From Roseococcus microcysteis (GTDB lineage Bacteria > Pseudomonadota > Alphaproteobacteria > Acetobacterales > Acetobacteraceae): a stretch of 64,000 nt of DNA. The stretch lies in assembly GCF_014764365.1 (NCBI RefSeq), contig NZ_CP061718.1, positions 3,984,501-4,048,500 of the forward strand, given 5' to 3'. The translations under genes and the position numbers were made by a program. Positions within the stretch are counted from its first letter, which is position 1; every line of letters begins with the position of its first letter. The notes under the pieces are model-generated. The model ran no database searches. It saw only the letters and a list, made by a program, of their open reading frames with translations, and had not been told where the DNA came from. Below are positions 1 through 64,000 of this stretch, piece after piece.

Positions 1-1575
1 GACTTCGTCGGCCCCGGCGATTTCCTGGCAATGCGCCACGGCGCGGGGCAGCAGCCGCGCCATGTAGAAGCCCGCGATGGGGCCATAGGCGGGGTCCAGC
101 CGGGCGGCGCGGGCGAGCTGTGCCGCGCCCAGGAACCAACCACAGGCTTCAAGATAGGCGGTGGCGGTCGCCGCCACCTCGGCCGGGCCGGCGCTCAGGA
201 TGCGGCGGGTGGCCCCCTCCAGCGCCTCGGCGGCGGGGGCGAGGCGCGCATCCTCCGCCACGGCGGCGGCCAGCATGGCGCGCAGCGTGGCCCCCTGGTC
301 GCGCGGCAGCTTGCGGGTGACGAGGTCCAGCGCCTGGATGCCGTTCGTGCCCTCATAGATGGGGCAGATGCGCGAATCGCGCAGCACCTGGGCGGCGCCC
401 GTATCCTCCACGAAGCCCATGCCCCCATGCACCTGCACGCCGAGCGAGGCCGCGGCCACGCCCCGGTCCGTGCACCAGGACTTCACGATGGGCGTCAGCA
501 GGGCGAGCTTTTCCTCCGCCCCCGCCACGCCGGCCCGCGCCGCATCGGCCGCGACGCAGGCTTCCAGGGCCAGGAACCGCCCGGCCAGGGTGGTGGCCCG
601 CATCTCGGCCAGCATCCGCGCCACATCGGGGTGGCGGGCGATAGGCTTGCCGCCCTGCTCGCGCCCCTCGGCATAGGCGGTGGCCAGGTGCAGCGCCCGC
701 GCCCCGGCCGCCACCCCCTCGATGCCGACCTGGAGGCGGGCATTGTTCATCATGGCGAACATGGCGGGCAGGCCGCGATGGGGCTCGCCGATGAGTTCCG
801 CCTCCGCCCCCTCGAACAGCATGATGCAGGTGGGCGAGGCATGGATGCCGAGCTTGCGCTCGATCCCCCCGCAGCGCACCGCGTTGCGGCTGCCATCCGC
901 CTTCAGCTTCGGGCAGGCGAAGAGCGAAATCCCGCGCGACCCCGCCGGCGCCTCCGGCAACCGGGCCAGCACCAGGTGCAGGGTGTTCGCGGCGAGGTCG
1001 TTCTCGCCATAGGTGATGTAGATCTTCTGGCCGTGCAGGGCGTAGCGGCCATCGCCCAGCGGCTCCGCCCGGGTGCGGACGGTGGAGAGGTCACTGCCCG
1101 CCTGGGGCTCGGTCAGGCACATGGTGCCATTCCATTCGCCCGAGACCAGCGGCGGCAGCAGGCGCCCGGCCTGGTCCTCCGTGGCGTGGCGTTCCAGCAG
1201 CTCGATGGCGCCCCAGGTCAGGGTGGGGCAGAGGCTGAAGGCGTGGTCGGCCGTGGTCAGCAGCTCCTTCATGGCGGCCGCCAGCGCGAAGGGCAGGCCC
1301 TGGCCGCCATGGGCCTCGCCCGCCGGCAGCCCCTGCCAGCCGGCCTCGATCCACTTGGCGTAGATGTCGCGGTAGGCGGGAGGGCAGCGCACCTCGCCGC
1401 CTTCGAAGCGGGCGCCCTGGCGGTCCGCCTCCAGCCGGTGCGGCTCGACCACGCCCTCGGTGAATTTCCGCATCTCCTCCAGCAGGGCGGCCACGTCGTC
1501 GGCGCCCAGCACCTCCTCGGGGATGGGGTGCAGCCGGGTGAGGGCGAAGCGGATGTCGTCGAGCTGGCTGGTCAT
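1..1575 (-). CDS. Acyl-CoA dehydrogenase, DmdC-like long form (C-terminus beyond window)
   Basis: FAD-dependent enzyme that should oxidise an acyl-CoA to the 2-enoyl-CoA in the cytoplasm. ATG at 1575; 525 codons are visible and the frame is still open at base 1, so a short C-terminal part is missing (the family is about 590 residues). Seen: the FAD/substrate-loop motif LTEPQAGSDL near residue 153, GQKIYITYGE near 183, and YEGTNGIQ near 402, whose Glu is the usual catalytic base. The length and the N-terminal extension resemble 3-methylmercaptopropionyl-CoA dehydrogenase (DmdC) and relatives rather than short 380-residue enzymes. The start overlaps the stop of the upstream FAD oxidase gene (ATGA), suggesting coupled translation. 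The substrate cannot be told from sequence. Confidence 0.9.
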   Translation of the reverse strand, partial: MTSQLDDIRFALTRLHPIPEEVLGADDVAALLEEMRKFTEGVVEPHRLEADRQGARFEGGEVRCPPAYRDIYAKWIEAGWQGLPAGEAHGGQGLPFALAAAMKELLTTADHAFSLCPTLTWGAIELLERHATEDQAGRLLPPLVSGEWNGTMCLTEPQAGSDLSTVRTRAEPLGDGRYALHGQKIYITYGENDLAANTLHLVLARLPEAPAGSRGISLFACPKLKADGSRNAVRCGGIERKLGIHASPTCIMLFEGAEAELIGEPHRGLPAMFAMMNNARLQVGIEGVAAGARALHLATAYAEGREQGGKPIARHPDVARMLAEMRATTLAGRFLALEACVAADAARAGVAGAEEKLALLTPIVKSWCTDRGVAAASLGVQVHGGMGFVEDTGAAQVLRDSRICPIYEGTNGIQALDLVTRKLPRDQGATLRAMLAAAVAEDARLAPAAEALEGATRRILSAGPAEVAATATAYLEACGWFLGAAQLARAARLDPAYGPIAGFYMARLLPRAVAHCQEIAGADEV

Positions 1576-2699
1576 GCGGGCAGGCTCTCCTCTCCGGCGG
1601 CCCAGGCCGAGAAGCCCGCCGCGTCCTCGTTGCGCGCGATGGCGCGGGCGAGGCGAAGCCCCAGCACCGCGCCGAACTTGAAGCCATGGCCGGAGAAGCC
1701 GCTCATCACCCAGGCCCGCGGCGACAGGGGCTCGATGATGAAGCGCTCTTCATCCTCCACATCGTAGAAGCAGTTGGCACTGTCAACCAGCGTGAAGCCG
1801 TCCAGCCCGGGGATGCGGGCGCGGGCCAGGTCCAGGATGCGCGCCACCTCGCGCGGGTCGGCCTCGCGCGTGGGTTCGTCCGGGTCGCCCTGGCGGGAGA
1901 AGCTGTGGTCGCCGATCTTGAGCGGGGTGCCAGCCACGGGCGGCACCAGGTAGAAGCCGCCCGTCTCGCCCAGTTCCAGCACCATGGGGGCGCGTTCCCA
2001 TTGCGGCAGGGTGGCGGCGGGCGGCATCAGGCGGATGATGACCTGGCGCGAGGCGACGACGCGCCCCGCCAGCGCCGGCAGCAGCCGCGGCGCCCAGGGC
2101 CCGGCGGCGACCACCAGCACGTCCGCCGCGCGGGTTGCGCCGTTCTCCAGCGTGAGGGCGCCACGGGCCGCGTCCACCGAGATGGCGCGGGCCTGCTCGA
2201 ACACCACGCCGCCTTCGCGCAGATGGTCCGCCAGCGCGCCCACGATCCGCCCGGCCAGCAGCACGCCGCCCAGCGGGCAGAACAGCGCATCCGCCACATG
2301 GCCACCGGAGAGATAGGGGAAGCGCGCCTCGACCTCGGCGCCCGTCAAATCCTCGGTCGGGTAGCCGCCGATCGCGAGGCCCGCGCGGCTGCGCTGCACA
2401 AGGGTGCAGCCCGGTTCGTCAATGGTCAGCACCCCGGTCGGGATGTGCAACACCTGGCCGAGTTCGGCCCAGAGCTCCTCCCAGGCGGCATAGGCGGCGT
2501 CCACCATCCGCATATAGCCATGCTGCCCGCCATAGCTGTGGCGAATCAACCTGTGGTGGTCCACCGAGGCGCCATGCGGGTTGGGCGGCGTGGCCTGGTC
2601 CACCACCGTCACGGCGAAGCCCTCGCGCCGCAGCCCCCAGGCGGCGCCGAGCCCCATGATGCCGGCGCCGAGGACGAGAGCGGTTGGACGGTTCTGCAT
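1572..2699 (-). CDS. FAD-dependent amine oxidase, monomeric sarcosine oxidase / N-methyltryptophan oxidase (SolA) type
   Basis: Predicted to oxidise an N-methyl or secondary amino acid with release of H2O2. 375 residues from ATG 2699; a TTG nine bases upstream is the alternative start. Seen: an N-terminal dinucleotide fold GAGIMGLGAAWGL, the RLIRHSYG segment typical of monomeric sarcosine oxidases, and near residue 310 a Cys in NCFYDVEDEERFII at the position where this family attaches FAD covalently, followed by GFSGHGFKFG. The catalytic framework therefore looks complete. It lies between an enoyl-CoA hydratase (64-bp gap) and the acyl-CoA dehydrogenase (4-bp overlap). The substrate is not determinable. 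Confidence 0.87.
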   Translation of the reverse strand: MQNRPTALVLGAGIMGLGAAWGLRREGFAVTVVDQATPPNPHGASVDHHRLIRHSYGGQHGYMRMVDAAYAAWEELWAELGQVLHIPTGVLTIDEPGCTLVQRSRAGLAIGGYPTEDLTGAEVEARFPYLSGGHVADALFCPLGGVLLAGRIVGALADHLREGGVVFEQARAISVDAARGALTLENGATRAADVLVVAAGPWAPRLLPALAGRVVASRQVIIRLMPPAATLPQWERAPMVLELGETGGFYLVPPVAGTPLKIGDHSFSRQGDPDEPTREADPREVARILDLARARIPGLDGFTLVDSANCFYDVEDEERFIIEPLSPRAWVMSGFSGHGFKFGAVLGLRLARAIARNEDAAGFSAWAAGEESLPA

Positions 2700-2763
2700 T
2701 CCATCCAACCTAGCGCATTTTCGCCCGTGTCACAGGGGCGTTTAGGGTTCGTTACCCTCCCGG

Positions 2764-3543
2764 TCAGCGTCCCTGCCAGACGGCCGGCCGGCGGGCCAAG
2801 AAGGCCTCCACCCCCTCGGCGAAGTCCCGGCTGGTGAAGCACATCTCCACCAGGTCATCGCCGTTGATCTCCCGCAGGGGGGCGCGCAGGCGGCGCAGGG
2901 CCTCCTTGCAGGCGCGCAACGTCAGCGGGGCATGGCCCGCCACCGTGGCGGCGAGTTCCGCCGCCCGCGCCTGGAGGGAGGCATGGTCGGGCAGGATTTC
3001 CGACAGCAGCCCCCAGGCCTTCATCTCCTCCGCCTCGATCAGGCGCGAGGTGTAGACCAGGTCCATCACCCGCGTGGGCCCGATCATGGTGGAGAGCCGG
3101 GCGAAATTCGCCATCGAGAGCGTGTTGCCCAGGGTGCGCGCGATGGGGAAGCCATAGCGCGCATTGGCCGCCCCGATGCGGAGGTCGCACACCGCGGCGA
3201 TTCCCGCGCCACCCCCGGTGCAGGCGCCCGCGATGGCCGCGATGGTGGGTTTGATGCAGGTCTCGAGCGCGGTCATGATCCGGTCGATCTTTTCCTCATA
3301 GGCGAGCGCATCCTCGGCCGTGCGGAAATTCGTGAACTGGCTGATGTCGGTGCCCGCGGCGAAGGCCTTCTCCCCCGCGCCGGTGATGACGATGGCCTTG
3401 ATGGCGTCGTCCGTGTTGGCCTGGGTCGCCAGCTTGGCCAGGCCCTCATACATCTCGAAGGTCATGGCGTTGCGCGCCTGGGGGCGGTTCAGGGTCACGA
3501 AGGCGATCCCGTCCCGGTGCTCGATCAACAATTCACTCGACAT
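2764..3543 (-). CDS. Enoyl-CoA hydratase/isomerase (crotonase) family protein
   Basis: 259 residues, normal length for a crotonase. The start at 3543 (MSSELLIEH) is chosen because GGAGG lies just upstream; the frame stays open much further only as antisense of the neighbouring genes. Seen: TLNRPQARNAMT at the N-terminus, the CoA-pocket segment AAGTDISQF, and the oxyanion-hole segment GACTGGGAGIA. The stretch around RTLGNTLSMANFARL lacks the usual Glu-bearing PExGL/GGTQ motif, so it may not be a classical hydratase. It is divergent from the CoA-transferase at 3631 (87-bp gap). Confidence 0.9.
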   Translation of the reverse strand: MSSELLIEHRDGIAFVTLNRPQARNAMTFEMYEGLAKLATQANTDDAIKAIVITGAGEKAFAAGTDISQFTNFRTAEDALAYEEKIDRIMTALETCIKPTIAAIAGACTGGGAGIAAVCDLRIGAANARYGFPIARTLGNTLSMANFARLSTMIGPTRVMDLVYTSRLIEAEEMKAWGLLSEILPDHASLQARAAELAATVAGHAPLTLRACKEALRRLRAPLREINGDDLVEMCFTSRDFAEGVEAFLARRPAVWQGR

Positions 3544-3630
3544 GTTCTGTTCCTCCATTTCCCGGGCAGGGTTGCAGCGAAAGCCGCGGGGTGGAAGATG
3601 CGCACGCGCAGTCGCCAGGGGACCCATGCC

Positions 3631-4803
3631 ATGATGCCGCTTTCCCGTTTCACCGTGCTCGACCTCACCCGCGTCCGTTCGGGTCCCACCTGCGTGCGGC
3701 AGCTCGCCGACTGGGGTGCCAATGTCATCAAGGTCGAGGCCACGGATGAGGTGGACACCGGCAAGGGGCTGGGCGGCGAACGCCATGGCCCGGACTTCCA
3801 GCTGGTGCACCGCAACAAGCGCGGCATCACGCTGAACCTGAAGTCCGAGGAGGGACGGGCCACCTTCCACCGCCTCGTGCAGAAGGCCGATGTGGTGGTG
3901 GAAAACTACCGCCCCGACGTGAAGAACCGCCTGGGCGTGGATTACGAGACGCTGTCCAGGATCAACCCGCGCATCGTGCTGGGCTCCATCAGCGGCTTCG
4001 GCCAGACCGGCCCCTATGCGAAGCGGCCAGGCTTCGACCAGATCGCCCAGGGCATGGGCGGGCTGATGAGCGTGACGGGCCTGCCCGGCCAGGGCCCCGT
4101 GCGCGCGGGCATTCCCGTGGCGGACCTCACGGCCGGCCTCTATTGCGCGCTGGGCATCATGGTGGCGCTGCTGGAGCGCGAGAGCACGGGCAAGGGCCGC
4201 TGGGTGCATACCTCGCTGCTGGAGGCCATGATCGCGATGATGGACTTCCAGGCCACCCGCTGGACCATGGCGGGCGAGGTGCCGCCCCAGGCCGGCAATG
4301 ACCACCCGACCACCGTGCCCACCGGCCTGTTCACCACGACCGATGGCGTGGTGAACCTGGCCGGCGGCGGCCAGCAGATGTGGGAGCGCATCGTCTCCGT
4401 CCTCGGCATCCAGGAGGAAGCCAAGGACCCCGACGTGGCGAATGACAAGCTGCGGTCCAAGAACCGCGCCAAGACCAACGCCATGCTCCAGAAGGTGATC
4501 GGCACCAACACCAGCGCGCATTGGGTGGCGGAATTCAACAAGGCGGGCGTGCCCTGCGGCCCCGTCTATTCCATGGACCAGGTCTTCGCCGATGAGCAGG
4601 TGAAGCATCTGGGCATCGCCATGCCCGTGCAGCACCCCAAGCTGGGCGAGATCACGCTGGTGCGCGCGCCCATGCAGATCGAGGGCGTGGCATGCGCCCG
4701 CAACCCGACGCCCGAGCGCGGCCAGCACACGGATGAGGTCCTGGCCGAATTCGGCTTCACGGCCGAGGAAATCGCCGCCCTGCGCGCGGCGAAGGCCATC
4801 TGA
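3631..4803 (+). CDS. CaiB/BaiF family CoA-transferase
   Basis: Family III CoA-transferase that should move CoA between carboxylic acids through an aspartyl-CoA intermediate. 390 residues from ATG 3631, preceded by AGGGGA; a second ATG follows at once. Seen: LTRVRSGPTCVRQLADWGANVIKVE near the N-terminus, NKRGITLNLK, and the probable catalytic Asp in PVADLTAGLY. The stop abuts the ATG of the tartrate dehydratase gene at 4804 with no gap, so the two are surely co-transcribed. That context suggests a hydroxy-acid or dicarboxylate substrate, but this is inference. Confidence 0.9.
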   Translation: MMPLSRFTVLDLTRVRSGPTCVRQLADWGANVIKVEATDEVDTGKGLGGERHGPDFQLVHRNKRGITLNLKSEEGRATFHRLVQKADVVVENYRPDVKNRLGVDYETLSRINPRIVLGSISGFGQTGPYAKRPGFDQIAQGMGGLMSVTGLPGQGPVRAGIPVADLTAGLYCALGIMVALLERESTGKGRWVHTSLLEAMIAMMDFQATRWTMAGEVPPQAGNDHPTTVPTGLFTTTDGVVNLAGGGQQMWERIVSVLGIQEEAKDPDVANDKLRSKNRAKTNAMLQKVIGTNTSAHWVAEFNKAGVPCGPVYSMDQVFADEQVKHLGIAMPVQHPKLGEITLVRAPMQIEGVACARNPTPERGQHTDEVLAEFGFTAEEIAALRAAKAI

Positions 4804-5979
4804 ATGCGCATCGCGTCCATCCGCCAGGGCGTGGTGCCGATCAGCAGCAGCATCGCCAACGCCTATATTGATTTCTCCAAGATGACGGCCAGCGTGGTGG
4901 CCGTCACCGTCGAATCCGGCGATGGCCGCAAGGCCACGGGCTATGGCTTCAACTCCAATGGCCGCTACGCCCAGCCGGGCTTGCTGGCCGAGCGCTTCAT
5001 CCCGCGCCTCGAAGCCGTGGGCGAGTTGCCCGCCCATGAAGATGGCGGCTTCGACCCCATCCCCGCCTGGACGGCGATGATGAAGAACGAAAAGCCGGGC
5101 GGCCATGGTGACCGTTCGGTGGCCGTCGGCGTGCTCGACATGGCGCTGTGGGACGCGGCGGCGAAGCTCGCCGGCGTGCCGCTGTGGAAGCTGCTGGCCG
5201 ACCGCTACAACCAGGGCCGCGCCGATGAGCAGGCCTGGGTCTATGCCGCCGGCGGCTACTACCAGCCGGGCAAGGATGTCGAGGCGCTGGTCGAGGAGAT
5301 GAAGCGCTATCTCGGCCTCGGCTACAGCGTGGTCAAGATGAAGATCGGCGGCTCGCCCGGCATGGGCGTGCGTGAGGCGCTGCTGCTGGACCTCCAGCGG
5401 ATCGAGGCCGTGCTGAAGCTGCTGGACGGCGCGGGGCACCGGCTCTGCGTGGACGTGAACGGGCGCTTTGGTTTGCACGCGGCCCTCAGCTACGCCGCCG
5501 CCATCCAGGGCTTCGGCCTGCGCTGGTATGAGGAGCCGCTGGACCCGCTGGACTACAGCACCCATGCGACGCTGGCCGAGCATTACGCCCCGCCGATCGC
5601 GACGGGCGAGAACCTCTTCTCCATGCTGGACGCGCGCAACCTGATCCGCCATGGCGGGCTGCGCCCGGACCGCGACGTGCTGCAGTTTGACCCCGCACTG
5701 TCCTATGGGCTGGTGGAATATCTCCGCACGCTGGAGATGCTGCGCGAACACGGCTGGTCACCCCGCCGCTGCGTGCCGCATGGCGGGCACCAATTCGCGC
5801 TGAACATCGCCGTCGGCCTGGGGCTGGGTGGCAATGAAAGCTATCCGGAGGTCTTCGCGCCCTTCGGCGGCTTCGCCGACAGCACGCCCGTCGAGAACAG
5901 CCGCATCCGCATGCCCGACATCCCGGGCATCGGCTTCGAGGCGAAGTCCGACCTCTACGCCGTGCTGCGCGACCTCTGA
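4804..5979 (+). CDS. tarD: D(-)-tartrate dehydratase, enolase superfamily
   Basis: Mg-dependent dehydratase predicted to convert D(-)-tartrate to oxaloacetate. 391 residues. The sequence closely follows, from memory, the characterised Bradyrhizobium enzyme over its whole length: NAYIDFSKMT, GYGFNSNGRY, NEKPGGHG, YAAGGYY, ATGENLFS, DARNLIRHGG, CVPHGGHQ and GLGLGGNESYPE. Catalytic parts are visible: the KxK pair in VVKMKIGG, metal ligands in VDVNGRFG, EEPLDP and ATGEN, and the His of PHGGHQ. It directly follows a CoA-transferase and precedes mobB by 7 bp. No canonical dedicated tartrate transporter is adjacent; one of the Bug receptors could serve. Confidence 0.9.
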   Translation: MRIASIRQGVVPISSSIANAYIDFSKMTASVVAVTVESGDGRKATGYGFNSNGRYAQPGLLAERFIPRLEAVGELPAHEDGGFDPIPAWTAMMKNEKPGGHGDRSVAVGVLDMALWDAAAKLAGVPLWKLLADRYNQGRADEQAWVYAAGGYYQPGKDVEALVEEMKRYLGLGYSVVKMKIGGSPGMGVREALLLDLQRIEAVLKLLDGAGHRLCVDVNGRFGLHAALSYAAAIQGFGLRWYEEPLDPLDYSTHATLAEHYAPPIATGENLFSMLDARNLIRHGGLRPDRDVLQFDPALSYGLVEYLRTLEMLREHGWSPRRCVPHGGHQFALNIAVGLGLGGNESYPEVFAPFGGFADSTPVENSRIRMPDIPGIGFEAKSDLYAVLRDL

Positions 5980-5986
5980 GCCCTCC

Positions 5987-6493
5987 ATGCGCGTGATCGG
6001 CTTCGCCGGCTGGAGCGGTGCCGGCAAGACCACGCTGGTCACGCGCCTCATTCCCTGGCTGGCCGGGCAGGGGCTCACGGTTTCCACCATCAAGCACGCG
6101 CATCACCGCTTTGACCTCGACCGGCCGGGCAAGGATTCGCACGCGCATCGCGAGGCAGGTGCGGCGCAGGTGCTGCTGGCCTCCTCGCAACGCTGGGCGC
6201 TGCTGACCGAGCATCGCGGCGCGCCGGAGCCGGAACTGCCCGAATTGCTGGCGCAGCTCGCCCCCGTGGATCTGGTGCTGGTGGAGGGCTTCAAATCCGG
6301 CCCCCATCCGCGCATCGAGGTGCACCGCGCCGCCTTGGGCCAGCCCTATCTCCACCCGGACCAGCCCGGCATCGTGGCGCTGGCGAGCGACGCGCCGCCG
6401 CCCCCCGGCGCCCCGCCGCATCTGGACCTGGACGACATCCCGGCCATCGGCGCCGCGGCACTTCGCCTCGCGGTGCCGCGCGCGGCGCTGTAG
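5987..6493 (+). CDS. mobB: Molybdopterin-guanine dinucleotide biosynthesis adaptor protein MobB
   Basis: GTP-binding accessory protein of the last molybdenum cofactor step (attachment of GMP by MobA). 168 residues from ATG 5987. Seen: a P-loop GWSGAGKTTLV at residues 6-16, STIKHAHHRFDLD and DLVLVEGFKSGPHPRIEVHR, all hallmarks of MobB. Seven bases after tarD and nine before moeA, so within the same run of genes. No mobA is in the window. Confidence 0.93.
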   Translation: MRVIGFAGWSGAGKTTLVTRLIPWLAGQGLTVSTIKHAHHRFDLDRPGKDSHAHREAGAAQVLLASSQRWALLTEHRGAPEPELPELLAQLAPVDLVLVEGFKSGPHPRIEVHRAALGQPYLHPDQPGIVALASDAPPPPGAPPHLDLDDIPAIGAAALRLAVPRAAL

Positions 6494-6502
6494 CCTCGCG
6501 CC

Positions 6503-7711
6503 ATGGCGCTCCCTGACGACTGCTTCGCGCTGGACGATTCCCCGCTGACGGTCGAGGCCGCGCAGGCGCTGATCGCCGCGCGCGTCACCCCGCTTGGCGG
6601 CGAGGAATGGGTGCCGCTCATCGCCGCGCTGGGGCGCGTGCTGGCGCGGCCGCTCCACGCCGCGACACCGCTGCCGCCCTTCACCAATGCGGCGCTAGAT
6701 GGCTACGCCTTCCAGCACCCCGCGACCGGCCCGCTGCCCATCGCGGCCCGCATCACGGCCGGGCAGGCGGCGGGCGCGCTGGAGCCCGGCACCGCCGCGC
6801 GCATCTTCACCGGCGCCGCCCTGCCCGAGGGCGCGGACACGGTGCTGATGCAGGAAGCGGCGCGGCTGGTGGGGGGCGCGCTGCTTGTGCCCCCCGGCCT
6901 CGCCCGCGGCGCCAACACGCGCCGGGCGGGCGAGGAACTGGCCCTCGGCGCCGAGGGCCTGCCCGCGGGCCGCCGTCTGCGCGCACCGGAAATCGGGCTG
7001 GCCGCCGCCCTGGGCGCCGCGACCCTGCCGGTGCGGCCCCTGCTGCGCGTGGGCGTCTTCTCCACGGGCGATGAGCTGGTGCCGCCCGGCCAACCCCTCG
7101 GCCCCGCCCAGGCGCATGACAGCAACCGCTTCACCCTGATGGCGCTGCTGGCCGCGCTGCCCGTCGCCGTCACCGACCACGGCATCCTGCGCGACGACGC
7201 CGCCGAAACCCGCCGTGCCCTGCACGCCGCCGCTGAAAGCCAGGACCTGCTGCTGACGTCCGGTGGCGTCTCGGCGGGCGAGGAGGACCACGTTCGGGCC
7301 AGCCTGGGCCGCCTCGACTTCTGGCGCCTGGCGGTGAAACCGGGGCGGCCGGCCGCGCTGGGCGTGGTGGCGGGCACCCCGTTGCTGGGCCTGCCCGGCA
7401 ACCCGGTGGCGGCGGTGGTGGCCTTCCTGCACCTGGCGCGGCCGCTGGTGCTGCGGCTGGCGGGCGCGCAACCCGAGACGCTGCCCCGCCTCACCGCCAT
7501 CGCGGGCTTCCATCACACGAAACGCCCTGGCCGGCGGGAGTATCTGCGCGTCGCGCTGCGCGACGGCACCGCCCAAAAATTCCCGCGCGAGGGTTCGGCC
7601 TGGCTGACCTCGCTGACGCAATCCGACGCGCTGGCCGAGCTGCCCGAGGCGTTGGAGGTGGTCGGCCCTGGCGATGCGCTCCGCCTTCTCCCCTTCCAGG
7701 GAATTTTCTGA
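6503..7711 (+). CDS. moeA: Molybdopterin molybdenumtransferase MoeA
   Basis: Inserts molybdate into adenylylated molybdopterin. 402 residues, full length. Seen: PPFTNAALDGYAF near the N-terminus (the PxxxxSxMDGYA motif of the family), GVFSTGDELVPPG with the following DSN triplet, the SGGVSAGEEDHV turn, VKPGRP and LGLPGNPVAAVV. ATG at 6503, nine bases after mobB. MobB and MoeA together form the molybdenum cofactor maturation part of this operon. A third cofactor gene is not seen. Confidence 0.95.
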   Translation: MALPDDCFALDDSPLTVEAAQALIAARVTPLGGEEWVPLIAALGRVLARPLHAATPLPPFTNAALDGYAFQHPATGPLPIAARITAGQAAGALEPGTAARIFTGAALPEGADTVLMQEAARLVGGALLVPPGLARGANTRRAGEELALGAEGLPAGRRLRAPEIGLAAALGAATLPVRPLLRVGVFSTGDELVPPGQPLGPAQAHDSNRFTLMALLAALPVAVTDHGILRDDAAETRRALHAAAESQDLLLTSGGVSAGEEDHVRASLGRLDFWRLAVKPGRPAALGVVAGTPLLGLPGNPVAAVVAFLHLARPLVLRLAGAQPETLPRLTAIAGFHHTKRPGRREYLRVALRDGTAQKFPREGSAWLTSLTQSDALAELPEALEVVGPGDALRLLPFQGIF

Positions 7712-7743
7712 CAGGCTCGCCTCAAGACCCTGGAGGAAACCGC

Positions 7744-8496
7744 ATGACCGACCACGTCCAGACCACGCGCGAGGGCGCGGTGCTGACCATCCGCCTCAAC
7801 CGCCCCGACAAGAAGAACGCCCTCACGCGCGAGATGTATGGCGCCATGGGCGCGGCCCTGCGCGCGGCCGCGGGCGACGACGCCGTGCGCGTGATCCTGC
7901 TGGCGGGTGGGGCCGACTTCACCGCGGGCAATGACATCGCGGACTTCGCGGCGGTCGGAGAGCGCAAGCCGGGCGACCCCGGTGCCGCCTTCGAATTCCT
8001 CGAAGCCCTGGTGGGCATGACCAAGCCCGTGGTGGCCGCGGTGCGCGGCAATGCGGTGGGCATCGGCACCACGCTGCTGCTGCATTGCGACGTGGTGGTG
8101 GCCAGCACCACCGCCCGGCTGATGATGCCCTTCACGAAGCTGGCCCTGGTGCCGGAGGCCGGTTCCTCCTTCCTGCTGCCGCTGCGCGTGGGTCCGGCGC
8201 GGGCGAATTGGTGGCTGCTCTCGGGTGCCGCCTTCAGCGGGGCCGAGGCGGCGGAAGCCGGCCTCGCCACCCGCGCCGTCGAGGATGGCGCGGTGGACGC
8301 CACCGCCGCCGAGATGGCCGCAACCCTGGCCGCCCTCCCGCCCGGCTCCGTTCAGGAATCCAAGCGCCTCATCAAGGCCCCGCACGCCGAGGCCCTGCGC
8401 GCGGTCATGGCGGCCGAACGCGTCTCCTTCGGCGAGCGGCTGCGCAGCGAGGAGGCGCAGGCCGCCTTCGCGGGCTTCCTCAAGCGCAAGGGTTGA
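7744..8496 (+). CDS. Enoyl-CoA hydratase family protein
   Basis: 250-residue crotonase-fold protein starting at ATG 7744 after CTGGAGGAAACCGC, a good ribosome site. Seen: IRLNRPDKKNALTREMYG, the pocket segment TAGNDIADF, the oxyanion segment VRGNAVGIGTTLLLHCDVV and LALVPEAGSS, which keeps a Glu at the catalytic position. C-terminal helices are present. It follows moeA by 32 bp. Its last 17 bases overlap the tail of the convergent quinone oxidoreductase gene. Acyl substrate unknown. Confidence 0.9.
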   Translation: MTDHVQTTREGAVLTIRLNRPDKKNALTREMYGAMGAALRAAAGDDAVRVILLAGGADFTAGNDIADFAAVGERKPGDPGAAFEFLEALVGMTKPVVAAVRGNAVGIGTTLLLHCDVVVASTTARLMMPFTKLALVPEAGSSFLLPLRVGPARANWWLLSGAAFSGAEAAEAGLATRAVEDGAVDATAAEMAATLAALPPGSVQESKRLIKAPHAEALRAVMAAERVSFGERLRSEEAQAAFAGFLKRKG

Positions 8497-9463
8497 TGAC
8501 GACGCGGCCCAGCGCGCGGCGGTTGGCCACTTCCGCCATCGCCGCGCGGAACTCGGCCAAGGGATAGCGCGCATGGACCTCGGGGCGGAGCTTCCCCTCC
8601 GCCCACCAAGCCACCAGCTGGTCCCACAGGGCGCGCACGCGCGGCGCGTAACCCTCGCGCCCATCGCCCGGCGACCAGCCGATGTAGCTGCCCCAGTTGA
8701 GGCCCGCGACCGCGATGTTCTTCAGCAGCAGGATATTGGCCGGCACGGTCGGGATGCCGCCGCCCGCATAGCCGATGGTGACCAGCGTGCCGCCGTCGCC
8801 CAGGCAGCGCAGCGATTCGTCGAAGCTGGCCCCGCCGATCGTGTCCAGCACGCAGGAAACGCCCGCGCCGCCGGTCGCGGCGCGCACGGCGTCGCGGAAG
8901 GGAAGCGTCGAATCCAGCACCACCTCGGCGCCCCGCGCGCGCAGCGCCGCGTGCTTCGCCACGCCGGCGCGCGCGATGACATGGGCGCCCAAGGCGCGCG
9001 CCACCTCCACCCCCGCCAGCCCCACGCCGCCACCGGCGCCCTGCACCAGCACCCAGTCGCCCGGTCCTACCCGCCCGCGCCACATCAGCGAGGCGGCGGC
9101 GGTGGGGTAGCTGATGGGCATGGCCACCGCGGCATCGAGCGGCAAATGGTCCGGCAAGGGCGTGACGTGGATGGCGTCCACCACCGCCTCCTCGGCCATG
9201 GCACCCCAGTCCAACGCGGCGAAGACGCGCGTGCCCGCCGGTAGCGGGCCTTCCAGCACCACGCCCGCGGCCTCGGTGCCCGGCGTGAAGGGCAGGGGCG
9301 GGCGGCGCTGATACTTGCCCTCCACCACAAGCTGCGTGGCGAAGGACACGCCGGACGCCTCCACGCGGATCCGCACCGCGCCGGGGCGCATGGGTGGCGG
9401 CGGGACCTCCTTCACCTCCAGCTGGTCGAAGGGCCGCCAGGATTCGCAGACCAATGCGCGCAT
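8480..9463 (-). CDS. Zinc-independent quinone oxidoreductase (MDR superfamily)
   Basis: NADPH-dependent medium-chain reductase of the quinone oxidoreductase/crotonyl-CoA-reductase-like group, 327 residues. Seen: an N-terminal GroES-like half with EVPPPPMRPGAVRIRVEASGVSFAT, then the Rossmann motif VLVQGAGGGVGLAGVEVARALG near residue 143 and GNWGSY-like loops before a short C-terminal cap ending VVINPCA. No zinc-binding Cys cluster is seen. It starts four bases after the stop of the Bug gene at 9468, so both are one transcript. Confidence 0.9.
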   Translation of the reverse strand: MRALVCESWRPFDQLEVKEVPPPPMRPGAVRIRVEASGVSFATQLVVEGKYQRRPPLPFTPGTEAAGVVLEGPLPAGTRVFAALDWGAMAEEAVVDAIHVTPLPDHLPLDAAVAMPISYPTAAASLMWRGRVGPGDWVLVQGAGGGVGLAGVEVARALGAHVIARAGVAKHAALRARGAEVVLDSTLPFRDAVRAATGGAGVSCVLDTIGGASFDESLRCLGDGGTLVTIGYAGGGIPTVPANILLLKNIAVAGLNWGSYIGWSPGDGREGYAPRVRALWDQLVAWWAEGKLRPEVHARYPLAEFRAAMAEVANRRALGRVVINPCA

Positions 9464-9467
9464 GGCG

Positions 9468-10432
9468 TCAGCCCGCCGTGATGTTGGCGTCGCGGACCAG
9501 GCGGCCCCAGCGCTCGTATTCGGACCGCACGAAGCGGGCGAAGTCGGCGGGCGGGCTGGCCACGGGCTGCGCCCCCAGCGCGGTGAAGCGCGCCTTTGCC
9601 TCCTCCGTCGCGTTCACCGCGGCCACGGCCTGCTGCATGCGCGTCGCGATCGCCTCCGGCAGGTTCCTGGGCCCCCACATGCCGTACCAGGTAGTGATCT
9701 CGTAGCCCGGCACGCCCGCCTCCGCGATGGTGGGCAGATTCGGGAAGGCCTCGATGCGTTCGGCGGTGCTGACGGCGAGGGCCTTCAGCCGCCCCTCGCG
9801 CACATGCTGGGCCGAGGAGGCCAGGCTGTCGAACATCACCTGCACATGCCCGCCCACCATGTCCGTCAGCGCGGGGCCGGAGCCGCGATAGGGGACATGG
9901 GCGATGTTCGTGCCCGTCATCAGCTTGAACATCTCGCCCGCCAGATGCGGCGCGCCGCCGATGGAGGAGGAGGCATAGGAAAGCCGCCCCGGCTGCGCGC
10001 GGGCCAGCGCGATGAGTTCCGCCACGCTGTTCACCGGAAGCTGCGGGTTCACCACCAGGATCAGCGGCACCTTCACCAGCTCCGTCACCGGGGTGAAATC
10101 CGCCACGGCGTCGAAGGGCATGTTGGGCTGGAGGTGCGGGATGATGACATGCGCGGACGCATTCACCAGGAACATCCCGCCATCGGGGGCCGCGCGCGCC
10201 ACCTCGCCTGAGCCGATCACGCCCGAGGCGCCCGCCCGGTTCTCCACCACCGCGGGCTGGCCCAGCTGCGCCTGCAAGCCCGCCGCCACCACACGCCCCG
10301 CGATGTCGGTGGGCCCCCCGGCGGATAGGGCACGATGATGCGCACCGGCCGCGTGGGCCAGGATTGCGCGCGTGCCAATGCGGGCGTGGCGAGCAGCGGC
10401 GCGGCCAGGATGGCGCGTCGTGTGGCGTGCAT
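9468..10432 (-). pseudogene. Bug/TctC-family solute receptor, frameshifted (probably a one-base sequence error)
   Basis: Periplasmic receptor of the tripartite tricarboxylate transporter type (PF03401). ATG at 10432 follows GGGAGAAACCC and begins MHATRRAILAAPLLATPALA, a clear signal peptide, then SWPTRPVRIIVPYPPGG. At the run C6/G3 (plus strand 10311-10319) the frame breaks; the rest (TDIAGRVVAAGLQAQLG to VRDANITAG) continues in the next frame down to TGA 9468. One extra base in the run restores a normal 321-residue Bug protein, with HVPYRGSGPALTDMVGG and other conserved blocks intact. No TctA/TctB permease is nearby. It sits back to back with a CoA-transferase gene and upstream of a quinone oxidoreductase. 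Confidence 0.85.
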
Positions 10433-10486
10433 GGGTTTCTCCCTTCCTCGGTTGGAGCGATGATACGCCCAAACGGAGGAACGGCC

Positions 10487-11605
10487 ATGCCAGGACCCTA
10501 TGACGGAATTTTCGTGCTCGACGCCGCGCAAGGCATCGCCGGCCCCTATTGCGGCATGCTGCTGGCGCAGGCGGGGGCCACCGTGGTGAAGCTCGAACCG
10601 CCCAAGGGCGACTGGTCGCGCGGGCTGACGGCGCGCGAGGGCGACCATTCCGTGATGCACACCGCCTTCAACCGCGGCAAGAAAGGGCTGGTGCTGGACC
10701 TCGCACAGCCCGAGGACCGCGCCAAGGCCGCGCGCCTCGCCGCCCGGGCCGATGTGCTGATCGAGGCCTTCCGCCCCGGGGTCGCCGCGCGCATCGGCCT
10801 CGGCCCCGAGCAGGCCAAGGAGGATGCGGTCTGCGTTTCCGTCTCCGGCTTCGGCCAGTCCGGCCCCTACAGCGAGCGTCCCTGCACCGATGGCGTGGCG
10901 CAGGCCTTTTCGGGCCTGGTGTCGCTCAATGCCGGGGCGGATGGCGTGCCGCACAAGGTGGGGACGCTGGTGGTGGACGTGTTTTCCGGCCTTTCCGCCT
11001 TCGCCGCCTGCCAGGCCGCGCTGGCCGAACAGGCGCGCGACCGCGCCACGGGGGCCACGCCGCGCCGGCGGCACCTCGACATCTCGCTGATGCAGGCGGC
11101 GGCCTCGCTGCTGGTGCTGCCCATCGCCGAGGGCGGCTTGCTGGGCCGCATGCCGGCCGAGCTGAACGTGCCCGCCGGCACCTGGCAGGGCAGCGATGGC
11201 GCCTGGGTGATGGTGGCCATGGTGCGCGAATCCGAATTCGTCACCCTCTGCCAGGAACTCGGCCTGCCCGAACTGCCCAATGACCCGCGCTTCAACAGCT
11301 TCGCCCAGCGCGCCGCCAACAAGGCCGAGATCGTCCCCATCCTGCGCGAGGCCTTCCGCCGCAAGACCGCCGCCGAATGGGTCACGCAGCTCCAGGGCGT
11401 GCGGATGCTGTGCGACCGGGTGAACACACCCCTCGAATGGCTGCGGGACCCGCATGTGCAAGCCGTGGGGGCCGCCCCCTTGTTCAACCAGCCAGGCCTC
11501 GGCACCCTGCCTTTCCCGGCCATTCCGGGCTTCGGCGCCTGGGAGGTGCCGGCCCCCGGTCTCGGCGCCGACACCGATGCCATCCTCCGGGAATGGGGAG
11601 CCTGA
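10487..11605 (+). CDS. CaiB/BaiF family CoA-transferase
   Basis: Family III CoA-transferase of 372 residues, somewhat shorter than the one at 3631. ATG 10487 follows AACGGAGGAACGGCC, an excellent ribosome site. Seen: VLDAAQGIAGPYCGMLLAQAGATVVK at the N-terminus, NRGKKGLVLDL, SGFGQSGPYSERP, and a probable catalytic Asp in LVVDVFSGLSAF. It is divergent from the Bug receptor (54 bp between starts), and three bases separate its stop from the TPR gene. A role in activating the acid captured by the receptor is inference from position. Confidence 0.9.
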   Translation: MPGPYDGIFVLDAAQGIAGPYCGMLLAQAGATVVKLEPPKGDWSRGLTAREGDHSVMHTAFNRGKKGLVLDLAQPEDRAKAARLAARADVLIEAFRPGVAARIGLGPEQAKEDAVCVSVSGFGQSGPYSERPCTDGVAQAFSGLVSLNAGADGVPHKVGTLVVDVFSGLSAFAACQAALAEQARDRATGATPRRRHLDISLMQAAASLLVLPIAEGGLLGRMPAELNVPAGTWQGSDGAWVMVAMVRESEFVTLCQELGLPELPNDPRFNSFAQRAANKAEIVPILREAFRRKTAAEWVTQLQGVRMLCDRVNTPLEWLRDPHVQAVGAAPLFNQPGLGTLPFPAIPGFGAWEVPAPGLGADTDAILREWGA

Positions 11606-11608
11606 ACC

Positions 11609-12937
11609 ATGCCGCGCGACGCCCAGGGCAACGCCGCCACCTTCGCCTCCGACGAGGCGGCTGCCGGCTATGACCGCACCATCGCCTCCTTCCTGAACTA
11701 CCGCTTCGACACGCCCTTGCAGCTCAAGGCCGCCCTCGCCCTGGATGGCGAGGCGCCGCTGCTGCACGCCATGAAGGCGGGCTTCTCCATGATGGCCTAC
11801 AATCAGGCCTTCATCCCCGCCGCGAAGGCCTCCATCGCGACCGCGCGCGGCCTACGGCCCAATGCGCGCGAGAGCCTGCACCTGGACGCGCTCGAGGCCT
11901 GGGCCGATGGCGGGCAGGAGCGCGCGCTGGCCATCTGGGAGCGCATCGTGGCCGAGCACCCGCGCGACATCCTGGCCTTCCGCTTCCACCACTTTTCCGC
12001 CTTCTGGATGGGCCGCACCCCGGCCATGTATCAGCTCGTGGAAGCCGCCATCCCGCACTGGGCGGACGACATGCCGGGCTATGGCTCCATGCTGGCCTGC
12101 CGCGCCTTCGCCCATGAGGAATGCGGCAGCTACGCCATCGCCGAACGCGCCGGGCGCGAGGCCATCCGCCGCGACCCCAGCGACCTCTGGGCCGCGCATG
12201 CGGTCGCGCATGTGCTGGAAATGCAGGGCCGCCGCGCCGAGGGCATCGGCTGGATCACGCAGCTCACGCCGCATTTCGGCGCGGGCAACAACCTCCGCCA
12301 CCACATCTTCTGGCACCAGGCGATGTTCCACCTGGAGCGCGGCGAGCATGACGAGGTGCTGCGCCTCTACGACCAGGGCTTTCGCGACCTGCAAAGCCCC
12401 GTGACGCAGGTGCAGCCCGACCTCTACATTGATTGCCAGAACGCGGCCTCCATGCTGTTCCGCCTGGAGCGCCAGGGCGTGGATGTGGGCGACCGCTGGG
12501 TGGAGCTGGCCGACAAGGCCGAGGGCCGCATCGGCGACTGCCTCTCCGCCTTCACCCTGCCGCACTGGATGATGGCGCTGACCGCGACCGGCCGGCTCGA
12601 CGCCGCATCCCGCATGCTCGACGCCATGCGCGACTACGCGCTGGCCAATACCGGCGACAATCCGCGCATCGTGCGCGACTACGCCATCCCCGCCTGCGCC
12701 GCCCTGCTGCACCGCGCCCGCGGCGAATACGCGGACGCCGTGGCCGTGATGCGCCCGGCCCTGGGCGGGATGCACGAACTCGGCGGGAGCTACGCGCAGC
12801 AGGACGTGCTGGAACAGCTCTTCCTCGACGTGGCGCTGAAGGCCAACGCACAGACCGACGCCGACATGCTGCTGGAACGCGTCCGCGGCCGCTGGCCCAC
12901 ACCGCCGGAACGGCGGGCGGGGTACGCGCGGGGGTAG
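11609..12937 (+). CDS. Tetratricopeptide repeat protein, TTC38-like
   Basis: 442-residue soluble helical-repeat protein with no signal peptide. Paired helices of TPR character run through most of it (LRPNARESLHLDALEAWADGG, ALAIWERIVAEHPRDILAFRF, AIAERAGREAIRRDPSDLWAAHA). The Trp/His-rich centre (HHIFWHQAMFHLERGEHDEVL) matches the bacterial family related to eukaryotic TTC38. No catalytic motif is recognised; such repeats usually bind proteins. The gene starts three bases after the CoA-transferase stop, so the two are co-expressed. Function unknown. Confidence 0.8.
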   Translation: MPRDAQGNAATFASDEAAAGYDRTIASFLNYRFDTPLQLKAALALDGEAPLLHAMKAGFSMMAYNQAFIPAAKASIATARGLRPNARESLHLDALEAWADGGQERALAIWERIVAEHPRDILAFRFHHFSAFWMGRTPAMYQLVEAAIPHWADDMPGYGSMLACRAFAHEECGSYAIAERAGREAIRRDPSDLWAAHAVAHVLEMQGRRAEGIGWITQLTPHFGAGNNLRHHIFWHQAMFHLERGEHDEVLRLYDQGFRDLQSPVTQVQPDLYIDCQNAASMLFRLERQGVDVGDRWVELADKAEGRIGDCLSAFTLPHWMMALTATGRLDAASRMLDAMRDYALANTGDNPRIVRDYAIPACAALLHRARGEYADAVAVMRPALGGMHELGGSYAQQDVLEQLFLDVALKANAQTDADMLLERVRGRWPTPPERRAGYARG

Positions 12938-13085
12938 GCGCCCCCGGCAGCGCCCCACCTCCGCGCATACCCGGCCTGCGTTACAGGCTTGTGCCGCCTG
13001 CGCCGGAAGGTTAAGCACCGGACAGGAAATGGCGGGTTGGCCTGCGAGCTGGCCCTTTGCCATGCACGACAGGGAGACGAAACCA

Positions 13086-14099
13086 ATGACCACTCGCCGC
13101 AACATCCTGGCCGGCGGTGCCGCCGTGCTGGCGGCGCCGGCCGTGGCGCGCGCCCAGGGCAACACCCGCAGCTACATCCTCGCCACCGCCTCCATCGGCG
13201 GCACCTATTACCCGGTGGGCGTGGCTTTCGCGACGCTGGTCAAGCTGCGCCTCGCCAATTCGCGTGGCATTGACATGTCGGCCATCTCCTCGGCCGGCTC
13301 GGGCGAGAATGTGCGCCTGATGCGGGAAAACCAGGCCCAATTCGCCATCATGCAGGGCCTGTTCGGCGTCTATGCGCGCGACGGGTCGGGCCCCATCCAG
13401 TCGGCCGGCCCGCAGCAGAACATGCGCTCCATCATGAACATCTGGGGCAATGTCGAGCATTTCGTGCAGCGCGCGAGCCTTGCCCCCACCGGCACCATCG
13501 CGGACTTGGCGCAGATGCGCGGCCGCCGCTTCTCCATGGGCGCGCGCAACTCGGGCACCGAGTTCTCCAATCGCTTCATCTTCGCGAACCTGGGCATCAA
13601 CCCGGACACGCATTTCGACCTGGTGTTCCAGGGCTTCGGCCCCTCGGCCGAGGCGCTGCTGAACGGCCAGATTGACGGCAGCAACCCGGGCGGCGGCATC
13701 CCGGTGGCGGCGGTGACCCAGATCTTCGCCCGCCAGGCGGCCCAGTTCAAGCTGCTCTCCTTCACCAATGAGCAGGCGGCCCAGGCCGACGGCAACAACG
13801 GCCTCTATGTGCCGACGCAGATCCCGGCCAACTCCTACCCGGGCCAGGCGCAGGCGCTTCAGACCATCGTCCAGCCCAACTTCCTGGCCTGCAACGCGGC
13901 GGTGCCGGAGAACGACGTCTACGAGATCACGAAGTCCATCTTCGAGAACCTGCCCTTCCTGAACGGCATCCATGCCGCCACGCGCGAAATCCAGCTGGAG
14001 ACCGCGCTGAACGGCCTGGTGAACCCCGTCCACCCGGGTGCGGCGCGCTACTACCAGGAAAGGGGCGTGACCATTCCGGAGCGCATCCGTCCGGCCTGA
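13086..14099 (+). CDS. TAXI-family TRAP transporter solute-binding protein
   Basis: Periplasmic receptor of a TRAP transporter of the TAXI class. 337 residues from ATG 13086 (GGGAGACGAAACCA upstream). Residues 1-22 form a signal peptide with a twin-arginine look (TTRRNILAGGAAVLAAPAVARA). The mature part opens with YILATASIGGTYYPVG, the typical TAXI ligand-cleft start; PSAEALLNGQIDG and FLACNAAVPENDVYEITK are also characteristic. It is followed after seven bases by its fused permease. Ligands of this class include glutamate and other small acids; the ligand here is unknown. Confidence 0.92.
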   Translation: MTTRRNILAGGAAVLAAPAVARAQGNTRSYILATASIGGTYYPVGVAFATLVKLRLANSRGIDMSAISSAGSGENVRLMRENQAQFAIMQGLFGVYARDGSGPIQSAGPQQNMRSIMNIWGNVEHFVQRASLAPTGTIADLAQMRGRRFSMGARNSGTEFSNRFIFANLGINPDTHFDLVFQGFGPSAEALLNGQIDGSNPGGGIPVAAVTQIFARQAAQFKLLSFTNEQAAQADGNNGLYVPTQIPANSYPGQAQALQTIVQPNFLACNAAVPENDVYEITKSIFENLPFLNGIHAATREIQLETALNGLVNPVHPGAARYYQERGVTIPERIRPA

Positions 14100-14106
14100 G
14101 ACGCGC

Positions 14107-16209
14107 GTGAACAGCACCGAACAGGCTCCGCGGGGGCTGCGCGGCGAGGGAAGCCTCGTCGCGCGGTTCCTGTTCGTGGCCGGCGTCCTTCTCTCGGCGT
14201 GGCACATCTGGCTCAACACCTTCGGGGTGATGAGCGAGCTGCGCGCCTCCGTCATCCACTTCGCGGGCTTCGCCGTGATCGGCGCGCTGGCCTGGCCGAT
14301 CATGCGTGGGGAGGGTGCCCGGGGCTGGCTTGCCCTCGCCATAGACATCTTCATCGCGCTGATGGCGGTGGGCTGCGCCATCTACCTCATCACGGGTGAG
14401 GTCGCCTTCTACGCCCGCGCCAGCGAATTCCTCTGGTATGACTGGGTCTTCACCATCGCGGCGCCACTGATCGCGCTGGAGCTGATCCGCCGCACCACGG
14501 GCATCGTCGTGCCCATCCTGTGCATCCTGGGCTTCACCTACGTCACCTTCTGGGGCGCCTGGCTGGGCGGCGTGCTGCGCTTCCCCGGGCTTTCCGTCGA
14601 GATCGCGCTGTTCCGGACCTTCTATTCCGATGACGGGATGTTCGGGAACATCGCCCTGATCTCCTGGAACCTGGTGGCGATGTTCATCATCTTCGGCGCC
14701 TTCCTGCAGGTGTCGGGGGCGGACCGCTTCGTGCTGGACCTGGGCCGCGCGGTGGCCAAGCGCATGCAGGGCGGGCCGGGCTTCGTGGCCGTCATCGCCT
14801 CGGCGCTGTCGGGCACCATCTCGGGCTCGGCGGTGGCGAACGTCACATCCACCGGCGCGGTCACCATCCCGCTGATGAAGAAGGCGGGGTTCAAGCCGCA
14901 TTTCGCGGCGGGGGTGGAGACGGCGGCCAGCACCGGCGGCGGCATCCTGCCGCCCATCATGGGCGCGGGCGCCTTCATCATGGCCTCCTTCACGGCCATC
15001 CCCTACCTGCACATCGCGGCCGTCTCGGCCATCCCGGCGCTGGTCTTCTTCTTCGGCGTGGCGGTGGGCGTGCGCATCCATGCGAAGCGCCACGACATCC
15101 GCTTCGTGGACGAGGAGGCGCCGCCGCTGATGGAGACGGTGCGTCGCCGCGGCCTGCCCTTCCTGATCCCCTTCACCGTGCTGCTCTATCTGCTGTTCTC
15201 GGGGATGAGCCCGGCCTATGCCGCCGGTGCCGCCACGGCCACGGTGGTGGTGGTCTCCTGGATTTCGGACACGCCCATGGGGCCGCGCCGCATCCTGGAG
15301 GCGCTGTATCTGGGCGCCCGCACCATGGCGCCGACGGCGGTGCTGCTGGTGGGCATCGGCATCCTGATTTCGGCGGTCGCGACCACGGGGCTCGGCAACG
15401 TCTTCTCGATCATGATCGAGACCTGGGCGGGCGGGAACCTCGCCATCGCGCTGGTGCTGATCGCGCTCGCCTCGCTGGTGCTGGGGGCGGCGCTGCCGGT
15501 CACGGCCTCCTATGTCGTGCTGGCCACGCTGTCGGCGCCGGCGCTCGCGGACATGATCCTGAACTCCTCGGCGCAGGCGGCCTTCGTGGCGGGGAACATC
15601 CCCGACATCGTCCGCGCCGTGGCCATGCTGGCCGCGCCCGACATCTCCCTGCCGCCCCCCGGCACGGGCATGGCGGCGGCGGAGGCGGCGCGTCTGCTGG
15701 CGGCCATCCCGCAGGACATGCGGGCGCAGGTCTATGACGCCTCGCTCTCCTCCGGGGCGGCCATGCTGGCGTTGCTGTCGGCGCACATGATCATCTTCTG
15801 GCTCAGCCAGGACAGCAACGTGACGCCGCCGGTCTGCATCCCGGCCTATGCGGCGGCGGCCATCGCCAATGCCTCGCCCATGGCCTCGGGCTTCGTGGCG
15901 TGGCGATTGGCGAAGTCGCTCTATTTCGTGCCGTTGATGATGGCCTACCAGCCCTTCCTCTCGGGCGACATCTGGGTGCAGCTGTCCATCGCGGCCTTCG
16001 CGCTGCCGGGCATCTACGCCATGTCAGCCGCCTTCGAGGGCTTCGCGGAAGCACGCCTCAACATCATCGAGCGCGTGATCTTCGGCGTGGCGGGCTTCGT
16101 GCTGATCGTTCCCTTCGGCCAGATGGTGAACTGGATCGCCATCGTGGTCTTCGCGATCATCATGGGGATGAACCTGGTGCGCGCGCGGCGCGGTTCCGCC
16201 GCCGCCTGA
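14107..16209 (+). CDS. TRAP transporter fused permease (small and large membrane subunits)
   Basis: 700-residue inner-membrane protein combining the 4-helix DctQ-like and the DctM-like parts, the usual partner of TAXI receptors. GTG start at 14107, probably translated by coupling with the receptor gene. Seen: four hydrophobic helices in the first 130 residues, then the DctM part with ASALSGTISGSAVANVTSTGAVTIPLMKK and TAASTGGGILPPIMGAGAF, which are core transport motifs, and a second repeat with VTPPVCIPAYAAAAIA. It imports an organic solute using an ion gradient. A strong intrinsic terminator follows at once. Confidence 0.93.
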   Translation: MNSTEQAPRGLRGEGSLVARFLFVAGVLLSAWHIWLNTFGVMSELRASVIHFAGFAVIGALAWPIMRGEGARGWLALAIDIFIALMAVGCAIYLITGEVAFYARASEFLWYDWVFTIAAPLIALELIRRTTGIVVPILCILGFTYVTFWGAWLGGVLRFPGLSVEIALFRTFYSDDGMFGNIALISWNLVAMFIIFGAFLQVSGADRFVLDLGRAVAKRMQGGPGFVAVIASALSGTISGSAVANVTSTGAVTIPLMKKAGFKPHFAAGVETAASTGGGILPPIMGAGAFIMASFTAIPYLHIAAVSAIPALVFFFGVAVGVRIHAKRHDIRFVDEEAPPLMETVRRRGLPFLIPFTVLLYLLFSGMSPAYAAGAATATVVVVSWISDTPMGPRRILEALYLGARTMAPTAVLLVGIGILISAVATTGLGNVFSIMIETWAGGNLAIALVLIALASLVLGAALPVTASYVVLATLSAPALADMILNSSAQAAFVAGNIPDIVRAVAMLAAPDISLPPPGTGMAAAEAARLLAAIPQDMRAQVYDASLSSGAAMLALLSAHMIIFWLSQDSNVTPPVCIPAYAAAAIANASPMASGFVAWRLAKSLYFVPLMMAYQPFLSGDIWVQLSIAAFALPGIYAMSAAFEGFAEARLNIIERVIFGVAGFVLIVPFGQMVNWIAIVVFAIIMGMNLVRARRGSAAA

Positions 16210-16215
16210 ACGACG

Positions 16216-16250
16216 CCCGCCCGGGGGACCATCCCCCGGGCGGGTCTTTT
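16216..16250 (+). terminator. Rho-independent terminator after the TRAP operon
   Basis: A perfect 12-bp G/C stem (16216-16227 pairing with 16233-16244), a five-base ACCAT loop and a TCTTTT tract, beginning six bases after the permease stop. It is the strongest terminator in the window and separates the TAXI-TRAP operon from the ChaN-type gene. Confidence 0.9.
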
Positions 16251-16274
16251 CCCTTTCCCGGCTTTGGTCGAGAA

Positions 16275-16289
16275 TGCGAATTATTCGCA
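16275..16289 (+). promoter_or_regulatory. Fur-like iron box upstream of the ChaN-type gene
   Basis: Perfect 7-1-7 palindrome TGCGAAT-T-ATTCGCA, 13 bases before the ATG at 16303. It has the geometry of the classical Fur 7-1-7 site (TGATAATNATTATCA) with two positions changed to GC in each arm. The downstream protein belongs to a family tied to iron/haem, so Fur-type iron control is likely. The closeness to the start codon suggests the site overlaps the transcription start. Confidence 0.7.
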
Positions 16290-16302
16290 TCAAGGCCCGC
16301 CG

Positions 16303-17115
16303 ATGACCCTCACCCCCCACCCCCGCGCCCGCTGGATGGACCCCACCACCGGCGCCTTGCTTGACGCCGGCCCCCTCATGCGGCGCCTGGCCACCCGCCG
16401 TGCCGTGCTGCTGGGCGAGCGCCACGACATCGCGGAAATCCATCGCTGGCAGTTGCAGGTCGTCACCTGCCTGCATCTGCTGCAACCAGGCCTCGCGGTC
16501 GGCTTCGAGATGTTCCCCCGCCGCCTGCAGCCCGTGCTGGACCGCTGGGTGGAGGGCGCCTTCACCACCGAGGAATTCCTGCGCGAGGTGGAGTGGGAGA
16601 AGGTCTGGGGTTTCCCGCCCGAATTCTACCTGCCCCTCTTCCACTTCTGCCGTCAGCAAGGTGTGCGGATGCTGGCGCTGAACTGCCACCGCCCGCTGGT
16701 GACCCGCATCGGCAAGGATGGCTGGGATTCCGTGCCCGAGGAGGAGCGCGACGGCATGACGCCCGCGGCCCCGCCCACGCCCGGCCACCGCGCCTACATC
16801 TCCTGGCTGACCGGCCGGCCCGAGGCCGAGATCACCGACCGCTTCCTCCGCGCCCAGCAGGTGTGGGACCGCGCCTTCGCCTGCAACATCGCCGCCGCGC
16901 TGGAGGGTGGCGTGCCGCTGGTGGTGGGCATCATCGGCGCCGGGCATCTCGATTTCGGCCATGGCACGCCGCACCAGCTGGCCGCGCTGGGTGTGACGGA
17001 GGTGTCGGTGCTCCGCACCAGCGAGGCCGCCACGCTGGACACCCAGGACTGGGCCGGCATCGCCGAGGCGGTCTTCCGCCTCGACCGCCCGGAGGAACCG
17101 GCCGCCCGCGCCTGA
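16303..17115 (+). CDS. ChaN-family haem-binding/iron-regulated protein
   Basis: 270-residue member of the Cofac_haem_bdg family (PF04187), related to ChaN and the EreA/TiKi fold. Seen: VLLGERHDIAEIHRWQLQVV near residue 30, VGFEMFPRRLQPVLDRWVEG near 66, and near the end VVGIIGAGHLDFGHGTPHQLA, the conserved blocks of the family. No lipobox or signal peptide is visible from ATG 16303, unlike many ChaN lipoproteins; a TTG at 16264 in the same frame does not add one. The Fur-like box in front supports a role in iron or haem handling. Monocistronic: a terminator lies before it and a convergent GST gene after it. Confidence 0.85.
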   Translation: MTLTPHPRARWMDPTTGALLDAGPLMRRLATRRAVLLGERHDIAEIHRWQLQVVTCLHLLQPGLAVGFEMFPRRLQPVLDRWVEGAFTTEEFLREVEWEKVWGFPPEFYLPLFHFCRQQGVRMLALNCHRPLVTRIGKDGWDSVPEEERDGMTPAAPPTPGHRAYISWLTGRPEAEITDRFLRAQQVWDRAFACNIAAALEGGVPLVVGIIGAGHLDFGHGTPHQLAALGVTEVSVLRTSEAATLDTQDWAGIAEAVFRLDRPEEPAARA

Positions 17116-17119
17116 CGGG

Positions 17120-17758
17120 TCAGGGCAGCCCGTTGCGGATATGCGCGCGGAAGCCGGGGCTTTCCGCCAGGCGCTCCAGCCAGGCGTCCAGGGCGGGGGT
17201 GGGCGCCTCGCTGCCATCCTTCACCACGGCCCAGCGGTGCACGGCCATGCCGCAGGCCATGTCGGCGAGCGTGAGGGTGGCGCCCGCCAGGTAGGGCCCG
17301 CCGCGCGCCAGTGCCTGCTCCAGCACGCCCATGCGGTGCGCGTATTCCGCGCGCCCCAAGGCCGCCATGCCAGGCCCGTTCCAGGGCGCGAGGTTCAGCA
17401 CGCCGCCGAGATAACCCAGGCGCATGGGCAGCGTCATCTCATAGGCCACCCAGTCCATCCAGGCCTCGACCTCGGCCCGCGCGGCGGGCTCGGCGGGCAG
17501 CAGGTCGTGGCGCGCCCGCGTGGCGGCGAGGTGGCGCATGATGACGTGGGATTCGCGCAGCACCGCATCGCCATCCACCAGCACCGGCACCGTGCCCAGC
17601 GGGTTCAGCGCCAGGAACTCCGGCACCTGCATGCTGCGATGGCCGCGGCCCCAATCCTCCTGGGTGAAAGGTTCGCCCAGCTCCTCCAGCATCCAGAGCA
17701 CCTTGCGGACATTGAAGGCGTCCTTGCGGCCGAGCAGGCGGAGCGGGGCAGGGGGCAT
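17120..17758 (-). CDS. Glutathione S-transferase family protein
   Basis: 212 residues, typical cytosolic GST length, ATG at 17758. Seen: a thioredoxin-like N-terminal domain (LRLLGRKDAFNVRKVLWMLEELG) with the cis-Pro/ligand motif NPLGTVPVLVDGDAVLRESHVI near residues 51-72, followed by an all-helical domain with LTLADMACGMAVHRW. Nearest types are beta/theta-like GSTs with an N-terminal Ser/Asn activator. Four bases separate its stop from the convergent ChaN-type gene. Substrate unknown. Confidence 0.9.
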   Translation of the reverse strand: MPPAPLRLLGRKDAFNVRKVLWMLEELGEPFTQEDWGRGHRSMQVPEFLALNPLGTVPVLVDGDAVLRESHVIMRHLAATRARHDLLPAEPAARAEVEAWMDWVAYEMTLPMRLGYLGGVLNLAPWNGPGMAALGRAEYAHRMGVLEQALARGGPYLAGATLTLADMACGMAVHRWAVVKDGSEAPTPALDAWLERLAESPGFRAHIRNGLP

Positions 17759-17845
17759 GGGGCGGTTCCTCGTCTGGCGCGCGGGCAGAGTGGCGCGCCA
17801 TGGCACCGCTGGCCAGATGGGGCGGGGCGGGGATAGACAGGCGCC

Positions 17846-18871
17846 ATGCAGGAACCGCTCGGCACCTTCGAACGCTGGCTCAGCCTCTGGGTCGCGCTGT
17901 GCATCGGCGCCGGCATCGGGCTGGGCGCGCTGGCACCTGGCCTGTTCCAGGCGCTGGCGGCGCTGGAATATGCGCGGGTGAACCTGGTCGTCGCCGTGCT
18001 GATCTGGGTGATGATCTACCCGATGATGGTGGCGGTGGACTTCTCCTCCCTGCGCCACATCGGCGACAAGCCCAAGGGCCTGGTCATCACGCTGGTGGTG
18101 AACTGGCTGGTGAAGCCCTTCACCATGGCCGCGCTCGGCGTGCTGTTCTTCGAGGTGGTCTTCGCCGACCTGATCGCGCCCGCCGACGCGCAGCAATACC
18201 TGGCCGGCGTCATCCTGCTGGGCGCCGCGCCCTGCACCGCCATGGTCTTCGTCTGGAGCCAGCTGGTGCGGGGCGACCCCACCTACACGCTGGTGCAGGT
18301 CTCGGTGAACGACGCGGTGATGGTGCTGGCCTTCGCGCCCATCGTGGCGCTGCTGCTGGGCGTCACCTCCATCCCGGTGCCGTGGGAGACGCTGCTGCTC
18401 TCGGTGCTGCTCTATGTCGTGGTGCCGCTGGCCGCGGGCATCGCGACGCGCGCGGCGCTGCGGGAGGCGGCGGCGGTGGAGGCCTTCACCGCGCGGCTGA
18501 AGCCCGCCGGGGTGCTGGGACTGCTGGCCACCGTCGTGCTGCTCTTCGGCTTCCAGGGCGGCGTGATCCTGGCGCAGCCGCTCGTCATCCTGCTGATCGC
18601 GGTGCCGCTGCTGCTGCAATCCTATGGCATCTTCGCCCTGGCCTATGTCTGGGCGTATCTCTGGCGGGTGCCCTTCCGCGTCGCGGCGCCCTGCGCGCTG
18701 ATCGGCACGTCGAACTTCTTCGAACTTGCGGTGGCGGTGGCCATCAGCCTCTTCGGGCTGAACAGCGGCGCGGCGCTGGCCACCGTGGTGGGCGTGCTGG
18801 TGGAGGTGCCGGTGATGCTCTCCCTCGTCGCCATCGCCAACCGCACGCGGGACCGTTTCCCAGCCGGTTGA
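17846..18871 (+). CDS. ACR3-family arsenite efflux carrier
   Basis: 341-residue inner-membrane carrier with about ten helices; exports arsenite (some members antimonite) using the proton gradient. Seen: the conserved Cys in [15 protein letters not shown] (helix 4) and the essential Glu in [16 protein letters not shown] (helix 9), both diagnostic of ACR3, plus the opening [21 protein letters not shown] 17846. It stands alone: no arsR, arsC or arsH is within the window, which is unusual, so control may lie elsewhere. The gene ends 58 bp before the next Bug gene. Confidence 0.93.
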
Positions 18872-18929
18872 GCCGGCGGCGCAACTCGGGCACAACCGGG
18901 GCAAGGACACCGAACGGGGAGGAACCAAG

Positions 18930-19904
18930 ATGACCACATCCACACGTCGGCTGCTGCTGGCGGGCGGGGCCACGCTGCTGGCCGCCCCCGCGCTGCGCGC
19001 GCAATCCGCCTGGCCCTCGGGGCCCATCCGCATCATCGCACCCTTTCCGCCGGGCGGCAGCACGGATGCGCTGTCGCGGCTGCTGCAACAGCCGCTGTCG
19101 CAGGCACTGGGCGTGCCCGTCATCGTGGAGAACCGCGCCGGCGCCTCGGGCTCGCTCGGCACCGCCGCCGTGGCGCGCAGCGCGCCCGACGGCAACACCT
19201 GGGTGCTGGTCTTCGACACCCACGCCGTGAACCCTGCGCTGATCCCGAACATGGGCTTCGACACCGAGCGCGACCTGACGCCGCTGCTGCTGTTCGGCAC
19301 GGCGCCCATGGTGCTGACGGCCCATTCCACGCGGCCCTACAAGGACTGGGCGGCGATGGCCGCGGCGGCGCGCGCGCGGCCCGACACGCTGACCTATGGC
19401 ACCATCGGCAATGGCTCGCTCGCGCATCTGACCATGGCGCTGGTGGGGCGTACCACGGGGCTGCAACTGGTGCATGTGCCCTATCGTGGTGGCGGCCCGC
19501 TGGCCGCGGCGGCGCTGGCGGGCGAGGTTGACCTGCCCATCGCGACCCGCCCGGCCATCGGCGTGCATGTGGACAGCGGCGTGCTGGTGCCGCTCGCGCA
19601 GACCAGCAACACACGCTCGCCCAGCATGCCCAACGTGCCGACCTTGGCCGAATGCGGGGTGCAGGGCATTGATGCGCGGGCCTTCTGGGGCTTCCTCGGC
19701 CCGGCCAATATGCCCGCGGCCATCAAGCAGCGGATGGAGGCGGAACTCCGCAAGGCGCTGGAGATCGAGACGGTCCGCACGCGCGTGACCAATCTCGGCA
19801 TTGACCTGGAGCCGCAGGGGGAGGAGGCGTTCCGCGAATTCCTCTCGCGCCAGATCCGCACCTGGGGCCAGGTGGTGCGCGAGAACAACATCCGGCCGGA
19901 CTGA
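18930..19904 (+). CDS. Bug/TctC-family periplasmic solute receptor
   Basis: 324 residues, ATG 18930 after GGGGAGGAACCAAG. Residues 1-25 are a signal peptide with an arginine pair (TRRLLLAGGATLLAAPALRA). The mature protein shows IRIIAPFPPGGSTDALSR (the Asp of this loop binds ligand carboxylates in the family), VIVENRAGASG, HVPYRGGGPLAAAALAG and a C-terminal WGQVVRENNIRPD. It is an orphan: no TctA/TctB permease genes are seen. It may share the transcript of the ACR3 gene, but a functional link is doubtful. Confidence 0.93.
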   Translation: MTTSTRRLLLAGGATLLAAPALRAQSAWPSGPIRIIAPFPPGGSTDALSRLLQQPLSQALGVPVIVENRAGASGSLGTAAVARSAPDGNTWVLVFDTHAVNPALIPNMGFDTERDLTPLLLFGTAPMVLTAHSTRPYKDWAAMAAAARARPDTLTYGTIGNGSLAHLTMALVGRTTGLQLVHVPYRGGGPLAAAALAGEVDLPIATRPAIGVHVDSGVLVPLAQTSNTRSPSMPNVPTLAECGVQGIDARAFWGFLGPANMPAAIKQRMEAELRKALEIETVRTRVTNLGIDLEPQGEEAFREFLSRQIRTWGQVVRENNIRPD

Positions 19905-19933
19905 CGGGGCGGCTTCCTGCGGGCGTGGGCTAG

Positions 19934-20809
19934 CTACTCCTTCACCGCGCCCGTCAGGCTGCTCACATAGTAGTCCACGAAGAAGGAATAGAAGATGGCG
20001 ACTGGCAGCGAGCCCAGCAGGCTGCCCGCCATCAGCGCGCCCCACTGATACACGTCGCCTGTCACCAGCTCCGTCAGGATGGCCACGGGAACGGTCTTGT
20101 TCTCGCTGCTCTGGATGAAGGCCAGCGCGTAGATGAACTCGTTCCAGGAGAGGGTGAAGCTGAAGATGCCGGCGCTGATCAGCCCCGGCACGGCCAGCGG
20201 CAGCGTGATCTTGGTCAGGATCTGCAGGCGCGTCGCGCCGTCTATCAGCGCGCATTCCTCCAGCTCATAGGGAATGGATTTGAAGTAGCCGATCAGCAGC
20301 CAGGTGCAGAAGGGCACGAGGAAGGTCGGGTAGACCAGGATCAGCGCCATCGGGCTGTCGAAGAGGCCGAGTTGCACCACCATCGTCGCCAGCGGGATGA
20401 AGAGGATGGAGGGCGGCACGAGATAGGCCAGGTAGATGGCCAGCCCCACATACTGGCTGCCACGGAAGCGCAGCCGCTGGATGGCATAGGCCGCCAGCGT
20501 GCTGGCAAAGAGCGAGAGGAAGGTGGCCCCCACCGAGACCAGCATCGTGGTCCAGAGCCAGGAGGGGTAGGAGGTCTCGAACAGCAGCTTGCGGATGTGG
20601 TCGAGCGTGGGCGAGGTGATCCAGAAGGGGTTGTGTGTCGCGAAGTCATACAGCTCGGCGTCCGGTTTGAAGGCCGTCACCGTCATCCAGTAGAAGGGGA
20701 AGAGCAGGATGAAGAGGAAGCAGCACAGCGGCACCCAGAGCGTGACGACGCGGCGCGCGCGGCTGTCCCACTGCATGGCTTCCGGTCCGTCGGAGGCAGC
20801 GTTGCTCAT
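19934..20809 (-). CDS. Sugar-type ABC transporter permease (MalG/UgpE-like)
   Basis: 291-residue inner-membrane permease of the CUT1 class with six helices. Seen: the cytoplasmic coupling motif EECALIDGATRLQILTKITLPLAVPGL (EAA loop) near residues 185-210, and an N-terminal helix after a short polar leader. Last gene of a four-gene transporter set read from 24258; it starts 12 bases after the MalF-like permease stop. It pairs with that permease to form the channel. Confidence 0.93.
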   Translation of the reverse strand: MSNAASDGPEAMQWDSRARRVVTLWVPLCCFLFILLFPFYWMTVTAFKPDAELYDFATHNPFWITSPTLDHIRKLLFETSYPSWLWTTMLVSVGATFLSLFASTLAAYAIQRLRFRGSQYVGLAIYLAYLVPPSILFIPLATMVVQLGLFDSPMALILVYPTFLVPFCTWLLIGYFKSIPYELEECALIDGATRLQILTKITLPLAVPGLISAGIFSFTLSWNEFIYALAFIQSSENKTVPVAILTELVTGDVYQWGALMAGSLLGSLPVAIFYSFFVDYYVSSLTGAVKE

Positions 20810-20821
20810 GGCTGGGTCCTC

Positions 20822-21787
20822 TCAGTCATTGCCTTCGCCCTGCTGCCACTTGCGCCGCGCCAGCGCGAAGTAGCTGAACAGGGTGGCGAAGACGAGGAAG
20901 GGGATCATGGAGACGGCGATGGCGGCACCTTCCGCCAGCTCGCCGCCCGGGATGCCGCGCTGGAAGGCAAGCGTGGCCAGCAGATGCGTCGAGTTCACCG
21001 GGCCGCCGCGCGTGATGGCGTAGACCAGCTGAAAATCCGTGAAGGTGAAGATGATGCTGAAGGTCATCACGATGGCGAGGATGGGCAGCAGCATCGGGAA
21101 GGTGATGTAGCGGAAGCGCTGCCAGGGCGAGGCGCCGTCGAGCAGCGCGGCCTCATAGAGCGAGGGCGAGATGGTCTGCAGCCCCGCCAGCAGCGAGATC
21201 GCCACGAAGGGAATCCCGCGCCAGATATTGGCCACGATCAGCGAAAAGCGCGCCGGCCATTCGCTGCCGATGAAATCTATGTTGGTGGTCCGCAGCCCCA
21301 GCTCGATGAACACCCAGGAGATGATGCTGAACTGCGGGTCATACATCCACCAGAAGGCGATGGCCGAGAGCACCGTGGGCACGATCCAGGGCAGCAGGAT
21401 GATGGCGCGGAAGAAGGATTTGAAGGGCAGGTACTGGTTCAGCAGCAGCGCCAGCCACAGCCCCAGCGCGAACTTCCCGACCGTCGCCAGCGCCGTGTAG
21501 AAGACGCTGAAGAACACCGCGTTCCAGAAGATGGGGTCGGTGAAGAGGTATTCGAAATTCTCGAAGCCCACGAACTGCCCGCGCCTTCCGATGGTGCCAT
21601 CGGTGAAGGCGAGCCAGATGCCCAGGCCCAGCGGATAGGTGAGGAAGACGCCGAGCAGCCCCACCGTCGGCAGCAGGCAGGCGATGATGAGAAAGGTCTT
21701 GCTGTCGAACAGCCGGCCAAGCGCGGTGGGTTGCCGCCGCGTGCGGGACCAGTGCTGCGCCCTTTCGGCGGGAAGGGTGGTGTCCAT
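20822..21787 (-). CDS. Sugar-type ABC transporter permease (MalF/UgpA-like)
   Basis: 321 residues from ATG 21787 (an upstream alternative adds 14 polar residues). Inner-membrane permease with about six helices. Seen: CLLPTVGLLGVFLTYPLGLGIWLAFTD as first helix, and the EAA loop YEAALLDGASPWQRFRYITFPMLLPIL. It lies between the solute receptor gene (65-bp gap) and the second permease. Substrate likely a sugar, polyol or glycerophospho-compound by class. Confidence 0.92.
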   Translation of the reverse strand: MDTTLPAERAQHWSRTRRQPTALGRLFDSKTFLIIACLLPTVGLLGVFLTYPLGLGIWLAFTDGTIGRRGQFVGFENFEYLFTDPIFWNAVFFSVFYTALATVGKFALGLWLALLLNQYLPFKSFFRAIILLPWIVPTVLSAIAFWWMYDPQFSIISWVFIELGLRTTNIDFIGSEWPARFSLIVANIWRGIPFVAISLLAGLQTISPSLYEAALLDGASPWQRFRYITFPMLLPILAIVMTFSIIFTFTDFQLVYAITRGGPVNSTHLLATLAFQRGIPGGELAEGAAIAVSMIPFLVFATLFSYFALARRKWQQGEGND

Positions 21788-21852
21788 GGCGCGGGCACTC
21801 CGGCTGGGGGTCCGCGCAGTGGGGCGCACCGCGCGGATGTTTCAGGGTGGCG

Positions 21853-23181
21853 TCAGCGCCGGCGGAAGAAGCGCGTCGCGCGGCGTTCGGCCTCGCGCGC
21901 GGCGGCCTGCGGCGTGGCCTGGCCGGAGGCGACGGAGGCGCACATCTGCACCATCACATAATCCGCGTTCGCGGCGGCCGAACCCTCGGTGATGGGCCCG
22001 CTGTAGCCATTGTAGAAGGCGGTATCCATCACGTCGCGGAAGATGCTGACCTTGGGGTCGCTCGCCCACACCGCACTGGTGTTGTAGGCGTTGAGCGGCT
22101 GCGACCAGTAGCCGAGGTTCGCCTGCAGCCAGGGGTCGTACTGCTCGCTCTCCATCAGGAAGGCCAGCAGCGCCTTGGACGCGTTGGGGAAGCGGCTGTG
22201 GCGGAACACCATGGCGTTCAGCGTCAGCCCCGCCATGGGCGAGGTCTCGGCGATGCCCTTCGGCAGCAGCGAATGCTCCGTGTCGTCGGCGATGGGGCGC
22301 GTGGCCGGATCGTTCTTCAGCGCGAAGTAGAGCGAGACGCCGTTCGCCGTCAGGAACAGCTCATTCGACGCATAGGCGCGGTTGTTGCTGATGTCGCCCC
22401 AGGCCAGCGTGCCAGGCACGAAGGTGGCGTAGAGCTCCTTCAGGTATTCCAGCGCCTGGAGCGTCTGCGGGCTGTTGATGCCCACGCTGCCATCATCATT
22501 CACCAGCCGCCCGCCGAAGGACCAGACGAGCCAGTTGGCGAAGCCATTGCCATCGCCCACCGCATTGCCCAGCGCGAAGCCCGCGGGCTTGTTGATGCGG
22601 CGAAGCTGCTGGCAGAGGCGCAGATAGCTGGCATGGTCATCCGGGATGGACTGGAAACCCGCCTCGTTCACCGCGGATTTCCGCCACACCAGCGGCCCGC
22701 CCGAGGCGCCGAAGGGAAGCGCGAGCCAGTTGTTGCTGCCATGCCGCTTGCCATAGCGCTCGGCCAGCCGCTTCCAGCCGCCATACTTCGCGCCCAGATA
22801 TTCCGCGACATCCGTCACCTCCACCACCTTGTCGGCGTAGACGTGCGGCGCCTCGTTGAAGCCGATGATGACGTCGGGGCCGGCACCCGTGTTGGCGGTG
22901 ACGGCGGTCTGCTGGTTGATGTCCTCCCAGCCCACGAAGTCCACGCGCACCTGCACGCCCGTCGCTTGCGCGAAGCGCGCGCAATTGGCGCGGAACACCT
23001 CCTCGTCGGGCTGCACGAAGCGCACGGGGCGCAGCACGCGCAGCGTGGCCCCGTTCTCCACGCGGAAATTGGGGGTGGCCACCTGCGCCGCCTGGATCTG
23101 CGCCGAGGCCTGCGCGCCCACCAGGCTCGCCGCGCCGCCGAGGCCGAGGGTTCGGCGGGTGATGCTGAATTGCGTTGGCAT
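21853..23181 (-). CDS. Extracellular sugar-binding protein of a CUT1 ABC transporter
   Basis: 442-residue periplasmic receptor. The N-terminus ITRRTLGLGGAASLVGAQASAQ resembles a twin-arginine signal. The body has the SBP_bac_1 layout: DFVGWEDINQQTAVTANTGAGPDVIIGF near residues 85-115 and a long C-terminal lobe. ATG at 23181. Placed between the ATPase gene (30-bp gap) and the two permeases, so it is the receptor of this transporter. Ligand not recognisable. Confidence 0.92.
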   Translation of the reverse strand: MPTQFSITRRTLGLGGAASLVGAQASAQIQAAQVATPNFRVENGATLRVLRPVRFVQPDEEVFRANCARFAQATGVQVRVDFVGWEDINQQTAVTANTGAGPDVIIGFNEAPHVYADKVVEVTDVAEYLGAKYGGWKRLAERYGKRHGSNNWLALPFGASGGPLVWRKSAVNEAGFQSIPDDHASYLRLCQQLRRINKPAGFALGNAVGDGNGFANWLVWSFGGRLVNDDGSVGINSPQTLQALEYLKELYATFVPGTLAWGDISNNRAYASNELFLTANGVSLYFALKNDPATRPIADDTEHSLLPKGIAETSPMAGLTLNAMVFRHSRFPNASKALLAFLMESEQYDPWLQANLGYWSQPLNAYNTSAVWASDPKVSIFRDVMDTAFYNGYSGPITEGSAAANADYVMVQMCASVASGQATPQAAAREAERRATRFFRRR

Positions 23182-23211
23182 TGTTTCCGTTCCTCCCAGT
23201 TATGACGGGCG

Positions 23212-24258
<1,047 letters not shown>

Positions 24259-24490
24259 CAGTGTGCGGCCACGACTTCGGGCGCGCGCGCTCCTGCCTGT
24301 TTCGGCATGCCGCTTCCTCTTCCATTTCCTCGCCGCGGTCTTTGCCGCTGCGGCTACTTCACGTCCTTCGCCGAGGACTTGTCCAGTGGTGTTTTTCCGA
24401 AATGCGTGCTGCACCCGCGAAGCCGGCGGGGCATTGGCGCGCGGCGGAACCGGGTCCAGAACAGAAGAAACCGCATCACGGAGACGCAAG

Positions 24491-25216
24491 ATGACAGCAG
24501 AGATTCTCGCCCAGCTCGCCCCCACCGGCGTGCTGCGCGCCGGCATCAACATGAGCAACTTCCTGCTCGTCACCGGCCGCGGCCCGAACGGCGAGCCGGA
24601 TGGTGTCTCGCCCGGCATGGCGCGCGCCATCGCCGATCGCCTGGGCGTGCCGGTGCATTACGTGCCCTATCCCCGCCCCGGCGAACTGGCCGATGCGGCG
24701 GGGACCGGCGCCTGGGATATCGGCCTGATCGGCGCCGAGCCGCAGCGCGCGGAAAAGATCAGCTTCACCGCCGCCTATGCCGAGATCGAGGCCACCTACA
24801 TGGTCCCGCCCGGCTCGCCCATCACGGCGCTGGACCAGGTGGACCGTGCGGGCGTGCGCATCGCCGTCGCCGCGCGGGCCGCCTATGACCTCTGGCTGGA
24901 GCGCAACATCCAGCACGCCACGCTGGTGCGCGCGGAAGGCCTGGATGGCGCAATGGACCTCTATCTGCGCGAAGGGCTCGACGTGCTGGCCGGCCTGCGC
25001 CCGCGCCTGCTGACCGATGTGGAAAAGCAGCCCGGCGCGCGCATCCTGGAGGGCAAATTCACCGCCGTGCAGCAGGCCATCGGCACCGCGCGCGCGAACG
25101 AGGCGGCGGCGCGCTTCCTCGCGGAATTCGTGGAGGAAGCGAAGCGTTCGGGCCTGGTGGCCAGCCTCATCGCGAAGCACCAGGTGCGCGGGTTGTCGGT
25201 GGCGCCCGCCGCATAG
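24491..25216 (+). CDS. SBP_3-like (PBP fold) protein without signal peptide
   Basis: 241 residues, ATG 24491 after GGAGACGCAAG. The sequence follows amino-acid type solute receptors (LRAGINMSNFLLVTG, DGVSPGMARAIADRLGVPVHYVPY, AGTGAWDIGLIGAEPQRAEKISFTAAYAEIEATYMV), but it begins directly in the domain and has no signal peptide or lipobox. Either it stays in the cytoplasm as a sensor or enzyme (cyclohexadienyl-dehydratase-like proteins share this fold) or export is unusual. Followed after 72 bp by a ThDP enzyme gene in the same direction. Exact function unknown. Confidence 0.8.
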   Translation: MTAEILAQLAPTGVLRAGINMSNFLLVTGRGPNGEPDGVSPGMARAIADRLGVPVHYVPYPRPGELADAAGTGAWDIGLIGAEPQRAEKISFTAAYAEIEATYMVPPGSPITALDQVDRAGVRIAVAARAAYDLWLERNIQHATLVRAEGLDGAMDLYLREGLDVLAGLRPRLLTDVEKQPGARILEGKFTAVQQAIGTARANEAAARFLAEFVEEAKRSGLVASLIAKHQVRGLSVAPAA

Positions 25217-25288
25217 GCGCACGGGGGGTGGCGTCGGCGCCGCATCGTGACACCATCGGGCAAAAGAACCACCCGGAGGAGCCGCCGC

Positions 25289-26971
25289 ATGACCCACGAC
25301 ACCCCCTACACCGTCGCCGACATGGTGGCCGAATTCCTGGCGCGCATCGGCGTCACCACCGCCTTCGGCATCGTCTCCGTCCACAACATCCCGATGCTGG
25401 ACGCCATCGGCCGGCGCAACGCCATCCGCTACGTGATGTGCCGCGGCGAGATGGGCGGCGCGCACATGGCCGATGCCTATGCGCGCGTGACGGGCCATCT
25501 GGGCGTGCTCTTCACCAGCACCGGGCCTGGCATGGCCAACAGCATCGGCGGGCTGGTGGAGGCGCGGTTTGCGGGCTCCCCCGTGCTGCACATCACAGGC
25601 CAGACGCTCACGAAATTCCTCGACCGCGACACGGGCAGTGTGCACGACGTGCCGGGGCAGACCGCCATCCTGGAAGCGGCGGGCAAGGCCGCGTATCGCG
25701 TGCGCCACGCGAACCAGGCCTTCGGCACGCTGTGGCGCGCGGCGATGGAGGCGATGACGCCGCCGCGCGGCCCCGTCTCGGTGGAAATCCCCATTGATAT
25801 CCAGCGCGCCACCATCGCGCGGCCGGCGGCGCTGGACACGCTGGAACTGCCCGTGCCGCCGCCGCTGCCGCCCAGCGAGGCCGCGCTGGATGAGCTGGCG
25901 GACCGGCTCGCCTCCGCGAAGCGCCCCATGATCTGGCTCGGCAACGGCGCGCGCGAGGCGGGGGCGGGGGCCATGGCGCTGATCGAACTCGGCTTCGGCT
26001 GCGTGAATTCCTGGAATGGCCGCGGCATCGTGCCGGAGGACCACCCGATGACGCTGGGCGCCATGCACGGCAATGGCTCGCCCCGGGTGCAGGAATTCTA
26101 TGGCACGGTGGATGCGATGGTCGTGCTCGGCTCGCGGTTGCGCGGGCATGAGACGCAGGATGGTTCGCAGAAGCTGCCCGCCAACCTCATCCATGTGGAT
26201 GTGGACCCGGCCGCCGATGGCCGCACCTATCCCAACACCCTCTTCGTGCAGGGCGATGCGGAGTTGGTGGCGCAGGGCCTGGCGCGCCGCCTGAAGGGCC
26301 GCATGCAGACGGACCCGGCCTTCCCCGCCGACCTCGCGGAGACGAAGCGCCGCGCGGTGGAGGAATTCCTCGCCACCCTCGGCCCCTATCACGGCTTCTG
26401 CGAACAGCTGCGCGCCGTGATGCCGCGCGACGCGCTCTGGGTGCGCGACATCACCATGAGCAACACCACATGGGGCAACCGCGTCTTTCCCATCTATGGG
26501 CCGCGTGACGCGGTGCACCCGGTGGGGGCCGCCATCGGCCCCGGCCTGCCGCTGGGCATCGGCGCGGCCATGGGCGCGCAAGGCCGCAAGACGGTCGCCA
26601 TGGTGGGCGATGGCGGCTTCGCCATGAACATGAGCGAGCTCTGGACCGCCGTGCAGGAGCGCGCGCGCCTCTGCACCATCGTGATGAACGATCGCGGCTA
26701 TGGCGTGATCCGCGTGATCCAGGATGCGGTGGTGGATGGCCGCCGCTTCGGCGACGATCTGCTGGGGCCGGACCTCGGGCAACTCGCCGCCGTGGCCGGG
26801 CTGCCGCACTTCAAGGTCTCGCGCGCCGAGGATTTCGGTGCCGTGGTGGCGCAGGCGCTGGAGGTGGACGGGCCCACGCTGGTGGAGGTGGACATGGTGG
26901 CCATCGGGCCCTTCCCGCCCTATGCGCCCTACACCACCATGGGCAAGCACGCCGAACGCGCGCGTCGCTGA
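25289..26971 (+). CDS. Thiamine-diphosphate-dependent enzyme (acetolactate synthase-like)
   Basis: 560 residues from ATG 25289 (CCGGAGGAGCCGCCGC upstream). Three-domain ThDP enzyme: N-terminal Pyr domain with the cofactor-activating Glu in CRGEMGGAHMADAYARVTG and GVLFTSTGPG, a central domain (LGNGAREAGAGAMALIELG), and the PP domain with the metal motif VGDGGFAMNMSEL ending at the Asn of CTIVMND. It belongs to the acetolactate synthase/benzoylformate decarboxylase/oxalyl-CoA decarboxylase superfamily; no small regulatory subunit gene is adjacent, which argues against a housekeeping acetolactate synthase. Substrate unknown. Confidence 0.9.
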   Translation: MTHDTPYTVADMVAEFLARIGVTTAFGIVSVHNIPMLDAIGRRNAIRYVMCRGEMGGAHMADAYARVTGHLGVLFTSTGPGMANSIGGLVEARFAGSPVLHITGQTLTKFLDRDTGSVHDVPGQTAILEAAGKAAYRVRHANQAFGTLWRAAMEAMTPPRGPVSVEIPIDIQRATIARPAALDTLELPVPPPLPPSEAALDELADRLASAKRPMIWLGNGAREAGAGAMALIELGFGCVNSWNGRGIVPEDHPMTLGAMHGNGSPRVQEFYGTVDAMVVLGSRLRGHETQDGSQKLPANLIHVDVDPAADGRTYPNTLFVQGDAELVAQGLARRLKGRMQTDPAFPADLAETKRRAVEEFLATLGPYHGFCEQLRAVMPRDALWVRDITMSNTTWGNRVFPIYGPRDAVHPVGAAIGPGLPLGIGAAMGAQGRKTVAMVGDGGFAMNMSELWTAVQERARLCTIVMNDRGYGVIRVIQDAVVDGRRFGDDLLGPDLGQLAAVAGLPHFKVSRAEDFGAVVAQALEVDGPTLVEVDMVAIGPFPPYAPYTTMGKHAERARR

Positions 26972-26972
26972 A

Positions 26973-27269
26973 TCACTCCGTGTTGCGCGCCCGCTCCATC
27001 AGCCGCGCGATGCCCGTGATCTTCTCCAGCCCCATGTCCAGGGGCTGGCCGGTGCGCGGGTCGGGGTAGATCTTCAGGTAGGACTGCCCCGCCACCTTCT
27101 CCCACCGCCCCGAGGGCCGGCGCATCTGCAGATCCACGCCGGTGGATTTCAGCAGCATCCGCACCAGCGCCTCCTTCGGCGCGTCGGGCTTTGGCAGGCA
27201 GGGATAGGCGCCGATCATCTTCCAGCCATTGGCCAGCGCCCAGTCCGTGAGTTCCTGCTTCGTCATCAT
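26973..27269 (-). CDS. Small protein of unknown function
   Basis: 98 residues (97 from the second ATG at 27266). Basic, no membrane segment, no recognised domain; contains NGWKMIGAYPCLPKPDAPKEALVRMLLK and YLKIYPDPRTGQPLDMGLEKI. Its start overlaps the amidase stop in the string ATGATGA, so translation is coupled to the amidase. It ends one base from the convergent ThDP enzyme gene. The coupling suggests it works with the amidase, but nothing shows how. Confidence 0.75.
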   Translation of the reverse strand: MMTKQELTDWALANGWKMIGAYPCLPKPDAPKEALVRMLLKSTGVDLQMRRPSGRWEKVAGQSYLKIYPDPRTGQPLDMGLEKITGIARLMERARNTE

Positions 27270-28726
27270 GCCATGGAGGCCGGGGGCACGCTGCCCGGGC
27301 GCGGGTCAATGGGCAGCATCCGGTCCAGCCCCGCCGCCGCCTCGAACAGCGCCGCCGCCTGCAAGGCCACATCCTCGCGCCGGTGCGGGGCCACCACCTG
27401 CAAACCCACCGGCCTTCCATACTGGTCGAAGCCGCAGGGCACGGCCACGGCGGGGCAGCCCGTCATGGTGATGGCGGCATTCAGCATGGAGCCCGCCATG
27501 TAGTTCTCCAGCTTCACGCCCGCGATGGTCTCGGGGTTGCGCAGCATCACGTCGAAGGCGGGCGTGGGCGCGCCCGGCGTGATGAACACGTCATACTTGC
27601 CGAACATCGCCACCATGCGGCGGAAGAAGGCAGCGCGCTCACGGTCCGCCCAGGCCAGGCGGCTCGGCGTCGCGTCCAGCCCGCGCTGGGTGTTCCAGAT
27701 GATGTCGGGCTTCAGCTGGTCGCGGTGGGACTGCATCTGCAATTCGCGGTCCACGACGAAGACCTGGCTGCGGAGAACCAGGAAGGCTTCGTCCAGTTCG
27801 CCCAGGTCGGGCGCGAATTCCTCGACCACGCAGCCCATCGCCTCGAAATGCTTCATCGCCTTCGTGCAGATCTCGCGCACCTCGCGGTCCACCGGCAGCT
27901 TGCCGTTGAAGTCGGTGGTGAAGGCGATGCGGCGGGGGCGGTTCTGCTCGGCCGAGGCCACGGCGGCGGCATAGGGCAGGGCGGGCGCGTCATAGGTCAG
28001 CGGGTCATGGGCGCACCAGCCCGCCATGGTGTCGAGGAACAGCGCCAGGTCCGGGATGTTCCGCGCCATCGGGCCCTGCACCGACATGGGCGAGAAGGTG
28101 TTGTTCACCGTCCCCCGCGTGATGCGCCCGGGCGAAGGCCGCAGCCCCGCCACGGAACAATAGGTGCCAGGCCGCCGCGTGCTGCCGCCATGGTCCGTGC
28201 CCTGCGCGAGCCACACCTCGCCGGTGGCGAGCGAGACGGCGCCACCCCCCGTGCTGCCCCCGCAGGTGAGCGAAGTGTTCCACGGATTGCGCGTGCGCCC
28301 GAACACCTCGTTGAAGGTGGAGCCGCCCGCGCCGAATTCCGGCGTGTTGGACTTGCCGATGACGATGCCGCCCAGCGCCTCGATGCGTTCCACCACCGGG
28401 TGCGAACGCTCCGGCACATGGTCCTTGAAGATGGGCGAGCCATAGGTGGTGCGAACGCCCGCCACATCGGTCAAATCCTTGATGGAGACGGGCAGGCCGC
28501 CCAGCCACCCCGCCTGGCCCTCGCGTTCCCGCCCCTCGCCGCGCATCAGCCGCTTCGCGTGGTCGCGCGCGCGGTCGAGGCAGAGCGTGGGCAGGGCATT
28601 CACCGCGGGCTCGACCTCCGCGATGCGCGACGCCGCCGCTTCCACGAGTTCGAGGGGCGAGACCTCGCCGCGCGCGAGCGCCGCGACGGCCTGGGTGGCG
28701 GAAAGACGGATCAGATCATGCGACAT
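27266..28726 (-). CDS. Amidase signature family hydrolase
   Basis: 486 residues from ATG 28726, full length for the family. The Ser-cisSer-Lys triad is in place: Lys in GLPVSIKD, the cis-Ser in CGGSTGGGAVSLATG, where the more usual GGSSGG reads GGSTGG, and the nucleophile in GTDHGGSTRRPG (usually GGSIRxPA). It hydrolyses an amide or ester; candidates include aliphatic or aryl amides. Divergent from a Bug receptor (102-bp gap), which may import the substrate. The unusual Thr substitutions next to both serines may affect specificity. Confidence 0.92.
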   Translation of the reverse strand: MSHDLIRLSATQAVAALARGEVSPLELVEAAASRIAEVEPAVNALPTLCLDRARDHAKRLMRGEGREREGQAGWLGGLPVSIKDLTDVAGVRTTYGSPIFKDHVPERSHPVVERIEALGGIVIGKSNTPEFGAGGSTFNEVFGRTRNPWNTSLTCGGSTGGGAVSLATGEVWLAQGTDHGGSTRRPGTYCSVAGLRPSPGRITRGTVNNTFSPMSVQGPMARNIPDLALFLDTMAGWCAHDPLTYDAPALPYAAAVASAEQNRPRRIAFTTDFNGKLPVDREVREICTKAMKHFEAMGCVVEEFAPDLGELDEAFLVLRSQVFVVDRELQMQSHRDQLKPDIIWNTQRGLDATPSRLAWADRERAAFFRRMVAMFGKYDVFITPGAPTPAFDVMLRNPETIAGVKLENYMAGSMLNAAITMTGCPAVAVPCGFDQYGRPVGLQVVAPHRREDVALQAAALFEAAAGLDRMLPIDPRPGSVPPASMA

Positions 28727-28828
28727 GGTGCGAGAGTGGCACCAGGGCCCGCACCCCGGCAACCGTGCGCTTGCGCCATTCCCCTCGCCCGCGTTAGCCA
28801 TGGCGGCACAAACACTGGGAGGAACCAA

Positions 28829-29806
28829 ATGTTCTCACGTCGCATGCTTTTCGCGTCGGCGCCGGCGCTCGCCGCACCCGCGCTGCTGCCCGGCACCGCC
28901 AGCGCGCAGAACTTCCCCACGCGCCCCATCATGATGGTGAACCCCTATCCGCCCGGCGGCGCCACGGAATTCGGCGCGCGCCTCATCGCGCAGCGGATGG
29001 AGCAGGAACTCGGCCAGAGCGTCGTGATCGACGCCCGCGCGGGTGCGGGCACGGCCATCGGCAACTCCTTCGTGGCCGGGCAGCGTCCCGATGGCTACAC
29101 GCTGTTGATGGGGACCACCTCGCTCGCCGTGCTGCCAGCCTTGCAGCCCACCTCCGTCCCGCGGGACCCGCGCACGGCCTTCGCCCCCATCGGGCCGGCC
29201 ACCATCTCGCCCTTCGTGCTGCATGTGCATCCGGACTTCCCGGCGCGCACGGTGCAGGAGGTGATTGACTACGCGAAGGCCAATCCGGGCCGGGTGAGCT
29301 GGGGCAGCTCCGGCATCGGTGCCATCAACCACATGACGCTGGAGCTCTTCCGCGCGCGCACGGGCATTGACGTGGTGCACGTGCCCTATCGCGGCGGCGC
29401 GCCCGCGCTGGTGGACATCGCGGCGAACCGCATCCAGTGCATGTTCGCGGCGGCGCAGGAAGCCTCCAGCTCGATCCAGGCAGGGCGCACGCGCGGCATC
29501 GCGGTCACGTCCACCGAGCGCATGGCCTCGCTGCCCGACCTGCCGCCCATCGCGGAGACGGTGCCGGGCTTCAACTCCGTGTTCTGGCAGGGCGTGTTCG
29601 CGCCCGCCGGCATTTCGCAGGAGATCGCCGCCCGGCTGGAGCGCGCGGTCCGCAACGCCGCCGAGAATGCCGAGGTGAAGGAGCGGCTGGCCAGCGCCGG
29701 CATCGCCAACTGGCCTGGCGATGCGGCCCTGCTGCGCGACACGCTGGCACAGGACACGGAGACCTGGGGCAACATCATCCGCACCCAGAACATCACGGTG
29801 GGCTAG
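28829..29806 (+). CDS. Bug/TctC-family periplasmic solute receptor
   Basis: 325 residues, ATG 28829 after ACTGGGAGGAACCAA. Signal peptide MFSRRMLFASAPALAAPALL with cleavage near ASA-QN. Mature part: NFPTRPIMMVNPYPPGGATEF, VIDARAGAGTAIG, HVPYRGGAPALVDIAANRI and a C-terminal WGNIIRTQNITVG. The ligand-loop Asp of most Bug proteins is replaced (GGATEFGAR has Glu), so ligand choice may differ. Divergent from the amidase; TAG at 29804-29806 lies one base from the first 55-bp hairpin repeat. Confidence 0.93.
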   Translation: MFSRRMLFASAPALAAPALLPGTASAQNFPTRPIMMVNPYPPGGATEFGARLIAQRMEQELGQSVVIDARAGAGTAIGNSFVAGQRPDGYTLLMGTTSLAVLPALQPTSVPRDPRTAFAPIGPATISPFVLHVHPDFPARTVQEVIDYAKANPGRVSWGSSGIGAINHMTLELFRARTGIDVVHVPYRGGAPALVDIAANRIQCMFAAAQEASSSIQAGRTRGIAVTSTERMASLPDLPPIAETVPGFNSVFWQGVFAPAGISQEIAARLERAVRNAAENAEVKERLASAGIANWPGDAALLRDTLAQDTETWGNIIRTQNITVG

Positions 29807-29807
29807 C

Positions 29808-29970
29808 GTCTGATCGGCTTCGGTGGATCACCGAAGCCGTGAATCAGCCGCGGCGACAGTTCGTCTGATCGGCTTCGGTGGATCACCGAAGCCGTGAATC
29901 AGCCGCGGCGACAGTTCGTCTGATCGGCTTCGGTGGATCACCGAGGCCGTGAATCAGCCGCGGGCGACAG
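29808..29970. repeat. Three tandem 55-bp hairpin repeats (REP-like)
   Basis: Units 29808-29862 and 29863-29917 are identical; the third, 29918-29970, differs by one substitution and one inserted G. Each unit carries an 11-bp perfect inverted repeat, CGGCTTCGGTG and CACCGAAGCCG around GAT, inside an outer CTGAT/ATCAG pair. There are no spacers, so this is not a CRISPR array. It lies between convergent genes and could end transcription from both sides; the third unit also encodes the last ten residues and stop of the esterase gene at 29938. The core resembles the hairpins at 56995-57144. Confidence 0.9.
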
Positions 29971-30975
29971 CCCCCAGAAGTCGCAGATGCGGCGGGCGGC
30001 GGGGGTGCCCGCCGCCAGCACCCAGCGCGCCGCACGGCCTTCTCCCTCGCCGATGGGAAAGCCGTGCGCCATCTCCTCCAGCGTCCACAACTCCACCAGA
30101 GCGGTGGCGCCGCGTGACCACTGGCGCAACCGCGCGCCAGGGGCGGGCTCGGTGTCTTGCGAGGGTTCCTCCAAAAGCCCGTGCAGCGCGCCCCATTGCG
30201 TGGCCAGCAGCGCCGCGTTGTCCGGATGTACCGTCCGGTCACGCCCGCCCTGCCAGATGGACAGGCGCGGCCAGCGCGCCGTGCCGCGGGCCGGGTTGAA
30301 GGCGCGCACGCTGGCGGCCAGGCCCGCGCGGGTGGTGAAGCGGTTGGCGTGGCGCATGCGGAGCAGCGCGCCGCCGGGCGTTACGGCTGAACCCACCGGC
30401 ATCCCCGCCACCACCGCGCCCGCCGCGAAGACCGCCGGATAGGCGGCCAGCAGCGCCGCCGCCATCGCGCCCCCGGCGGAGAGCCCCACGACGAAGACGC
30501 GCCGCTTGTCGGTGCCGAAATGCCGCATGGCCCAGCGCAGCCCCTGGCGGATGGACATGGCCTCGCCCTGGCCGCGCGCCACATCCTGCGGGCGGAACCA
30601 GTTGAAGCAGCGGTGCCGGTTGTTCTCGCGGACCTGCTCGGGCAGCAGCAGGGGCACGCCCAGCGCCTCTGACATCGCGATCCAGCCGGCATCGGCCGCG
30701 AAGCTTGCCGCATCCTGCCCGCAGCCATGCAGCACCACGATCAGTGGCGTGCCGGGGGCGGGGGCGCGGCGCGGCACATGGACGAACATGCGCAGGCCGC
30801 CCGGATTGGTGCCGAAGCCCGTGATGGCGGAGGTGCGGCCCGGCGTGGGCATGGTGGGTGGGGTCGGCGCCCAGGCGGCCCGCATCAGCCCCATGGTGGC
30901 CCCCATGGTGGCGCGGCTCATCCGGCGCAGCGCCGCCGCCGCACCGGGCGGCCGGCGGAAGCGGATCAGCCGCAT
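29938..30975 (-). CDS. PHB-depolymerase/LpqC-like esterase
   Basis: 345-residue alpha/beta hydrolase of the extracellular-type PHB depolymerase (esterase) family. Seen: oxyanion motif VVLHGCGQDAASFA near residue 80, the NRHRCFNWF block, GEAMSIRQGLRWAM, the nucleophile elbow VGLSAGGAMAA near 165 and a late His in EEMAHGFPIG. A long hydrophilic leader precedes the domain and no clear signal peptide is visible, so location is uncertain. Its last ten codons and TGA lie inside the third 55-bp repeat, so the present C-terminus (SPAADSRPR) is repeat-derived. Confidence 0.88.
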   Translation of the reverse strand: MRLIRFRRPPGAAAALRRMSRATMGATMGLMRAAWAPTPPTMPTPGRTSAITGFGTNPGGLRMFVHVPRRAPAPGTPLIVVLHGCGQDAASFAADAGWIAMSEALGVPLLLPEQVRENNRHRCFNWFRPQDVARGQGEAMSIRQGLRWAMRHFGTDKRRVFVVGLSAGGAMAAALLAAYPAVFAAGAVVAGMPVGSAVTPGGALLRMRHANRFTTRAGLAASVRAFNPARGTARWPRLSIWQGGRDRTVHPDNAALLATQWGALHGLLEEPSQDTEPAPGARLRQWSRGATALVELWTLEEMAHGFPIGEGEGRAARWVLAAGTPAARRICDFWGLSPAADSRPR

Positions 30976-31056
30976 GGGAGGCGCAGGGGGTGCATGGGGG
31001 GCATCGGAGCAGCAACGTGCGCCGGGGGCCTGGGGTTGCCCCGCTAGGCGGGCGGG

Positions 31057-32057
31057 TCAGCCCTGCAAACCGTCCCACCAGGGGCAGGCGCCGGGCATGC
31101 GGGTGTGGTTGCCGTGCAGCACCTGCACCGGCGCGCGTTCGCCGCGGGAAGCGGCCTCCATCCGCATGCGGCGGCCCGCCGCCACGGCCTCGGGGCCCGC
31201 CCAGATGCGGTCATGGCCCCAGAGGCTGGGGCCGCTGTCCATGCGCTCCGCCTGCCAGGTCTCAGGCTCGATGTGCCGGCCGCCCCAGCCATATTCCACC
31301 AGGAAGCCGCCGGGGGTGCGGGCGTAGAAGCTGGTCATCCAGTCATTGGTGTGGCGGCCGAGGGTGGTGGCGACCCGCCCTTCCTCGGCCTGGGCCAGGT
31401 CATAGCCCTGGCCGACATCGTCCAGGCTGAGGCATTCCATCATCAGGTGGTGCATGCCCGCGCGCCCGGTCTCGATCAGCGCCAGCGAATGATGCCGGCC
31501 GTTCACATGCAGGAAATAGCCGCGGAAGGGCTGCTCGACCCAGTCGGAGAGGCCGAAGCCCAGCACGTCGCGGTAGAAGGGCAGCACCTCGTCCACGCGC
31601 GGCACCGTCAGCACCGCATGCCCCATGCCGAGCGGCCCGGTGCGGAAGCCCGAGATGGCCCGGCCGGGGATGAAGGCGGCGGTGGCCACCTCCGGCCCGT
31701 GGAAGAATTCCAGGCGATTGCCCAGCGGGTCGGCGGCCAGGATGAGCGCCGCCACCCGCCGCTGGTCGGCCAGGGCCTGGCTGCCACGCGCGACCGCCAC
31801 GCCCGCGCCCTCCAGCCGCGCGGCCAGGGTGTCGAGGGCCGCCGCATCCGCCACCTCCCAGCCCATGGCGCCCAGCCCGTCATGGGTGTCGCCGCTGACG
31901 AGGATGCGCTGCCGCCGGTCATCCATGCGGAAGGCCAGTTCGGATTGCGTCTTCTCCGCCAGCATCAGCCCCAGCATGCGCGGGCCGAAGCCCGCCCAGT
32001 CGTCGAGATTGCTGGCGCGGAGTTCGAGATAGCCGAGAGCCTGGATCGGGGGGCCAT
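31057..32057 (-). CDS. Type I extradiol dioxygenase (VOC family), frameshift at second codon region
   Basis: Two-domain vicinal-oxygen-chelate protein of the 2,3-dihydroxybiphenyl/catechol 2,3-dioxygenase type, about 333 residues. The C-terminal domain keeps the Fe(II) ligands: His in MGHAVLTVPRV, His in GMHHLMMEC and Glu in GFLVEYGWGG. An ideal ribosome site (AGGAG, 7 bases upstream) points to ATG 32057, but the run of six G on the plus strand (32048-32053) puts that ATG one base out of frame with the body, which starts ...PPIQALGYLELRASNLDD. One extra base restores the gene. No other ATG/GTG lies early in the body frame. Divergent from a Bug-hydrolase-cyclase operon, so ring cleavage in an aromatic pathway is likely. 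Confidence 0.85.
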
Positions 32058-32133
32058 GGCGCGCTCCTGTTCTTTGCGCGCATACTGAACCGAACGGCGC
32101 CACAAGCCGAGAGGGTGGGGGAGAGAGAACGCC

Positions 32134-33081
32134 ATGTTGTCCAAAAGCGTCCGGGCCGCGCTGGCCCTGCTGCTGCTGCCGGCGACGGCCATGGCCCAAG
32201 GTTGGGCGCCGGAGCGCCCCGTCACCATCGTGAACCCCTATGCCGCCGGCAGCACCACCGACACGCTGGCGCGCACCCTGGCCCAGGGCATGACGGCGCG
32301 GTTGGCGCAGCCCGTGGTGGTGCAGAACCGCGATGGCGCCGCGGGCGGTATTGGAACGGCCTTCGTGACGCGCGCGGCGCCGGACGGGCACACGCTGCTG
32401 TTCGCGCCCGCTGTCGTGCTCTCCGTCCTGCCGGCGCGCGGCGATCCGGGCTATGGGCCGGAGGCGCTGGTGCCCATCTGCCAGACCTTCGAGAACGCGA
32501 TGGCGATTGCCGTGCGGCCCGACAGCCCCTTCACCACCCTGGCCGATTTGGTGGCGGCGGCGCGGGCGCGGCCCGGCGCGGTTACCTTCGGGCACCAGGG
32601 CATCGCGTCCATCCCGCATCTGGCCGCGCTGGAACTGGCCGAGGCGGCGCGGCTGCAATTCCAGGACGTGCCCTATCGGGGCGAGCCCGCGGTCCTCACC
32701 GATTTGCGCGCCGGAAGGGTGGATTTCGCGGTGACCGTCATGGGCTCTTTGGCCGGGCAGAACATGCGGGTGCTGGGCGTCTTCGCCCCCGCCCGCCACC
32801 CGCTGATGCCCGAGGTGCCCACCGTCGCCGAGCAGGGCTTCCCCGTGGCGCCGACCAGCTTCGGCGGCCTCTTCGCCCCCGCCGGCACGCCGCAAGCCGC
32901 CCGCGTGGCGCTGGAGGCCGCCTGCCTGGCCGCCGCCCGCGACGAGGCCTATCGCGCCGTCGCCGCCCGCGTCTTCCAGCCCGAGACCCCCGAAGCCCCG
33001 GCCGACGCCCTGGCCGCGCGGCTGGCCCGCGACATCGCCGACAAGCGCCGCCTGCTGACCGCCATCGGCGCCGCCCGCTGA
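32134..33081 (+). CDS. Bug/TctC-family periplasmic solute receptor
   Basis: 315 residues, ATG 32134 after GGGGGAGAGAGAACGCC. Signal peptide LSKSVRAALALLLLPATAMA. Mature part opens GWAPERPVTIVNPYAAGSTTDTLAR and has VVVQNRDGAAGG, DVPYRGEPAVLTDLRAG and a shortened C-terminus without the usual W..VV.....I ending. Its NPYAAGS.TD loop is nearly the same as in the receptor at 35203, marking the two as close paralogues around the hydrolase and cyclase genes. 19 bp to the next gene. Confidence 0.92.
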   Translation: MLSKSVRAALALLLLPATAMAQGWAPERPVTIVNPYAAGSTTDTLARTLAQGMTARLAQPVVVQNRDGAAGGIGTAFVTRAAPDGHTLLFAPAVVLSVLPARGDPGYGPEALVPICQTFENAMAIAVRPDSPFTTLADLVAAARARPGAVTFGHQGIASIPHLAALELAEAARLQFQDVPYRGEPAVLTDLRAGRVDFAVTVMGSLAGQNMRVLGVFAPARHPLMPEVPTVAEQGFPVAPTSFGGLFAPAGTPQAARVALEAACLAAARDEAYRAVAARVFQPETPEAPADALAARLARDIADKRRLLTAIGAAR

Positions 33082-33100
33082 CCTTGTTGAAGGAGACCGC

Positions 33101-34387
33101 ATGACCCCCGACGCCACCCATGACCCCGCCCTGACCAGTTGGGTCGCCTCGGCCCAGGCGCCGGGCTGCGACTTCCCCATCCAGAACCTGCCGCATGGCG
33201 TGTTCAGCACCGCGGGCGGCGCGCCGCGCGGGGGCGTGGCCATCGGCGACATGATCCTGGATGTGGGGGCGGCGGTCCGCCTTGGCCTGCTGCGCGGCGA
33301 GGCGGCGGAGGCCGCTTCCGCCCCCAGCCTGAACGGGCTCATGGCGCTGGGGCGCGCGGCGGAGTTGCGGCGCGACATCTCGGCCCTGCTGGCCGCCGGC
33401 TCCACCGCCGAGGCCCATGCCGGCGCGCTGCTCGTGCCCATGGCGCAGGCGCGGATGCACCTGCCGACGACCATCGCCAATTTCTCCGACTTCATGGCCA
33501 GCATTGACCATTGCGCGCGGCTGGGCGTGCGGCGGGACCCGAAGAACCCCTTGCCCCAGGCCTTCCGCCATTTGCCCGTGGCCTACCATTCCCGCGCCAG
33601 CTCCGTGCGCGTCAGCGGGGAGGCGGTGGTCCGCCCGCATGGCCAATGGCCGCGCGAGGATGGCGCCGTGCGCTTCTCGCCCACGGAGGCGATGGATTTC
33701 GAACTCGAACTCGCCATCTGGATCGCGGGCGAGAACGCGCTCGGCACCCCCGTCACCATGGACCAGGCGCCCGGCCGCATCTTCGGCGTGGGGCTGCTGA
33801 ACGACTGGTCGGCGCGCGACATCCAGCGCTGGGAGATGCCGCCGCTCGGTCCCTTCCTGGCCAAGAGCCTCTCCACCACCGTCTCGCCCTGGGTGGTGAC
33901 GATGGAGGCGCTGGCGCCCTTCGCGCGGCCCGCGCCCAGCATCGAACCGCCGCCGCTGCCGCATCTGGACAGCGCGTGGAACCGCGCGGTGGGTGCGCTC
34001 GGCATCCGCATGCAGGCGTTGATCCTTACACCGCGCATGCGCGCGGAAGGCGCGGCGCCGGCCGTGCTGACCGACACCGACTTCGCCCATCTCTACTGGA
34101 CCTGCGCGCAGATGGTGGCCCACCACGGCAGCAATGGCTGCAATTTGCTGCCCGGCGACCTGCTCGGCAGTGGCACCGCCTCCGGCCCGGAGGACAGCGC
34201 CCGCGCCTGCCTCGCCGAAATCCTGCTGACCGGCCCCGTCACGCTGCCCAATGGCGAGACGCGGAACTATCTGCTGGATGGCGACGAGATCATCTTCCGC
34301 GCCCGCGCCGAGGCCCCCGGCGCCACCCCCATCGGATTCGGCGAATGCCGGGGCGAGATCGCGCCCGCCACCGCCTGGCCCCACTGA
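33101..34387 (+). CDS. Fumarylacetoacetase (FAH) family hydrolase
   Basis: 428 residues, the length of full fumarylacetoacetase with its N-terminal SH3-like domain. ATG 33101 after GAAGGAGACCGC. Seen: TTIANFSDFMASIDHC (family YSDF block), metal-binding carboxylates in DFELELAIWI and LLNDWSARDIQRWE, and the lysine-bearing FLAKSLSTTVSPWVVTM, all in the expected order. It should cleave a carbon-carbon bond of a beta-diketone acid such as fumarylacetoacetate. No homogentisate dioxygenase is adjacent, but an extradiol dioxygenase is divergent from the operon, so the substrate may be a different ring-cleavage product. Confidence 0.9.
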   Translation: MTPDATHDPALTSWVASAQAPGCDFPIQNLPHGVFSTAGGAPRGGVAIGDMILDVGAAVRLGLLRGEAAEAASAPSLNGLMALGRAAELRRDISALLAAGSTAEAHAGALLVPMAQARMHLPTTIANFSDFMASIDHCARLGVRRDPKNPLPQAFRHLPVAYHSRASSVRVSGEAVVRPHGQWPREDGAVRFSPTEAMDFELELAIWIAGENALGTPVTMDQAPGRIFGVGLLNDWSARDIQRWEMPPLGPFLAKSLSTTVSPWVVTMEALAPFARPAPSIEPPPLPHLDSAWNRAVGALGIRMQALILTPRMRAEGAAPAVLTDTDFAHLYWTCAQMVAHHGSNGCNLLPGDLLGSGTASGPEDSARACLAEILLTGPVTLPNGETRNYLLDGDEIIFRARAEAPGATPIGFGECRGEIAPATAWPH

Positions 34388-34408
34388 ACCACCGCAAGAG
34401 GAAACGCC

Positions 34409-35197
34409 GTGCCCCGCCGCATCATTGACATCTCCGTGGCCCTCAAGGCCGGGATCGCCAGCGACCCGCCGCGCATGCTGCCGGAGATCAACTATATCGA
34501 CCACCACATGTCCGCCCCCGCCATGGCGGAGGAGTTCGGCATCCGCCTGGACCAGCTGCCCGAGGGCGAATACGCGGCCGTCGAGCAGGTCCGCATCTCC
34601 ACCCACAACGGCACGCATCTGGACGCGCCCTACCACTTCTTCAGCCGCATGAACGAACGCCTGGTGCCGGGCGGCGAGCCCTCCTGGCGCATTGACGAGG
34701 TGCCGCTCGACTGGTGCTTCCAGCCCGGCGTGAAGCTCGACTTCCGGCACATGGAGGATGGCTATGTCTGCACGCCGGCCGATGTGCAGGCGGAACTCAA
34801 GCGCATCGGCCACACGCTGAAGCCGCTGGAAATCGTGGTGGTGAACACCCGCGCGGGCAGCCGCTATGGCCATGACGACTTCATCCACAGCGGCTGCGGC
34901 ATGGGCAAGGAAGCCACGCTCTGGCTGCTGGAGCAGGGGGTGCGCGTGACCGGCACGGATGGCTGGAGCTGGGACGCGCCCTTCTCCCACACCCGCCGCA
35001 AGGTCCAGGAGACGGGGGATGCGGGCCTGATCTGGGAAGGCCACCGCGCCGGCCGCGAGATTGGCTATTGCCACATGGAGAAGCTGTCGAACCTCGAAGC
35101 TCTGCCGGCCGATGGCTTCATGATCTCCTGCTTCCCGGTGAAGATCCACCGCGCCTCGGCCGGCTGGATCCGCGCCGTCGCCATCATCGAGGAGTGA
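34409..35197 (+). CDS. Cyclase/kynurenine-formamidase-like metal hydrolase (PF04199)
   Basis: 262 residues from GTG 34409 (AGAGGAAACGCC upstream). Seen: the metal motif STHNGTHLDAPYHF near residues 66-79, a later HSGCGMGKEATLWLLEQGVRVTGTDG and DAPFSHTRR, typical of the family that includes kynurenine formamidase and isatin hydrolase. It is 21 bp after the FAH gene and 5 bp before the second receptor gene. It probably hydrolyses a cyclic or formyl-amide compound of the same pathway. Confidence 0.9.
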   Translation: MPRRIIDISVALKAGIASDPPRMLPEINYIDHHMSAPAMAEEFGIRLDQLPEGEYAAVEQVRISTHNGTHLDAPYHFFSRMNERLVPGGEPSWRIDEVPLDWCFQPGVKLDFRHMEDGYVCTPADVQAELKRIGHTLKPLEIVVVNTRAGSRYGHDDFIHSGCGMGKEATLWLLEQGVRVTGTDGWSWDAPFSHTRRKVQETGDAGLIWEGHRAGREIGYCHMEKLSNLEALPADGFMISCFPVKIHRASAGWIRAVAIIEE

Positions 35198-35202
35198 GCG
35201 CC

Positions 35203-36141
35203 ATGCGCCGCCTGTTCCTGGCCCTCGCCCTGCTGGCGCCCATGCCCGCCTTCGCCTGGCCCGAGCGCCCCATCACCATCATCAACCCCTATGCCGCCGG
35301 CAGCAGCACCGACGCCGCCGCCCGCGCGCTGGCGGACTCCTTCACGCGCGAGTTGGGGCAGAACGTCATCGTCACCTCGCAATCCGGCGCCTCGGGCGTG
35401 GTGGGCATGCGGGCGCTGACCCAGGCCGCGCCCGATGGCCACACGTTGGCCTATGCGCCGCTGGTGCCCCTGGTGTTCCAGCCGCATCTGGTGCGGAACA
35501 CGGGTCTTGGCCCTGAGGCCGTGGCGCCGGTCTGCAACGTGACCGAGAACATCCTCGGCATCATGGTGAAGGCCGACAGCCCCATCCGGAACCTGACCGA
35601 CCTGGTGGCGGCGGCGCGACAGCGTGTGCTGAACTATGGCTCGCCCGGGCCCAATTCGGCGCCCTTCCTGGGTGTGCACCGCATCCAGGCGGCGGCGGGT
35701 GGCCAATACACGCACATCCCCTTCCGGGGCGACAATGCGTCGCTGCTGGAGGTGATCGCGGGGCGGCTCGACTTCGCGGCGATCGTGGTGGCCTCGGGCG
35801 TGCCGATGGCGCGGGCGGGGCAGGTGCGGCTGATCGCGGTGTTCTCGGAAGGCCGTCATCCCGCCTTCCCCGACGTGCCCACGGCGCGCGAGCAGGGGGT
35901 GGATGCGCTGCAACCCTCCTACGCCGCGCTCTTCGCCCCGCGCGGCACGCCGGCCGCGGTGCTGGAGCGGCTGGAGGGCGCCTGCCGCCGCGCGATGGAC
36001 ACGGATGGCTTCCGCCGCTTCACCGAGAACTGGGGCGCGGTGCCCAGCTTCCGCCCGCGCGCGGAACTGGCGCGGATGCTGGCCAGCGAATACGAGGCTG
36101 CCGGCCGCACCTTCCGTGAGTTGGGCGTGCAGCCGGAGTAG
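35203..36141 (+). CDS. Bug/TctC-family periplasmic solute receptor
   Basis: 312 residues, ATG 35203 five bases after the cyclase stop. Signal peptide MRRLFLALALLAPMPAFA. Mature part: WPERPITIINPYAAGSSTDAAAR, VIVTSQSGASGVVG, HIPFRGDNASLLEVIAGRLD. It is a close relative of the receptor at 32134 and closes the same operon. Two receptors in one operon may serve two related substrates or be a duplication under divergence. A GC hairpin follows. Confidence 0.92.
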   Translation: MRRLFLALALLAPMPAFAWPERPITIINPYAAGSSTDAAARALADSFTRELGQNVIVTSQSGASGVVGMRALTQAAPDGHTLAYAPLVPLVFQPHLVRNTGLGPEAVAPVCNVTENILGIMVKADSPIRNLTDLVAAARQRVLNYGSPGPNSAPFLGVHRIQAAAGGQYTHIPFRGDNASLLEVIAGRLDFAAIVVASGVPMARAGQVRLIAVFSEGRHPAFPDVPTAREQGVDALQPSYAALFAPRGTPAAVLERLEGACRRAMDTDGFRRFTENWGAVPSFRPRAELARMLASEYEAAGRTFRELGVQPE

Positions 36142-36162
36142 TCTTTTGCGCGGCTGATTCAC

Positions 36163-36185
36163 CGCCCCGGCCTTATGCCGGGGCG
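36163..36185. terminator. Possible bidirectional terminator hairpin
   Basis: Perfect 9-bp stem (CGCCCCGGC / GCCGGGGCG) with loop CTTAT between two convergent genes ending at 36141 and 36211. No U tract follows on either strand, so termination is likely but not certain. The flanking GCGGCTGATTCAC matches a segment of the 55-bp repeat at 29808, possibly a decayed copy. Confidence 0.5.
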
Positions 36186-36210
36186 CCTGCACCGGCCGCG
36201 CGCTCCTCGC

Positions 36211-36996
36211 CTACTGCGCGCGCCGCCGCAGCGCCATGTCCACCAGCAACAGCAGCAGCGTGAACACGATCAGCAGCACCGCCACCGCCGCCATGGCGGG
36301 GTCGAGGTTCTCGTTGATCCCGTCCCAGATGCGGCGGGGCAGGGTGAACACGTCGCGGCTCGCGATGAACAGCACCATCACCAGCTCATCCCAAGAATGG
36401 ATGAAGGCGAAGATGGCGCCCGAGACGATGCCCGGCATGATGCGCGGCAGGATCACCCAACGCAGCGTCTGCATGAGCGAGGCCCCCATGCCCCGCGCCG
36501 CCTGCTCCAGCCGCGGGTCGAAGGCGGCCAGGGCCGTCGAGACGGTGATGACCACATAGGGAATGCCCGTGACGCCATGGGCGATGACCACGCCCAGGAA
36601 GCGGTCCAGCAGGTCGAGCGGCCCGAAATAGCGATACAGCCCGATCGCGTAGACGATGGAGGGGATGATCAGCGGCAGCAACATCAGCAGCCGCACGAGG
36701 TCCGTCGCGCGCCGCGAGATGCGCCAGCAGCCGATGGCGCACAGCGTCCCCGCCACCACCGACAGCACCGTGGAAGCGAGCGCGATGGTGAAGGACTGCC
36801 AGATGGAGCCCAGCCATTCCTCCGAGGTCAGCACCGTACGGAAGTGCTGCAGGCTCAGCCCCTCATGCGGCAGCGAGAGGAAACGCTGGTCCGTCAGCGC
36901 CACCGGCAGCACGATCAGGATGGGCAGCACGAGGTAGAGCGCCGTGATCCAGGCCAGCCCCCGCCCGAAGGGCCCGGCGCCATGGGTTCCATGCAT
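36211..36996 (-). CDS. ABC transporter permease (PotC-like)
   Basis: 261-residue inner-membrane permease with six helices. Seen: ALYLVLPILIVLPVALTD as first helix and the EAA loop LEQAARGMGASLMQTLRWVILPRIMPGI near residues 165-192. The final gene of the minus-strand operon that begins at 41766; ATG 36996 lies three bases after the PotB-like stop. Works with the PotB-like permease and PotA-like ATPase to import a small cationic or organic solute. Confidence 0.92.
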   Translation of the reverse strand: MHGTHGAGPFGRGLAWITALYLVLPILIVLPVALTDQRFLSLPHEGLSLQHFRTVLTSEEWLGSIWQSFTIALASTVLSVVAGTLCAIGCWRISRRATDLVRLLMLLPLIIPSIVYAIGLYRYFGPLDLLDRFLGVVIAHGVTGIPYVVITVSTALAAFDPRLEQAARGMGASLMQTLRWVILPRIMPGIVSGAIFAFIHSWDELVMVLFIASRDVFTLPRRIWDGINENLDPAMAAVAVLLIVFTLLLLLVDMALRRRAQ

Positions 36997-36999
36997 CGC

Positions 37000-37848
37000 T
37001 CAGCCCCCCCCGCTGCCGAACATGCGCCGCAGGTCCACCACCCGGGAAAAGACCAGCAGCGTGACCATGATGGCCACCACCAGCATGGTCGCCATCATGG
37101 TGCCCAGCCCCCAGCGGATCAGGTCCAGGATCTGCAGCGCGATCCACTCCGCCACCATCAGCGTGCGGCCGCCGCCCAGGATGGCGGGCGTGATGTAGAA
37201 GCCCAGCGAGAAGATGAAGACCAGCACGCCGGCCGCGATCACGCCGGGCATGGAGAGCGGCAGGAAGACCTGGCGGAACACCTGCCCGCGCGAGGCGCCA
37301 AGCCCCCGCGCGGCCGCCAGCAGCCGCATGTCGATCTCGCGCATGGAGGCCAGCATGGGCAGCACCGCGAAGGGCACCATGTAGTGCACCATGCCGACCA
37401 GGATGCCGAATTCGTTCCACACCAGCGGCAGCGGTTCGCTGATCACGCCCGCCTGCATCAGCGTGTTGTTCACCAGCCCTTGGCGGCGCAGCAGCGTGAC
37501 CCAGGCGAAGGCCCGCACCAGCACCGAGATCCACAACGGCACCAGCACCGCCAGGATCCACCAGTTGCGCGCCCGCGGCGAGGCGAGGGTGATGGCATAG
37601 GCGATGGCATAGCCCAGCAGCAGCGCGAAGGCGGTGGTCAGCAGGCAGATGCGCAGCGTGGTGAAGATGACGCGCTGGATGCCCTCCGAGGTCAGCAGGC
37701 GTTCGTAATTGCCGAGGCCCGGCTCGGGCTCGGTGAAGGAGATGGTCAGCACCTGCGCGATGGGCGCCACGTAGAAGAACAGCACCAGCGCCACGGCGGG
37801 CAGCAGCAGCAGCCACCAGCCCAGGCTCGCGCGGCCGGAGGCCGTCAT
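37000..37848 (-). CDS. ABC transporter permease (PotB-like)
   Basis: 282-residue inner-membrane permease with six helices. Seen: LLLLPAVALVLFFYVAPIAQVLTISF near the start and the EAA loop LLAAARGLGASRGQVFRQVFLPLSMPGV. Its ATG overlaps the ATPase gene's stop by four bases. The C-terminus ends in a run of Gly encoded by eight consecutive G, a spot where a miscount would alter only the last residues. Confidence 0.92.
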   Translation of the reverse strand: MTASGRASLGWWLLLLPAVALVLFFYVAPIAQVLTISFTEPEPGLGNYERLLTSEGIQRVIFTTLRICLLTTAFALLLGYAIAYAITLASPRARNWWILAVLVPLWISVLVRAFAWVTLLRRQGLVNNTLMQAGVISEPLPLVWNEFGILVGMVHYMVPFAVLPMLASMREIDMRLLAAARGLGASRGQVFRQVFLPLSMPGVIAAGVLVFIFSLGFYITPAILGGGRTLMVAEWIALQILDLIRWGLGTMMATMLVVAIMVTLLVFSRVVDLRRMFGSGGG

Positions 37849-38939
37849 GGCGCGTCCTCCTCGACCGGCACGGCGGCATCGGCCGCCCAGCCGAGCCGCA
37901 CCGGCAGCCCTTCGGCAGGTGCCACGGGCGATTGCCAGGCGGGCAGCACGGCGCGAATTTCGCCCAGATGCGGCGTCTCCACCACCAGCGAGAAGCCGGC
38001 GCCCAGATAGGCGAAGGCGCGCACCGTGCCTTCGACCACGTTTTCCGCCGTCTCACCGGCGTTCAGCACCGTGATCTTCTCGGGGCGCAGCGAGAGCAGG
38101 GCGCGCCCGCCATCGCGCGGCATGTGGACCGGGCCCGCGAAGCGCACATGGATGCCCTGGCCCGGCGTCTCCAGCAGCATCCCCGCCGCGTCCGGCCCGC
38201 GCGCGACGCCGTGCAGGAAGTTCGACTTGCCGAGGAAATCCGCCACGAAGCGGGTGCGTGGGCGTTCATAGAGTTCGCCGGGGCCGCCGAACTGCACCAG
38301 CTTGCCATGGTTCAGGATGGCGATGCGGTCCGACAGCGACAGCGCCTCCTCCTGGTCATGCGTGACGTTGACGAAGGTGCGGCCGATGCGCCGGTGCAGC
38401 GCCTTCAGCTCCTCCTGGAGTTCGGCGCGCAGCTTCTTGTCGAGCGCAGAAAGGGGTTCGTCCAGCAGAAGCAAATTCGGGTCGAAGACCAGCGCGCGGG
38501 CCAGGGCCACGCGCTGCTGCTGCCCGCCGGAAAGCTGCTTGGGCAGGCGCTCCGCGAAGGCCGAAAGCTGCACGAGGTCGAGCGCCGCGCGCACCTTGGC
38601 GTCCCGGTCGGCGCGCGACTGGCCGCGCACGCGCAGCGGAAAGGCCACGTTGTCGGCCACGCTCATATGCGGGAACAGCGCATAGCCCTGGAAGACCATG
38701 CCGAAATCGCGTTTCTCGGGCGGGAGCGGCGTGATGTCGCGCCCATCCAGCAGCACATGCCCGTCGGTCGGCTCCACGAAGCCCGCCACCGCCATCAGGA
38801 TGGTGGTCTTGCCGGAGCCGCTCGGGCCCAGCAGCGTCAGGAACTGGCCCTGCTCCACCTCCAGCGAGACATCCTCCACCGCCGTGAAGTCGCCATAGCG
38901 CTTGGTCAGCCGGCGCAGCGAAAGGGCGTGGCCCTTCAC
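37845..38939 (-). CDS. ABC transporter ATP-binding protein (PotA-like)
   Basis: 364-residue ATPase, GTG start at 38939 overlapping the aldolase gene's stop. Seen: Walker A LGPSGSGKTTIL near residue 38, QLSGGQQQRVALARAL, LLLLDEPLSALDKKLR, switch His in VTHDQEEALSLSD and a C-terminal TOBE/OB region (ISLRPEKITVLNAGE-like SLRPEKITVL). It energises the Pot-type transporter. Coupled translation (4-bp overlaps on both sides) indicates stoichiometric expression. Confidence 0.94.
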   Translation of the reverse strand: MKGHALSLRRLTKRYGDFTAVEDVSLEVEQGQFLTLLGPSGSGKTTILMAVAGFVEPTDGHVLLDGRDITPLPPEKRDFGMVFQGYALFPHMSVADNVAFPLRVRGQSRADRDAKVRAALDLVQLSAFAERLPKQLSGGQQQRVALARALVFDPNLLLLDEPLSALDKKLRAELQEELKALHRRIGRTFVNVTHDQEEALSLSDRIAILNHGKLVQFGGPGELYERPRTRFVADFLGKSNFLHGVARGPDAAGMLLETPGQGIHVRFAGPVHMPRDGGRALLSLRPEKITVLNAGETAENVVEGTVRAFAYLGAGFSLVVETPHLGEIRAVLPAWQSPVAPAEGLPVRLGWAADAAVPVEEDAP

Positions 38940-39706
38940 GACTTGTAGTCCGGCTGCTGGCGGTCGAGCTTGCGGCGCAGCGCCTGCCAGGGCAGCCAGC
39001 CCTTGGTGGGGCCGCTGCCGAACTGGTCGCGCGTGCGCTCCACCACCTCGGGCGGCGGCATGGTCAGCGCCTTGCCGCCCGATTGCGCGGCGAGCTGGAT
39101 TCGGCAGGACTGCTCCAGGTAGTACATGTAGTAGAAGGCCTCGGCCACGGTGCGCCCCACCGTCAGCAGCCCGTGGTTGCGCAGGATCATGCAGTTGTGG
39201 CTGCCCAGGTCGCGCACCAGGCGCTGGCGTTCCGACAGGTTGTCGTCCGCCGCGATGCCCTCGTATTCATGGATGGCGACGCGCCCCGCGAATTCGATGC
39301 TGATCTGGTTCAGCGGCAGCAGCCCCTGTTCCTGCGCCGCCACCGCCATGCCCGCGATGGTGTGGGTGTGCATGACGCAAGCCGCATCCTCACGCCCGGT
39401 GTGGATGGCCGAATGGATGACGAAGCCCGCCGGGTTCACCGGCCAGGAGGTCTCCTGCAAGGGCTCGCCCTCCGCGTCCACGGCGACGAGGGAGGAGGCC
39501 GTGACCTCCTCGAACAGCAGCCCATAGGGGTTCACCAGGAACCGATGTCCCGGCCCCGGCAGCCGCACGGACAGGTGCGTGAACACCAGGTCCGTCATGC
39601 CGAAATGCGCGATGAGGCGGTAGGCCGCGGCCAGATCCTCGCGCAGCTCCTGTTCGGTCGGCGTGCGGTTGGGGTCGGGGCGGACGGGCGGCGGGGGAAG
39701 GGACAT
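38936..39706 (-). CDS. Class II aldolase/adducin family protein
   Basis: 256 residues from ATG 39706 (TTG three bases upstream possible). Zinc-dependent class II aldolase fold: HLSVRLPGPGHRFLVNPYG, the His pair in CVMHTHTIAGMAV and a third His in LRNHGLLTVG. Related proteins are fuculose-phosphate-type aldolases or decarboxylases; the catalytic acid residue cannot be placed with confidence. It sits between a D-2-hydroxyacid dehydrogenase gene and the Pot-type ATPase gene, overlapping both, so enzyme and transporter are made together. Substrate unknown. Confidence 0.9.
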   Translation of the reverse strand: MSLPPPPVRPDPNRTPTEQELREDLAAAYRLIAHFGMTDLVFTHLSVRLPGPGHRFLVNPYGLLFEEVTASSLVAVDAEGEPLQETSWPVNPAGFVIHSAIHTGREDAACVMHTHTIAGMAVAAQEQGLLPLNQISIEFAGRVAIHEYEGIAADDNLSERQRLVRDLGSHNCMILRNHGLLTVGRTVAEAFYYMYYLEQSCRIQLAAQSGGKALTMPPPEVVERTRDQFGSGPTKGWLPWQALRRKLDRQQPDYKS

Positions 39707-40644
39707 CAATAGCCTCGCGCGGGGTCGTAGAGATGGGGAAGCGTCTCGCCACGCTCCAGCGCGGCGATGGCGCGGGCCACGTAGCGCGCGCGCTCGGCGC
39801 GGCTGGGCAGGCTGGCCACATGGGGGGTGACGATGATGGAAGGATGCGCCCAGGCCGGGCTGTCGGATGGCAGGGGCTCGGGCGTGAACACGTCCAGCAC
39901 CGCGCCCGAGAGCTGCCCGGAATCGAGGGCGGCGATGATGTCGGGCAGCACCTGCTGCGCCCCGCGCCCCACCTGCACCAGCCCCGCGCCGCGCGGCAGC
40001 TTCGCCAGCAGCGGCGCCGCGAGAAGGCCCTGGGTTTCGGCGGTGGCGGGCAGCAGGCAGACCAGCACGTCGCAGCCGGAGAGGAAGGCGTCACGCTCCT
40101 CCGCACCCGCGAAGCACTCGACGCCGGGGATGGATTTGCGGCTGCGCGACCAGCCGCGCACCGGAATGCCCAGCGCACGCAGCATCTCGGCCGAACGCTG
40201 GCCCATGGCGCCGAGGCCCATGATGCCCACGGTGCGGTCCGCCGCGGCGAAGGGCGGGTCCACCGCCGCCCATTCCCGCGCGGCCTGGGCCAGCGCCATG
40301 CGCCGCGCCTCCTTGGCGAGCGACAGCACGGCCCACACCACGAATTCGCCCATGCGCTGCGTGGCCTCGTCGGGCACGCAGCGCACGATGGGCACGCCCG
40401 CCGGCAGGCTCGGATCCGCCACGATGTGATCCACGCCCGCGCCCGAGCCGAAGATGGCGCGCAGCCTGGGCATGGCGGCGAGCCGCCCCGGCTCGGGGTC
40501 CCAGACCAACGCGTAGTCCACCATCTCGGGCGTCACGTCCGGGTCATTCCAGTCCCGGACCTCCAGGCCCGGCACCAGGTCACCGAAGCCGCGACGCCAT
40601 TCCAGGACGGCCTCGGGGCCGCCCGACTTCACCACCAGGATCAC
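39706..40644 (-). CDS. D-2-hydroxyacid dehydrogenase (GhrA-like)
   Basis: 312 residues, GTG start at 40644. NAD(P)H-dependent reductase of 2-oxo acids such as glyoxylate or hydroxypyruvate. Seen: Rossmann loop GIMGLGAMGQRSAEML near residue 140, GRGAQQVLPDIIAALDSGQLSGAVLDVF with the catalytic Glu segment PEPLP, and the catalytic His in TPHVASLP. The Arg of the family's RG motif is present in VGRGAQ. It overlaps the aldolase start by one base and follows the receptor gene by 15 bp. Confidence 0.92.
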   Translation of the reverse strand: MILVVKSGGPEAVLEWRRGFGDLVPGLEVRDWNDPDVTPEMVDYALVWDPEPGRLAAMPRLRAIFGSGAGVDHIVADPSLPAGVPIVRCVPDEATQRMGEFVVWAVLSLAKEARRMALAQAAREWAAVDPPFAAADRTVGIMGLGAMGQRSAEMLRALGIPVRGWSRSRKSIPGVECFAGAEERDAFLSGCDVLVCLLPATAETQGLLAAPLLAKLPRGAGLVQVGRGAQQVLPDIIAALDSGQLSGAVLDVFTPEPLPSDSPAWAHPSIIVTPHVASLPSRAERARYVARAIAALERGETLPHLYDPARGY

Positions 40645-40659
40645 GCGAAATACCCTATG

Positions 40660-41766
40660 TCAGCCGGTCACCATGTCGATGTAGTCGGCATTCACCCGGG
40701 CATAGTTCTCACCCCACCAGCGCCCGTTCTGCGCCACCTGCACGGCGGCATTGGCGGGTTCGGTCGGGTTGAAGCGCTTGTATTCCTCGGGGACGAGAGG
40801 TGCGGCGGCGGGGTTGGTCGGGCCATTGCCGAAGAACTTCAGCAATTCCACCTGCTGCTCGGCATTGGCCAGCATCGAGGCCAGCAGCCGCTGCGCCGCC
40901 GCCCCCGCCGGGTTGCCGCGGGGCATGACGAAGATGCCGGGCTGCAGGATGCCCTGGTTCCAGATGAACTTGAACCGCCCGTTGCTCTCCTGCTCCAGCA
41001 CCTTGGCGCGGGTGTGCCAGATCTGGCCCATCACCGCCTCGCCCGTGCGGATGAACTGCTCCGACTCCGCGCCCGAGGTCCAGAAGACCAGGTTGCGCCG
41101 GATTTCCCGCACGCGAGCGAGCGAGGCGCGCACATCCAGCGGATAGAGTTCCGACAAGGGCCGGCCCAGCGACATCTGCGCCGCGTCCAGCGCGCCCGCC
41201 GCGTCACGCCGCAGCAGCCGCGTGCCGGGGAAGCGGCGAAGGTCCCAGAAATCCGCCCAGCTTGTGGGCGCGGTCTGGAATTTCGTGCTGTCATAGACCA
41301 GCACATTGCTGAAGGAATACGGCGCCGCGCCATGTTCGAGCGCGAAGGTCGGCCCGATCACGTGCTCGCGGTTCACCACGCTGTAGTCCACCGGCGTCAG
41401 CAAATTCATGCCGCCCAGCAGGAAGGCGGAGGTGGCGGAGCTGTCGCAGAGGTCCCAGGTGACGCGCCCGCTCTCCACCATGGAACGGATGCGGCCGGCC
41501 GAGGGCCCCGTGCTGTCCTGCACGACGCGGAAGCCCGGATTGGCGGCCATGAAGGGCTCGCCATAGAAGCGGCCAAAGGCCTGGTTGGCCATGCCGCCCC
41601 AGTTCACCATCACGATGTTCTGCGGCGTCTGCGCCCCGGCCTCGCCGGCCAATGCCGCGCTGAGGCCGAGGGCGGCGAGCCCCGCCAGCAGCGTGCGGCG
41701 GTCCATCTCCCCGCGCCGGTATTTCGCCAGCGCCAATTCGACGCAATCCTGCTGGAAGCTCTGCAT
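40660..41766 (-). CDS. Polyamine-type ABC transporter substrate-binding protein (PotD-like)
   Basis: 368 residues from ATG 41766. The first 20 residues (MQSFQQDCVELALAKYRRGE) precede a signal peptide MDRRTLLAGLAALGLSAALA; an internal ATG at 41706 would remove this leader, so the real start is uncertain. The mature part shows IVMVNWGGMANQAFGRFYGEPF, the classical SBP_bac_6/8 opening of polyamine or thiamine-type receptors, and MPRGNPAGAAAQRLLASML. It is the first gene of the six-gene operon 41766-36211 and provides its receptor. Confidence 0.91.
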   Translation of the reverse strand: MQSFQQDCVELALAKYRRGEMDRRTLLAGLAALGLSAALAGEAGAQTPQNIVMVNWGGMANQAFGRFYGEPFMAANPGFRVVQDSTGPSAGRIRSMVESGRVTWDLCDSSATSAFLLGGMNLLTPVDYSVVNREHVIGPTFALEHGAAPYSFSNVLVYDSTKFQTAPTSWADFWDLRRFPGTRLLRRDAAGALDAAQMSLGRPLSELYPLDVRASLARVREIRRNLVFWTSGAESEQFIRTGEAVMGQIWHTRAKVLEQESNGRFKFIWNQGILQPGIFVMPRGNPAGAAAQRLLASMLANAEQQVELLKFFGNGPTNPAAAPLVPEEYKRFNPTEPANAAVQVAQNGRWWGENYARVNADYIDMVTG

Positions 41767-41964
41767 CCGTCTCTCCTGCCCGTGCCTGTCGGGTGCGCGG
41801 CGGTGTTTTCGCACGGCGCAGCCATCCCAGACGCAACTCGATGGTTGCCGTGGCGCCAGCGTCAGTCTCCCGGGCCGGATCAGACCACGGCGCGGCGCGG
41901 GCCGCAATCATGGCGATGCGCGACGCCTTGGGGCTAGGCTGCCCCACCCTGTCCGGAGATGCGC

Positions 41965-43584
41965 ATGAACGCCGAATTCGTCCTGCTCAACGCCCGCATC
42001 GCGACCATGGGGGGGCAGGGGGACATCATCGGCGGGCTGGCGTCCATGGGCGGGCGCATCGTCGCCATGGGCGAGGATTTCGCCATGCGCCAGCATATCG
42101 GCCCCGGCACGCGGGTGCTGGATGCGGGGGGTGCCCGCGTCATTCCCGGCATCGTGGACAGTCATTGCCACCCGGACGCCTATGCGGTGCGGCTGAAGGG
42201 CTGGACGCTGGTCTCGCCCGACCGCGTGGCCAGCCGCGAGGCGCTGCTCGCCACCATCCACCGCGTCTGCGCGGCACTCCCGCCCGGCCGCTGGGGCGCC
42301 TTCTACCGGCTGAACGAGCGGGCCTCCGGCGGCTATCCGACGCGCGAGGAGTTGGACGTGGCCGGCGCCGGCCGCCCGGTCTTCATCCTGCGCACGGACG
42401 GGCATATGGGCCTCGCCAACCGCGCCGCCTTCGCCGCCTGCGGCCTGCCCGATGACGTGGCGGACCCGCCCTTCGGCGCCTTCGGCCGCGACCCCGCGAC
42501 GGGCGCGCTCACCGGCCTGGTGCGCGAGACGGCGGCGCATATCTTCCTCGACGCCATTCACGCCACCGACCGCGAATCGGACATCATGGACGGCATGGAG
42601 ATGGTGCAGGACCAGTGCCTCGCCCATGGCATCACCTCGGTCGGCAACGCGCTGACGCCCACCCAGGCCATCCGCGCCTTCCAGGCCATGCGGCGCGAGG
42701 GGCGGTTTCGCATGCGCCTTGGCATCATGGCCTCGGGCCGCGACGTGCCGCTGGTGCCGCATCTGATCGGGGCGGGAATCCGGTCGGGCTTCGGCGATGA
42801 ATGGCTGCGGCTGATCGGCGTGGAATGGTGCCCGGATTGCTCCACCTCCGGCCGCACCGCCGCCTATTGGGAGCCCTATCTCGGCACCCCCGTGCCCGGC
42901 GAGCCCGTGCCCAACACCGGCATGCTGCTCTACGACAAGGAGGACCTGACCCAGCGCGTCACCGCCGCCCACAAGGCCGGGCTGCAGGTGATGATCGAGG
43001 GCGTGGGCGACCGCGGCATTGATTTCGCGCTGGACGTGATGGAGGCGGCATTGGCCGCCCACCCGGTGCAGGACCACCGGATGCGCGTGGAACATTGCTG
43101 CTTCGTGACGCCCGCCATCCTGGCGCGGCTGAAGCGCGGTGGCTTTATCGACTCGAGCGCGACCGGCTTCATGGACGAGCTGGGCGAGGCCTATGTCGCC
43201 AATCGCGGCCAGGCGGCCATGCGCCACATGTGGCCGCACCGCAGCCTGATCGCCGCGGGCGTGCCCGCGCCCGGCCATTCGGATTTCGCGGTGTGCCGCG
43301 TGAACCCCTTCACCGCGCTGGGCGCCATGGTCACGCGCCGGACCCAGACGGGTGCCGACCTCGATGCCAGCGAGGCCATCACGCCGCGGGAGGCGCTGGC
43401 CGCCTACACCACGCTGGGCGCCTTCGCGCAGCGCGAGGAAGCCGACAAGGGCAGCCTGGACATCGGCAAGCTCGCGGATTTCGCCGTGCTCGACACCGAT
43501 ATCCTGGAATGCGACCCCGCCGCCATCCGCGACACGCGTGTCACCGCCACCGTGGTCGGCGGCGTGGTGCGGCACGGGGGGTGA
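41965..43584 (+). CDS. Amidohydrolase family protein (YtcJ-like)
   Basis: 539 residues from ATG 41965 (CCGGAG six bases upstream). Metal-dependent hydrolase with the TIM-barrel amidohydrolase layout: an N-terminal beta part (RIVAMGEDF), the metal motif VDSHCHPD near residue 65, a His region RVEHCCF, and GHSDFAVCRVNPF with the late Asp. The C-terminal segment GKLADFAVLDTDILECD is typical of this family. Substrate unknown; it precedes two flavin monooxygenases in the same direction after 118 bp. Confidence 0.9.
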   Translation: MNAEFVLLNARIATMGGQGDIIGGLASMGGRIVAMGEDFAMRQHIGPGTRVLDAGGARVIPGIVDSHCHPDAYAVRLKGWTLVSPDRVASREALLATIHRVCAALPPGRWGAFYRLNERASGGYPTREELDVAGAGRPVFILRTDGHMGLANRAAFAACGLPDDVADPPFGAFGRDPATGALTGLVRETAAHIFLDAIHATDRESDIMDGMEMVQDQCLAHGITSVGNALTPTQAIRAFQAMRREGRFRMRLGIMASGRDVPLVPHLIGAGIRSGFGDEWLRLIGVEWCPDCSTSGRTAAYWEPYLGTPVPGEPVPNTGMLLYDKEDLTQRVTAAHKAGLQVMIEGVGDRGIDFALDVMEAALAAHPVQDHRMRVEHCCFVTPAILARLKRGGFIDSSATGFMDELGEAYVANRGQAAMRHMWPHRSLIAAGVPAPGHSDFAVCRVNPFTALGAMVTRRTQTGADLDASEAITPREALAAYTTLGAFAQREEADKGSLDIGKLADFAVLDTDILECDPAAIRDTRVTATVVGGVVRHGG

Positions 43585-43664
43585 CGCGTGGCATCGCGTG
43601 GCGCATAGTCGCGCCAACGACGCCAGAACAACGCACGGCCCTTCAGCCTGAACCAGGAGGCCGC

Positions 43665-43706
43665 TTGTCCATCGTCCCGCCCGCATCGGGCTGCGCCGCG
43701 CCATGA
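43665..43706 (+). other. Possible 13-codon leader ORF before the LLM gene
   Basis: TTG 43665 lies four bases after a perfect AGGAGG (43655-43660) and opens a 13-codon frame (SIVPPASGCAAP after the start) whose TGA overlaps the ATG of the LLM monooxygenase gene at 43703. The LLM ATG itself has no such ribosome site. It may be a translated leader that couples into the gene; it contains one Cys. Could also be coincidence. Confidence 0.35.
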
Positions 43707-45007
43707 CCGCGCGCCGGATGCACCTGCTGGCCTATCTCAAGACGGGCCCCACCGCGAACCACCCGGGCGCTTGGCGCCACCCGGCCGCCGCGCTGGACGA
43801 CATCTTCGAGCCCGCGCGCTACGAGCACATCGCGCGCGTGCTGGAGGCGGCGCGCTTCGATGGCTGCTTCTATGCCGACACCTTCGGCCTGCAGGACATC
43901 CATGGCGGCAATTTCGACGCGACGCTGCGCCATGGCGGGCAGATCAGCTACCTCGACCCCATGATGGTGCTGCCCATCATGGCGCGCGCCACGCGGCACC
44001 TCGGGCTGGGGGCGACACTCTCCACCAGCTTCGCCCATCCCTACGCGCTGGCGCGCAGCCTCGCTTCGCTGGACCATCTCAGCGGCGGGCGCGCGGCGTG
44101 GAACGTGGTCACCTCGGCCACCGACCTCGAAGCGCGCAACTTCGGCATGGACGGCATCCCGCCCAAGCACGAACGCTATGACCGCGCCGATGAGGCGCTG
44201 GAGGCCTGCTGCGCGCTCTGGGACGGCTGGGAGGAAAGCGCGCTGGTGAAGGACCGAGCGGCCGGCGTCTTCGTGGACCCCTCCCGCGTGCACTATACCA
44301 ACTACGAGGGCCGTTTCGTCCGCACGCGCGGGCCGCTTTCCATCCCGCGCAGCCCGCAGGGGCGACCGGTGCTGATGCAGGCCGGCTCCTCCGAGCGCGG
44401 CCGCGAATTCGCCGCGCGCTGGGCCGAGATCATCTTCATGACGCCCCATCTGCGCGAGGACGCCATCGCCTTTCGCGCCGACATGCATGCGCGCCTCGCC
44501 GCCGCCGGCCGCGCGCCCGAGAGCTGCAAGATCATGCCCAGCTTCGCCCTGGTGCTGGCCGAGACGGACAGCATCGCGCGCGAGAAGCACGAATACCTGC
44601 AATCCCTCATCACGCCCGACGCGCAGATGATGCTGAACTCCGCCCTGGTGGGCGTGGACCTCTCCCGCCATCGCACCGCCGAGGAAGTCGCCGCCGCCCA
44701 GGGCAACCAGGGCATCGCGGGCAGCACCGACCGCGTGCTGGCCCAGGCCCGCGCCGAGGGTCTGGGCTTCGCGGAAGCGGCGGCGAAGCCCCGCGGCCTG
44801 CTGGTCGGTTCCGCCACCACCGTCGCCGACATGCTGGAGGAATGGTTCACCACCGAGGCCTGCGACGGCTTCATCTTCTGGCCCACCGTCTTCCCCGCCA
44901 TGTTCGAGGAGGTGGCCCGCCTCCTCGTGCCCGAACTCCAGCGCCGCGGGCTGTTCCGCCGCGACTATGCCGGCGCCACGCTGCGCCAGAATCTCGCTTC
45001 CCCATGA
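43703..45007 (+). CDS. LLM-class flavin-dependent monooxygenase (NtaA/SnaA/DszA type)
   Basis: 434 residues, F420/FMN-type TIM-barrel monooxygenase of the group that uses FMNH2 from a separate reductase. Seen: MHLLAYLKTGPTANHPGAWRHP at the N-terminus, LDHLSGGRAAWNVVTSATDLEARNFG near residues 125-150 and AVDLSRHRTAEE-like helices at the end. Substrates of this group are chelators, sulfonates or dibenzothiophene sulfone; the actual one is unknown. 13 bases before the next LLM gene, a likely pair. No flavin reductase gene is nearby. Confidence 0.9.
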   Translation: MTARRMHLLAYLKTGPTANHPGAWRHPAAALDDIFEPARYEHIARVLEAARFDGCFYADTFGLQDIHGGNFDATLRHGGQISYLDPMMVLPIMARATRHLGLGATLSTSFAHPYALARSLASLDHLSGGRAAWNVVTSATDLEARNFGMDGIPPKHERYDRADEALEACCALWDGWEESALVKDRAAGVFVDPSRVHYTNYEGRFVRTRGPLSIPRSPQGRPVLMQAGSSERGREFAARWAEIIFMTPHLREDAIAFRADMHARLAAAGRAPESCKIMPSFALVLAETDSIAREKHEYLQSLITPDAQMMLNSALVGVDLSRHRTAEEVAAAQGNQGIAGSTDRVLAQARAEGLGFAEAAAKPRGLLVGSATTVADMLEEWFTTEACDGFIFWPTVFPAMFEEVARLLVPELQRRGLFRRDYAGATLRQNLASP

Positions 45008-45020
45008 AAGGCCGCTTGCG

Positions 45021-46337
45021 ATGACCCGTCCCTTCCATCTCGGCTGGTTCCTCCAGGGCTCCTCCGTCCAGGCATGGGGCGAGCCCTGGACCGGCGCCAT
45101 CGGGCGCGACTGGATGGTGCCGGAGCTGTTCTGCGACCTGGCCCGCGCGCTGGAACGCGCCCGCTTCGACTATGTGCTGATCGAGGACAGTTCCTATATC
45201 GGCGAGAGCTATGCGGGCTCGCGCGAGATCTACCTGCACCACGGCCTCTCCGTGCCGCGCCAGGACCCGAGCGTGATCGCGACGCTGATGGCGGCGGCGA
45301 CGAAGCATATCGGCATCGTTCCCACGCTCTCCACCTTCGCCTATCCGCCCTACCTGCTGGCGCGGCTGGTGGCGTCGCTCGACCAGGTTTCCTCGGGCCG
45401 CATCGGCTGGAACATGGTCACCGGCAGCAGCGATTTCGCGGCGATGAACTACGGCATGGACGGCATGCCACCGCACGATCTGCGCTATGACATGGCCGAT
45501 GAATACATGGCCGCCGTGAACGCGCTGTGGGACAGCTGGGAGCCGGGCGCCATCCTGGCCGACACGCAATCGGGCGTGCTGGTGGACCACACCAAGGTCC
45601 ATGCGCCGAACTTCGCGGGGCAGTGGTACAAGACGCGCGGGCCGCTCAATTCCGGCCCCTGCCCGCAGGGGCGGCCCGTCATCGCGCAGGCGGGCGGCAG
45701 CCCGCGCGGCCGCCGCTTCGCCGCCACCCATGCGGACACGGTGGTGGCGCAGGTGAAGGGCGCGGCGGGCATGAAGGCCTATCGCGACGATGTGCGCGCC
45801 CACGCCGTGGCGCAGGGCCGCAACCCGGATGACGTGAAGATCCTCTTCCTCGTCACGCCCACGCTGGGCGACACGATGGAGGAAGCCCAGCTTCGCCTGC
45901 GCCAGCGCCGCGCCCGCATCGAGGCCCAGGTGCCTCAGATGCTGGCCTTCTTCGGCAAGATCACCAACATTGATTTCGGCCAGATGGACCTCGACACGCC
46001 CGTGGACCAGATGGAGCTGACCACCAACGGCCACCAGCAATCGCTCGACGAGTTCAAGCGCTTCGCCGGCAAGCGCAGCCTGCGCGAGGCCATGCTGGCC
46101 TATCGCGGCAATCCGGGCTCGGTGGACCTGGTCGGCACGCCCGACGCCGTGGCCTCGCAGATGGAGGAAGCCATGCAGGAGGCGGGCGGCGACGGCTTCC
46201 TGCTCTCCATGAACGATGTCAGCCGCCGCGCGGTGGCCGAGGTGGCGGATGGGCTGGTGCCGGCGCTGCAGGCGCGCGGCCTGGTGCGCCGCGAATACGC
46301 CCATGCGCATTTCCGCGACAATCTACGGGAATTCTGA
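45021..46337 (+). CDS. LLM-class flavin-dependent monooxygenase (NtaA/SnaA/DszA type)
   Basis: 438 residues from ATG 45021, relative of the preceding gene. Seen: FHLGWFLQGSSVQAWGEPW at the N-terminus, LDQVSSGRIGWNMVTGSSD, QSGVLVDHTKVHAPNFAGQWYKTRGPLN. It probably works on a related substrate; two consecutive paralogues suggest successive oxidations or two substrates. Together with the amidohydrolase this forms a putative degradation cluster without a transporter of its own. Confidence 0.9.
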   Translation: MTRPFHLGWFLQGSSVQAWGEPWTGAIGRDWMVPELFCDLARALERARFDYVLIEDSSYIGESYAGSREIYLHHGLSVPRQDPSVIATLMAAATKHIGIVPTLSTFAYPPYLLARLVASLDQVSSGRIGWNMVTGSSDFAAMNYGMDGMPPHDLRYDMADEYMAAVNALWDSWEPGAILADTQSGVLVDHTKVHAPNFAGQWYKTRGPLNSGPCPQGRPVIAQAGGSPRGRRFAATHADTVVAQVKGAAGMKAYRDDVRAHAVAQGRNPDDVKILFLVTPTLGDTMEEAQLRLRQRRARIEAQVPQMLAFFGKITNIDFGQMDLDTPVDQMELTTNGHQQSLDEFKRFAGKRSLREAMLAYRGNPGSVDLVGTPDAVASQMEEAMQEAGGDGFLLSMNDVSRRAVAEVADGLVPALQARGLVRREYAHAHFRDNLREF

Positions 46338-46381
46338 ACCGCGCGCCTCTTCGCCGGTTCATGCCGGCGAGGAGGCTTCCC

Positions 46382-46570
46382 ATGCCCGCCAAGTCCAAGC
46401 AGCAGCAGAAGGCCGCCGGCGCCGCGCTCGCCGCCAAGCGCGGCGACATGCCGAAATCACGCCTCAAGGGCGCCTCGAAATCCATGGCCGAGAGCATGGA
46501 CGAAGGCGAACTGAAGAAGATGGCCCAGGCCAAGCGTTCCGAACTGCCGCGGCGCGACCACAAGGATTGA
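46382..46570 (+). CDS. DUF3008 family small basic protein
   Basis: 62 residues from ATG 46382 (GGAGGC upstream). The sequence begins PAKSKQQQKAAGAALAAKRGDMPKSRLKGASKSM, the signature of the DUF3008 family of small Lys-rich bacterial proteins. No membrane segment. Its role is unknown; such proteins are often stress-linked. It is followed by another small protein gene. Confidence 0.85.
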   Translation: MPAKSKQQQKAAGAALAAKRGDMPKSRLKGASKSMAESMDEGELKKMAQAKRSELPRRDHKD

Positions 46571-46629
46571 GCGCAACGCACACGGCGCCCCCGCGTTTCT
46601 GCGGCTGGAATGACTGCAAGGAGACAGCG

Positions 46630-46851
46630 ATGTCCGGTGCCACCGCCCTGAAGGAAACGCGCCTCGATGCCGAGGCCCATGCGCTGTGGGTCGCCGCCGG
46701 TTCCCCCGCCGGCGGGCCGGAAGCCTTCCGCGAGGAGGCGTTGCGCCAGATTTCCGAGGCCGAGACGGCCGTGGACGAGGCCAGCGCCGAAAGCTTCCCG
46801 GCCAGTGACCCGCCGGCGCATACCGGCATCACCGGCCCCGAGCGCGGCTGA
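46630..46851 (+). CDS. Small acidic protein, DUF2934-like
   Basis: 73 residues, ATG 46630 after AAGGAGACAGCG. The centre AHALWVAAGSPAGGPEAFREEAL resembles DUF2934 (an AxxLWxxAGxPxG motif) and the tail ASAESFPASDPPAHTG is a motif recurring in small alphaproteobacterial proteins. No catalytic residues are apparent. Together with the DUF3008 gene this forms a two-gene small-protein locus, perhaps general stress related. Confidence 0.7.
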   Translation: MSGATALKETRLDAEAHALWVAAGSPAGGPEAFREEALRQISEAETAVDEASAESFPASDPPAHTGITGPERG

Positions 46852-46948
46852 TCCGCCGCGCGAGGTTGTCCCGCAGCCCTCGCTGCCTGTAGAACCCCAG
46901 CGTCAGGCCCGCCGCATCGCGGTCGGCCATGCCGGGATGGGGTAAGCT

Positions 46949-47644
46949 GTGCGTAGGAGACGGGGCAGCAGGGGCCGGCAGAACTGGTGGCCCCTTGTGA
47001 AATGGCTGACTGTGGCGGGTATCTTCGTCGCGATCGGCTATGCGGCGCACCAGGCCGGCACCCAGCTCGCCCGCCTCGAAGTGGAGCGGCTGGAGGTGAA
47101 CCTCCAGCGCGCCCTCGCCACCCAGCGTGACCTCGAACAGCGCAACCGCGACCTCCAGGCCGAACGTGACACCGCCCGCACGGCTCTGGCCGCGCTGCGC
47201 CAGCGCTATGACCGCGAGGTGCCCCAGGGCGATATGGCCACGCTCTTCGCGCGGCTGCGCGAACGGCTGGACGCGGGGCTGACGCCCGCGCGCATGGCCG
47301 ACGCCATCGCCCGTGCCGAACCCGCCACCCGCTGCGACGGGCCCGTGGTGTCGCGCCGCTTCCGCATCGGCATTGGGCCGCGCGGCGCGGAGGATGACGG
47401 CACCAGCTTCGCCGAAGGCATGATCACCGTGCGCGCTGTCGCCCCCGCCACAGCCTCGGATCTGAACGCCGCCACTGTCGTCACCTTCGCAGGGTTGGGG
47501 GTGGAGGGCGGCAGCGTCAGCATGACGGGCCTTCCCTCCGAGGCGAGCCTCATGCTCGGCAACACCGAGATGCGCCTGGTGGTGGGGCCGAGCGGCGTGC
47601 CCGGCTTCGCAGCCGCCAGCCTGACCACCTGCCGGCCGCGCTGA
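46949..47644 (+). CDS. Hypothetical membrane-anchored coiled-coil protein
   Basis: 231 residues from GTG 46949 (weak ribosome site; start uncertain). A basic N-terminus, one transmembrane segment (residues 15-33, WPLVKWLTVAGIFVAIGYAA) and a predicted coiled coil (about 40-90: LEVNLQRALATQRDLEQRNRDLQAERD). The C-terminal half has no recognised domain but holds a repeated beta-like pattern (VSRRFRIGIG to EMRLVVGP). Probably inner membrane with the rest in the periplasm. Unknown function. Confidence 0.75.
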   Translation: MRRRRGSRGRQNWWPLVKWLTVAGIFVAIGYAAHQAGTQLARLEVERLEVNLQRALATQRDLEQRNRDLQAERDTARTALAALRQRYDREVPQGDMATLFARLRERLDAGLTPARMADAIARAEPATRCDGPVVSRRFRIGIGPRGAEDDGTSFAEGMITVRAVAPATASDLNAATVVTFAGLGVEGGSVSMTGLPSEASLMLGNTEMRLVVGPSGVPGFAAASLTTCRPR

Positions 47645-47661
47645 GGCGCCCCAACCAGCCG

Positions 47662-49083
47662 CTAACGCCCTTCCACCGCCGCGCGCTCGGCCTCCGTGCT
47701 GTCCATGGCCGCGATCTCGGCCAGGGTCACGGGCTTCACCGGCGGGCGGATGCGGAGCGGCTTGATGCTGCCAGGCGCCACGCCCCGCGCGGCCGCGATG
47801 GTCTCCACCACCGTCAGCATGCACATGCGCCCCTGGCAGGGGCCCATGCCGCAACGCAGGAAGGCCTTGGCCTGGTTGGGGCCGGTGGCGCCCAGGCGCA
47901 CGGCCTCGCGCAGCGCCGCCCCCGTCACCTCCTCGCAGCGGCAGGCGATGGCCTCGTCCGACGCCACACGGAAGCCGGGCGCCGGGAGATACAGCGCATC
48001 GAGAAAGGCGCGCCCGCGCCGCCAGCGCGCGCTGGCGGCCTGGTGCGGCGCGGCGGCGGCATCCCGCGCCGCGCCGTCCAGCGCGCCCAGCGCGTGCAGC
48101 GCCGCCAGCGCGGCGAGATGCCCCGAGGCCTCCGCCGCCTCCGCGCCCGCGATGCCGGCCGTGTCCCCCGCGATGGCAATTCCCGGGAGGTTCGTCTCGC
48201 CCCAGGCGTCGGTGCGCGGCGTGAAGCAGGCCTGGGCCTCGTCCCAGCCCAGTTCGCAGCCCGCGGCCTGGGCCAGGTTCGTCTGCGGCACCACGCCCTG
48301 GTGCAGCAGCACGCGGTCGGCCCGCGCGGTCCCGCCGGGCCAGATCACCTCCAGGCCGCCATCGGCCTGGCGGATGGACAGCGACGCCACGCCCGATACC
48401 ACCCGCACCCCCCGCCGCACCCGCGCCAGCAGCCCCGCCCCCTTGGCCGCGTAGGGTGAGCGCAGGAAGCCCCAGAGATGCGGCAGCGCCGCCCGCCAAT
48501 TCGCCCGCGGCGTGGTGTCCAGCAGCAGCGCGGGCGGGCTGCCCGCCGCGATCAGCTGCGCCGCGTAGAGCCACAGCAGCGGCCCGCACCCCGCCATGAC
48601 CACGCGCCCCTCCGGCACCAGCCCCTGCGCCTTCAGCAGGGTCTGCGCCGCGCCCACGCTCATCACGCCGGGCAGGGTCCAGCCGGGGATGGGCATGGGC
48701 CGTTCCAGCGCGCCGGTGGCGATGATGACGCGCCGCGCCGTCACCATGCGCGCCGCGCCCCCCGCCGAGACGCCAACCCGCCGCGCCGCGTCCAGGTGCC
48801 AGACGGTGGCGCCCGGCAGGAACTCCACCTCGGCCCGCGCGGCCGCCGCGGCCAGCGCGCGCCCCGCTGCCGGCACCCCTGCCAGGGCCGGCACGGCGGC
48901 GAGCGGCGAGGCCTCCACGCCCCGATGCACCTGCCCGCCCATGCCCGGGTTCTCGTCCAGCCAGAGCACGGACAGGCCGCGCCCGCCCGCCGTGGCCGCC
49001 GCCGCCATCCCGGCCGGGCCCGCGCCGATGATGACGAGGTCATAGCCCTCGCGCAGCGACGCGACGTCCGCCAGGCGCCTCAC
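47662..49083 (-). CDS. FAD/NAD-linked oxidoreductase, large alpha subunit with C-terminal BFD-like [2Fe-2S] domain
   Basis: 473 residues, GTG start at 49083 overlapping the [2Fe-2S] gene. Alpha subunit of the opine oxidase/D-hydroxyproline dehydrogenase/HcnB type. Seen: FAD motif VIIGAGPAGMAAAATAGGRG near the N-terminus, a second nucleotide motif in GRVVMAGCGPLLWLYA, and at the C-terminus a BFD-like cluster site ACRCEEVTG with RCGMGPCQGRMC. The C-x-C and C-x4-C pairs are intact. It should form a heterotrimer with the two proteins encoded just upstream and pass electrons to the respiratory chain. Confidence 0.88.
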   Translation of the reverse strand: MRRLADVASLREGYDLVIIGAGPAGMAAAATAGGRGLSVLWLDENPGMGGQVHRGVEASPLAAVPALAGVPAAGRALAAAAARAEVEFLPGATVWHLDAARRVGVSAGGAARMVTARRVIIATGALERPMPIPGWTLPGVMSVGAAQTLLKAQGLVPEGRVVMAGCGPLLWLYAAQLIAAGSPPALLLDTTPRANWRAALPHLWGFLRSPYAAKGAGLLARVRRGVRVVSGVASLSIRQADGGLEVIWPGGTARADRVLLHQGVVPQTNLAQAAGCELGWDEAQACFTPRTDAWGETNLPGIAIAGDTAGIAGAEAAEASGHLAALAALHALGALDGAARDAAAAPHQAASARWRRGRAFLDALYLPAPGFRVASDEAIACRCEEVTGAALREAVRLGATGPNQAKAFLRCGMGPCQGRMCMLTVVETIAAARGVAPGSIKPLRIRPPVKPVTLAEIAAMDSTEAERAAVEGR

Positions 49084-49373
49084 GCCTCCGCCTCCCGCTT
49101 CCCGCGCTGGCGGCGCACCTCCATCCCCGCCCGCAGCTTCACGAGGCAGGCCTGGCGGTTGCCCACGCCATCAATCATCACCAGGCAGTCGAAGCAGACG
49201 CCCATCATGCACCAGGGTCCGCGCGGCGCGCCGGAGACGCCCGTCTCGCGCGTCGCGGCATGGCCCAGCGCCAGCAGGGCGGCGGCCACGCTGTCGCCCT
49301 CGCGCCCTTCCACCGCCTCGCCCTCGAAGGTGAAGGGCAGGGGGGTGGCGCCCTCATGCAGCCGACGGAACAT
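49080..49373 (-). CDS. Small [2Fe-2S] ferredoxin-like subunit (gamma)
   Basis: 97 residues, ATG 49373. Carries the plant-type cluster ligands C-x4-C-x2-C (WCMMGVCFDC) and a fourth Cys 12 residues later in RQAC. This is the HcnA/OoxC-like subunit of the trimeric oxidase. It overlaps the beta-subunit gene by 20 bp and the alpha gene by 4 bp, so the three are translated together. Electron relay between the flavin subunits is inferred from the family. Confidence 0.9.
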   Translation of the reverse strand: MFRRLHEGATPLPFTFEGEAVEGREGDSVAAALLALGHAATRETGVSGAPRGPWCMMGVCFDCLVMIDGVGNRQACLVKLRAGMEVRRQRGKREAEA

Positions 49374-50475
49374 CGAACCTCCGCGCGCTGAAGGCGGCGA
49401 CCGAGTCCTCCAGCCCCCCGCCCGCGATCATGGGCGCCAGCACCTCGGAATGCGCGGCCGCCAGCGTTACGCCGCTGTGGCAGGTGACGAGGAAGGCGCC
49501 GGGGGCCGTCGCGCTCTCGTCATAGACCGGGAAGCCATCCTTCGACATGACGCGCAGCGCGCCCCAGCTGCGGACGATGTTCAAGCCGCCCAGCACCGGG
49601 AACATCCGCGCCGCGCGCCGGGCCATGGCGGCCAGCACGCCAGGGCCCACGGCCTCGTCCACCGGGTTCTCCTCCTTGCTGTCGCCGATCATCACGCTGC
49701 CCTCATCCGTCTGGCGGAGGGTGGCGACGGGGTGGCGCAGGAAGGGGGTGGTGCGCTCGGTCACCATCACCTGGCCGCGCTGCGGCCGCACCGGGGCGGT
49801 GAGCCCCACCATGGGCGCCAGCGCGGCATTGCCCAGCCCCGCCGCCAGCACGACGCGCCCGGCCTCGATCTCGCCCTGCGCCGTCGTGAGGCGGAAGCCG
49901 CCCCCCGGAAGCGGCGCGATGTCCCGCACCGGATGGTCCGGCAGGTAGGTGGCACCGCGGGCCAGCGCGCTGGTGTGCAGCGCGCGGAACAGCCGCAGCG
50001 AGTTCACATGCCCATCCAGCGGGCAGAAGACGCCCCCCACCACATCCCGCCCCAACCCGGGCATGGCGCGGGCGATGCGGTCATGGTCCTGCACCTCCCA
50101 GGGGATGGGCTCCCAGCCCGGCTGGTTGTGCATGCGCATCATGGCGGCGCGGCGGCGGTCCAGCTCCTCCTCCGAGAGGCAGAGCGAATAGCCCCCGGGC
50201 TGGGCCAGCGACACGTCATGCCCCGTCTCCGCGCGCAGCGCCGCCGCGAAGCCTGGCCAGAGCGCCGCGCTGCCCGTGGTCCAGGCGCCATAGCGCGCCA
50301 TGCCGAGCCCCTTGGACTGCACCCAGACCAGGGCGAAGTTGCCGCGGCTGGCGCGCCGGGCCACGTCGCCCTCGTCCAGGATGGCGACGCCGAGGCCCCG
50401 TCCCGCCAGCCCCCGTGCCACGGCCAGGCCCACGATGCCGCCGCCCACCACCGCGATGTCGAATGACATTCTCAT
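49354..50475 (-). CDS. FAD-dependent D-amino-acid oxidase-like subunit (beta)
   Basis: 373 residues; ATG 50475, or 50469. Glycine-oxidase/DAO fold: FDIAVVGGGIVGLAVARGLAGRG at the N-terminus and DGFPVYDESATAPGAFLVTCHSGVTLAAA at the C-terminus, where the substrate and flavin sites lie. Catalytic subunit of the opine/D-hydroxyproline/HcnC-type oxidases. First gene of the trimer cluster. Separate from the PtsN-like gene at 50565 by a divergent 89-bp region. The substrate could be an opine, hydroxyproline or another amino acid; not decidable here. Confidence 0.88.
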   Translation of the reverse strand: MRMSFDIAVVGGGIVGLAVARGLAGRGLGVAILDEGDVARRASRGNFALVWVQSKGLGMARYGAWTTGSAALWPGFAAALRAETGHDVSLAQPGGYSLCLSEEELDRRRAAMMRMHNQPGWEPIPWEVQDHDRIARAMPGLGRDVVGGVFCPLDGHVNSLRLFRALHTSALARGATYLPDHPVRDIAPLPGGGFRLTTAQGEIEAGRVVLAAGLGNAALAPMVGLTAPVRPQRGQVMVTERTTPFLRHPVATLRQTDEGSVMIGDSKEENPVDEAVGPGVLAAMARRAARMFPVLGGLNIVRSWGALRVMSKDGFPVYDESATAPGAFLVTCHSGVTLAAAHSEVLAPMIAGGGLEDSVAAFSARRFDVPSAA

Positions 50476-50564
50476 GCCGGCAGCATGGCCGCGCCGCGTT
50501 CCGGTGCAAACCCCGGATGCGGCCCGGCATTGCGGCGGGGGGAGGGGTTGTCTATCTCCAAGGC

Positions 50565-51038
50565 ATGCCCGCCTCCGAGACGAACGTCATCCAGATCGCG
50601 CCCACCGACGTGCTGTTGGGCTTCGCCGGCGGCAGCAAGCGCGCCGTGCTGCAATCCCTCGCCGCCGAGGCCGCCCGCCGCCTGAACCTGCCCGAGCGCG
50701 AGGTGCTGGACGCCGTGCAGGCGCGCGAGGCGCTGGGCTCCACCGCGCTCGGTCGCGGCGTGGCCCTGCCCCATGCGCGGATGGAGGGCGAAATCCCCCC
50801 CACCATGCTTTTCGCCCGCCTGGCCCGCCCCGTGGACTACGAGGCGCGGGACGAGGAGCCGGTGGACCTCGTCATCCTCGTCCTCTGGCCCGCGGCCGAG
50901 CCGGAGGGCTTCCTGCCCTCGCTGGCCGAGACCTGCCGCGCGCTGCGCGAACCCCAGACGCTGCGCCGCCTGCGCGCCGCCGCCACGCCGGAGGAGGTCG
51001 CTTCCCTGCTCACCCCCAGCCCCGGCCAGGATGGCTGA
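50565..51038 (+). CDS. PTS EIIA domain protein (PtsN-like)
   Basis: 157 residues from ATG 50565. Mannitol/fructose-type EIIA fold as in PtsN; the probable phosphorylated His lies in GVALPHARMEG. No EIIB/EIIC fusion, so the protein is regulatory rather than part of a sugar porter. Typical PtsN starts near a rpoN-hpf cluster; here it stands instead directly in front of the mrp antiporter genes, six bases from mrpA. A role in ion homeostasis is suggested by this position. Confidence 0.85.
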   Translation: MPASETNVIQIAPTDVLLGFAGGSKRAVLQSLAAEAARRLNLPEREVLDAVQAREALGSTALGRGVALPHARMEGEIPPTMLFARLARPVDYEARDEEPVDLVILVLWPAAEPEGFLPSLAETCRALREPQTLRRLRAAATPEEVASLLTPSPGQDG

Positions 51039-51044
51039 GGGAGG

Positions 51045-53962
51045 GTGTCGGACAGCCTCCTCCTCCTCAGCCTCGTCGCGCTGCCCTTCCTGGGCGCACT
51101 GGCCGCTTCGCTTCTCGCGACCCATGCGCGCAATGCCGCCGCCTACCTGGCGGGCGGCGTGGCGCTGGCGGGGCTGGCGCTGGTCTGGACGGCCTATCCC
51201 ACCATCTCCCAGGGCGGCGTGTTGCGGGCGGAATTCGCCTGGGTGCCGCAGCTCGGGCTGAACTTCGTGCTCAGGATGGACGGGCTGGCCTGGCTGTTTG
51301 CCGGGATGGTCACGGGCATCGGCGCGCTGGTCGTGGTCTATGCGCGCTACTACATGTCCACCGAAGACCCGGTGCCGCGCTTCTTCGCCTTCCTGCTGGC
51401 CTTCATGGGCGCGATGTGCGGGCTGGTGCTGTCGGGCAATCTCATCCAGCTCGCCTTCTTCTGGGAGATGACCTCCCTCTTCTCCTTCCTGCTCATCGGC
51501 TACTGGCACCACACCCAGGCGGCGCGGGATGGGGCGCGCATCGCGCTGACGGTCACCGCCACGGGCGGCCTCTGCCTCTTCGCGGGAATGCTGCTGATCG
51601 GGCACATCGTCGGCAGCCATGACCTCGACGTGGTGCTGGCCTCGGGCGATGCCATCCGGAACCACCCGCTCTATCTGCCCGCCCTGGTGCTGGTGCTGTT
51701 GGGGGCGCTGACCAAGAGCGCGCAATTCCCCTTCCACTTCTGGCTGCCGCACGCCATGGCGGCCCCCACCCCCGTCTCGGCCTATCTGCATTCGGCCACG
51801 CTGGTGAAGGTGGGGCTGTTCCTGATGGTGCGGCTCTGGCCCGTCATGGCCGGCACCGACGCCTGGTTCTGGATCGTGGGCACGGCGGGGCTGATCACGC
51901 TGCTGGTCGGCGCCTATATCGCCATCTTCCAGCATGACCTGAAGGGGCTGCTGGCCTATTCCACCATCAGCCATCTGGGGCTGATCACGCTGCTGCTCGG
52001 GCTGAACAGCCATCTCGGGCTGGTGGCGGCCATCTTCCACATCCTGAACCACGCCACCTTCAAGGCCTCGCTCTTCATGGCGGCGGGCATCATTGATCAT
52101 GAATCCGGCACGCGTGACATCCGGCGCCTGTCGGGGCTGAACCGCACCATGCCCTTCACGGGGCGCCTCGCCTTGGTGGCGGCCGCGGCCATGGCCGGCG
52201 TGCCGCTGCTGAACGGCTTCATCTCGAAGGAGATGTTCTTCGAGGAGGCGCTCTCCGCCGGCGGGCTGCTCGTGCTGCCGCTGGCCGCCATGCTGGCCTC
52301 GGCCTTCAGCGTCACCTACTCGCTGCGCTTCATCCACGGCACCTTCTTCGGCCCCGATCCGGAGGGCCTGCCGCGCACGCCGCACGAACCCCCCGCCTGG
52401 ATGCGCTTCCCCGTCGAGATCCTGGTGCTGGGCTGCATCTTCGTGGGCGTGCTGCCGGCGGCGACGGTGGGGCCCTTCCTCGACCTCGCCGCGCGCTCGG
52501 TGCTGGGCGACGCCACGCCCCATTACAGCCTCGCCGTCTGGCACGGCGTGAACCTGCCGCTGGTGATGAGCATGATCGCCCTTGGCGGCGGCGTGCTGCT
52601 CTACATGGCCTTGCAGCGCCACCTGCGCAGCGGCATCGAGGGCCCGCCCCTGATCCGTCGCCTGGAGGGGCGGCGTATCTTCGAGCGCGCGCTGGTCTTC
52701 CTCTCCTGGCGACTCGCGCGGCGGCTGGAGGGGGTGCTCGGCACGCGGCGCTTGCAGCAGCAGCTGCGCATGGTGCTGTTGCTGGCGCTCGCCGCGGGGG
52801 GCTTCGCGGCCTGGCATCGCGGCGTGGGGCCGGGCAACCTGGTGCCGCAGGGGGTGGACCCCATCATCGCCCTCGTCTGGCTGGGGGGGCCGCCTGCGCG
52901 CTGGGCGCGGCCTGGCAGGCCAAATTCCACCGCTTCGCCGCCGTCATGCTGCTGGGGGGCGCGGGGCTGGTGGTCTGCATCACTTTCGTGTGGTTCTCGG
53001 CGCCGGACCTCGCGCTCACTCAGTTGCTCGTGGAGGTGGTGACGACCGTGCTGCTGGTGCTGGGCCTGCGCTGGCTGCCCAAGCGCATGGACCAGCCGGG
53101 GGCCACGGGCGTGGAGGTGGTCACCATCAGCCGCCGCCTGCGCGACCTCGCCATCGCCATCACGGCGGGCCTCGGCATGGCGGCGCTGGCCTTCGCGGTG
53201 ATGACGCGCACGCCCCCCGAACTGCTGGCCCAGCATTTCCTCGCCCGCGCCTACACGGAGGGCGGCGGCACCAATGTGGTGAACGTGATCCTGGTGGATT
53301 TCCGCGCCTTCGACACGCTGGGCGAGATCTTCGTGCTCGGCGCCGTGGCACTCACGGTCTTCGCCCTGCTGCGCCGCTTCCGCCCCGCGCCTGACAGCCT
53401 GGACGTGCCCGAGCAGCAGCGCGACCAATCCGCCTGGGACGAAGCCCGCCCCGACCGGCGCGAGGGCGACACGGTGGCCGACTGGCTGCTGGTGCCCTCG
53501 GTGCTGACGCGGCTGCTCTTCCCCGTCATCTGCATCCTGGCCGTGCACCTGCTGCTGCGCGGGCATGACCAGCCGGGCGGCGGCTTCGCGGCGGGGCTGG
53601 CCGCTTCCATCGCCATCATCCTGCAATACATGATCGGCGGCGCGGCCTGGACCGAGGAGCGGTTGCGCGTGCTGCCGCTGCGCTGGATGGGGGCGGGGCT
53701 GCTGCTGGCCGGCGGCGTGGGGCTGGCCTCCATCTTCTTCGGCATGCCCTTCCTGACCACCTATTTCGCCTATGCCGAGCTGCCCTGGATCGGCCGGGTG
53801 CCGACGGCCAGCGCGCTGATCTTCGACATCGGTGTCTTCGCCCTGGTGGTGGGGGCCACGGTGCTGATGCTCATCGCGCTGGCTCACCAGTCGGTCCGCG
53901 GCCACCGCGCCGAACGCCGGGCCGAGACGGCGCCCCGCGCCCTGGTGCCGGGAGAGGATTGA
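51045..53962 (+). pseudogene. mrpA: Mrp Na+/H+ antiporter subunit A fused to B (mrpAB/phaAB), one-base frameshift
   Basis: GTG 51045 after GAGGGAGG opens a frame that matches MrpA (NuoL-like; FFWEMTSLFSFLLIGYWHH, LPHAMAAPTPVSAYLHSATLVKVG, KGLLAYSTISHLGL) until about 52880. There a run of seven G (52883-52889) breaks the frame; the protein goes on one frame over (ACALGAAWQAKFHRFAAVMLL, then APDLALTQLLVEVVTTVLLVLG) and ends in an MrpB domain (LIFDIGVFALVVGATVLMLIAL). One more G gives a 972-residue MrpA/B fusion. All other subunits are intact, so a sequence error is the likeliest reason. It is the largest Mrp subunit and carries part of the ion path. Confidence 0.88.
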
Positions 53963-54306
53963 TGGAGCTGGTCGTCGCCATCGGCATCGGGGTGCTGACC
54001 GGCTCGGGCGTGTGGCTGCTGCTGCGGCCGCGCACCTTCCAGGTCATCATGGGGCTCTCGCTGCTCTCCTATGCGGTGAACCTCTTCATCTTCTCCACGG
54101 GCGGGCTGCGCACCGGCGCGGCCCCGGTGCTGGAACCGGGCGGCGTGGGCGACCTCACCACCCATGCCGACCCGCTGCCCCAGGCGCTGGTGCTGACGGC
54201 CATCGTCATCAGCTTCGCCACCACGGCGCTGTTCCTGGTGGTGCTGCTGGCCGCGCGCGGCCTGACGGGCACCGACCATGTGGACGGGCGGGAGCAGGAC
54301 CGATGA
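53962..54306 (+). CDS. mrpC: Mrp antiporter subunit C (NuoK-like)
   Basis: 114 residues from ATG 53962, whose A is the last base of the mrpA stop. Three helices like NuoK: VVAIGIGVLTGSGVWLLLRPRTFQVIMGLSLLSYAVNLFIF, and a last helix ending FATTALFLVVLLAARG. Part of the Mrp complex that exchanges Na+ (or K+) for protons. Its stop overlaps the mrpD start in ATGA. Confidence 0.94.
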   Translation: MELVVAIGIGVLTGSGVWLLLRPRTFQVIMGLSLLSYAVNLFIFSTGGLRTGAAPVLEPGGVGDLTTHADPLPQALVLTAIVISFATTALFLVVLLAARGLTGTDHVDGREQDR

Positions 54307-55880
54307 CGCATCTCGTCATCGCCCCCATCATCATCCCGCTGCTGGCCGGCGCGCTGATGATGCTGCCGGGCGAGCGGTGGCGCACCCTGCGCACGGTGCT
54401 GGGCCTGGCCGCCACCGCCGCGCTGGTGGTGGTGGCGGGGCTGCTGCTGCTGCGCGCCGATGCCGCGGGCGCGGCGGAGGTGCAGCTCTATCGCCTGGGC
54501 AACTGGCCTTCCAGCTTCGGCATCGTGCTGGTGCTGGACCGGCTTTCCGCGCTGATGCTGGTGCTGGCTTCGGTGCTGGGCCTCGCCGCCCATGTCTTCG
54601 CGCTGGCCCGCTGGGACCGGGCGGGGGCGCATTTCCACCCGCTCTTCCAGTTCCAGCTCATGGGGCTGAACGGCGCCTTCCTGACTGGCGACCTGTTCAA
54701 CCTCTTCGTCTTCTTCGAGGTGATGCTGGCCGCTTCCTACGGGCTCGCGCTGCACGGCTCGGGCACGGCGCGGGTGCGGGCGGGGCTGCACTACATCGCA
54801 ATCAACCTCGCGGCCTCGCTGGTCTTCCTGGTGGGCGTCAGCGTCATCTATGGCGTGGCGGGCACGCTGAACATGGCGGACCTCGCGGCCCGCATGCACG
54901 ACATCGCGGCCGAGGACCGCGCTTTGCTGGAGACGGGCTGCGCCATCCTGGGCGTCGCCTTCCTCATCAAGGCCGCCATGTGGCCGGTGGGCTTCTGGCT
55001 GCCCGGCACCTATGGCGCGGCCAGCGCGCCGGCGGCGGCCATCCTCTCCCTGCTGAGCAAGGTGGGCATCTATGCCGTGCTGCGGCTGTGGCTGCTGCTC
55101 TTCGGCGACGGCGCGGGGGCGTCGGCGGGCTTCGGTGGCATGTGGCTGATGCTGGGGGGGCTCGCCACCATCGCCTTCGGCTCGCTCGCCGTGCTGGCCA
55201 CGCAGAACATGGCGCGGCTGGCCGGCGCCTGCGTCATCGTCTCCTCCGGCACGCTGCTGGCGGCCCTGGGCGCGGGGCAGGTGGCGGTGACGGGCGGCGC
55301 GCTGTTCTACATGACGAGTTCCGTGCTCGCCATCGGGGCCCTCTTCCTGCTGATCGAACTGATCGAGCGCGGGCGCGAGGTGGGCGCCGACGTGCTGGCC
55401 GTGACGCGCGAGGCCTTCGGCGAGGGCGCGGAGGAGGAATACCTGGACGATGACGAGGAGATCGGCGTCGCCATCCCCGCCATCATGGCCCTGCTGGGGC
55501 TGGGTTTCATGGCCTGCGCGCTGCTGCTGGCGGGGCTGCCGCCGCTGTCGGGCTTCCTCGCCAAATTCGCCATCCTCGCACCCCTGATCGGCACCGGGGC
55601 GGACGGCCTGCCCGCCACCACCTGGGCCGTGCTGGCCGCGCTGATCCTCTCGGGCCTCGCCTGCCTCATCGCCATGACGCGGGTGGGGATGGATGCCTTC
55701 TGGGCCGCGCCGGGCGCGCCGCCGCGTGTCGCCATGACCGAGATCCTGCCCGTGGCGGGGCTGCTGGCGCTGTGCCTCGGCCTTACCCTCATGGCGGGGC
55801 CGGTGATGCGCTACATGCACGACACGGCGGCGGGGCTGCATGCGCCCGCGGGCTATGTCGGCGGCGTGATGCGGCCATGA
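54303..55880 (+). CDS. mrpD: Mrp antiporter subunit D (NuoN/L-like)
   Basis: 525 residues from ATG 54303, about 14 helices. Seen: LFNLFVFFEVMLAASYGLALHG with a conserved Glu, FLIKAAMWPVGFWLPGTYGAASAPAAAILSLLSKVGIYAVLR with the functional Lys, and GLPPLSGFLAKFAIL. These are the standard antiporter-like subunit motifs. An acidic insert (EGAEEEYLDDDEEIG) near residue 380 is unusual. ATGA overlaps on both sides tie it to mrpC and mrpE. Confidence 0.95.
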   Translation: MTHLVIAPIIIPLLAGALMMLPGERWRTLRTVLGLAATAALVVVAGLLLLRADAAGAAEVQLYRLGNWPSSFGIVLVLDRLSALMLVLASVLGLAAHVFALARWDRAGAHFHPLFQFQLMGLNGAFLTGDLFNLFVFFEVMLAASYGLALHGSGTARVRAGLHYIAINLAASLVFLVGVSVIYGVAGTLNMADLAARMHDIAAEDRALLETGCAILGVAFLIKAAMWPVGFWLPGTYGAASAPAAAILSLLSKVGIYAVLRLWLLLFGDGAGASAGFGGMWLMLGGLATIAFGSLAVLATQNMARLAGACVIVSSGTLLAALGAGQVAVTGGALFYMTSSVLAIGALFLLIELIERGREVGADVLAVTREAFGEGAEEEYLDDDEEIGVAIPAIMALLGLGFMACALLLAGLPPLSGFLAKFAILAPLIGTGADGLPATTWAVLAALILSGLACLIAMTRVGMDAFWAAPGAPPRVAMTEILPVAGLLALCLGLTLMAGPVMRYMHDTAAGLHAPAGYVGGVMRP

Positions 55881-56365
55881 GGCGCCTGCTGCCCTTCCCC
55901 TGGGTCTCGGCGGCGCTGCTGCTGCTCTGGCTGCTGCTGGCCGGCAGCCTGGGCCCGGGCTCGCTGCTGCTGGGGGCGGGGCTGGCGCTGATGGGCGGCT
56001 GGCTGCTTTCCGTGCTGGACCCTGCCCCCACGCGGCTGCGCCGGCCGGTGGCGGCGCTGCGCCTCACCTGGGTCGTGCTGGTGGAGGTGTTCCGTTCCAA
56101 CAACGCGGTCGCGCGCCTCATCCTGGCGCCCGGCACGCGCGGGCGAAGCTCCGGCTTCGTGCGCATTCCGCTCGACATGCGAAGCCCGGCGGGGTTGGCG
56201 GCACTGGCCTGCATCCTGACCGCCACGCCGGGCACCGTCTGGGCCGAGTATGATTCCGCGCGCGGCATCATGCTGCTGCACGTCCTCGACCTGATCGACG
56301 AGGCGGAATGGGTGCGGATCATCAAGGACCGCTACGAGGCGCGACTGATGGAGATCTTCGAATGA
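55877..56365 (+). CDS. mrpE: Mrp antiporter subunit E
   Basis: 162 residues from ATG 55877 (overlaps mrpD stop). Two N-terminal helices (PFPWVSAALLLLWLLLAGS, LLLGAGLALMGGWLLS) and a soluble domain with ACILTATPGTVWAEYD, the MrpE signature. Small subunit needed for complex assembly. Its stop overlaps the next ATG. Confidence 0.94.
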   Translation: MRRLLPFPWVSAALLLLWLLLAGSLGPGSLLLGAGLALMGGWLLSVLDPAPTRLRRPVAALRLTWVVLVEVFRSNNAVARLILAPGTRGRSSGFVRIPLDMRSPAGLAALACILTATPGTVWAEYDSARGIMLLHVLDLIDEAEWVRIIKDRYEARLMEIFE

Positions 56366-56643
56366 CGGCGATGATCCTCTCCTGGTCGGTCTTTCTCGCG
56401 CAGCTCATGCTGGCGCTCGGCATGGGCTGCGCCATCTGGCGCGTGGCGCGGGGGCCCCGCGCGCAGGACCGCGTTCTGGCGCTGGACACCTTCTACGTGC
56501 TGGCCGCCATGCTGCTGCTGGTCTTCGGCATCCGCACCGGCAGCGTGGTGTATTTCGAGGCCGCGCTGGTCATCGCCCTGCTGGGCTTCGTGGCCACGGC
56601 CGCCCTGTCCAAATTCCTCATGCGCGGCGAGGTGATCGAATGA
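56362..56643 (+). CDS. mrpF: Mrp antiporter subunit F
   Basis: 93 residues, three helices, from ATG 56362. Seen: RVARGPRAQDRVLALDTFYVL, with the conserved Asp pair of MrpF, and EAALVIALLGFVATAALSKFL. Part of the same overlapping gene chain. Confidence 0.94.
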   Translation: MTAMILSWSVFLAQLMLALGMGCAIWRVARGPRAQDRVLALDTFYVLAAMLLLVFGIRTGSVVYFEAALVIALLGFVATAALSKFLMRGEVIE

Positions 56644-56996
56644 CCCATGCCGAGAGCCTGCCCGGCTGGGCCGCCATCCTGGTCTCGCTGCTGCTGCTGC
56701 TGGGGGCGGGGCTGGGCCTGGTGGGCGCCATCGGCCTGCTCAGGCTGCGCAACTTCTATGAGCGTGTGCACGCGCCGACGCTCGGCACCACGCTCGGCAT
56801 CGGCAGTATTCTTCTGGCCTCCATGCTGTTCTTCACCGTGCTCCAGGCCCGGCCCGTGCTGCACGAGGTGCTGATCGGCGTGTTCATGGTGCTGACCACG
56901 CCGGTGACGCTGATGCTGCTGGCCCGCGCCGCCCTCTACCGCGACCGGCGTGAGGGCAGCGCGGAGGTGCCGCGCAGCACGACGGGGGAGGGCTAG
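56640..56996 (+). CDS. mrpG: Mrp antiporter subunit G
   Basis: 118 residues from ATG 56640. Seen: GAIGLLRLRNFYERVHAPTLGTTLG, the diagnostic MrpG motif, and a C-terminal helix VLIGVFMVLTTPVTLMLLARAALYR. Last subunit; its TAG at 56994-56996 overlaps the first hairpin of the repeat cluster, which may end transcription of the operon. Confidence 0.95.
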   Translation: MTHAESLPGWAAILVSLLLLLGAGLGLVGAIGLLRLRNFYERVHAPTLGTTLGIGSILLASMLFFTVLQARPVLHEVLIGVFMVLTTPVTLMLLARAALYRDRREGSAEVPRSTTGEG

Positions 56997-57144
56997 AGCG
57001 GGATGCGTTGAGGTGGAATCACCGAGAACGCTGAATCCCGCTCTCAACAAAGGTTAGAGCAGGCTGCGTGAACGCATGTGAACGCAGCATGCTCTAGAGG
57101 GCGATCCCGCGCAGGCGGCATCGCCGAAGCGGTGAATCGCCCTC
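56995..57144. repeat. Three different REP-like hairpins between convergent genes
   Basis: Three consecutive imperfect palindromes: 56995-57044 (10-bp outer arms AGAGCGGGAT/ATCCCGCTCT), 57055-57096 (TAGAGCA...TGCTCTA with inner GCTGCGT/ACGCAGC) and 57097-57144 (GAGGGCGAT/ATCGCCCTC). The first shares GGTGGA-ATCACCGA and GCTGAATC with the 55-bp repeat at 29808. They are of one class but not copies. They sit between mrpG and the convergent Bug gene and probably stop both transcripts. Confidence 0.85.
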
Positions 57145-57162
57145 GCGGCAAAGGCCGCCACG

Positions 57163-58146
57163 CTACTCCGACCGCGCCCCCGCCGTCCGCACCAGCTCCG
57201 CCCAGAAGGGGATCTGCTGCCCCATGAATTCCGCGAACTCGGCGGGCGAGCGTGAGGGCCAGGCCTGCAGCCCCTCGGTCGCGATGCGCGCCTGCACATC
57301 CGTGTCCGACACCGCCGACACAGAGACCTCGAACAGCTTGTCGCGGATGTCGTCCGGCAGTCCGGCGGGCCCGAAGAACCCCCACCAGCCCGCGACATCG
57401 AGGCTGGGCAGCCCCGCCTCCGCCGTGCCCGGCACATCCGGGATGGCGCGCGAGGCCTCGCGGCTGGTCAGCGACAGGCCGCGCATCCGCTCCGTCCGGA
57501 TGGCCGGCAACAGCACAGGCGGCGTGCCCACCAGCAGCTCCACATCGCCCGCGAGTGCCGCGTGCAGCGAGGCGCCGCCGCCCCGGAAGGGCACATGCGT
57601 GAGCTGGATGCCAGCGAGCCGCGCCAGTGTGGCCCCGGCCAGGTGCCAGGGCGTGCCATTGCCCGGCGTCCCGAAATTCCACCGCCCCGGCTCGGCCCGC
57701 ACCCGCTCGATAAGCTGCGCGAGGTTGCCGATGCCAAGCTGCGGCCGTGCCGCGATGATGCCCGTGAGGTCCGTCAGCCGGGTGATGGGCGTGAAATCCC
57801 GCACCGGGTCGAAATTCACCGCGGCATAGAGCGCCGGGCTGATGGCCTGGGAGCCGCTGCCCCCCAGCAGGATGGTGTAGCCATCGGGCGCCGAGCGCGC
57901 GACATGCGTGGCCGCGATGGTGGCGGCCGCGCCGGGCCGGTTGTCCACCACGATCACCTGGTCCAGCGCGCGGCCCAGCATCTCCGCGAAGATGCGCGCC
58001 AGGAAATCCCCGGAGCCGCCGGGCGGGAAGCCGACCACCAGGCGGATGGGCCGGGCGCGCGGCCAGGCCGCCTGGGCATGGACGGCGGGGGCGGCGAGGG
58101 CGAGCCCGATGGCGGGCAGGACAAGGGTCCGGCGGGACAGGCGCAT
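57163..58146 (-). CDS. Bug/TctC-family periplasmic solute receptor
   Basis: 327 residues, ATG 58146 after AGGAGGAACACC. Signal peptide LSRRTLVLPAIGLALAAPAVHA with an Arg pair. Mature part: IRLVVGFPPGGSGDFLAR, VIVVDNRPGAAATI, HVPFRGGGASLHAALAG and WWGFFGPAGLPDDI. Lies downstream of the GntR gene in the same direction, with a 166-bp gap that holds a site similar to the regulator's likely operator, so GntR may control it. Confidence 0.93.
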   Translation of the reverse strand: MRLSRRTLVLPAIGLALAAPAVHAQAAWPRARPIRLVVGFPPGGSGDFLARIFAEMLGRALDQVIVVDNRPGAAATIAATHVARSAPDGYTILLGGSGSQAISPALYAAVNFDPVRDFTPITRLTDLTGIIAARPQLGIGNLAQLIERVRAEPGRWNFGTPGNGTPWHLAGATLARLAGIQLTHVPFRGGGASLHAALAGDVELLVGTPPVLLPAIRTERMRGLSLTSREASRAIPDVPGTAEAGLPSLDVAGWWGFFGPAGLPDDIRDKLFEVSVSAVSDTDVQARIATEGLQAWPSRSPAEFAEFMGQQIPFWAELVRTAGARSE

Positions 58147-58279
58147 GGTGTTCCTCCTGGTCGTTCTTGCTCCACCGGTCTGCGCCGGTGGTGCCGGGAG
58201 GTTCCCAGATGGCCAGGGCCGGCGCAACGCGTTGCTCGCGCGGTCCGGCAGCGCCACCCGTGCGGCGCATGGCTGAGAA

Positions 58280-58294
58280 TCTGTGATCAAGAAA
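58280..58294. promoter_or_regulatory. Possible second GntR operator before the Bug gene
   Basis: TCTGTGATCAAGAAA resembles the palindromic site at 59046 (TTGTGATAACAAAA) over most positions. It lies 134 bp before the receptor ATG at 58146. Both sites flank the GntR gene, suggesting one regulator for receptor and carboxylase. Based on similarity by eye only. Confidence 0.35.
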
Positions 58295-58312
58295 TTCCGT
58301 AGACCCGGCCTG

Positions 58313-58987
58313 TCAGTCCGTCGCGGCGGGCACGCGCCGCCGGATGGCCTCCGCATAGACCGCGATGTCGCGCTGGATGGCCAGCCGCGCCAGCGCCCCA
58401 TCGCCCGAGGCCAGGCCGCGGATCACGTCATTGTGCGGATGTTCCTCCGGGCGGTGCAGCAGCCGCATGCTCAGCAGCGCGAAGTTGAACGGCCCGCAGC
58501 GCAGCCAGAGATTTTCAACGATCTGCAGCAGCACCGGCATCCCCGCCATGGCGCAGAGCGTCAGGTGGAAACGCTCATTCTCCTCCATCATCTCGGGGCG
58601 GCGGTCGGCGAGGCGCGCCTCCGTCATGCGGGCATGGATGGCGGCCAGCCGCGCCACATCGGCCGGCGTCACGCGCTCGGCCGCGCGTTCGGCGGCCTTG
58701 CCCTCCAGCTCCATCCGCAGCTCGCACACCTCCCGCAGCCGCGCCTCGCAGAAGAGCGGCACGCGGGCGGAGCGGTGGTCGAGCTGTTCCAGCGCATTCT
58801 CGCTGACCAGCCGCGCAATGGCCTCGCGCACCGGGGTCAGGCTGACGCCCAGCTCCTCGGCCAGTTGGCGCAGCTTCAGCTTCTCGCCGGGGCGGAAGCG
58901 GCTGCGCATCAGCTCCTGCCGCAGCCATTGGTGCACGCGCCCCGCGACACGTTCCGCGCTCGGCACCTCCGGCGCCAGATCCGCCAT
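58313..58987 (-). CDS. GntR-family transcriptional regulator with FCD domain (FadR subfamily)
   Basis: 224 residues from ATG 58987, which has GAGAGGG six bases upstream (ATG 58993 and 59002 are alternatives). N-terminal winged helix: RPGEKLKLRQLAEELGVSLTPVREAIARLVSENALEQLD, residues about 30-70. C-terminal FCD ligand domain with conserved helical residues (ELRMELEGKAAERAAERVT; ENERFHLTLCAMAGM). Divergent from the acyl-CoA carboxylase genes, so it probably represses them and responds to an acyl-type or organic-acid effector. Confidence 0.9.
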   Translation of the reverse strand: MADLAPEVPSAERVAGRVHQWLRQELMRSRFRPGEKLKLRQLAEELGVSLTPVREAIARLVSENALEQLDHRSARVPLFCEARLREVCELRMELEGKAAERAAERVTPADVARLAAIHARMTEARLADRRPEMMEENERFHLTLCAMAGMPVLLQIVENLWLRCGPFNFALLSMRLLHRPEEHPHNDVIRGLASGDGALARLAIQRDIAVYAEAIRRRVPAATD

Positions 58988-59045
58988 CACCATCCCTCTC
59001 ATCGATTCAGGGCCCTGGCGCACTTGACGCGCGGCGGGCCCGGAT

Positions 59046-59057
59046 TTGTGATAACAA
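59046..59057. promoter_or_regulatory. Likely GntR operator in the carboxylase promoter
   Basis: TTGT-GATA-ACAA, an inverted repeat of four bases around four, of the kind FadR/FCD regulators bind. It sits between the GntR gene and the divergent biotin carrier gene, 24 bases before ATG 59081. TTGACG at 59024-59029 could be the -35 element of the carboxylase promoter; the site would overlap the -10 region. Confidence 0.5.
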
Positions 59058-59080
59058 AACAAAATCTCCGGAGGAAAGCC

Positions 59081-59302
59081 ATGGCCGAGATCACCGTCCT
59101 TGCCGAACTGACCAGCGCGGTGTGGAAGATCGAGGCCGGACCCGGCGCGCGCGTGAGCGAGGGCGACGCCATCATCATCCTCGAATCCATGAAGATGGAG
59201 ATCCCGGTCCTCGCGCCGGCCGATGGCACCGTCACCGCCATCCTGGTCGCGGAGGGGGACCAGATCGCGGAAGGCCAGGCGGTGGCGCGGATCGAGACCT
59301 GA
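59081..59302 (+). CDS. Biotin carboxyl carrier protein (acyl-CoA carboxylase)
   Basis: 73 residues, a minimal biotinyl domain. ATG 59081 after CCGGAGGAAAGCC. The biotin-attachment motif is ESMKMEIP with the modified Lys near residue 37; PADGTVTAILVAEGDQIAEGQAVARIE completes the hammerhead. It lacks the N-terminal region of the housekeeping AccB. Followed one base later by the biotin carboxylase gene. Carries CO2 between the two enzymes encoded next. Confidence 0.95.
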   Translation: MAEITVLAELTSAVWKIEAGPGARVSEGDAIIILESMKMEIPVLAPADGTVTAILVAEGDQIAEGQAVARIET

Positions 59303-59303
59303 G

Positions 59304-60683
59304 GTGATCGGCCCCGTCCTCATCGCGAACCGCGGCGAGATCGCCTGCCGCATCGCCGCCACCTGCCGCCGCCTGGGCGTGCCGACGGTCGCGGTGTTCT
59401 CCGACGCCGATGCCGATGCGATGCATGTGGCCGCCGCCGACCGGGCCATCCGCATCGGCCCGCCGCGCCCGGCCGAGAGCTACCTGAACATCCCGGCCAT
59501 CCTCGCCGCCGCGCGGGAGGCGGGGGCGAGGGCGGTGCACCCCGGCTACGGCTTCCTGAGCGAGAACGCGGATTTCGCCGAGGCCTGCGCCGCGGCCGGG
59601 CTGCTCTTCATCGGCCCGCCTGCGAGCGCGATCCGCGCCATGGGTGGCAAGGCCGCGGCCAAGGCGGTGGCCCGCCGCGCGGGCGTGCCCCTGTTGCCCG
59701 GCCATGAGGGCGATGCCTCCGATGAGGAACTGGAACAGGCGGCCCAGCGCATCGGCTACCCCGTCATGATCAAGGCGGTGGCGGGCGGCGGCGGGCGCGG
59801 GATGCGGCGCGCGGCGGATGCGGCGGGCTTCCCCGCGGCGCTGGCCGCCGCCCGGCGCGAGGCGGCCGCCTTCGGCGACAGCACCGTGCTGCTGGAGAAA
59901 TTCATCCCTGAGGCCCGCCACATCGAGATGCAGGTCTTCGCCGACCAGCACGGCAATGTGATCCATCTGGGCGAGCGCGACTGCTCGCCCCAGCGGCGGA
60001 ACCAGAAGCTGGTCGAGGAGGCGCCCGCCCCGGGCATGGACCCGGCCCTCCGCGCGGAACTGGGCCGGCGCGCCACCGCCCTGGCGCGGGAGGTGGGCTA
60101 TGTCGGCGCCGGCACCGTGGAGTTCGTGGCCGATGCCGCCCGCCCGCTGGGGCCGGACAGCATCTGGTTCATCGAGATGAACACGCGGCTGCAGGTGGAG
60201 CACCCGGTCACGGAGATGATCACGGGGCTCGACCTCGTGGAATGGCAGCTGCGCATCGCGGCCGGCGAGAGGCTGCCGCTGCGCCAGGAGGAGGTGCGCC
60301 TCACCGGCCACGCCATCGAGGCGCGCCTCTGCGCCGAGGACCCGGCGCGCAATTTTCTGCCCTCGCCGGGGCACATCGCCGCACTCGACCTGCCCCCGCC
60401 CGCCGAGGGGCTGCGCGTGGATGCGGGCGTGCGCGCCGGCGACACGCTGACGCCCTTCTATGACCCGATGATCGCGAAGCTCATCATCCACGCGCCCAAC
60501 CGTGCGGCGGCGCTGGAGCGGCTGGCTGAGGCGCTGGACTCCTGCCGCGCCGAGGGCATCCGTCTCAACTCTGGCTTCCTGGCCGCGCTGCTGCGCACGC
60601 CCGAGATGCAAGCGGGCGGCGTGGACACGCATTTCCTCGAAACCTTCCGGCAGCGCGGCGTGGCCGTGCCCAGCCCCGCCTGA
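59304..60683 (+). CDS. Biotin carboxylase subunit of an acyl-CoA carboxylase
   Basis: 459 residues from GTG 59304, one base after the carrier gene. ATP-grasp enzyme that carboxylates biotin on the carrier. Seen: VLIANRGEIACRI at the N-terminus, VHPGYGFLSENADF, the glycine-rich ATP loop KAVAGGGGRGMRRA near residue 160, HIEMQVFADQHGNVIHLGERDCSPQRRNQKLVEEAP with catalytic Glu and Cys region, and IEMNTRLQVEHPVTEM. Length and order are those of single-domain biotin carboxylases such as AccC-like or PccA N-terminal halves. Confidence 0.94.
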   Translation: MIGPVLIANRGEIACRIAATCRRLGVPTVAVFSDADADAMHVAAADRAIRIGPPRPAESYLNIPAILAAAREAGARAVHPGYGFLSENADFAEACAAAGLLFIGPPASAIRAMGGKAAAKAVARRAGVPLLPGHEGDASDEELEQAAQRIGYPVMIKAVAGGGGRGMRRAADAAGFPAALAAARREAAAFGDSTVLLEKFIPEARHIEMQVFADQHGNVIHLGERDCSPQRRNQKLVEEAPAPGMDPALRAELGRRATALAREVGYVGAGTVEFVADAARPLGPDSIWFIEMNTRLQVEHPVTEMITGLDLVEWQLRIAAGERLPLRQEEVRLTGHAIEARLCAEDPARNFLPSPGHIAALDLPPPAEGLRVDAGVRAGDTLTPFYDPMIAKLIIHAPNRAAALERLAEALDSCRAEGIRLNSGFLAALLRTPEMQAGGVDTHFLETFRQRGVAVPSPA

Positions 60684-60700
60684 CCCTGGGAAGACCGTAT

Positions 60701-62302
60701 ATGTCCGCATCGCCCCCGCCCGAGACCCCCGCCACGCCCAAGCCCGGCCTCTGGCAGCCCGAGCTGGACGAGCTGCGCCTGCGCGAATCCCACGCGAAAC
60801 GCATGGGCGGCGAGGCCAAGGTGCGCCGCCAGCACGAGGCCGGGCGGCTGACCGTGCGCGAGCGCATCGAGAAGCTGGCCGACCCCGGCTCCTTCCACGA
60901 GGTCGGCGCCATCGCGGGCAAGGCGGAGTACGACGCGCAGGGGCGGCTGCTGGAACTGACGCCCTCCAACTGCGTCTGGGGCCGCGCGACCCTGGACGGG
61001 CGGCGCGTGGTGCTGGTGGGCGATGACTTCACCGTGCGCGGCGGCAGCGCCGACGCCACCATCCGCGAAAAGCCGCTGATGGCCGAACGCATGGCCCATG
61101 AGTTCCGCATGCCCATCGTGCGCGTCATCGAGGGCTCGGGCGGCGGCGGCTCGGTCAAGACGATCGAGACGACGGGGCGCGCGAACCTGCCCGGCGGCGT
61201 CGGCGGCACGGGGCTGTTCCACTACACCACGCTGAACCTCTCGGCCGTGCCGGTGGTCGGGCTGGGGCTGGGTTCGGTGGCGGGGCTGGGGGCCGCGCGC
61301 CTCGCCTCCACCCATTATTCGGTGATGACCAAGAGTTCCGCCATGTTCGTGGCCGGCCCGCCCGTCGTCTCCCGCCTCGGCGCCCCCGTCACCAAGGAGG
61401 AGCTGGGCGGCTGGGAGACGCAGTGCAAGGCGGGCGCCGTGGACCACGCCGTGGACACGGAGGAGGAGGCCTTCGCCTGCGCCCGCCGCTTCCTCTCCTA
61501 TCTGCCGTCCTCGGTGCACGAGGTCTCGCCCATCCTCCCCTGCGAGGACGACCCCGGGCGGCGCGACGAGGCGCTGATGAACGCCATCCCGCGCGAACGG
61601 CGGCGCGTCTACCAGATGCGCCCCATCATCGAGCGCGTGGTGGACCGCGGCTCCTTCTTCGAGATGGGGCGGATGTTCGGCCGTTCGCTCATCACCGGCC
61701 TCGCGCGGCTCGATGGCCGCGCGGTCGCGCTCATGGCGAGCGACCCGTTCTTCTACGGCGGCTCCTGGACCGCGGACACCTGCCAGAAGGTGGTGCGCTT
61801 CATTGACTTGGCCGAGACCTTCCATCTGCCGGTGGTCTACCTGATGGACTGCCCGGGCTTCATGGTGGGGCTGGAGGCGGAGCGCGCTGCCACCATCCGC
61901 CACGGCGTGCGCGCCATGGCGGCGATGAACCAGGCCACCATCCCCTGGTGCACCATCGTCATCCGCAACGCCTTCGGCGTGGCGGGCGCGGCGCACCAGC
62001 CGGCGGGGCGGCTTTCGCTGCGCTACGCCTGGCTTTCGGCGCGCTGGGGCTCGCTGCCGCTGGAGGGGGGCATCGAGGCCGCCTACCGCGCCGAGCTGGA
62101 TGCGGCCGAAGACCCCGCGGCCAAGCTCGCGGAGATCGAGGAGCGGCTGAACCAGCTCCGCTCGCCCTTCCGCACGGCCGAGGCCTTCTGGGTGGAGGAG
62201 ATCATCGACCCGCGCGAGACGCGGCCCCTGCTGTGCGACTTCGCCCGCATGGCCGACCCGCTGCGCCAGCCCACACCGTCGAGACTGCAAATGCGGCCCT
62301 GA
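60701..62302 (+). CDS. Acyl-CoA carboxyltransferase subunit (PCCB/MCCB-like)
   Basis: 533 residues from ATG 60701, 17 bp after the carboxylase gene. Carboxyltransferase of propionyl-, methylcrotonyl- or geranyl-CoA type. Seen: KRMGGEAKVRRQHEAGRLTVRERIEKLAD at the N-terminus, the oxyanion region EGSGGGGSVKTIET, FVAGPPVVSRLGAPVTKEELGG, and in the second half DCPGFMVGLEAER and RNAFGVAGAAHQP. Together with the carrier and carboxylase this is a complete three-gene acyl-CoA carboxylase under a GntR regulator. Which acyl-CoA is used cannot be told. Confidence 0.93.
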   Translation: MSASPPPETPATPKPGLWQPELDELRLRESHAKRMGGEAKVRRQHEAGRLTVRERIEKLADPGSFHEVGAIAGKAEYDAQGRLLELTPSNCVWGRATLDGRRVVLVGDDFTVRGGSADATIREKPLMAERMAHEFRMPIVRVIEGSGGGGSVKTIETTGRANLPGGVGGTGLFHYTTLNLSAVPVVGLGLGSVAGLGAARLASTHYSVMTKSSAMFVAGPPVVSRLGAPVTKEELGGWETQCKAGAVDHAVDTEEEAFACARRFLSYLPSSVHEVSPILPCEDDPGRRDEALMNAIPRERRRVYQMRPIIERVVDRGSFFEMGRMFGRSLITGLARLDGRAVALMASDPFFYGGSWTADTCQKVVRFIDLAETFHLPVVYLMDCPGFMVGLEAERAATIRHGVRAMAAMNQATIPWCTIVIRNAFGVAGAAHQPAGRLSLRYAWLSARWGSLPLEGGIEAAYRAELDAAEDPAAKLAEIEERLNQLRSPFRTAEAFWVEEIIDPRETRPLLCDFARMADPLRQPTPSRLQMRP

Positions 62303-62331
62303 ACGGGCGCGAACCAAGGGAGGAAAAAACA

Positions 62332-63300
62332 ATGATCCGACGCAGCATCCTGGGCGGCCTGGCCGTCCTGCTGGCGGGGGCGGGGCTTGCCCAGGCACAA
62401 TCCCCCTTCGACCGGCCCACCCGCGTCGTGGTGGGCTTTGCGGCCGGCGGCACCACCGACATCGCGGCGCGCGTGGTGGCGGAGGGCGCCGCCGGCGAAC
62501 TGGGCCATCGCGCGGTGGTGGACATCCGCACCGGCGGCAGCGGCTTCATCGCGGCCGAATACGTGGTCCGCAGCCGGCCCGACGGCGCCACCGTGCTGCT
62601 CTGCCCCATGGGGCCCATGACCATCAGCCCCGAACTGCCGGGCATGAACCTGCCCATTGATGTGGGGCGCGACCTGGTGCCCATCGCGAATGTCGCGCGC
62701 TCCTCCTATGTGGTGGTGACGGGGGCCAACAGCCCCTATCGCACGCTGGAGGAATTGATCGCGGCGGCGCGCGCCCGGCCCGGCGCGCTCACCTATGCCA
62801 GCGCGGGCTATGGCGCGGCGCAGCACCTCTCGGGCGAGCGGCTGAAGCGCATGGCGGGCATTGACCTGCTGCACGTGCCATATCGGGGCGCGGCGCTGGC
62901 CGCGGTGGATGTCATCGCCGGCCGGGCGGATTTGCTGATCACCAACCTCGGCGACGTGATGGGCCAGATCAAGGGCGGGCAACTCCGCCTGCTGGCCATG
63001 GGCGACCGCCAGGGCTGGCCCGACTTCCCCGACGCGCCCCGCCTGCCGGACATCGTGCCCGGCCTGGAGGTGATCGGCTGGTTCGGCCTCTGCGGCCCGC
63101 GCGGCATGCCCGAGGAGGCGATCGCCCGTTGGGCCTCGGCGGTCCGGGCCGGGCTGGAGGTGCCGCTGCTGCGGCAGCGTCTGCTCGACAGCGGGCTCGC
63201 GCCCAATTTCGAGGACCCCGCCACCTTCGCGCGCACCATCGCCCGCGACCGCGCCGATTGGGGCGAGGTGATCCGCGCCGCCAACATCCGGGTGGAATAG
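62332..63300 (+). CDS. Bug/TctC-family periplasmic solute receptor
   Basis: 322 residues, ATG 62332 after AAGGGAGGAAAAAACA. Signal peptide MIRRSILGGLAVLLAGAGLA. Mature part: PTRVVVGFAAGGTTDIAAR, VVDIRTGGSGFIA, HVPYRGAALAAVDVIAG and WGEVIRAANIRVE. It starts 29 bp after the carboxyltransferase stop, so it belongs to that operon and may capture the carboxylic acid that is later activated and carboxylated. Confidence 0.93.
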   Translation: MIRRSILGGLAVLLAGAGLAQAQSPFDRPTRVVVGFAAGGTTDIAARVVAEGAAGELGHRAVVDIRTGGSGFIAAEYVVRSRPDGATVLLCPMGPMTISPELPGMNLPIDVGRDLVPIANVARSSYVVVTGANSPYRTLEELIAAARARPGALTYASAGYGAAQHLSGERLKRMAGIDLLHVPYRGAALAAVDVIAGRADLLITNLGDVMGQIKGGQLRLLAMGDRQGWPDFPDAPRLPDIVPGLEVIGWFGLCGPRGMPEEAIARWASAVRAGLEVPLLRQRLLDSGLAPNFEDPATFARTIARDRADWGEVIRAANIRVE

Positions 63301-63369
63301 CGGCCAGCACCTTCCCTCGCGCCCCGCCGCCATGCTGCACTGCTGGCAAGGCAAGGGAGGGCGCGGGCG

Positions 63370-64000
63370 ATGCTGCTGCAAGGCAAGGTGGCGCTGGTCA
63401 CGGGCGGGGCGTCGGGCATCGGCCGCGCCACCGCGCTGCGCATGGCCGAGGAAGGGGCCCGCGTGCTGGTCGCGGACCGTGACGGCGAAGGGGCCGCGCG
63501 CGTGGCCGAGACCATCCGCCAGGCCGGCGGCGAGGCCCACGCCCAGCCCTGCGACGTGACAATCGAGGCCGAGGTCGCCGCCATGGTCCAGGCCGCCCTC
63601 GACACCTGGGGCCGGCTGGACTGCGCCTTCAACAATGCGGGCGTGGCCCCCGTGGAGGCCCAGCCGCTCGCGGAGATCACGCCCGAGGAATGGTCGCGCG
63701 TGCTGGGCGTGAACCTGACGGGCGTGTTCCTCTGCCTGCGCCACCAGGTCCCGGCCATGGCGGCGGGCGGGGGTGGTTCCATCGTGAACACCGCCTCCAT
63801 CGCCGGGCGCATCGCGCTTCCCAAGGCCGGCGCCTATGTCGCCGCCAAGCACGCCGTGATCGGCCTGACGCGAAGTGCCGCGCTGGACCATGCGGGGCAG
63901 GGGGTGCGGGTGAACGCCATCTGCCCGGGCTATGTCGAGACGCCGCTCGCCAGCCCCAGCATCGCGCGGCGGCGCGAGGCGATCCTGGCCCGCGTGCCGC
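63370..64000 (+). CDS. Short-chain dehydrogenase/reductase (C-terminus beyond window)
   Basis: At least 210 residues from ATG 63370; the frame is open at the right edge, so about 40 are missing. Classical SDR: cofactor motif VTGGASGIGRATALRMAEEG, Asp for NAD preference in VLVADRD, NNAGVAP, Ser in VNTASIAGR and the catalytic Tyr-Lys pair in AYVAAKHAV, then RVNAICPGYVETPLA. It follows the receptor gene by 69 bp. Likely oxidises a hydroxyacyl or alcohol intermediate; the substrate is not determinable. Confidence 0.93.
   Translation, partial: MLLQGKVALVTGGASGIGRATALRMAEEGARVLVADRDGEGAARVAETIRQAGGEAHAQPCDVTIEAEVAAMVQAALDTWGRLDCAFNNAGVAPVEAQPLAEITPEEWSRVLGVNLTGVFLCLRHQVPAMAAGGGGSIVNTASIAGRIALPKAGAYVAAKHAVIGLTRSAALDHAGQGVRVNAICPGYVETPLASPSIARRREAILARVP

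Follow-up and report, generated by a model that had tools for sequence, protein, structure and literature searches.

A candidate hybrid two-module locus for catabolism of an aromatic or other cyclic organic acid in Roseococcus microcysteis

Our results suggest that five genes within a 64,000-nucleotide stretch of Roseococcus microcysteis DNA (contig NZ_CP061718.1; the whole stretch is termed the window) form a hybrid two-module catabolic locus for an aromatic or other cyclic organic acid, a reading to which we assign a probability of about 55%. The locus is best read as a variant of known meta-cleavage catabolism, in which ring cleavage would be followed by hydrolysis of a cyclic intermediate and then by C-C hydrolysis. 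Profile searches recovered, in place and in the expected families, the five open reading frames of a preliminary description of this DNA (Table 1), and its suggestion of a gene set for an aromatic or heteroaromatic acid remains plausible, as a ring-acid catabolic locus. By their coordinates the four plus-strand genes are separated by 19 bp, 21 bp and then a 4-bp overlap and constitute a tight operon; receptor B has an alternative start, an ATG at 35203. A consensus scan of the divergent intergenic region detected no sigma-70-like promoter, and the genes called at positions 27266-40644 include neither a Rieske gene nor one for a hydroxylase of the kind that would make the catechol. The gene set is not a chance assembly because its proteins are 94-99% identical in two other Roseococcus genomes and the FAH-CYC pair recurs across the Acetobacteraceae.

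Table 1. Features of the locus, in window coordinates
Feature	Position	Strand	Basis and remarks
Dioxygenase: BphC-type two-domain extradiol (VOC superfamily)	31057..32052	-	PF00903 + PF22632; start codon uncertain
Divergent intergenic region, dioxygenase / receptor A	32053..32133	no strand	consensus scan
Bug/TctC periplasmic receptor A	32134..33081	+	PF03401
FAH-2: full-length fumarylacetoacetase-like C-C hydrolase	33101..34387	+	PF09298 + PF01557, TIGR01266
CYC: PF04199 metal-dependent hydrolase ('cyclase')	34409..35197	+	PF04199, HxGTHxDxPxH motif
Bug/TctC periplasmic receptor B	35194..36141	+	PF03401; GTG start overlaps CYC stop

Gene neighbourhoods in relatives, which the preliminary description had named as its refuting test, divide the five-gene set, which is not one conserved system. 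CYC comes after FAH in 33 of 34 loci with an FAH at least 64% identical, the contig of the 34th ending at FAH, and a Bug closer to receptor B comes next in 26 of those 33 loci. On this linkage, FAH-CYC-Bug is an old Acetobacteraceae module. The dioxygenase lies less than 6 kb from FAH only in two Roseococcus loci, of 80 FAH loci examined, and the dioxygenase and receptor A are joined to FAH-CYC-Bug only in three Roseococcus genomes, that of the window included. Both receptors belong to PF03401, as expected of the Bug paralogues that were said to flank the enzymes; they are only 46-47% identical, however, and so are not the close pair described, each being more similar to a Bug found elsewhere in another context. 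The closest relatives of receptor A outside Roseococcus (55-60% identity) adjoin an orthologue of the dioxygenase (L154, L159 and L168). As the receptor A type occurs beside dioxygenase orthologues elsewhere, the locus appears to derive from the joining of two modules that each brought a receptor, and such a history accounts for the presence of a receptor on either side of the enzymes.

The dioxygenase scored 280.8 bits against TIGR03213 (biphenyl-2,3-diol 1,2-dioxygenase), under the cut-off of 366.45. When it was aligned with PDB 1HAN over 281 residues, the His/His/Glu iron ligands and the active-site His and Tyr positions were found to be kept, with an iron-site and active-site numbering that we take to be that of 1HAN. 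In the window the ATG of the gene is shifted out of frame by a single base, with a run of six C where both Roseococcus relatives have seven; as the frame is open upstream, translation may begin at a different codon or the run may contain a sequencing error. In all five annotated plasmid regions, homologues with 49-53% identity have a short FAH as direct neighbour or at a distance of one gene, and an aromatic FAD hydroxylase is close by; in three Acetobacteraceae loci the dioxygenase orthologue comes after a short FAH. The R. microcysteis genome has three short FAHs and two FAD-hydroxylase-like hits (37-39%), neither of the latter near the locus, and inspection by eye of the regions around all five revealed no ring-cleavage cluster. 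The best score for the lower meta-pathway aldolase TIGR03217 was 90 of 286 bits, a cut-off that the E. coli control also failed to reach.

CYC matched PF04199 with 122 bits, and its HxGTHxDxPxH metal motif is unchanged in 30 of 30 aligned sequences. A Foldseek search with the predicted model, which is of low confidence (mean pLDDT, 61.9), gave 21 hits with an E value of 0.001 or less, all of them isatin hydrolases or other cyclase-family entries; the best fold matches were isatin hydrolases at about 20% identity. The earlier label of a kynurenine-formamidase-like cyclase is not borne out, since CYC scores 26 bits against the arylformamidase model TIGR03035 (NCBIfam), far under the cut-off of 223, and the kynurenine pathway was set aside on this score. 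Of 16 annotated plasmid regions with a CYC homologue (3 further regions carry no annotation), 10 have an FAH next to it or separated from it by one gene, 3 have a 3-keto-5-aminohexanoate (beta-keto-acid) cleavage protein in such a position, and 3 have neither. Through these regions the linkage of CYC to FAH extends to Burkholderiales, Hyphomicrobiales and Rhodococcus. Beta-dicarbonyl compounds are the substrate class common to FAH and the beta-keto-acid-cleaving enzyme, and this hints at the product of CYC.

FAH-2, besides which the genome has no long FAH, scored 416.4 bits against the fumarylacetoacetase model TIGR01266, above the equivalog cut-off of 375.3; five other CYC-linked FAHs scored 430-527 bits, that of locus L211 scored 431 and three HmgA-linked or HmgA-adjacent FAHs scored 531-571. 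It has all of D126, H133, E199, E201, D233, K253 and E364 (mouse numbering), whose catalytic and metal roles we take to be those of the mouse residues; the same residues are kept in 48 of 48 CYC-linked FAHs, apart from E201 in one. The substrate pocket is altered: in FAH-2 both Tyr128 and Tyr244 (mouse numbering) are replaced by Met. Position 244, presumably a substrate contact, is Tyr in none of 48 CYC-linked FAHs versus 28 of 32 HmgA-linked FAHs, although the loss of Tyr244 with CYC linkage gives only one informative independent pair on the tree. At position 128, described as a binding-pocket residue in PMC6721957, all 32 of the HmgA-linked FAHs have Tyr or Phe. The R142 position is D in 33 of 42 CYC-linked FAHs, but we place no weight on it, as a neighbouring Arg makes this part of the alignment ambiguous. 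FAH-2 is probably over-annotated as a tyrosine-pathway fahA. The CYC-linked FAH of R. haemaphysalidis carries the RefSeq-type annotation 'fahA, tyrosine catabolic process', a label that we doubt because the pocket and neighbours of the CYC-linked FAH argue otherwise.

The preliminary description had found no match to a homogentisate, gentisate or kynurenine cluster, and this is upheld both by the arylformamidase score of CYC and by the genome, which contains no HmgA (best HmgA-like protein, 83.5 of 510.75 bits) and no maleylacetoacetate isomerase (best, 67.5 of 171 bits) above cut-off. The gentisate pathway was set aside, FAH-2 being of the long type. It is conceivable, though unlikely, that FAH-2 is the fumarylacetoacetase of a rearranged tyrosine/homogentisate pathway, in which HPPD would form homogentisate, a divergent HmgA-like dioxygenase encoded elsewhere would open the ring and FAH-2 would complete the degradation, the other genes of the locus being bystanders. 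The equivalog-level score of FAH-2 and its status as sole long FAH would fit such a pathway, as would the presence of an HPPD over its cut-off (405 bits) and of the HmgA-like protein, in which the His residues in the motifs WHG..AP and HGP are conserved; moreover, an HmgA-like signal was detected in all four sampled genomes with FAH-2 and without canonical HmgA, G085 aside. However, of the eight genomes in the 120-genome sample that have an FAH-2 of the Met/Met type, four lack HmgA (G000, G019, G020 and G112), G085 has neither HmgA nor an HmgA-like hit, and three (G023, G073 and G125) have a canonical HmgA with its own FAH in addition to FAH-2. G060 and G105 have an HmgA-like signal without any FAH hit. 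The lack of an isomerase above cut-off, the replacement of both pocket tyrosines and the linkage of FAH-2 to CYC and to no HmgA also argue against this pathway.

A further explanation, to which we give equal credence, is that the two modules act on different compounds, one handled by the dioxygenase and receptor A and the other by FAH-CYC-receptor B, and have been chance neighbours since the Roseococcus ancestor. The modules are separate everywhere else that they were seen, the dioxygenase is on the strand opposite FAH-CYC and each module has its own receptor; the linkage is seen in just three genomes, all closely related, and could be accidental. Nevertheless, all three Roseococcus genomes with FAH-2 show the same arrangement, receptor A is transcribed with FAH-2 and not with the dioxygenase, and the partner of dioxygenase homologues elsewhere is another FAH. 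The dioxygenase and CYC-type FAH also co-occur across genera even when unlinked: the dioxygenase is present in 14 of 15 genomes with a CYC-type FAH versus 33 of 120 family genomes overall, and by genus in 10 of 11 versus 25 of 91, although HmgA, used as a control, was likewise associated with the dioxygenase (odds, 5) and co-occurrence is inflated by shared ancestry. Excluded from these counts were fragments (G022, G024 and G099 for the dioxygenase, G044 and G089 for CYC) and proteins that were too distant (G082 and G091 for the dioxygenase, G037 for CYC, at 53%). Least probable by far is a flavonoid-type (fde/ifc-like) A-ring meta-cleavage pathway. Plasmids of Azospirillum B510 and Diaphorobacter HDW4B carry a single operon that encodes a VOC dioxygenase, CYC and FAH together with a Rieske protein and an FAD oxidoreductase, and for the naringenin enzymes of Herbaspirillum two reports describe FdeE and FdeD as FAD monooxygenase and Rieske carrier and FdeC as the A-ring dioxygenase (PMC8552027, PMC10755750). 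However, neither the window dioxygenase nor FAH-2 matches its counterpart on the two plasmids at an E value of 1e-5, and the locus lacks the hydroxylase and Rieske genes of an fde-type operon, which was compared by gene classes and through the Azospirillum and Diaphorobacter proteins.

Under the two-module reading that we favour, the Bug receptors would capture the acid or acids outside the cell and the first module (dioxygenase and receptor A) would perform extradiol opening of a catechol-type ring. The second module (FAH-2, CYC and receptor B) would finish the carbon skeleton: CYC would hydrolyse a cyclic intermediate, resembling a lactone or an amide, to give an open beta-dicarbonyl acid, in which FAH-2 would hydrolyse the C-C bond between the two carbonyls. 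We infer this order of steps and the participation of both modules in a single Roseococcus pathway; CYC would make the substrate of FAH-2, whose natural substrate would be other than fumarylacetoacetate. More tentatively, and with somewhat less than even odds, the CYC-linked 'fumarylacetoacetases' may be a distinct family, wrongly placed in tyrosine degradation by genome pipelines, and may form with CYC the ring-opening and C-C-cleaving pair of an undescribed pathway. Depending on the lineage, either FAH-2 or the beta-keto-acid cleavage enzyme would cleave the beta-dicarbonyl product of CYC, and the FAH-CYC pair would have become fused to an extradiol dioxygenase module in Roseococcus. If so, the widespread FAH-CYC pair (Acetobacteraceae, Burkholderiales, Hyphomicrobiales and Rhodococcus) marks an uncharacterised catabolic step, pathway predictions would be corrected and a concrete enzyme pair would be available for assay. 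A search by title and abstract, of literature without most subscription journals, found no published account of this gene set.

Each component resembles a known system in part. FAH-2 shares with FahA of the homogentisate pathway the full-length two-domain fold and the metal and catalytic residues but differs in its CYC rather than HmgA linkage and its two Tyr-to-Met changes, and its clade is distinct from that of the HmgA-linked FAHs in the same family. The PF04199 hydrolases include, according to two reports, isatin hydrolase, KynB, trans-dienelactone hydrolase and a nicotine-induced 'polyketide cyclase' of pAO1 (PMC5341072, PMC6214936). CYC has the HxGTHxDxPxH motif in common with these enzymes but is linked to FAH and not to kynurenine or isatin genes. 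The Azospirillum B510 and Diaphorobacter HDW4B operons contain the same three functional classes, with a CYC that is 63% identical, whereas their VOC and FAH proteins come from other subfamilies, are not orthologues of those in the window and are accompanied by a hydroxylase. With BphC (TIGR03213, 1HAN) the dioxygenase shares the two-domain type I extradiol architecture and the aligned iron ligands and active-site His. A point against our reading is that BphC classically forms a vinylogous 1,5-diketone, which is not the usual substrate of an FAH. The classical biphenyl pathway was rejected on the TIGR03213 score and the lack of bph neighbours, the locus having neither bphABD nor an adjoining BphD-type hydrolase, and homologues of the dioxygenase, unlike BphC, have a short FAH and an FAD hydroxylase as their partners elsewhere. 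The alphaproteobacterial cassettes of VOC, short FAH and MhpA-like hydroxylase (Martelella, Pannonibacter, Rhizobium ACO-34A and Roseinatronobacter) resemble the locus in a 49-53% identical dioxygenase with a partner of the FAH superfamily. They differ in that this partner is a short FAH and not the long FAH-2, in that CYC was not seen in the stretches read, and in their transport genes, which are of the TRAP type in three of five stretches and of the Bug type in the window locus.

The five genes named in the preliminary description are real, with open reading frames and families confirmed (table), and lie in a genome of 4.2 Mb in one contig; among named organisms, its nearest relatives are Roseococcus. 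Spacing between the plus-strand genes is 19, 21 and -4 bp; a simple consensus scan of the dioxygenase/receptor A intergenic region found no promoter. Judged by their resemblance to receptor A and receptor B, seven genes within the 64 kb are Bug/TctC-like receptor genes (window 9468, 18930, 28844, 32134, 35194, 57163 and 62332). The Bug receptors of the locus imply organic acid uptake.

Coordinates (in the window) and assignments of the five genes. FAH, long fumarylacetoacetase-like hydrolase; CYC, PF04199 "cyclase".
Gene	Position	Strand	Assignment
Dioxygenase	31057-~32052	-	BphC-type match
Receptor A	32134-33081	+	Bug receptor
FAH	33101-34387	+	full-length fumarylacetoacetase by NCBIfam
CYC	34409-35197	+	PF04199 motif
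Receptor B	35194-36141	+	Bug receptor

Conservation of the neighborhood held for one part of the locus and failed for the other. Among 80 compared FAH loci, 34 encode an FAH at least 64% identical to that of the window; CYC directly follows in 33, and the contig of the remaining one stops at FAH. A Bug gene follows CYC in 26 of these 33, always nearer to receptor B than to A; of the seven exceptions, one contig stops at CYC and two more have less than 2 kb of room. In contrast, the dioxygenase lies within 6 kb of FAH in only 2 of the 34 loci, both Roseococcus, although 28 extend at least 5 kb leftward. Receptors A and B are 46 to 47% identical, and the Bugs adjoining dioxygenase orthologues in three loci (L154, L159 and L168) are 55 to 60% identical to receptor A but only 37 to 44% to receptor B. 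Receptor A thus pairs with the dioxygenase, and FAH-CYC has receptor B as its partner; these are two modules that Roseococcus joined. Tandem CYC genes occur in 15 of the 34 loci (among them L004-L013, L022 and L024). Many also carry, divergent beside FAH, a succinate-semialdehyde-dehydrogenase-like gene and a small gene that is MaoC-like by eye.

The dioxygenase scores 281 bits against TIGR03213 (BphC-type), under the cut-off of 366, and 236 bits against 1HAN; the alignment retains the positions of two His and one Glu as well as that of the active-site His. At its expected start (window ~32049-32058), the ATG is followed by six C versus seven in both Roseococcus relatives; it is therefore in frame in the relatives and one base out of frame in the window assembly, which may be genuine or may stem from an error in sequencing. 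An in-frame GTG is present upstream. Five homologues (49 to 53% identity) on annotated plasmids were read; in each case the dioxygenase gene is at most one gene from a short gene labelled "FAH family", and an FAD-dependent hydroxylase for aromatics is encoded nearby; one of these neighbors is labelled 5-oxopent-3-ene-1,2,5-tricarboxylate decarboxylase, which we take to belong to the FAH superfamily. The orthologue comes after a short FAH in three Acetobacteraceae loci and precedes a 3-hydroxybenzoate-6-monooxygenase-like gene in three others.

The window FAH is the sole long FAH of its genome and is of the full-length type (416 bits against TIGR01266 fumarylacetoacetase; cut-off, 375), aligning along its length with mouse and Burkholderia-type structures. 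Metal and catalytic residues are retained, with Met at mouse Tyr128 and Tyr244. We grouped 125 distinct FAHs by neighbor gene into 48 CYC-linked (42 called automatically, five from plasmids, and L081, where the contig stops within CYC), 32 HmgA-linked (homogentisate pathway) and 45 others. Tyr occurs at 244 in 0, 28 and 27 of these, respectively, and Tyr or Phe at 128 in 9, 32 and 31. In the FAH tree, the window clade (38 rows, 36 CYC-linked and 2 other; support, 100) is uniformly Met/Met, and a second CYC-linked clade, from Burkholderiales and Aminobacter, has Tyr128 with Met244. As the tree offers only one informative independent pair, the association between CYC linkage and a changed residue 244 is suggestive, not proven. 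Members of FAH-2, the CYC-linked type in the window, exceed the TIGR01266 cut-off despite their altered pockets; hence, if they are not fumarylacetoacetases, this equivalog model over-calls them. The CYC-linked FAH of R. haemaphysalidis is annotated in line with TIGR01266.

Long FAHs were also seen in other settings. A different long FAH in L035, L036 and L041 (also L177 and L178) shares an operon with genes resembling, by eye, those for a PdxA-type dehydrogenase and for both subunits of a Rieske oxygenase, the small one included, another non-homogentisate context. Burkholderiales long FAHs in L048, L055, L062, L069-L071, L074 and L075 are preceded by a regulator gene that looks MarR-like and by one for a PRK08132-type FAD oxidoreductase, in some cases also by one for a 179-residue VOC-superfamily protein.

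In the strongest rival reading, FAH-2 could serve as FahA in a tyrosine route that has been rearranged, since the genome encodes HPPD and a distant HmgA-like protein, but neither canonical HmgA nor maleylacetoacetate isomerase was found in it. However, three of eight sampled genomes with FAH-2 (at least 66% identity) also have canonical HmgA with its own FAH, and another, G085, has neither an HmgA nor an HmgA-like match. The stretch L129:7166-11021 (G000:C1 about 1107165-1111020) encodes a divergent HmgA-like protein, which scores 61 bits against PF20510 and matches no NCBIfam model at E 1e-30. Next come genes for a metallo-beta-lactamase-fold protein and an FAD oxidoreductase of the PRK08132 type, and a small gene that looks like a MarR-type regulator lies divergently alongside.

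Of 120 Acetobacteraceae genomes, 33 encode the dioxygenase (54% or more across about 300 residues), 43 encode CYC (65% or more), 15 a CYC-type FAH and 46 an HmgA that exceeds its cut-off. Dioxygenase and CYC each occur in 14 of the 15 genomes with CYC-type FAH; by genus, the dioxygenase is found in 10 of 11 with this FAH versus 25 of 91 overall. HmgA, used as a control, likewise tends to accompany both the dioxygenase and CYC (odds about 5), and co-occurrence thus in part reflects lifestyle and ancestry.

CYC carries the PF04199 motif HxGTHxDxPxH, invariant across 30 aligned sequences, and each of the 21 fold matches of a low-confidence model (E at most 0.001) is either an isatin hydrolase or another entry of the cyclase family. 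The proposed kynurenine-formamidase-like cyclase is a cyclase-family protein but by score not KynB. Published PF04199 members use formylkynurenine and isatin as substrates, and trans-dienelactone hydrolase is mentioned as well (PMC5341072); for a nicotine-induced member, ring opening of a trihydroxypyridine has been proposed (PMC6214936). By analogy, CYC could reasonably open a ring, or an amide or lactone. Of 19 CYC-homologue plasmid regions fetched, 3 lacked annotation; in the 16 annotated, CYC is adjacent to or one gene from an FAH (long or short) in 10, a beta-keto-acid cleavage protein in 3 and neither in 3. The common denominator of these two enzyme types is a beta-dicarbonyl acid, and their position beside CYC suggests that CYC forms a beta-dicarbonyl compound via ring opening. 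CYC orthologues also lie directly 3' of an intradiol (catechol/chlorocatechol 1,2-dioxygenase-like) dioxygenase in L135, L141 and L148. In our best model, inferred as to both substrate and step order, the dioxygenase would perform extradiol cleavage, CYC would hydrolyze a cyclic intermediate and FAH-2 would carry out C-C hydrolysis.

In summary, this is a real, modular catabolic locus, and its point of interest is the CYC-linked FAH family rather than the five-gene set. In two of ten CYC-FAH regions, Azospirillum B510 and Diaphorobacter HDW4B, the operon includes a VOC protein, a Rieske protein and an FAD oxidoreductase, and is functionally similar to the naringenin fde genes known from the literature. 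Only CYC is alike (63%) between the window and these operons, whereas VOC and FAH are not alike by sequence; hence, the VOC, CYC and FAH set seems to have been put together more than once. The locus is a variation on known ring-cleavage catabolism.

Follow-up and report, generated by a model that had tools for sequence, protein, structure and literature searches.

The window analysed here, a 64,000-nucleotide stretch of the Roseococcus microcysteis genome, carries a gene for a stand-alone PtsN-like EIIA protein directly ahead of an mrp antiporter operon (Table 1). As the sequence-only reading of this DNA had stated, only six bases separate the two, the mrpA start being a GTG at 51045, 6 nt past the EIIA TGA, and this 6-nt junction is identical in two further Roseococcus species. 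The six-gene operon mrpA'CDEFG, with its fused mrpA and mrpB, has the subunit order of a Group 2 Mrp (CPA3) antiporter, a group in which this fusion has been described (PMC5703873). Neither an Rfam element nor a sigma-70-like promoter was found in the region. Two more MnhB-type genes are present in the same genome (C1:2828040 and C1:3824035), neither of them close to the EIIA gene.

Table 1. Features of the EIIA-mrp locus (positions in the window)
Feature	Position	Strand	Basis or remark
EIIA, PtsN-like, mrp-linked subfamily, 157 aa	50565..51038	+	PF00359, E 4.3e-22; PtsN fold
Phospho-acceptor His70 codon (aligns with E. coli PtsN His73)	50772..50774	+	Alignment to 1a6j; His in 105/105 EIIAs
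Subfamily signature Trp108 ... Gly115-Phe116	50886..50912	+	Phe116 at the E. coli PtsN His120 position
mrpA' (mrpA-mrpB fusion; 972 aa in relatives)	51045..53962	+	Frameshifted: ORFs 51045-53042 and 52946-53962
mrpC	53962..54306	+	NF006573 above cut-off
mrpD	54303..55880	+	NF009309 above cut-off
mrpE	55877..56365	+	NF006520 above cut-off
mrpF (K+/H+ antiporter subunit F model)	56362..56643	+	NF004812 above cut-off
mrpG	56640..56996	+	TIGR01300 above cut-off

One correction concerns mrpA, which is not continuous up to 53962 in a single frame. Comparison with R. thiosulfatophilus and R. suduntuyensis over 52870-52895 places the loss of a single T at about position 52882, which breaks the frame; the site reads TGGGGGGGCC in the window and TGGTGGGGGCC in the two relatives, whose 972-aa MrpA proteins are intact. 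A programmed frameshift was considered and rejected, since the relatives are in a single frame throughout and lack the G7 run. The frameshift is either a sequencing error or a recent mutation, and if it is real the antiporter of this isolate may be dead; the remaining mrp genes of the operon are intact.

The EIIA protein matches PF00359 (PTS_EIIA_2) at 79 bits against a curated cut-off of 27, and it misses the equivalog cut-off of the PtsN model TIGR01419 (99.1 bits vs 138.7). Its best PDB matches, both by sequence and by fold, are 1a6j, 3urr, 2a0j and 4gqx, and its structure model has a pLDDT of 90.6. We also note that the fold search with this model returned the cytoplasmic domains of the human SLC4 anion exchangers AE2 and band 3, which are EIIA-like domains joined to an ion exchanger.

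The gene pair is found well beyond this strain, in Acetobacteraceae and Azospirillaceae, so the objection that it might be strain-specific fails. Among 150 Acetobacteraceae genomes (54 with an EIIA and 47 with an MnhB domain), coordinates and reading of the loci place EIIA immediately upstream of a fused mrpA on the matching strand in 18, from about 14 genera, and because order and strand are kept across this range the pairing is far beyond chance. EIIA is present at every Acetobacteraceae operon of the window's mrp subtype among those read; three fused mrp operons without EIIA are of a different subtype, whose MrpD is 41-44% identical, as is one more that a contig end interrupts. A search of named genomes found the pair at 9/9 Acetobacteraceae loci, with named Roseococcus, Roseicella, Neoroseomonas, Falsiroseomonas and Siccirubricoccus among its carriers, and the closest named relatives by EIIA identity are R. 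thiosulfatophilus (97%) and R. suduntuyensis (94%). The pair occurs both on chromosomes and on plasmids. It is plasmid-borne in Rhodovastum atsumiense, Roseomonas marmotae and Pseudoroseomonas cervicalis; Azospirillum sp. B510, A. brasilense Sp7 and A. argentinense Az39 have it on large replicons, and one of the class-level genomes outside the Acetobacteraceae (G320) has it as well. EIIA and mrpA are separated by -1 to 221 nt. Over 23 loci the distances among the EIIAs correlate with those among the MrpAs (r 0.89), a value that shared descent alone could produce.

Related Mrp operons of other families (L050, L051, L053 and L058) have no EIIA adjacent to them, and thus the antiporter does not need EIIA. 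A universal stress protein gene precedes the EIIA-mrp pair in Azospirillum sp. B510 (L174 8056-9477), and a similar ORF lies ahead of mrpA in a rhizobial-type genome (L181 17523-18653).

In our best-sampled EIIA tree, which comprises 105 sequences and whose bootstrap values are not fully settled, the mrp-linked EIIAs form a single clade (support 98/90), and together with two rhizobial groups they make up a clan (100/99) that stands apart from the rpoN-linked and kdp-linked EIIAs. A first tree had joined mrp-linked and kdp-linked EIIAs as sisters (98/90); that grouping disappeared once rhizobial sequences were added and was dropped. With fewer rhizobial sequences the rhizobial EIIAs are unresolved among the mrp-linked ones, and the fuller tree separates the two. 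The phospho-acceptor histidine (His70 in the window) is invariant in 105/105 EIIAs compared, and Arg54 is likewise conserved in all. Trp108 occurs in 36/36 members of the clan vs 0/69 of the rpoN/kdp-linked proteins. Position 116, which corresponds to the second conserved histidine, E. coli His120, is phenylalanine or leucine in 36/36 of the clan (28/28 of the mrp-linked EIIAs alone; Phe in the window) and histidine in 67/69 of the rpoN/kdp-linked EIIAs. His120 has been put forward as a possible second phosphorylation site in E. coli PtsN (PMC2215328), and the opposite has also been stated, namely that the first histidine is the only one (PMC9239096); its loss from the mrp-linked EIIAs could alter phosphorylation.

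The rhizobial members of the clan adjoin rnk (two annotated plasmids) or cydAB, and not mrp directly. Two genomes of one family, L180 and L181 (about 6300-12100), have the order mrpACDEFG ... EIIA - cydA, with an EIIA of the same clan; the rhizobial clan EIIA before cydA lies ~1.7 kb downstream of mrpG. The annotated neighbours of the rhizobial plasmid EIIAs (L183-L187) are rnk (L184, L186) and a truncated hemoglobin gene (L185), and plastocyanin-family genes lie close by in L184 and L185. Sinorhizobium fredii has a third PtsN (PtsN3), which does not bind KdpD and seems opposed to low-K+ adaptation (PMC9239096); it might belong to this clan.

With long multidomain frames set aside, nearly every Acetobacteraceae EIIA gene adjoins a K+ system. 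There are 63 EIIA matches in the family, and when the 14 in multidomain frames of >840 aa are left out, 46 of the remaining 49 adjoin mrp (18) or kdp (28), the kdp-linked gene normally following kdpE directly. The other three comprise a gene at rpoN-hpf, a member of a GAT-type PTS operon and one gene without a context reading. EIIA genes of the other alphaproteobacterial families sampled are mostly at rpoN, and a kdp-linked ptsN2 has been reported from about 10% of alphaproteobacterial genomes (PMC13104625). The kdp-linked KdpD at L061 bears a Usp domain too.

The 4.2-Mb genome, a single contig, encodes no PF00359 protein besides the window EIIA. A second ptsN beside rpoN, raised by the sequence-only reading, was looked for, and there is none in the rpoN-hpf cluster (C1:4204478-4207957), where an lptB-like gene, rpoN and hpf are followed by an rnd-like gene on the opposite strand. 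With the sole EIIA of the genome sitting at mrp and outside that cluster, the protein might be the lineage's general PtsN, acting on many targets from an unusual place, in which case co-transcription with mrp would tie its level to ion stress without any contact with Mrp. We consider this unlikely: the protein is no relocated canonical ptsN, falling as it does outside the rpoN/kdp-linked clan, and one genome (G143) keeps an mrp-linked EIIA beside a separate kdp-linked one. Membership of a protein subfamily of its own and an rpoN locus without ptsN instead lend support to the description of this EIIA as dedicated.

A single cluster of the genome holds an HPr-kinase (HprK) domain match, rapZ, manX, HPr and EI (a ptsI without a GAF domain), and the genome has no match to EIIB (PF02302) or EIIC (PF02378). 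There are thus two candidate phosphorelay end points, ManX and the mrp-linked EIIA. Public databases label the mrp-linked protein 'PTS sugar transporter subunit IIA', a name that would fit a sugar-PTS remnant landed at mrp by chance; given that EIIB and EIIC were not found in the genome and that the gene order is kept across about 14 genera in two families, such an origin is extremely improbable and we reject it.

The target of the EIIA could also be gene expression and not antiporter activity, for example via KdpDE or another kinase. KdpD is a target of PtsN in several proteobacteria (PMC13104625, PMC9239096) and kdpDE is encoded in the window genome, but the EIIA gene here is at mrp and not at kdp, and within the neighbouring genes read no conserved regulator gene adjoins the pair, so that we regard regulation of this kind as quite improbable.

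We therefore favour the reading in which the EIIA is probably a dedicated PTSNtr-type output, placed in a Group 2 (Pha1-like) antiporter operon and controlling that antiporter. Points against it are the related Mrp operons of other families that have no adjacent EIIA, the rhizobial clan members that do not adjoin mrp, the missing second histidine and the frameshifted mrpA of this isolate. From the phospho-acceptor histidine and the presence of the PTS enzymes we infer, on what we consider sound grounds, that this control would be phosphorylation-dependent. The phosphoryl group would pass from PEP through EI and HPr to His70 of the mrp-linked EIIA, and the phosphorylated and unphosphorylated forms would differ in whether they bind an Mrp subunit on its cytoplasmic side. 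If E. coli PtsN and YcgO are taken as the model, it is most likely the unphosphorylated form that would bind directly and restrain K+(Na+)/H+ exchange, and cation efflux would thereby track the carbon, nitrogen and energy state of the cell. Mrp subunits were also compared for residues peculiar to the EIIA-linked operons, which yielded a few sites against a comparison set of only 12 unlinked sequences. Three of these, N366, F371 and R374 (L022 MrpA numbering), fall in one stretch of MrpA, which we take from NuoL topology to be a cytoplasmic loop, and they give a weak lead.

The Mrp family is related to respiratory complex I. On its broadest formulation, a new EIIANtr subfamily that lacks the second histidine and carries an invariant Trp would be a regulatory part of this complex I-related antiporter, and in Acetobacteraceae and Azospirillaceae it would couple K+/H+ exchange to phosphorylation from PEP; we advance this tentatively, at slightly less than even confidence. 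Within the scope of our literature search, no earlier proposal places the Mrp family under a phosphorelay, and this one would be the first. PTSNtr is known to control potassium in a few model species; there a single PtsN has many targets and the models disagree. A separate EIIA subfamily tied to one antiporter makes the role of PTSNtr in ion control testable in a simple setting, and A. brasilense Sp7 is a laboratory strain in which the pair is present.

The sequence-only reading took the pair to be undescribed. A full-text literature search, whose coverage mostly excludes subscription journals, found no paper joining ptsN with mrpA or EIIANtr with an Mrp antiporter, and to that extent the view stands; it is qualified by two precedents, PtsN-YcgO (PMC11808508) and the kdp-linked ptsN2 (PMC13104625). 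What appears to be new is thus Mrp as the partner and the distinct EIIA subfamily, PTSNtr control of cation transport being known already.

The PtsN (EIIANtr) encoded in the rpoN operon of E. coli and alphaproteobacteria shares its fold, phospho-acceptor histidine, active-site Arg and upstream HPr and EI with the mrp-linked EIIA, which differs in its locus, in its separate clan, in the Phe or Leu at E. coli position 120 and in a signature of Trp, Gly and Cys. The kdp-linked ptsN2 (PMC13104625; PMC9239096) is similarly an EIIANtr gene within a K+ transport operon, but it follows kdpE, retains the second histidine in 26/28 cases and belongs to another clade. On the antiporter side, Pha1 of Sinorhizobium meliloti, a Group 2 Mrp that acts as a K+(Na+)/H+ antiporter, has the same mrpA'CDEFG order with fused AB (PMC5703873), and by analogy with it the window-type Mrp is expected to exchange K+(Na+) for H+; that review mentions neither the PTS nor a phosphotransferase. 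The closest functional parallel to what we propose, phosphorylation-dependent action of an EIIANtr on a monovalent cation/proton antiporter, is found in E. coli, where YcgO, a K+/H+ antiporter, is inhibited when unphosphorylated PtsN binds to it (PMC11808508). YcgO is a single-chain CPA1 protein whose RCK and CorC domains are thought to be the route of PtsN action. To our knowledge, ptsN and ycgO are not neighbouring genes in E. coli. Mrp, unlike YcgO, is a CPA3 complex of several subunits, and neither RCK nor CorC is matched in it by Pfam; any contact that EIIA makes with it must therefore differ from that between PtsN and YcgO.
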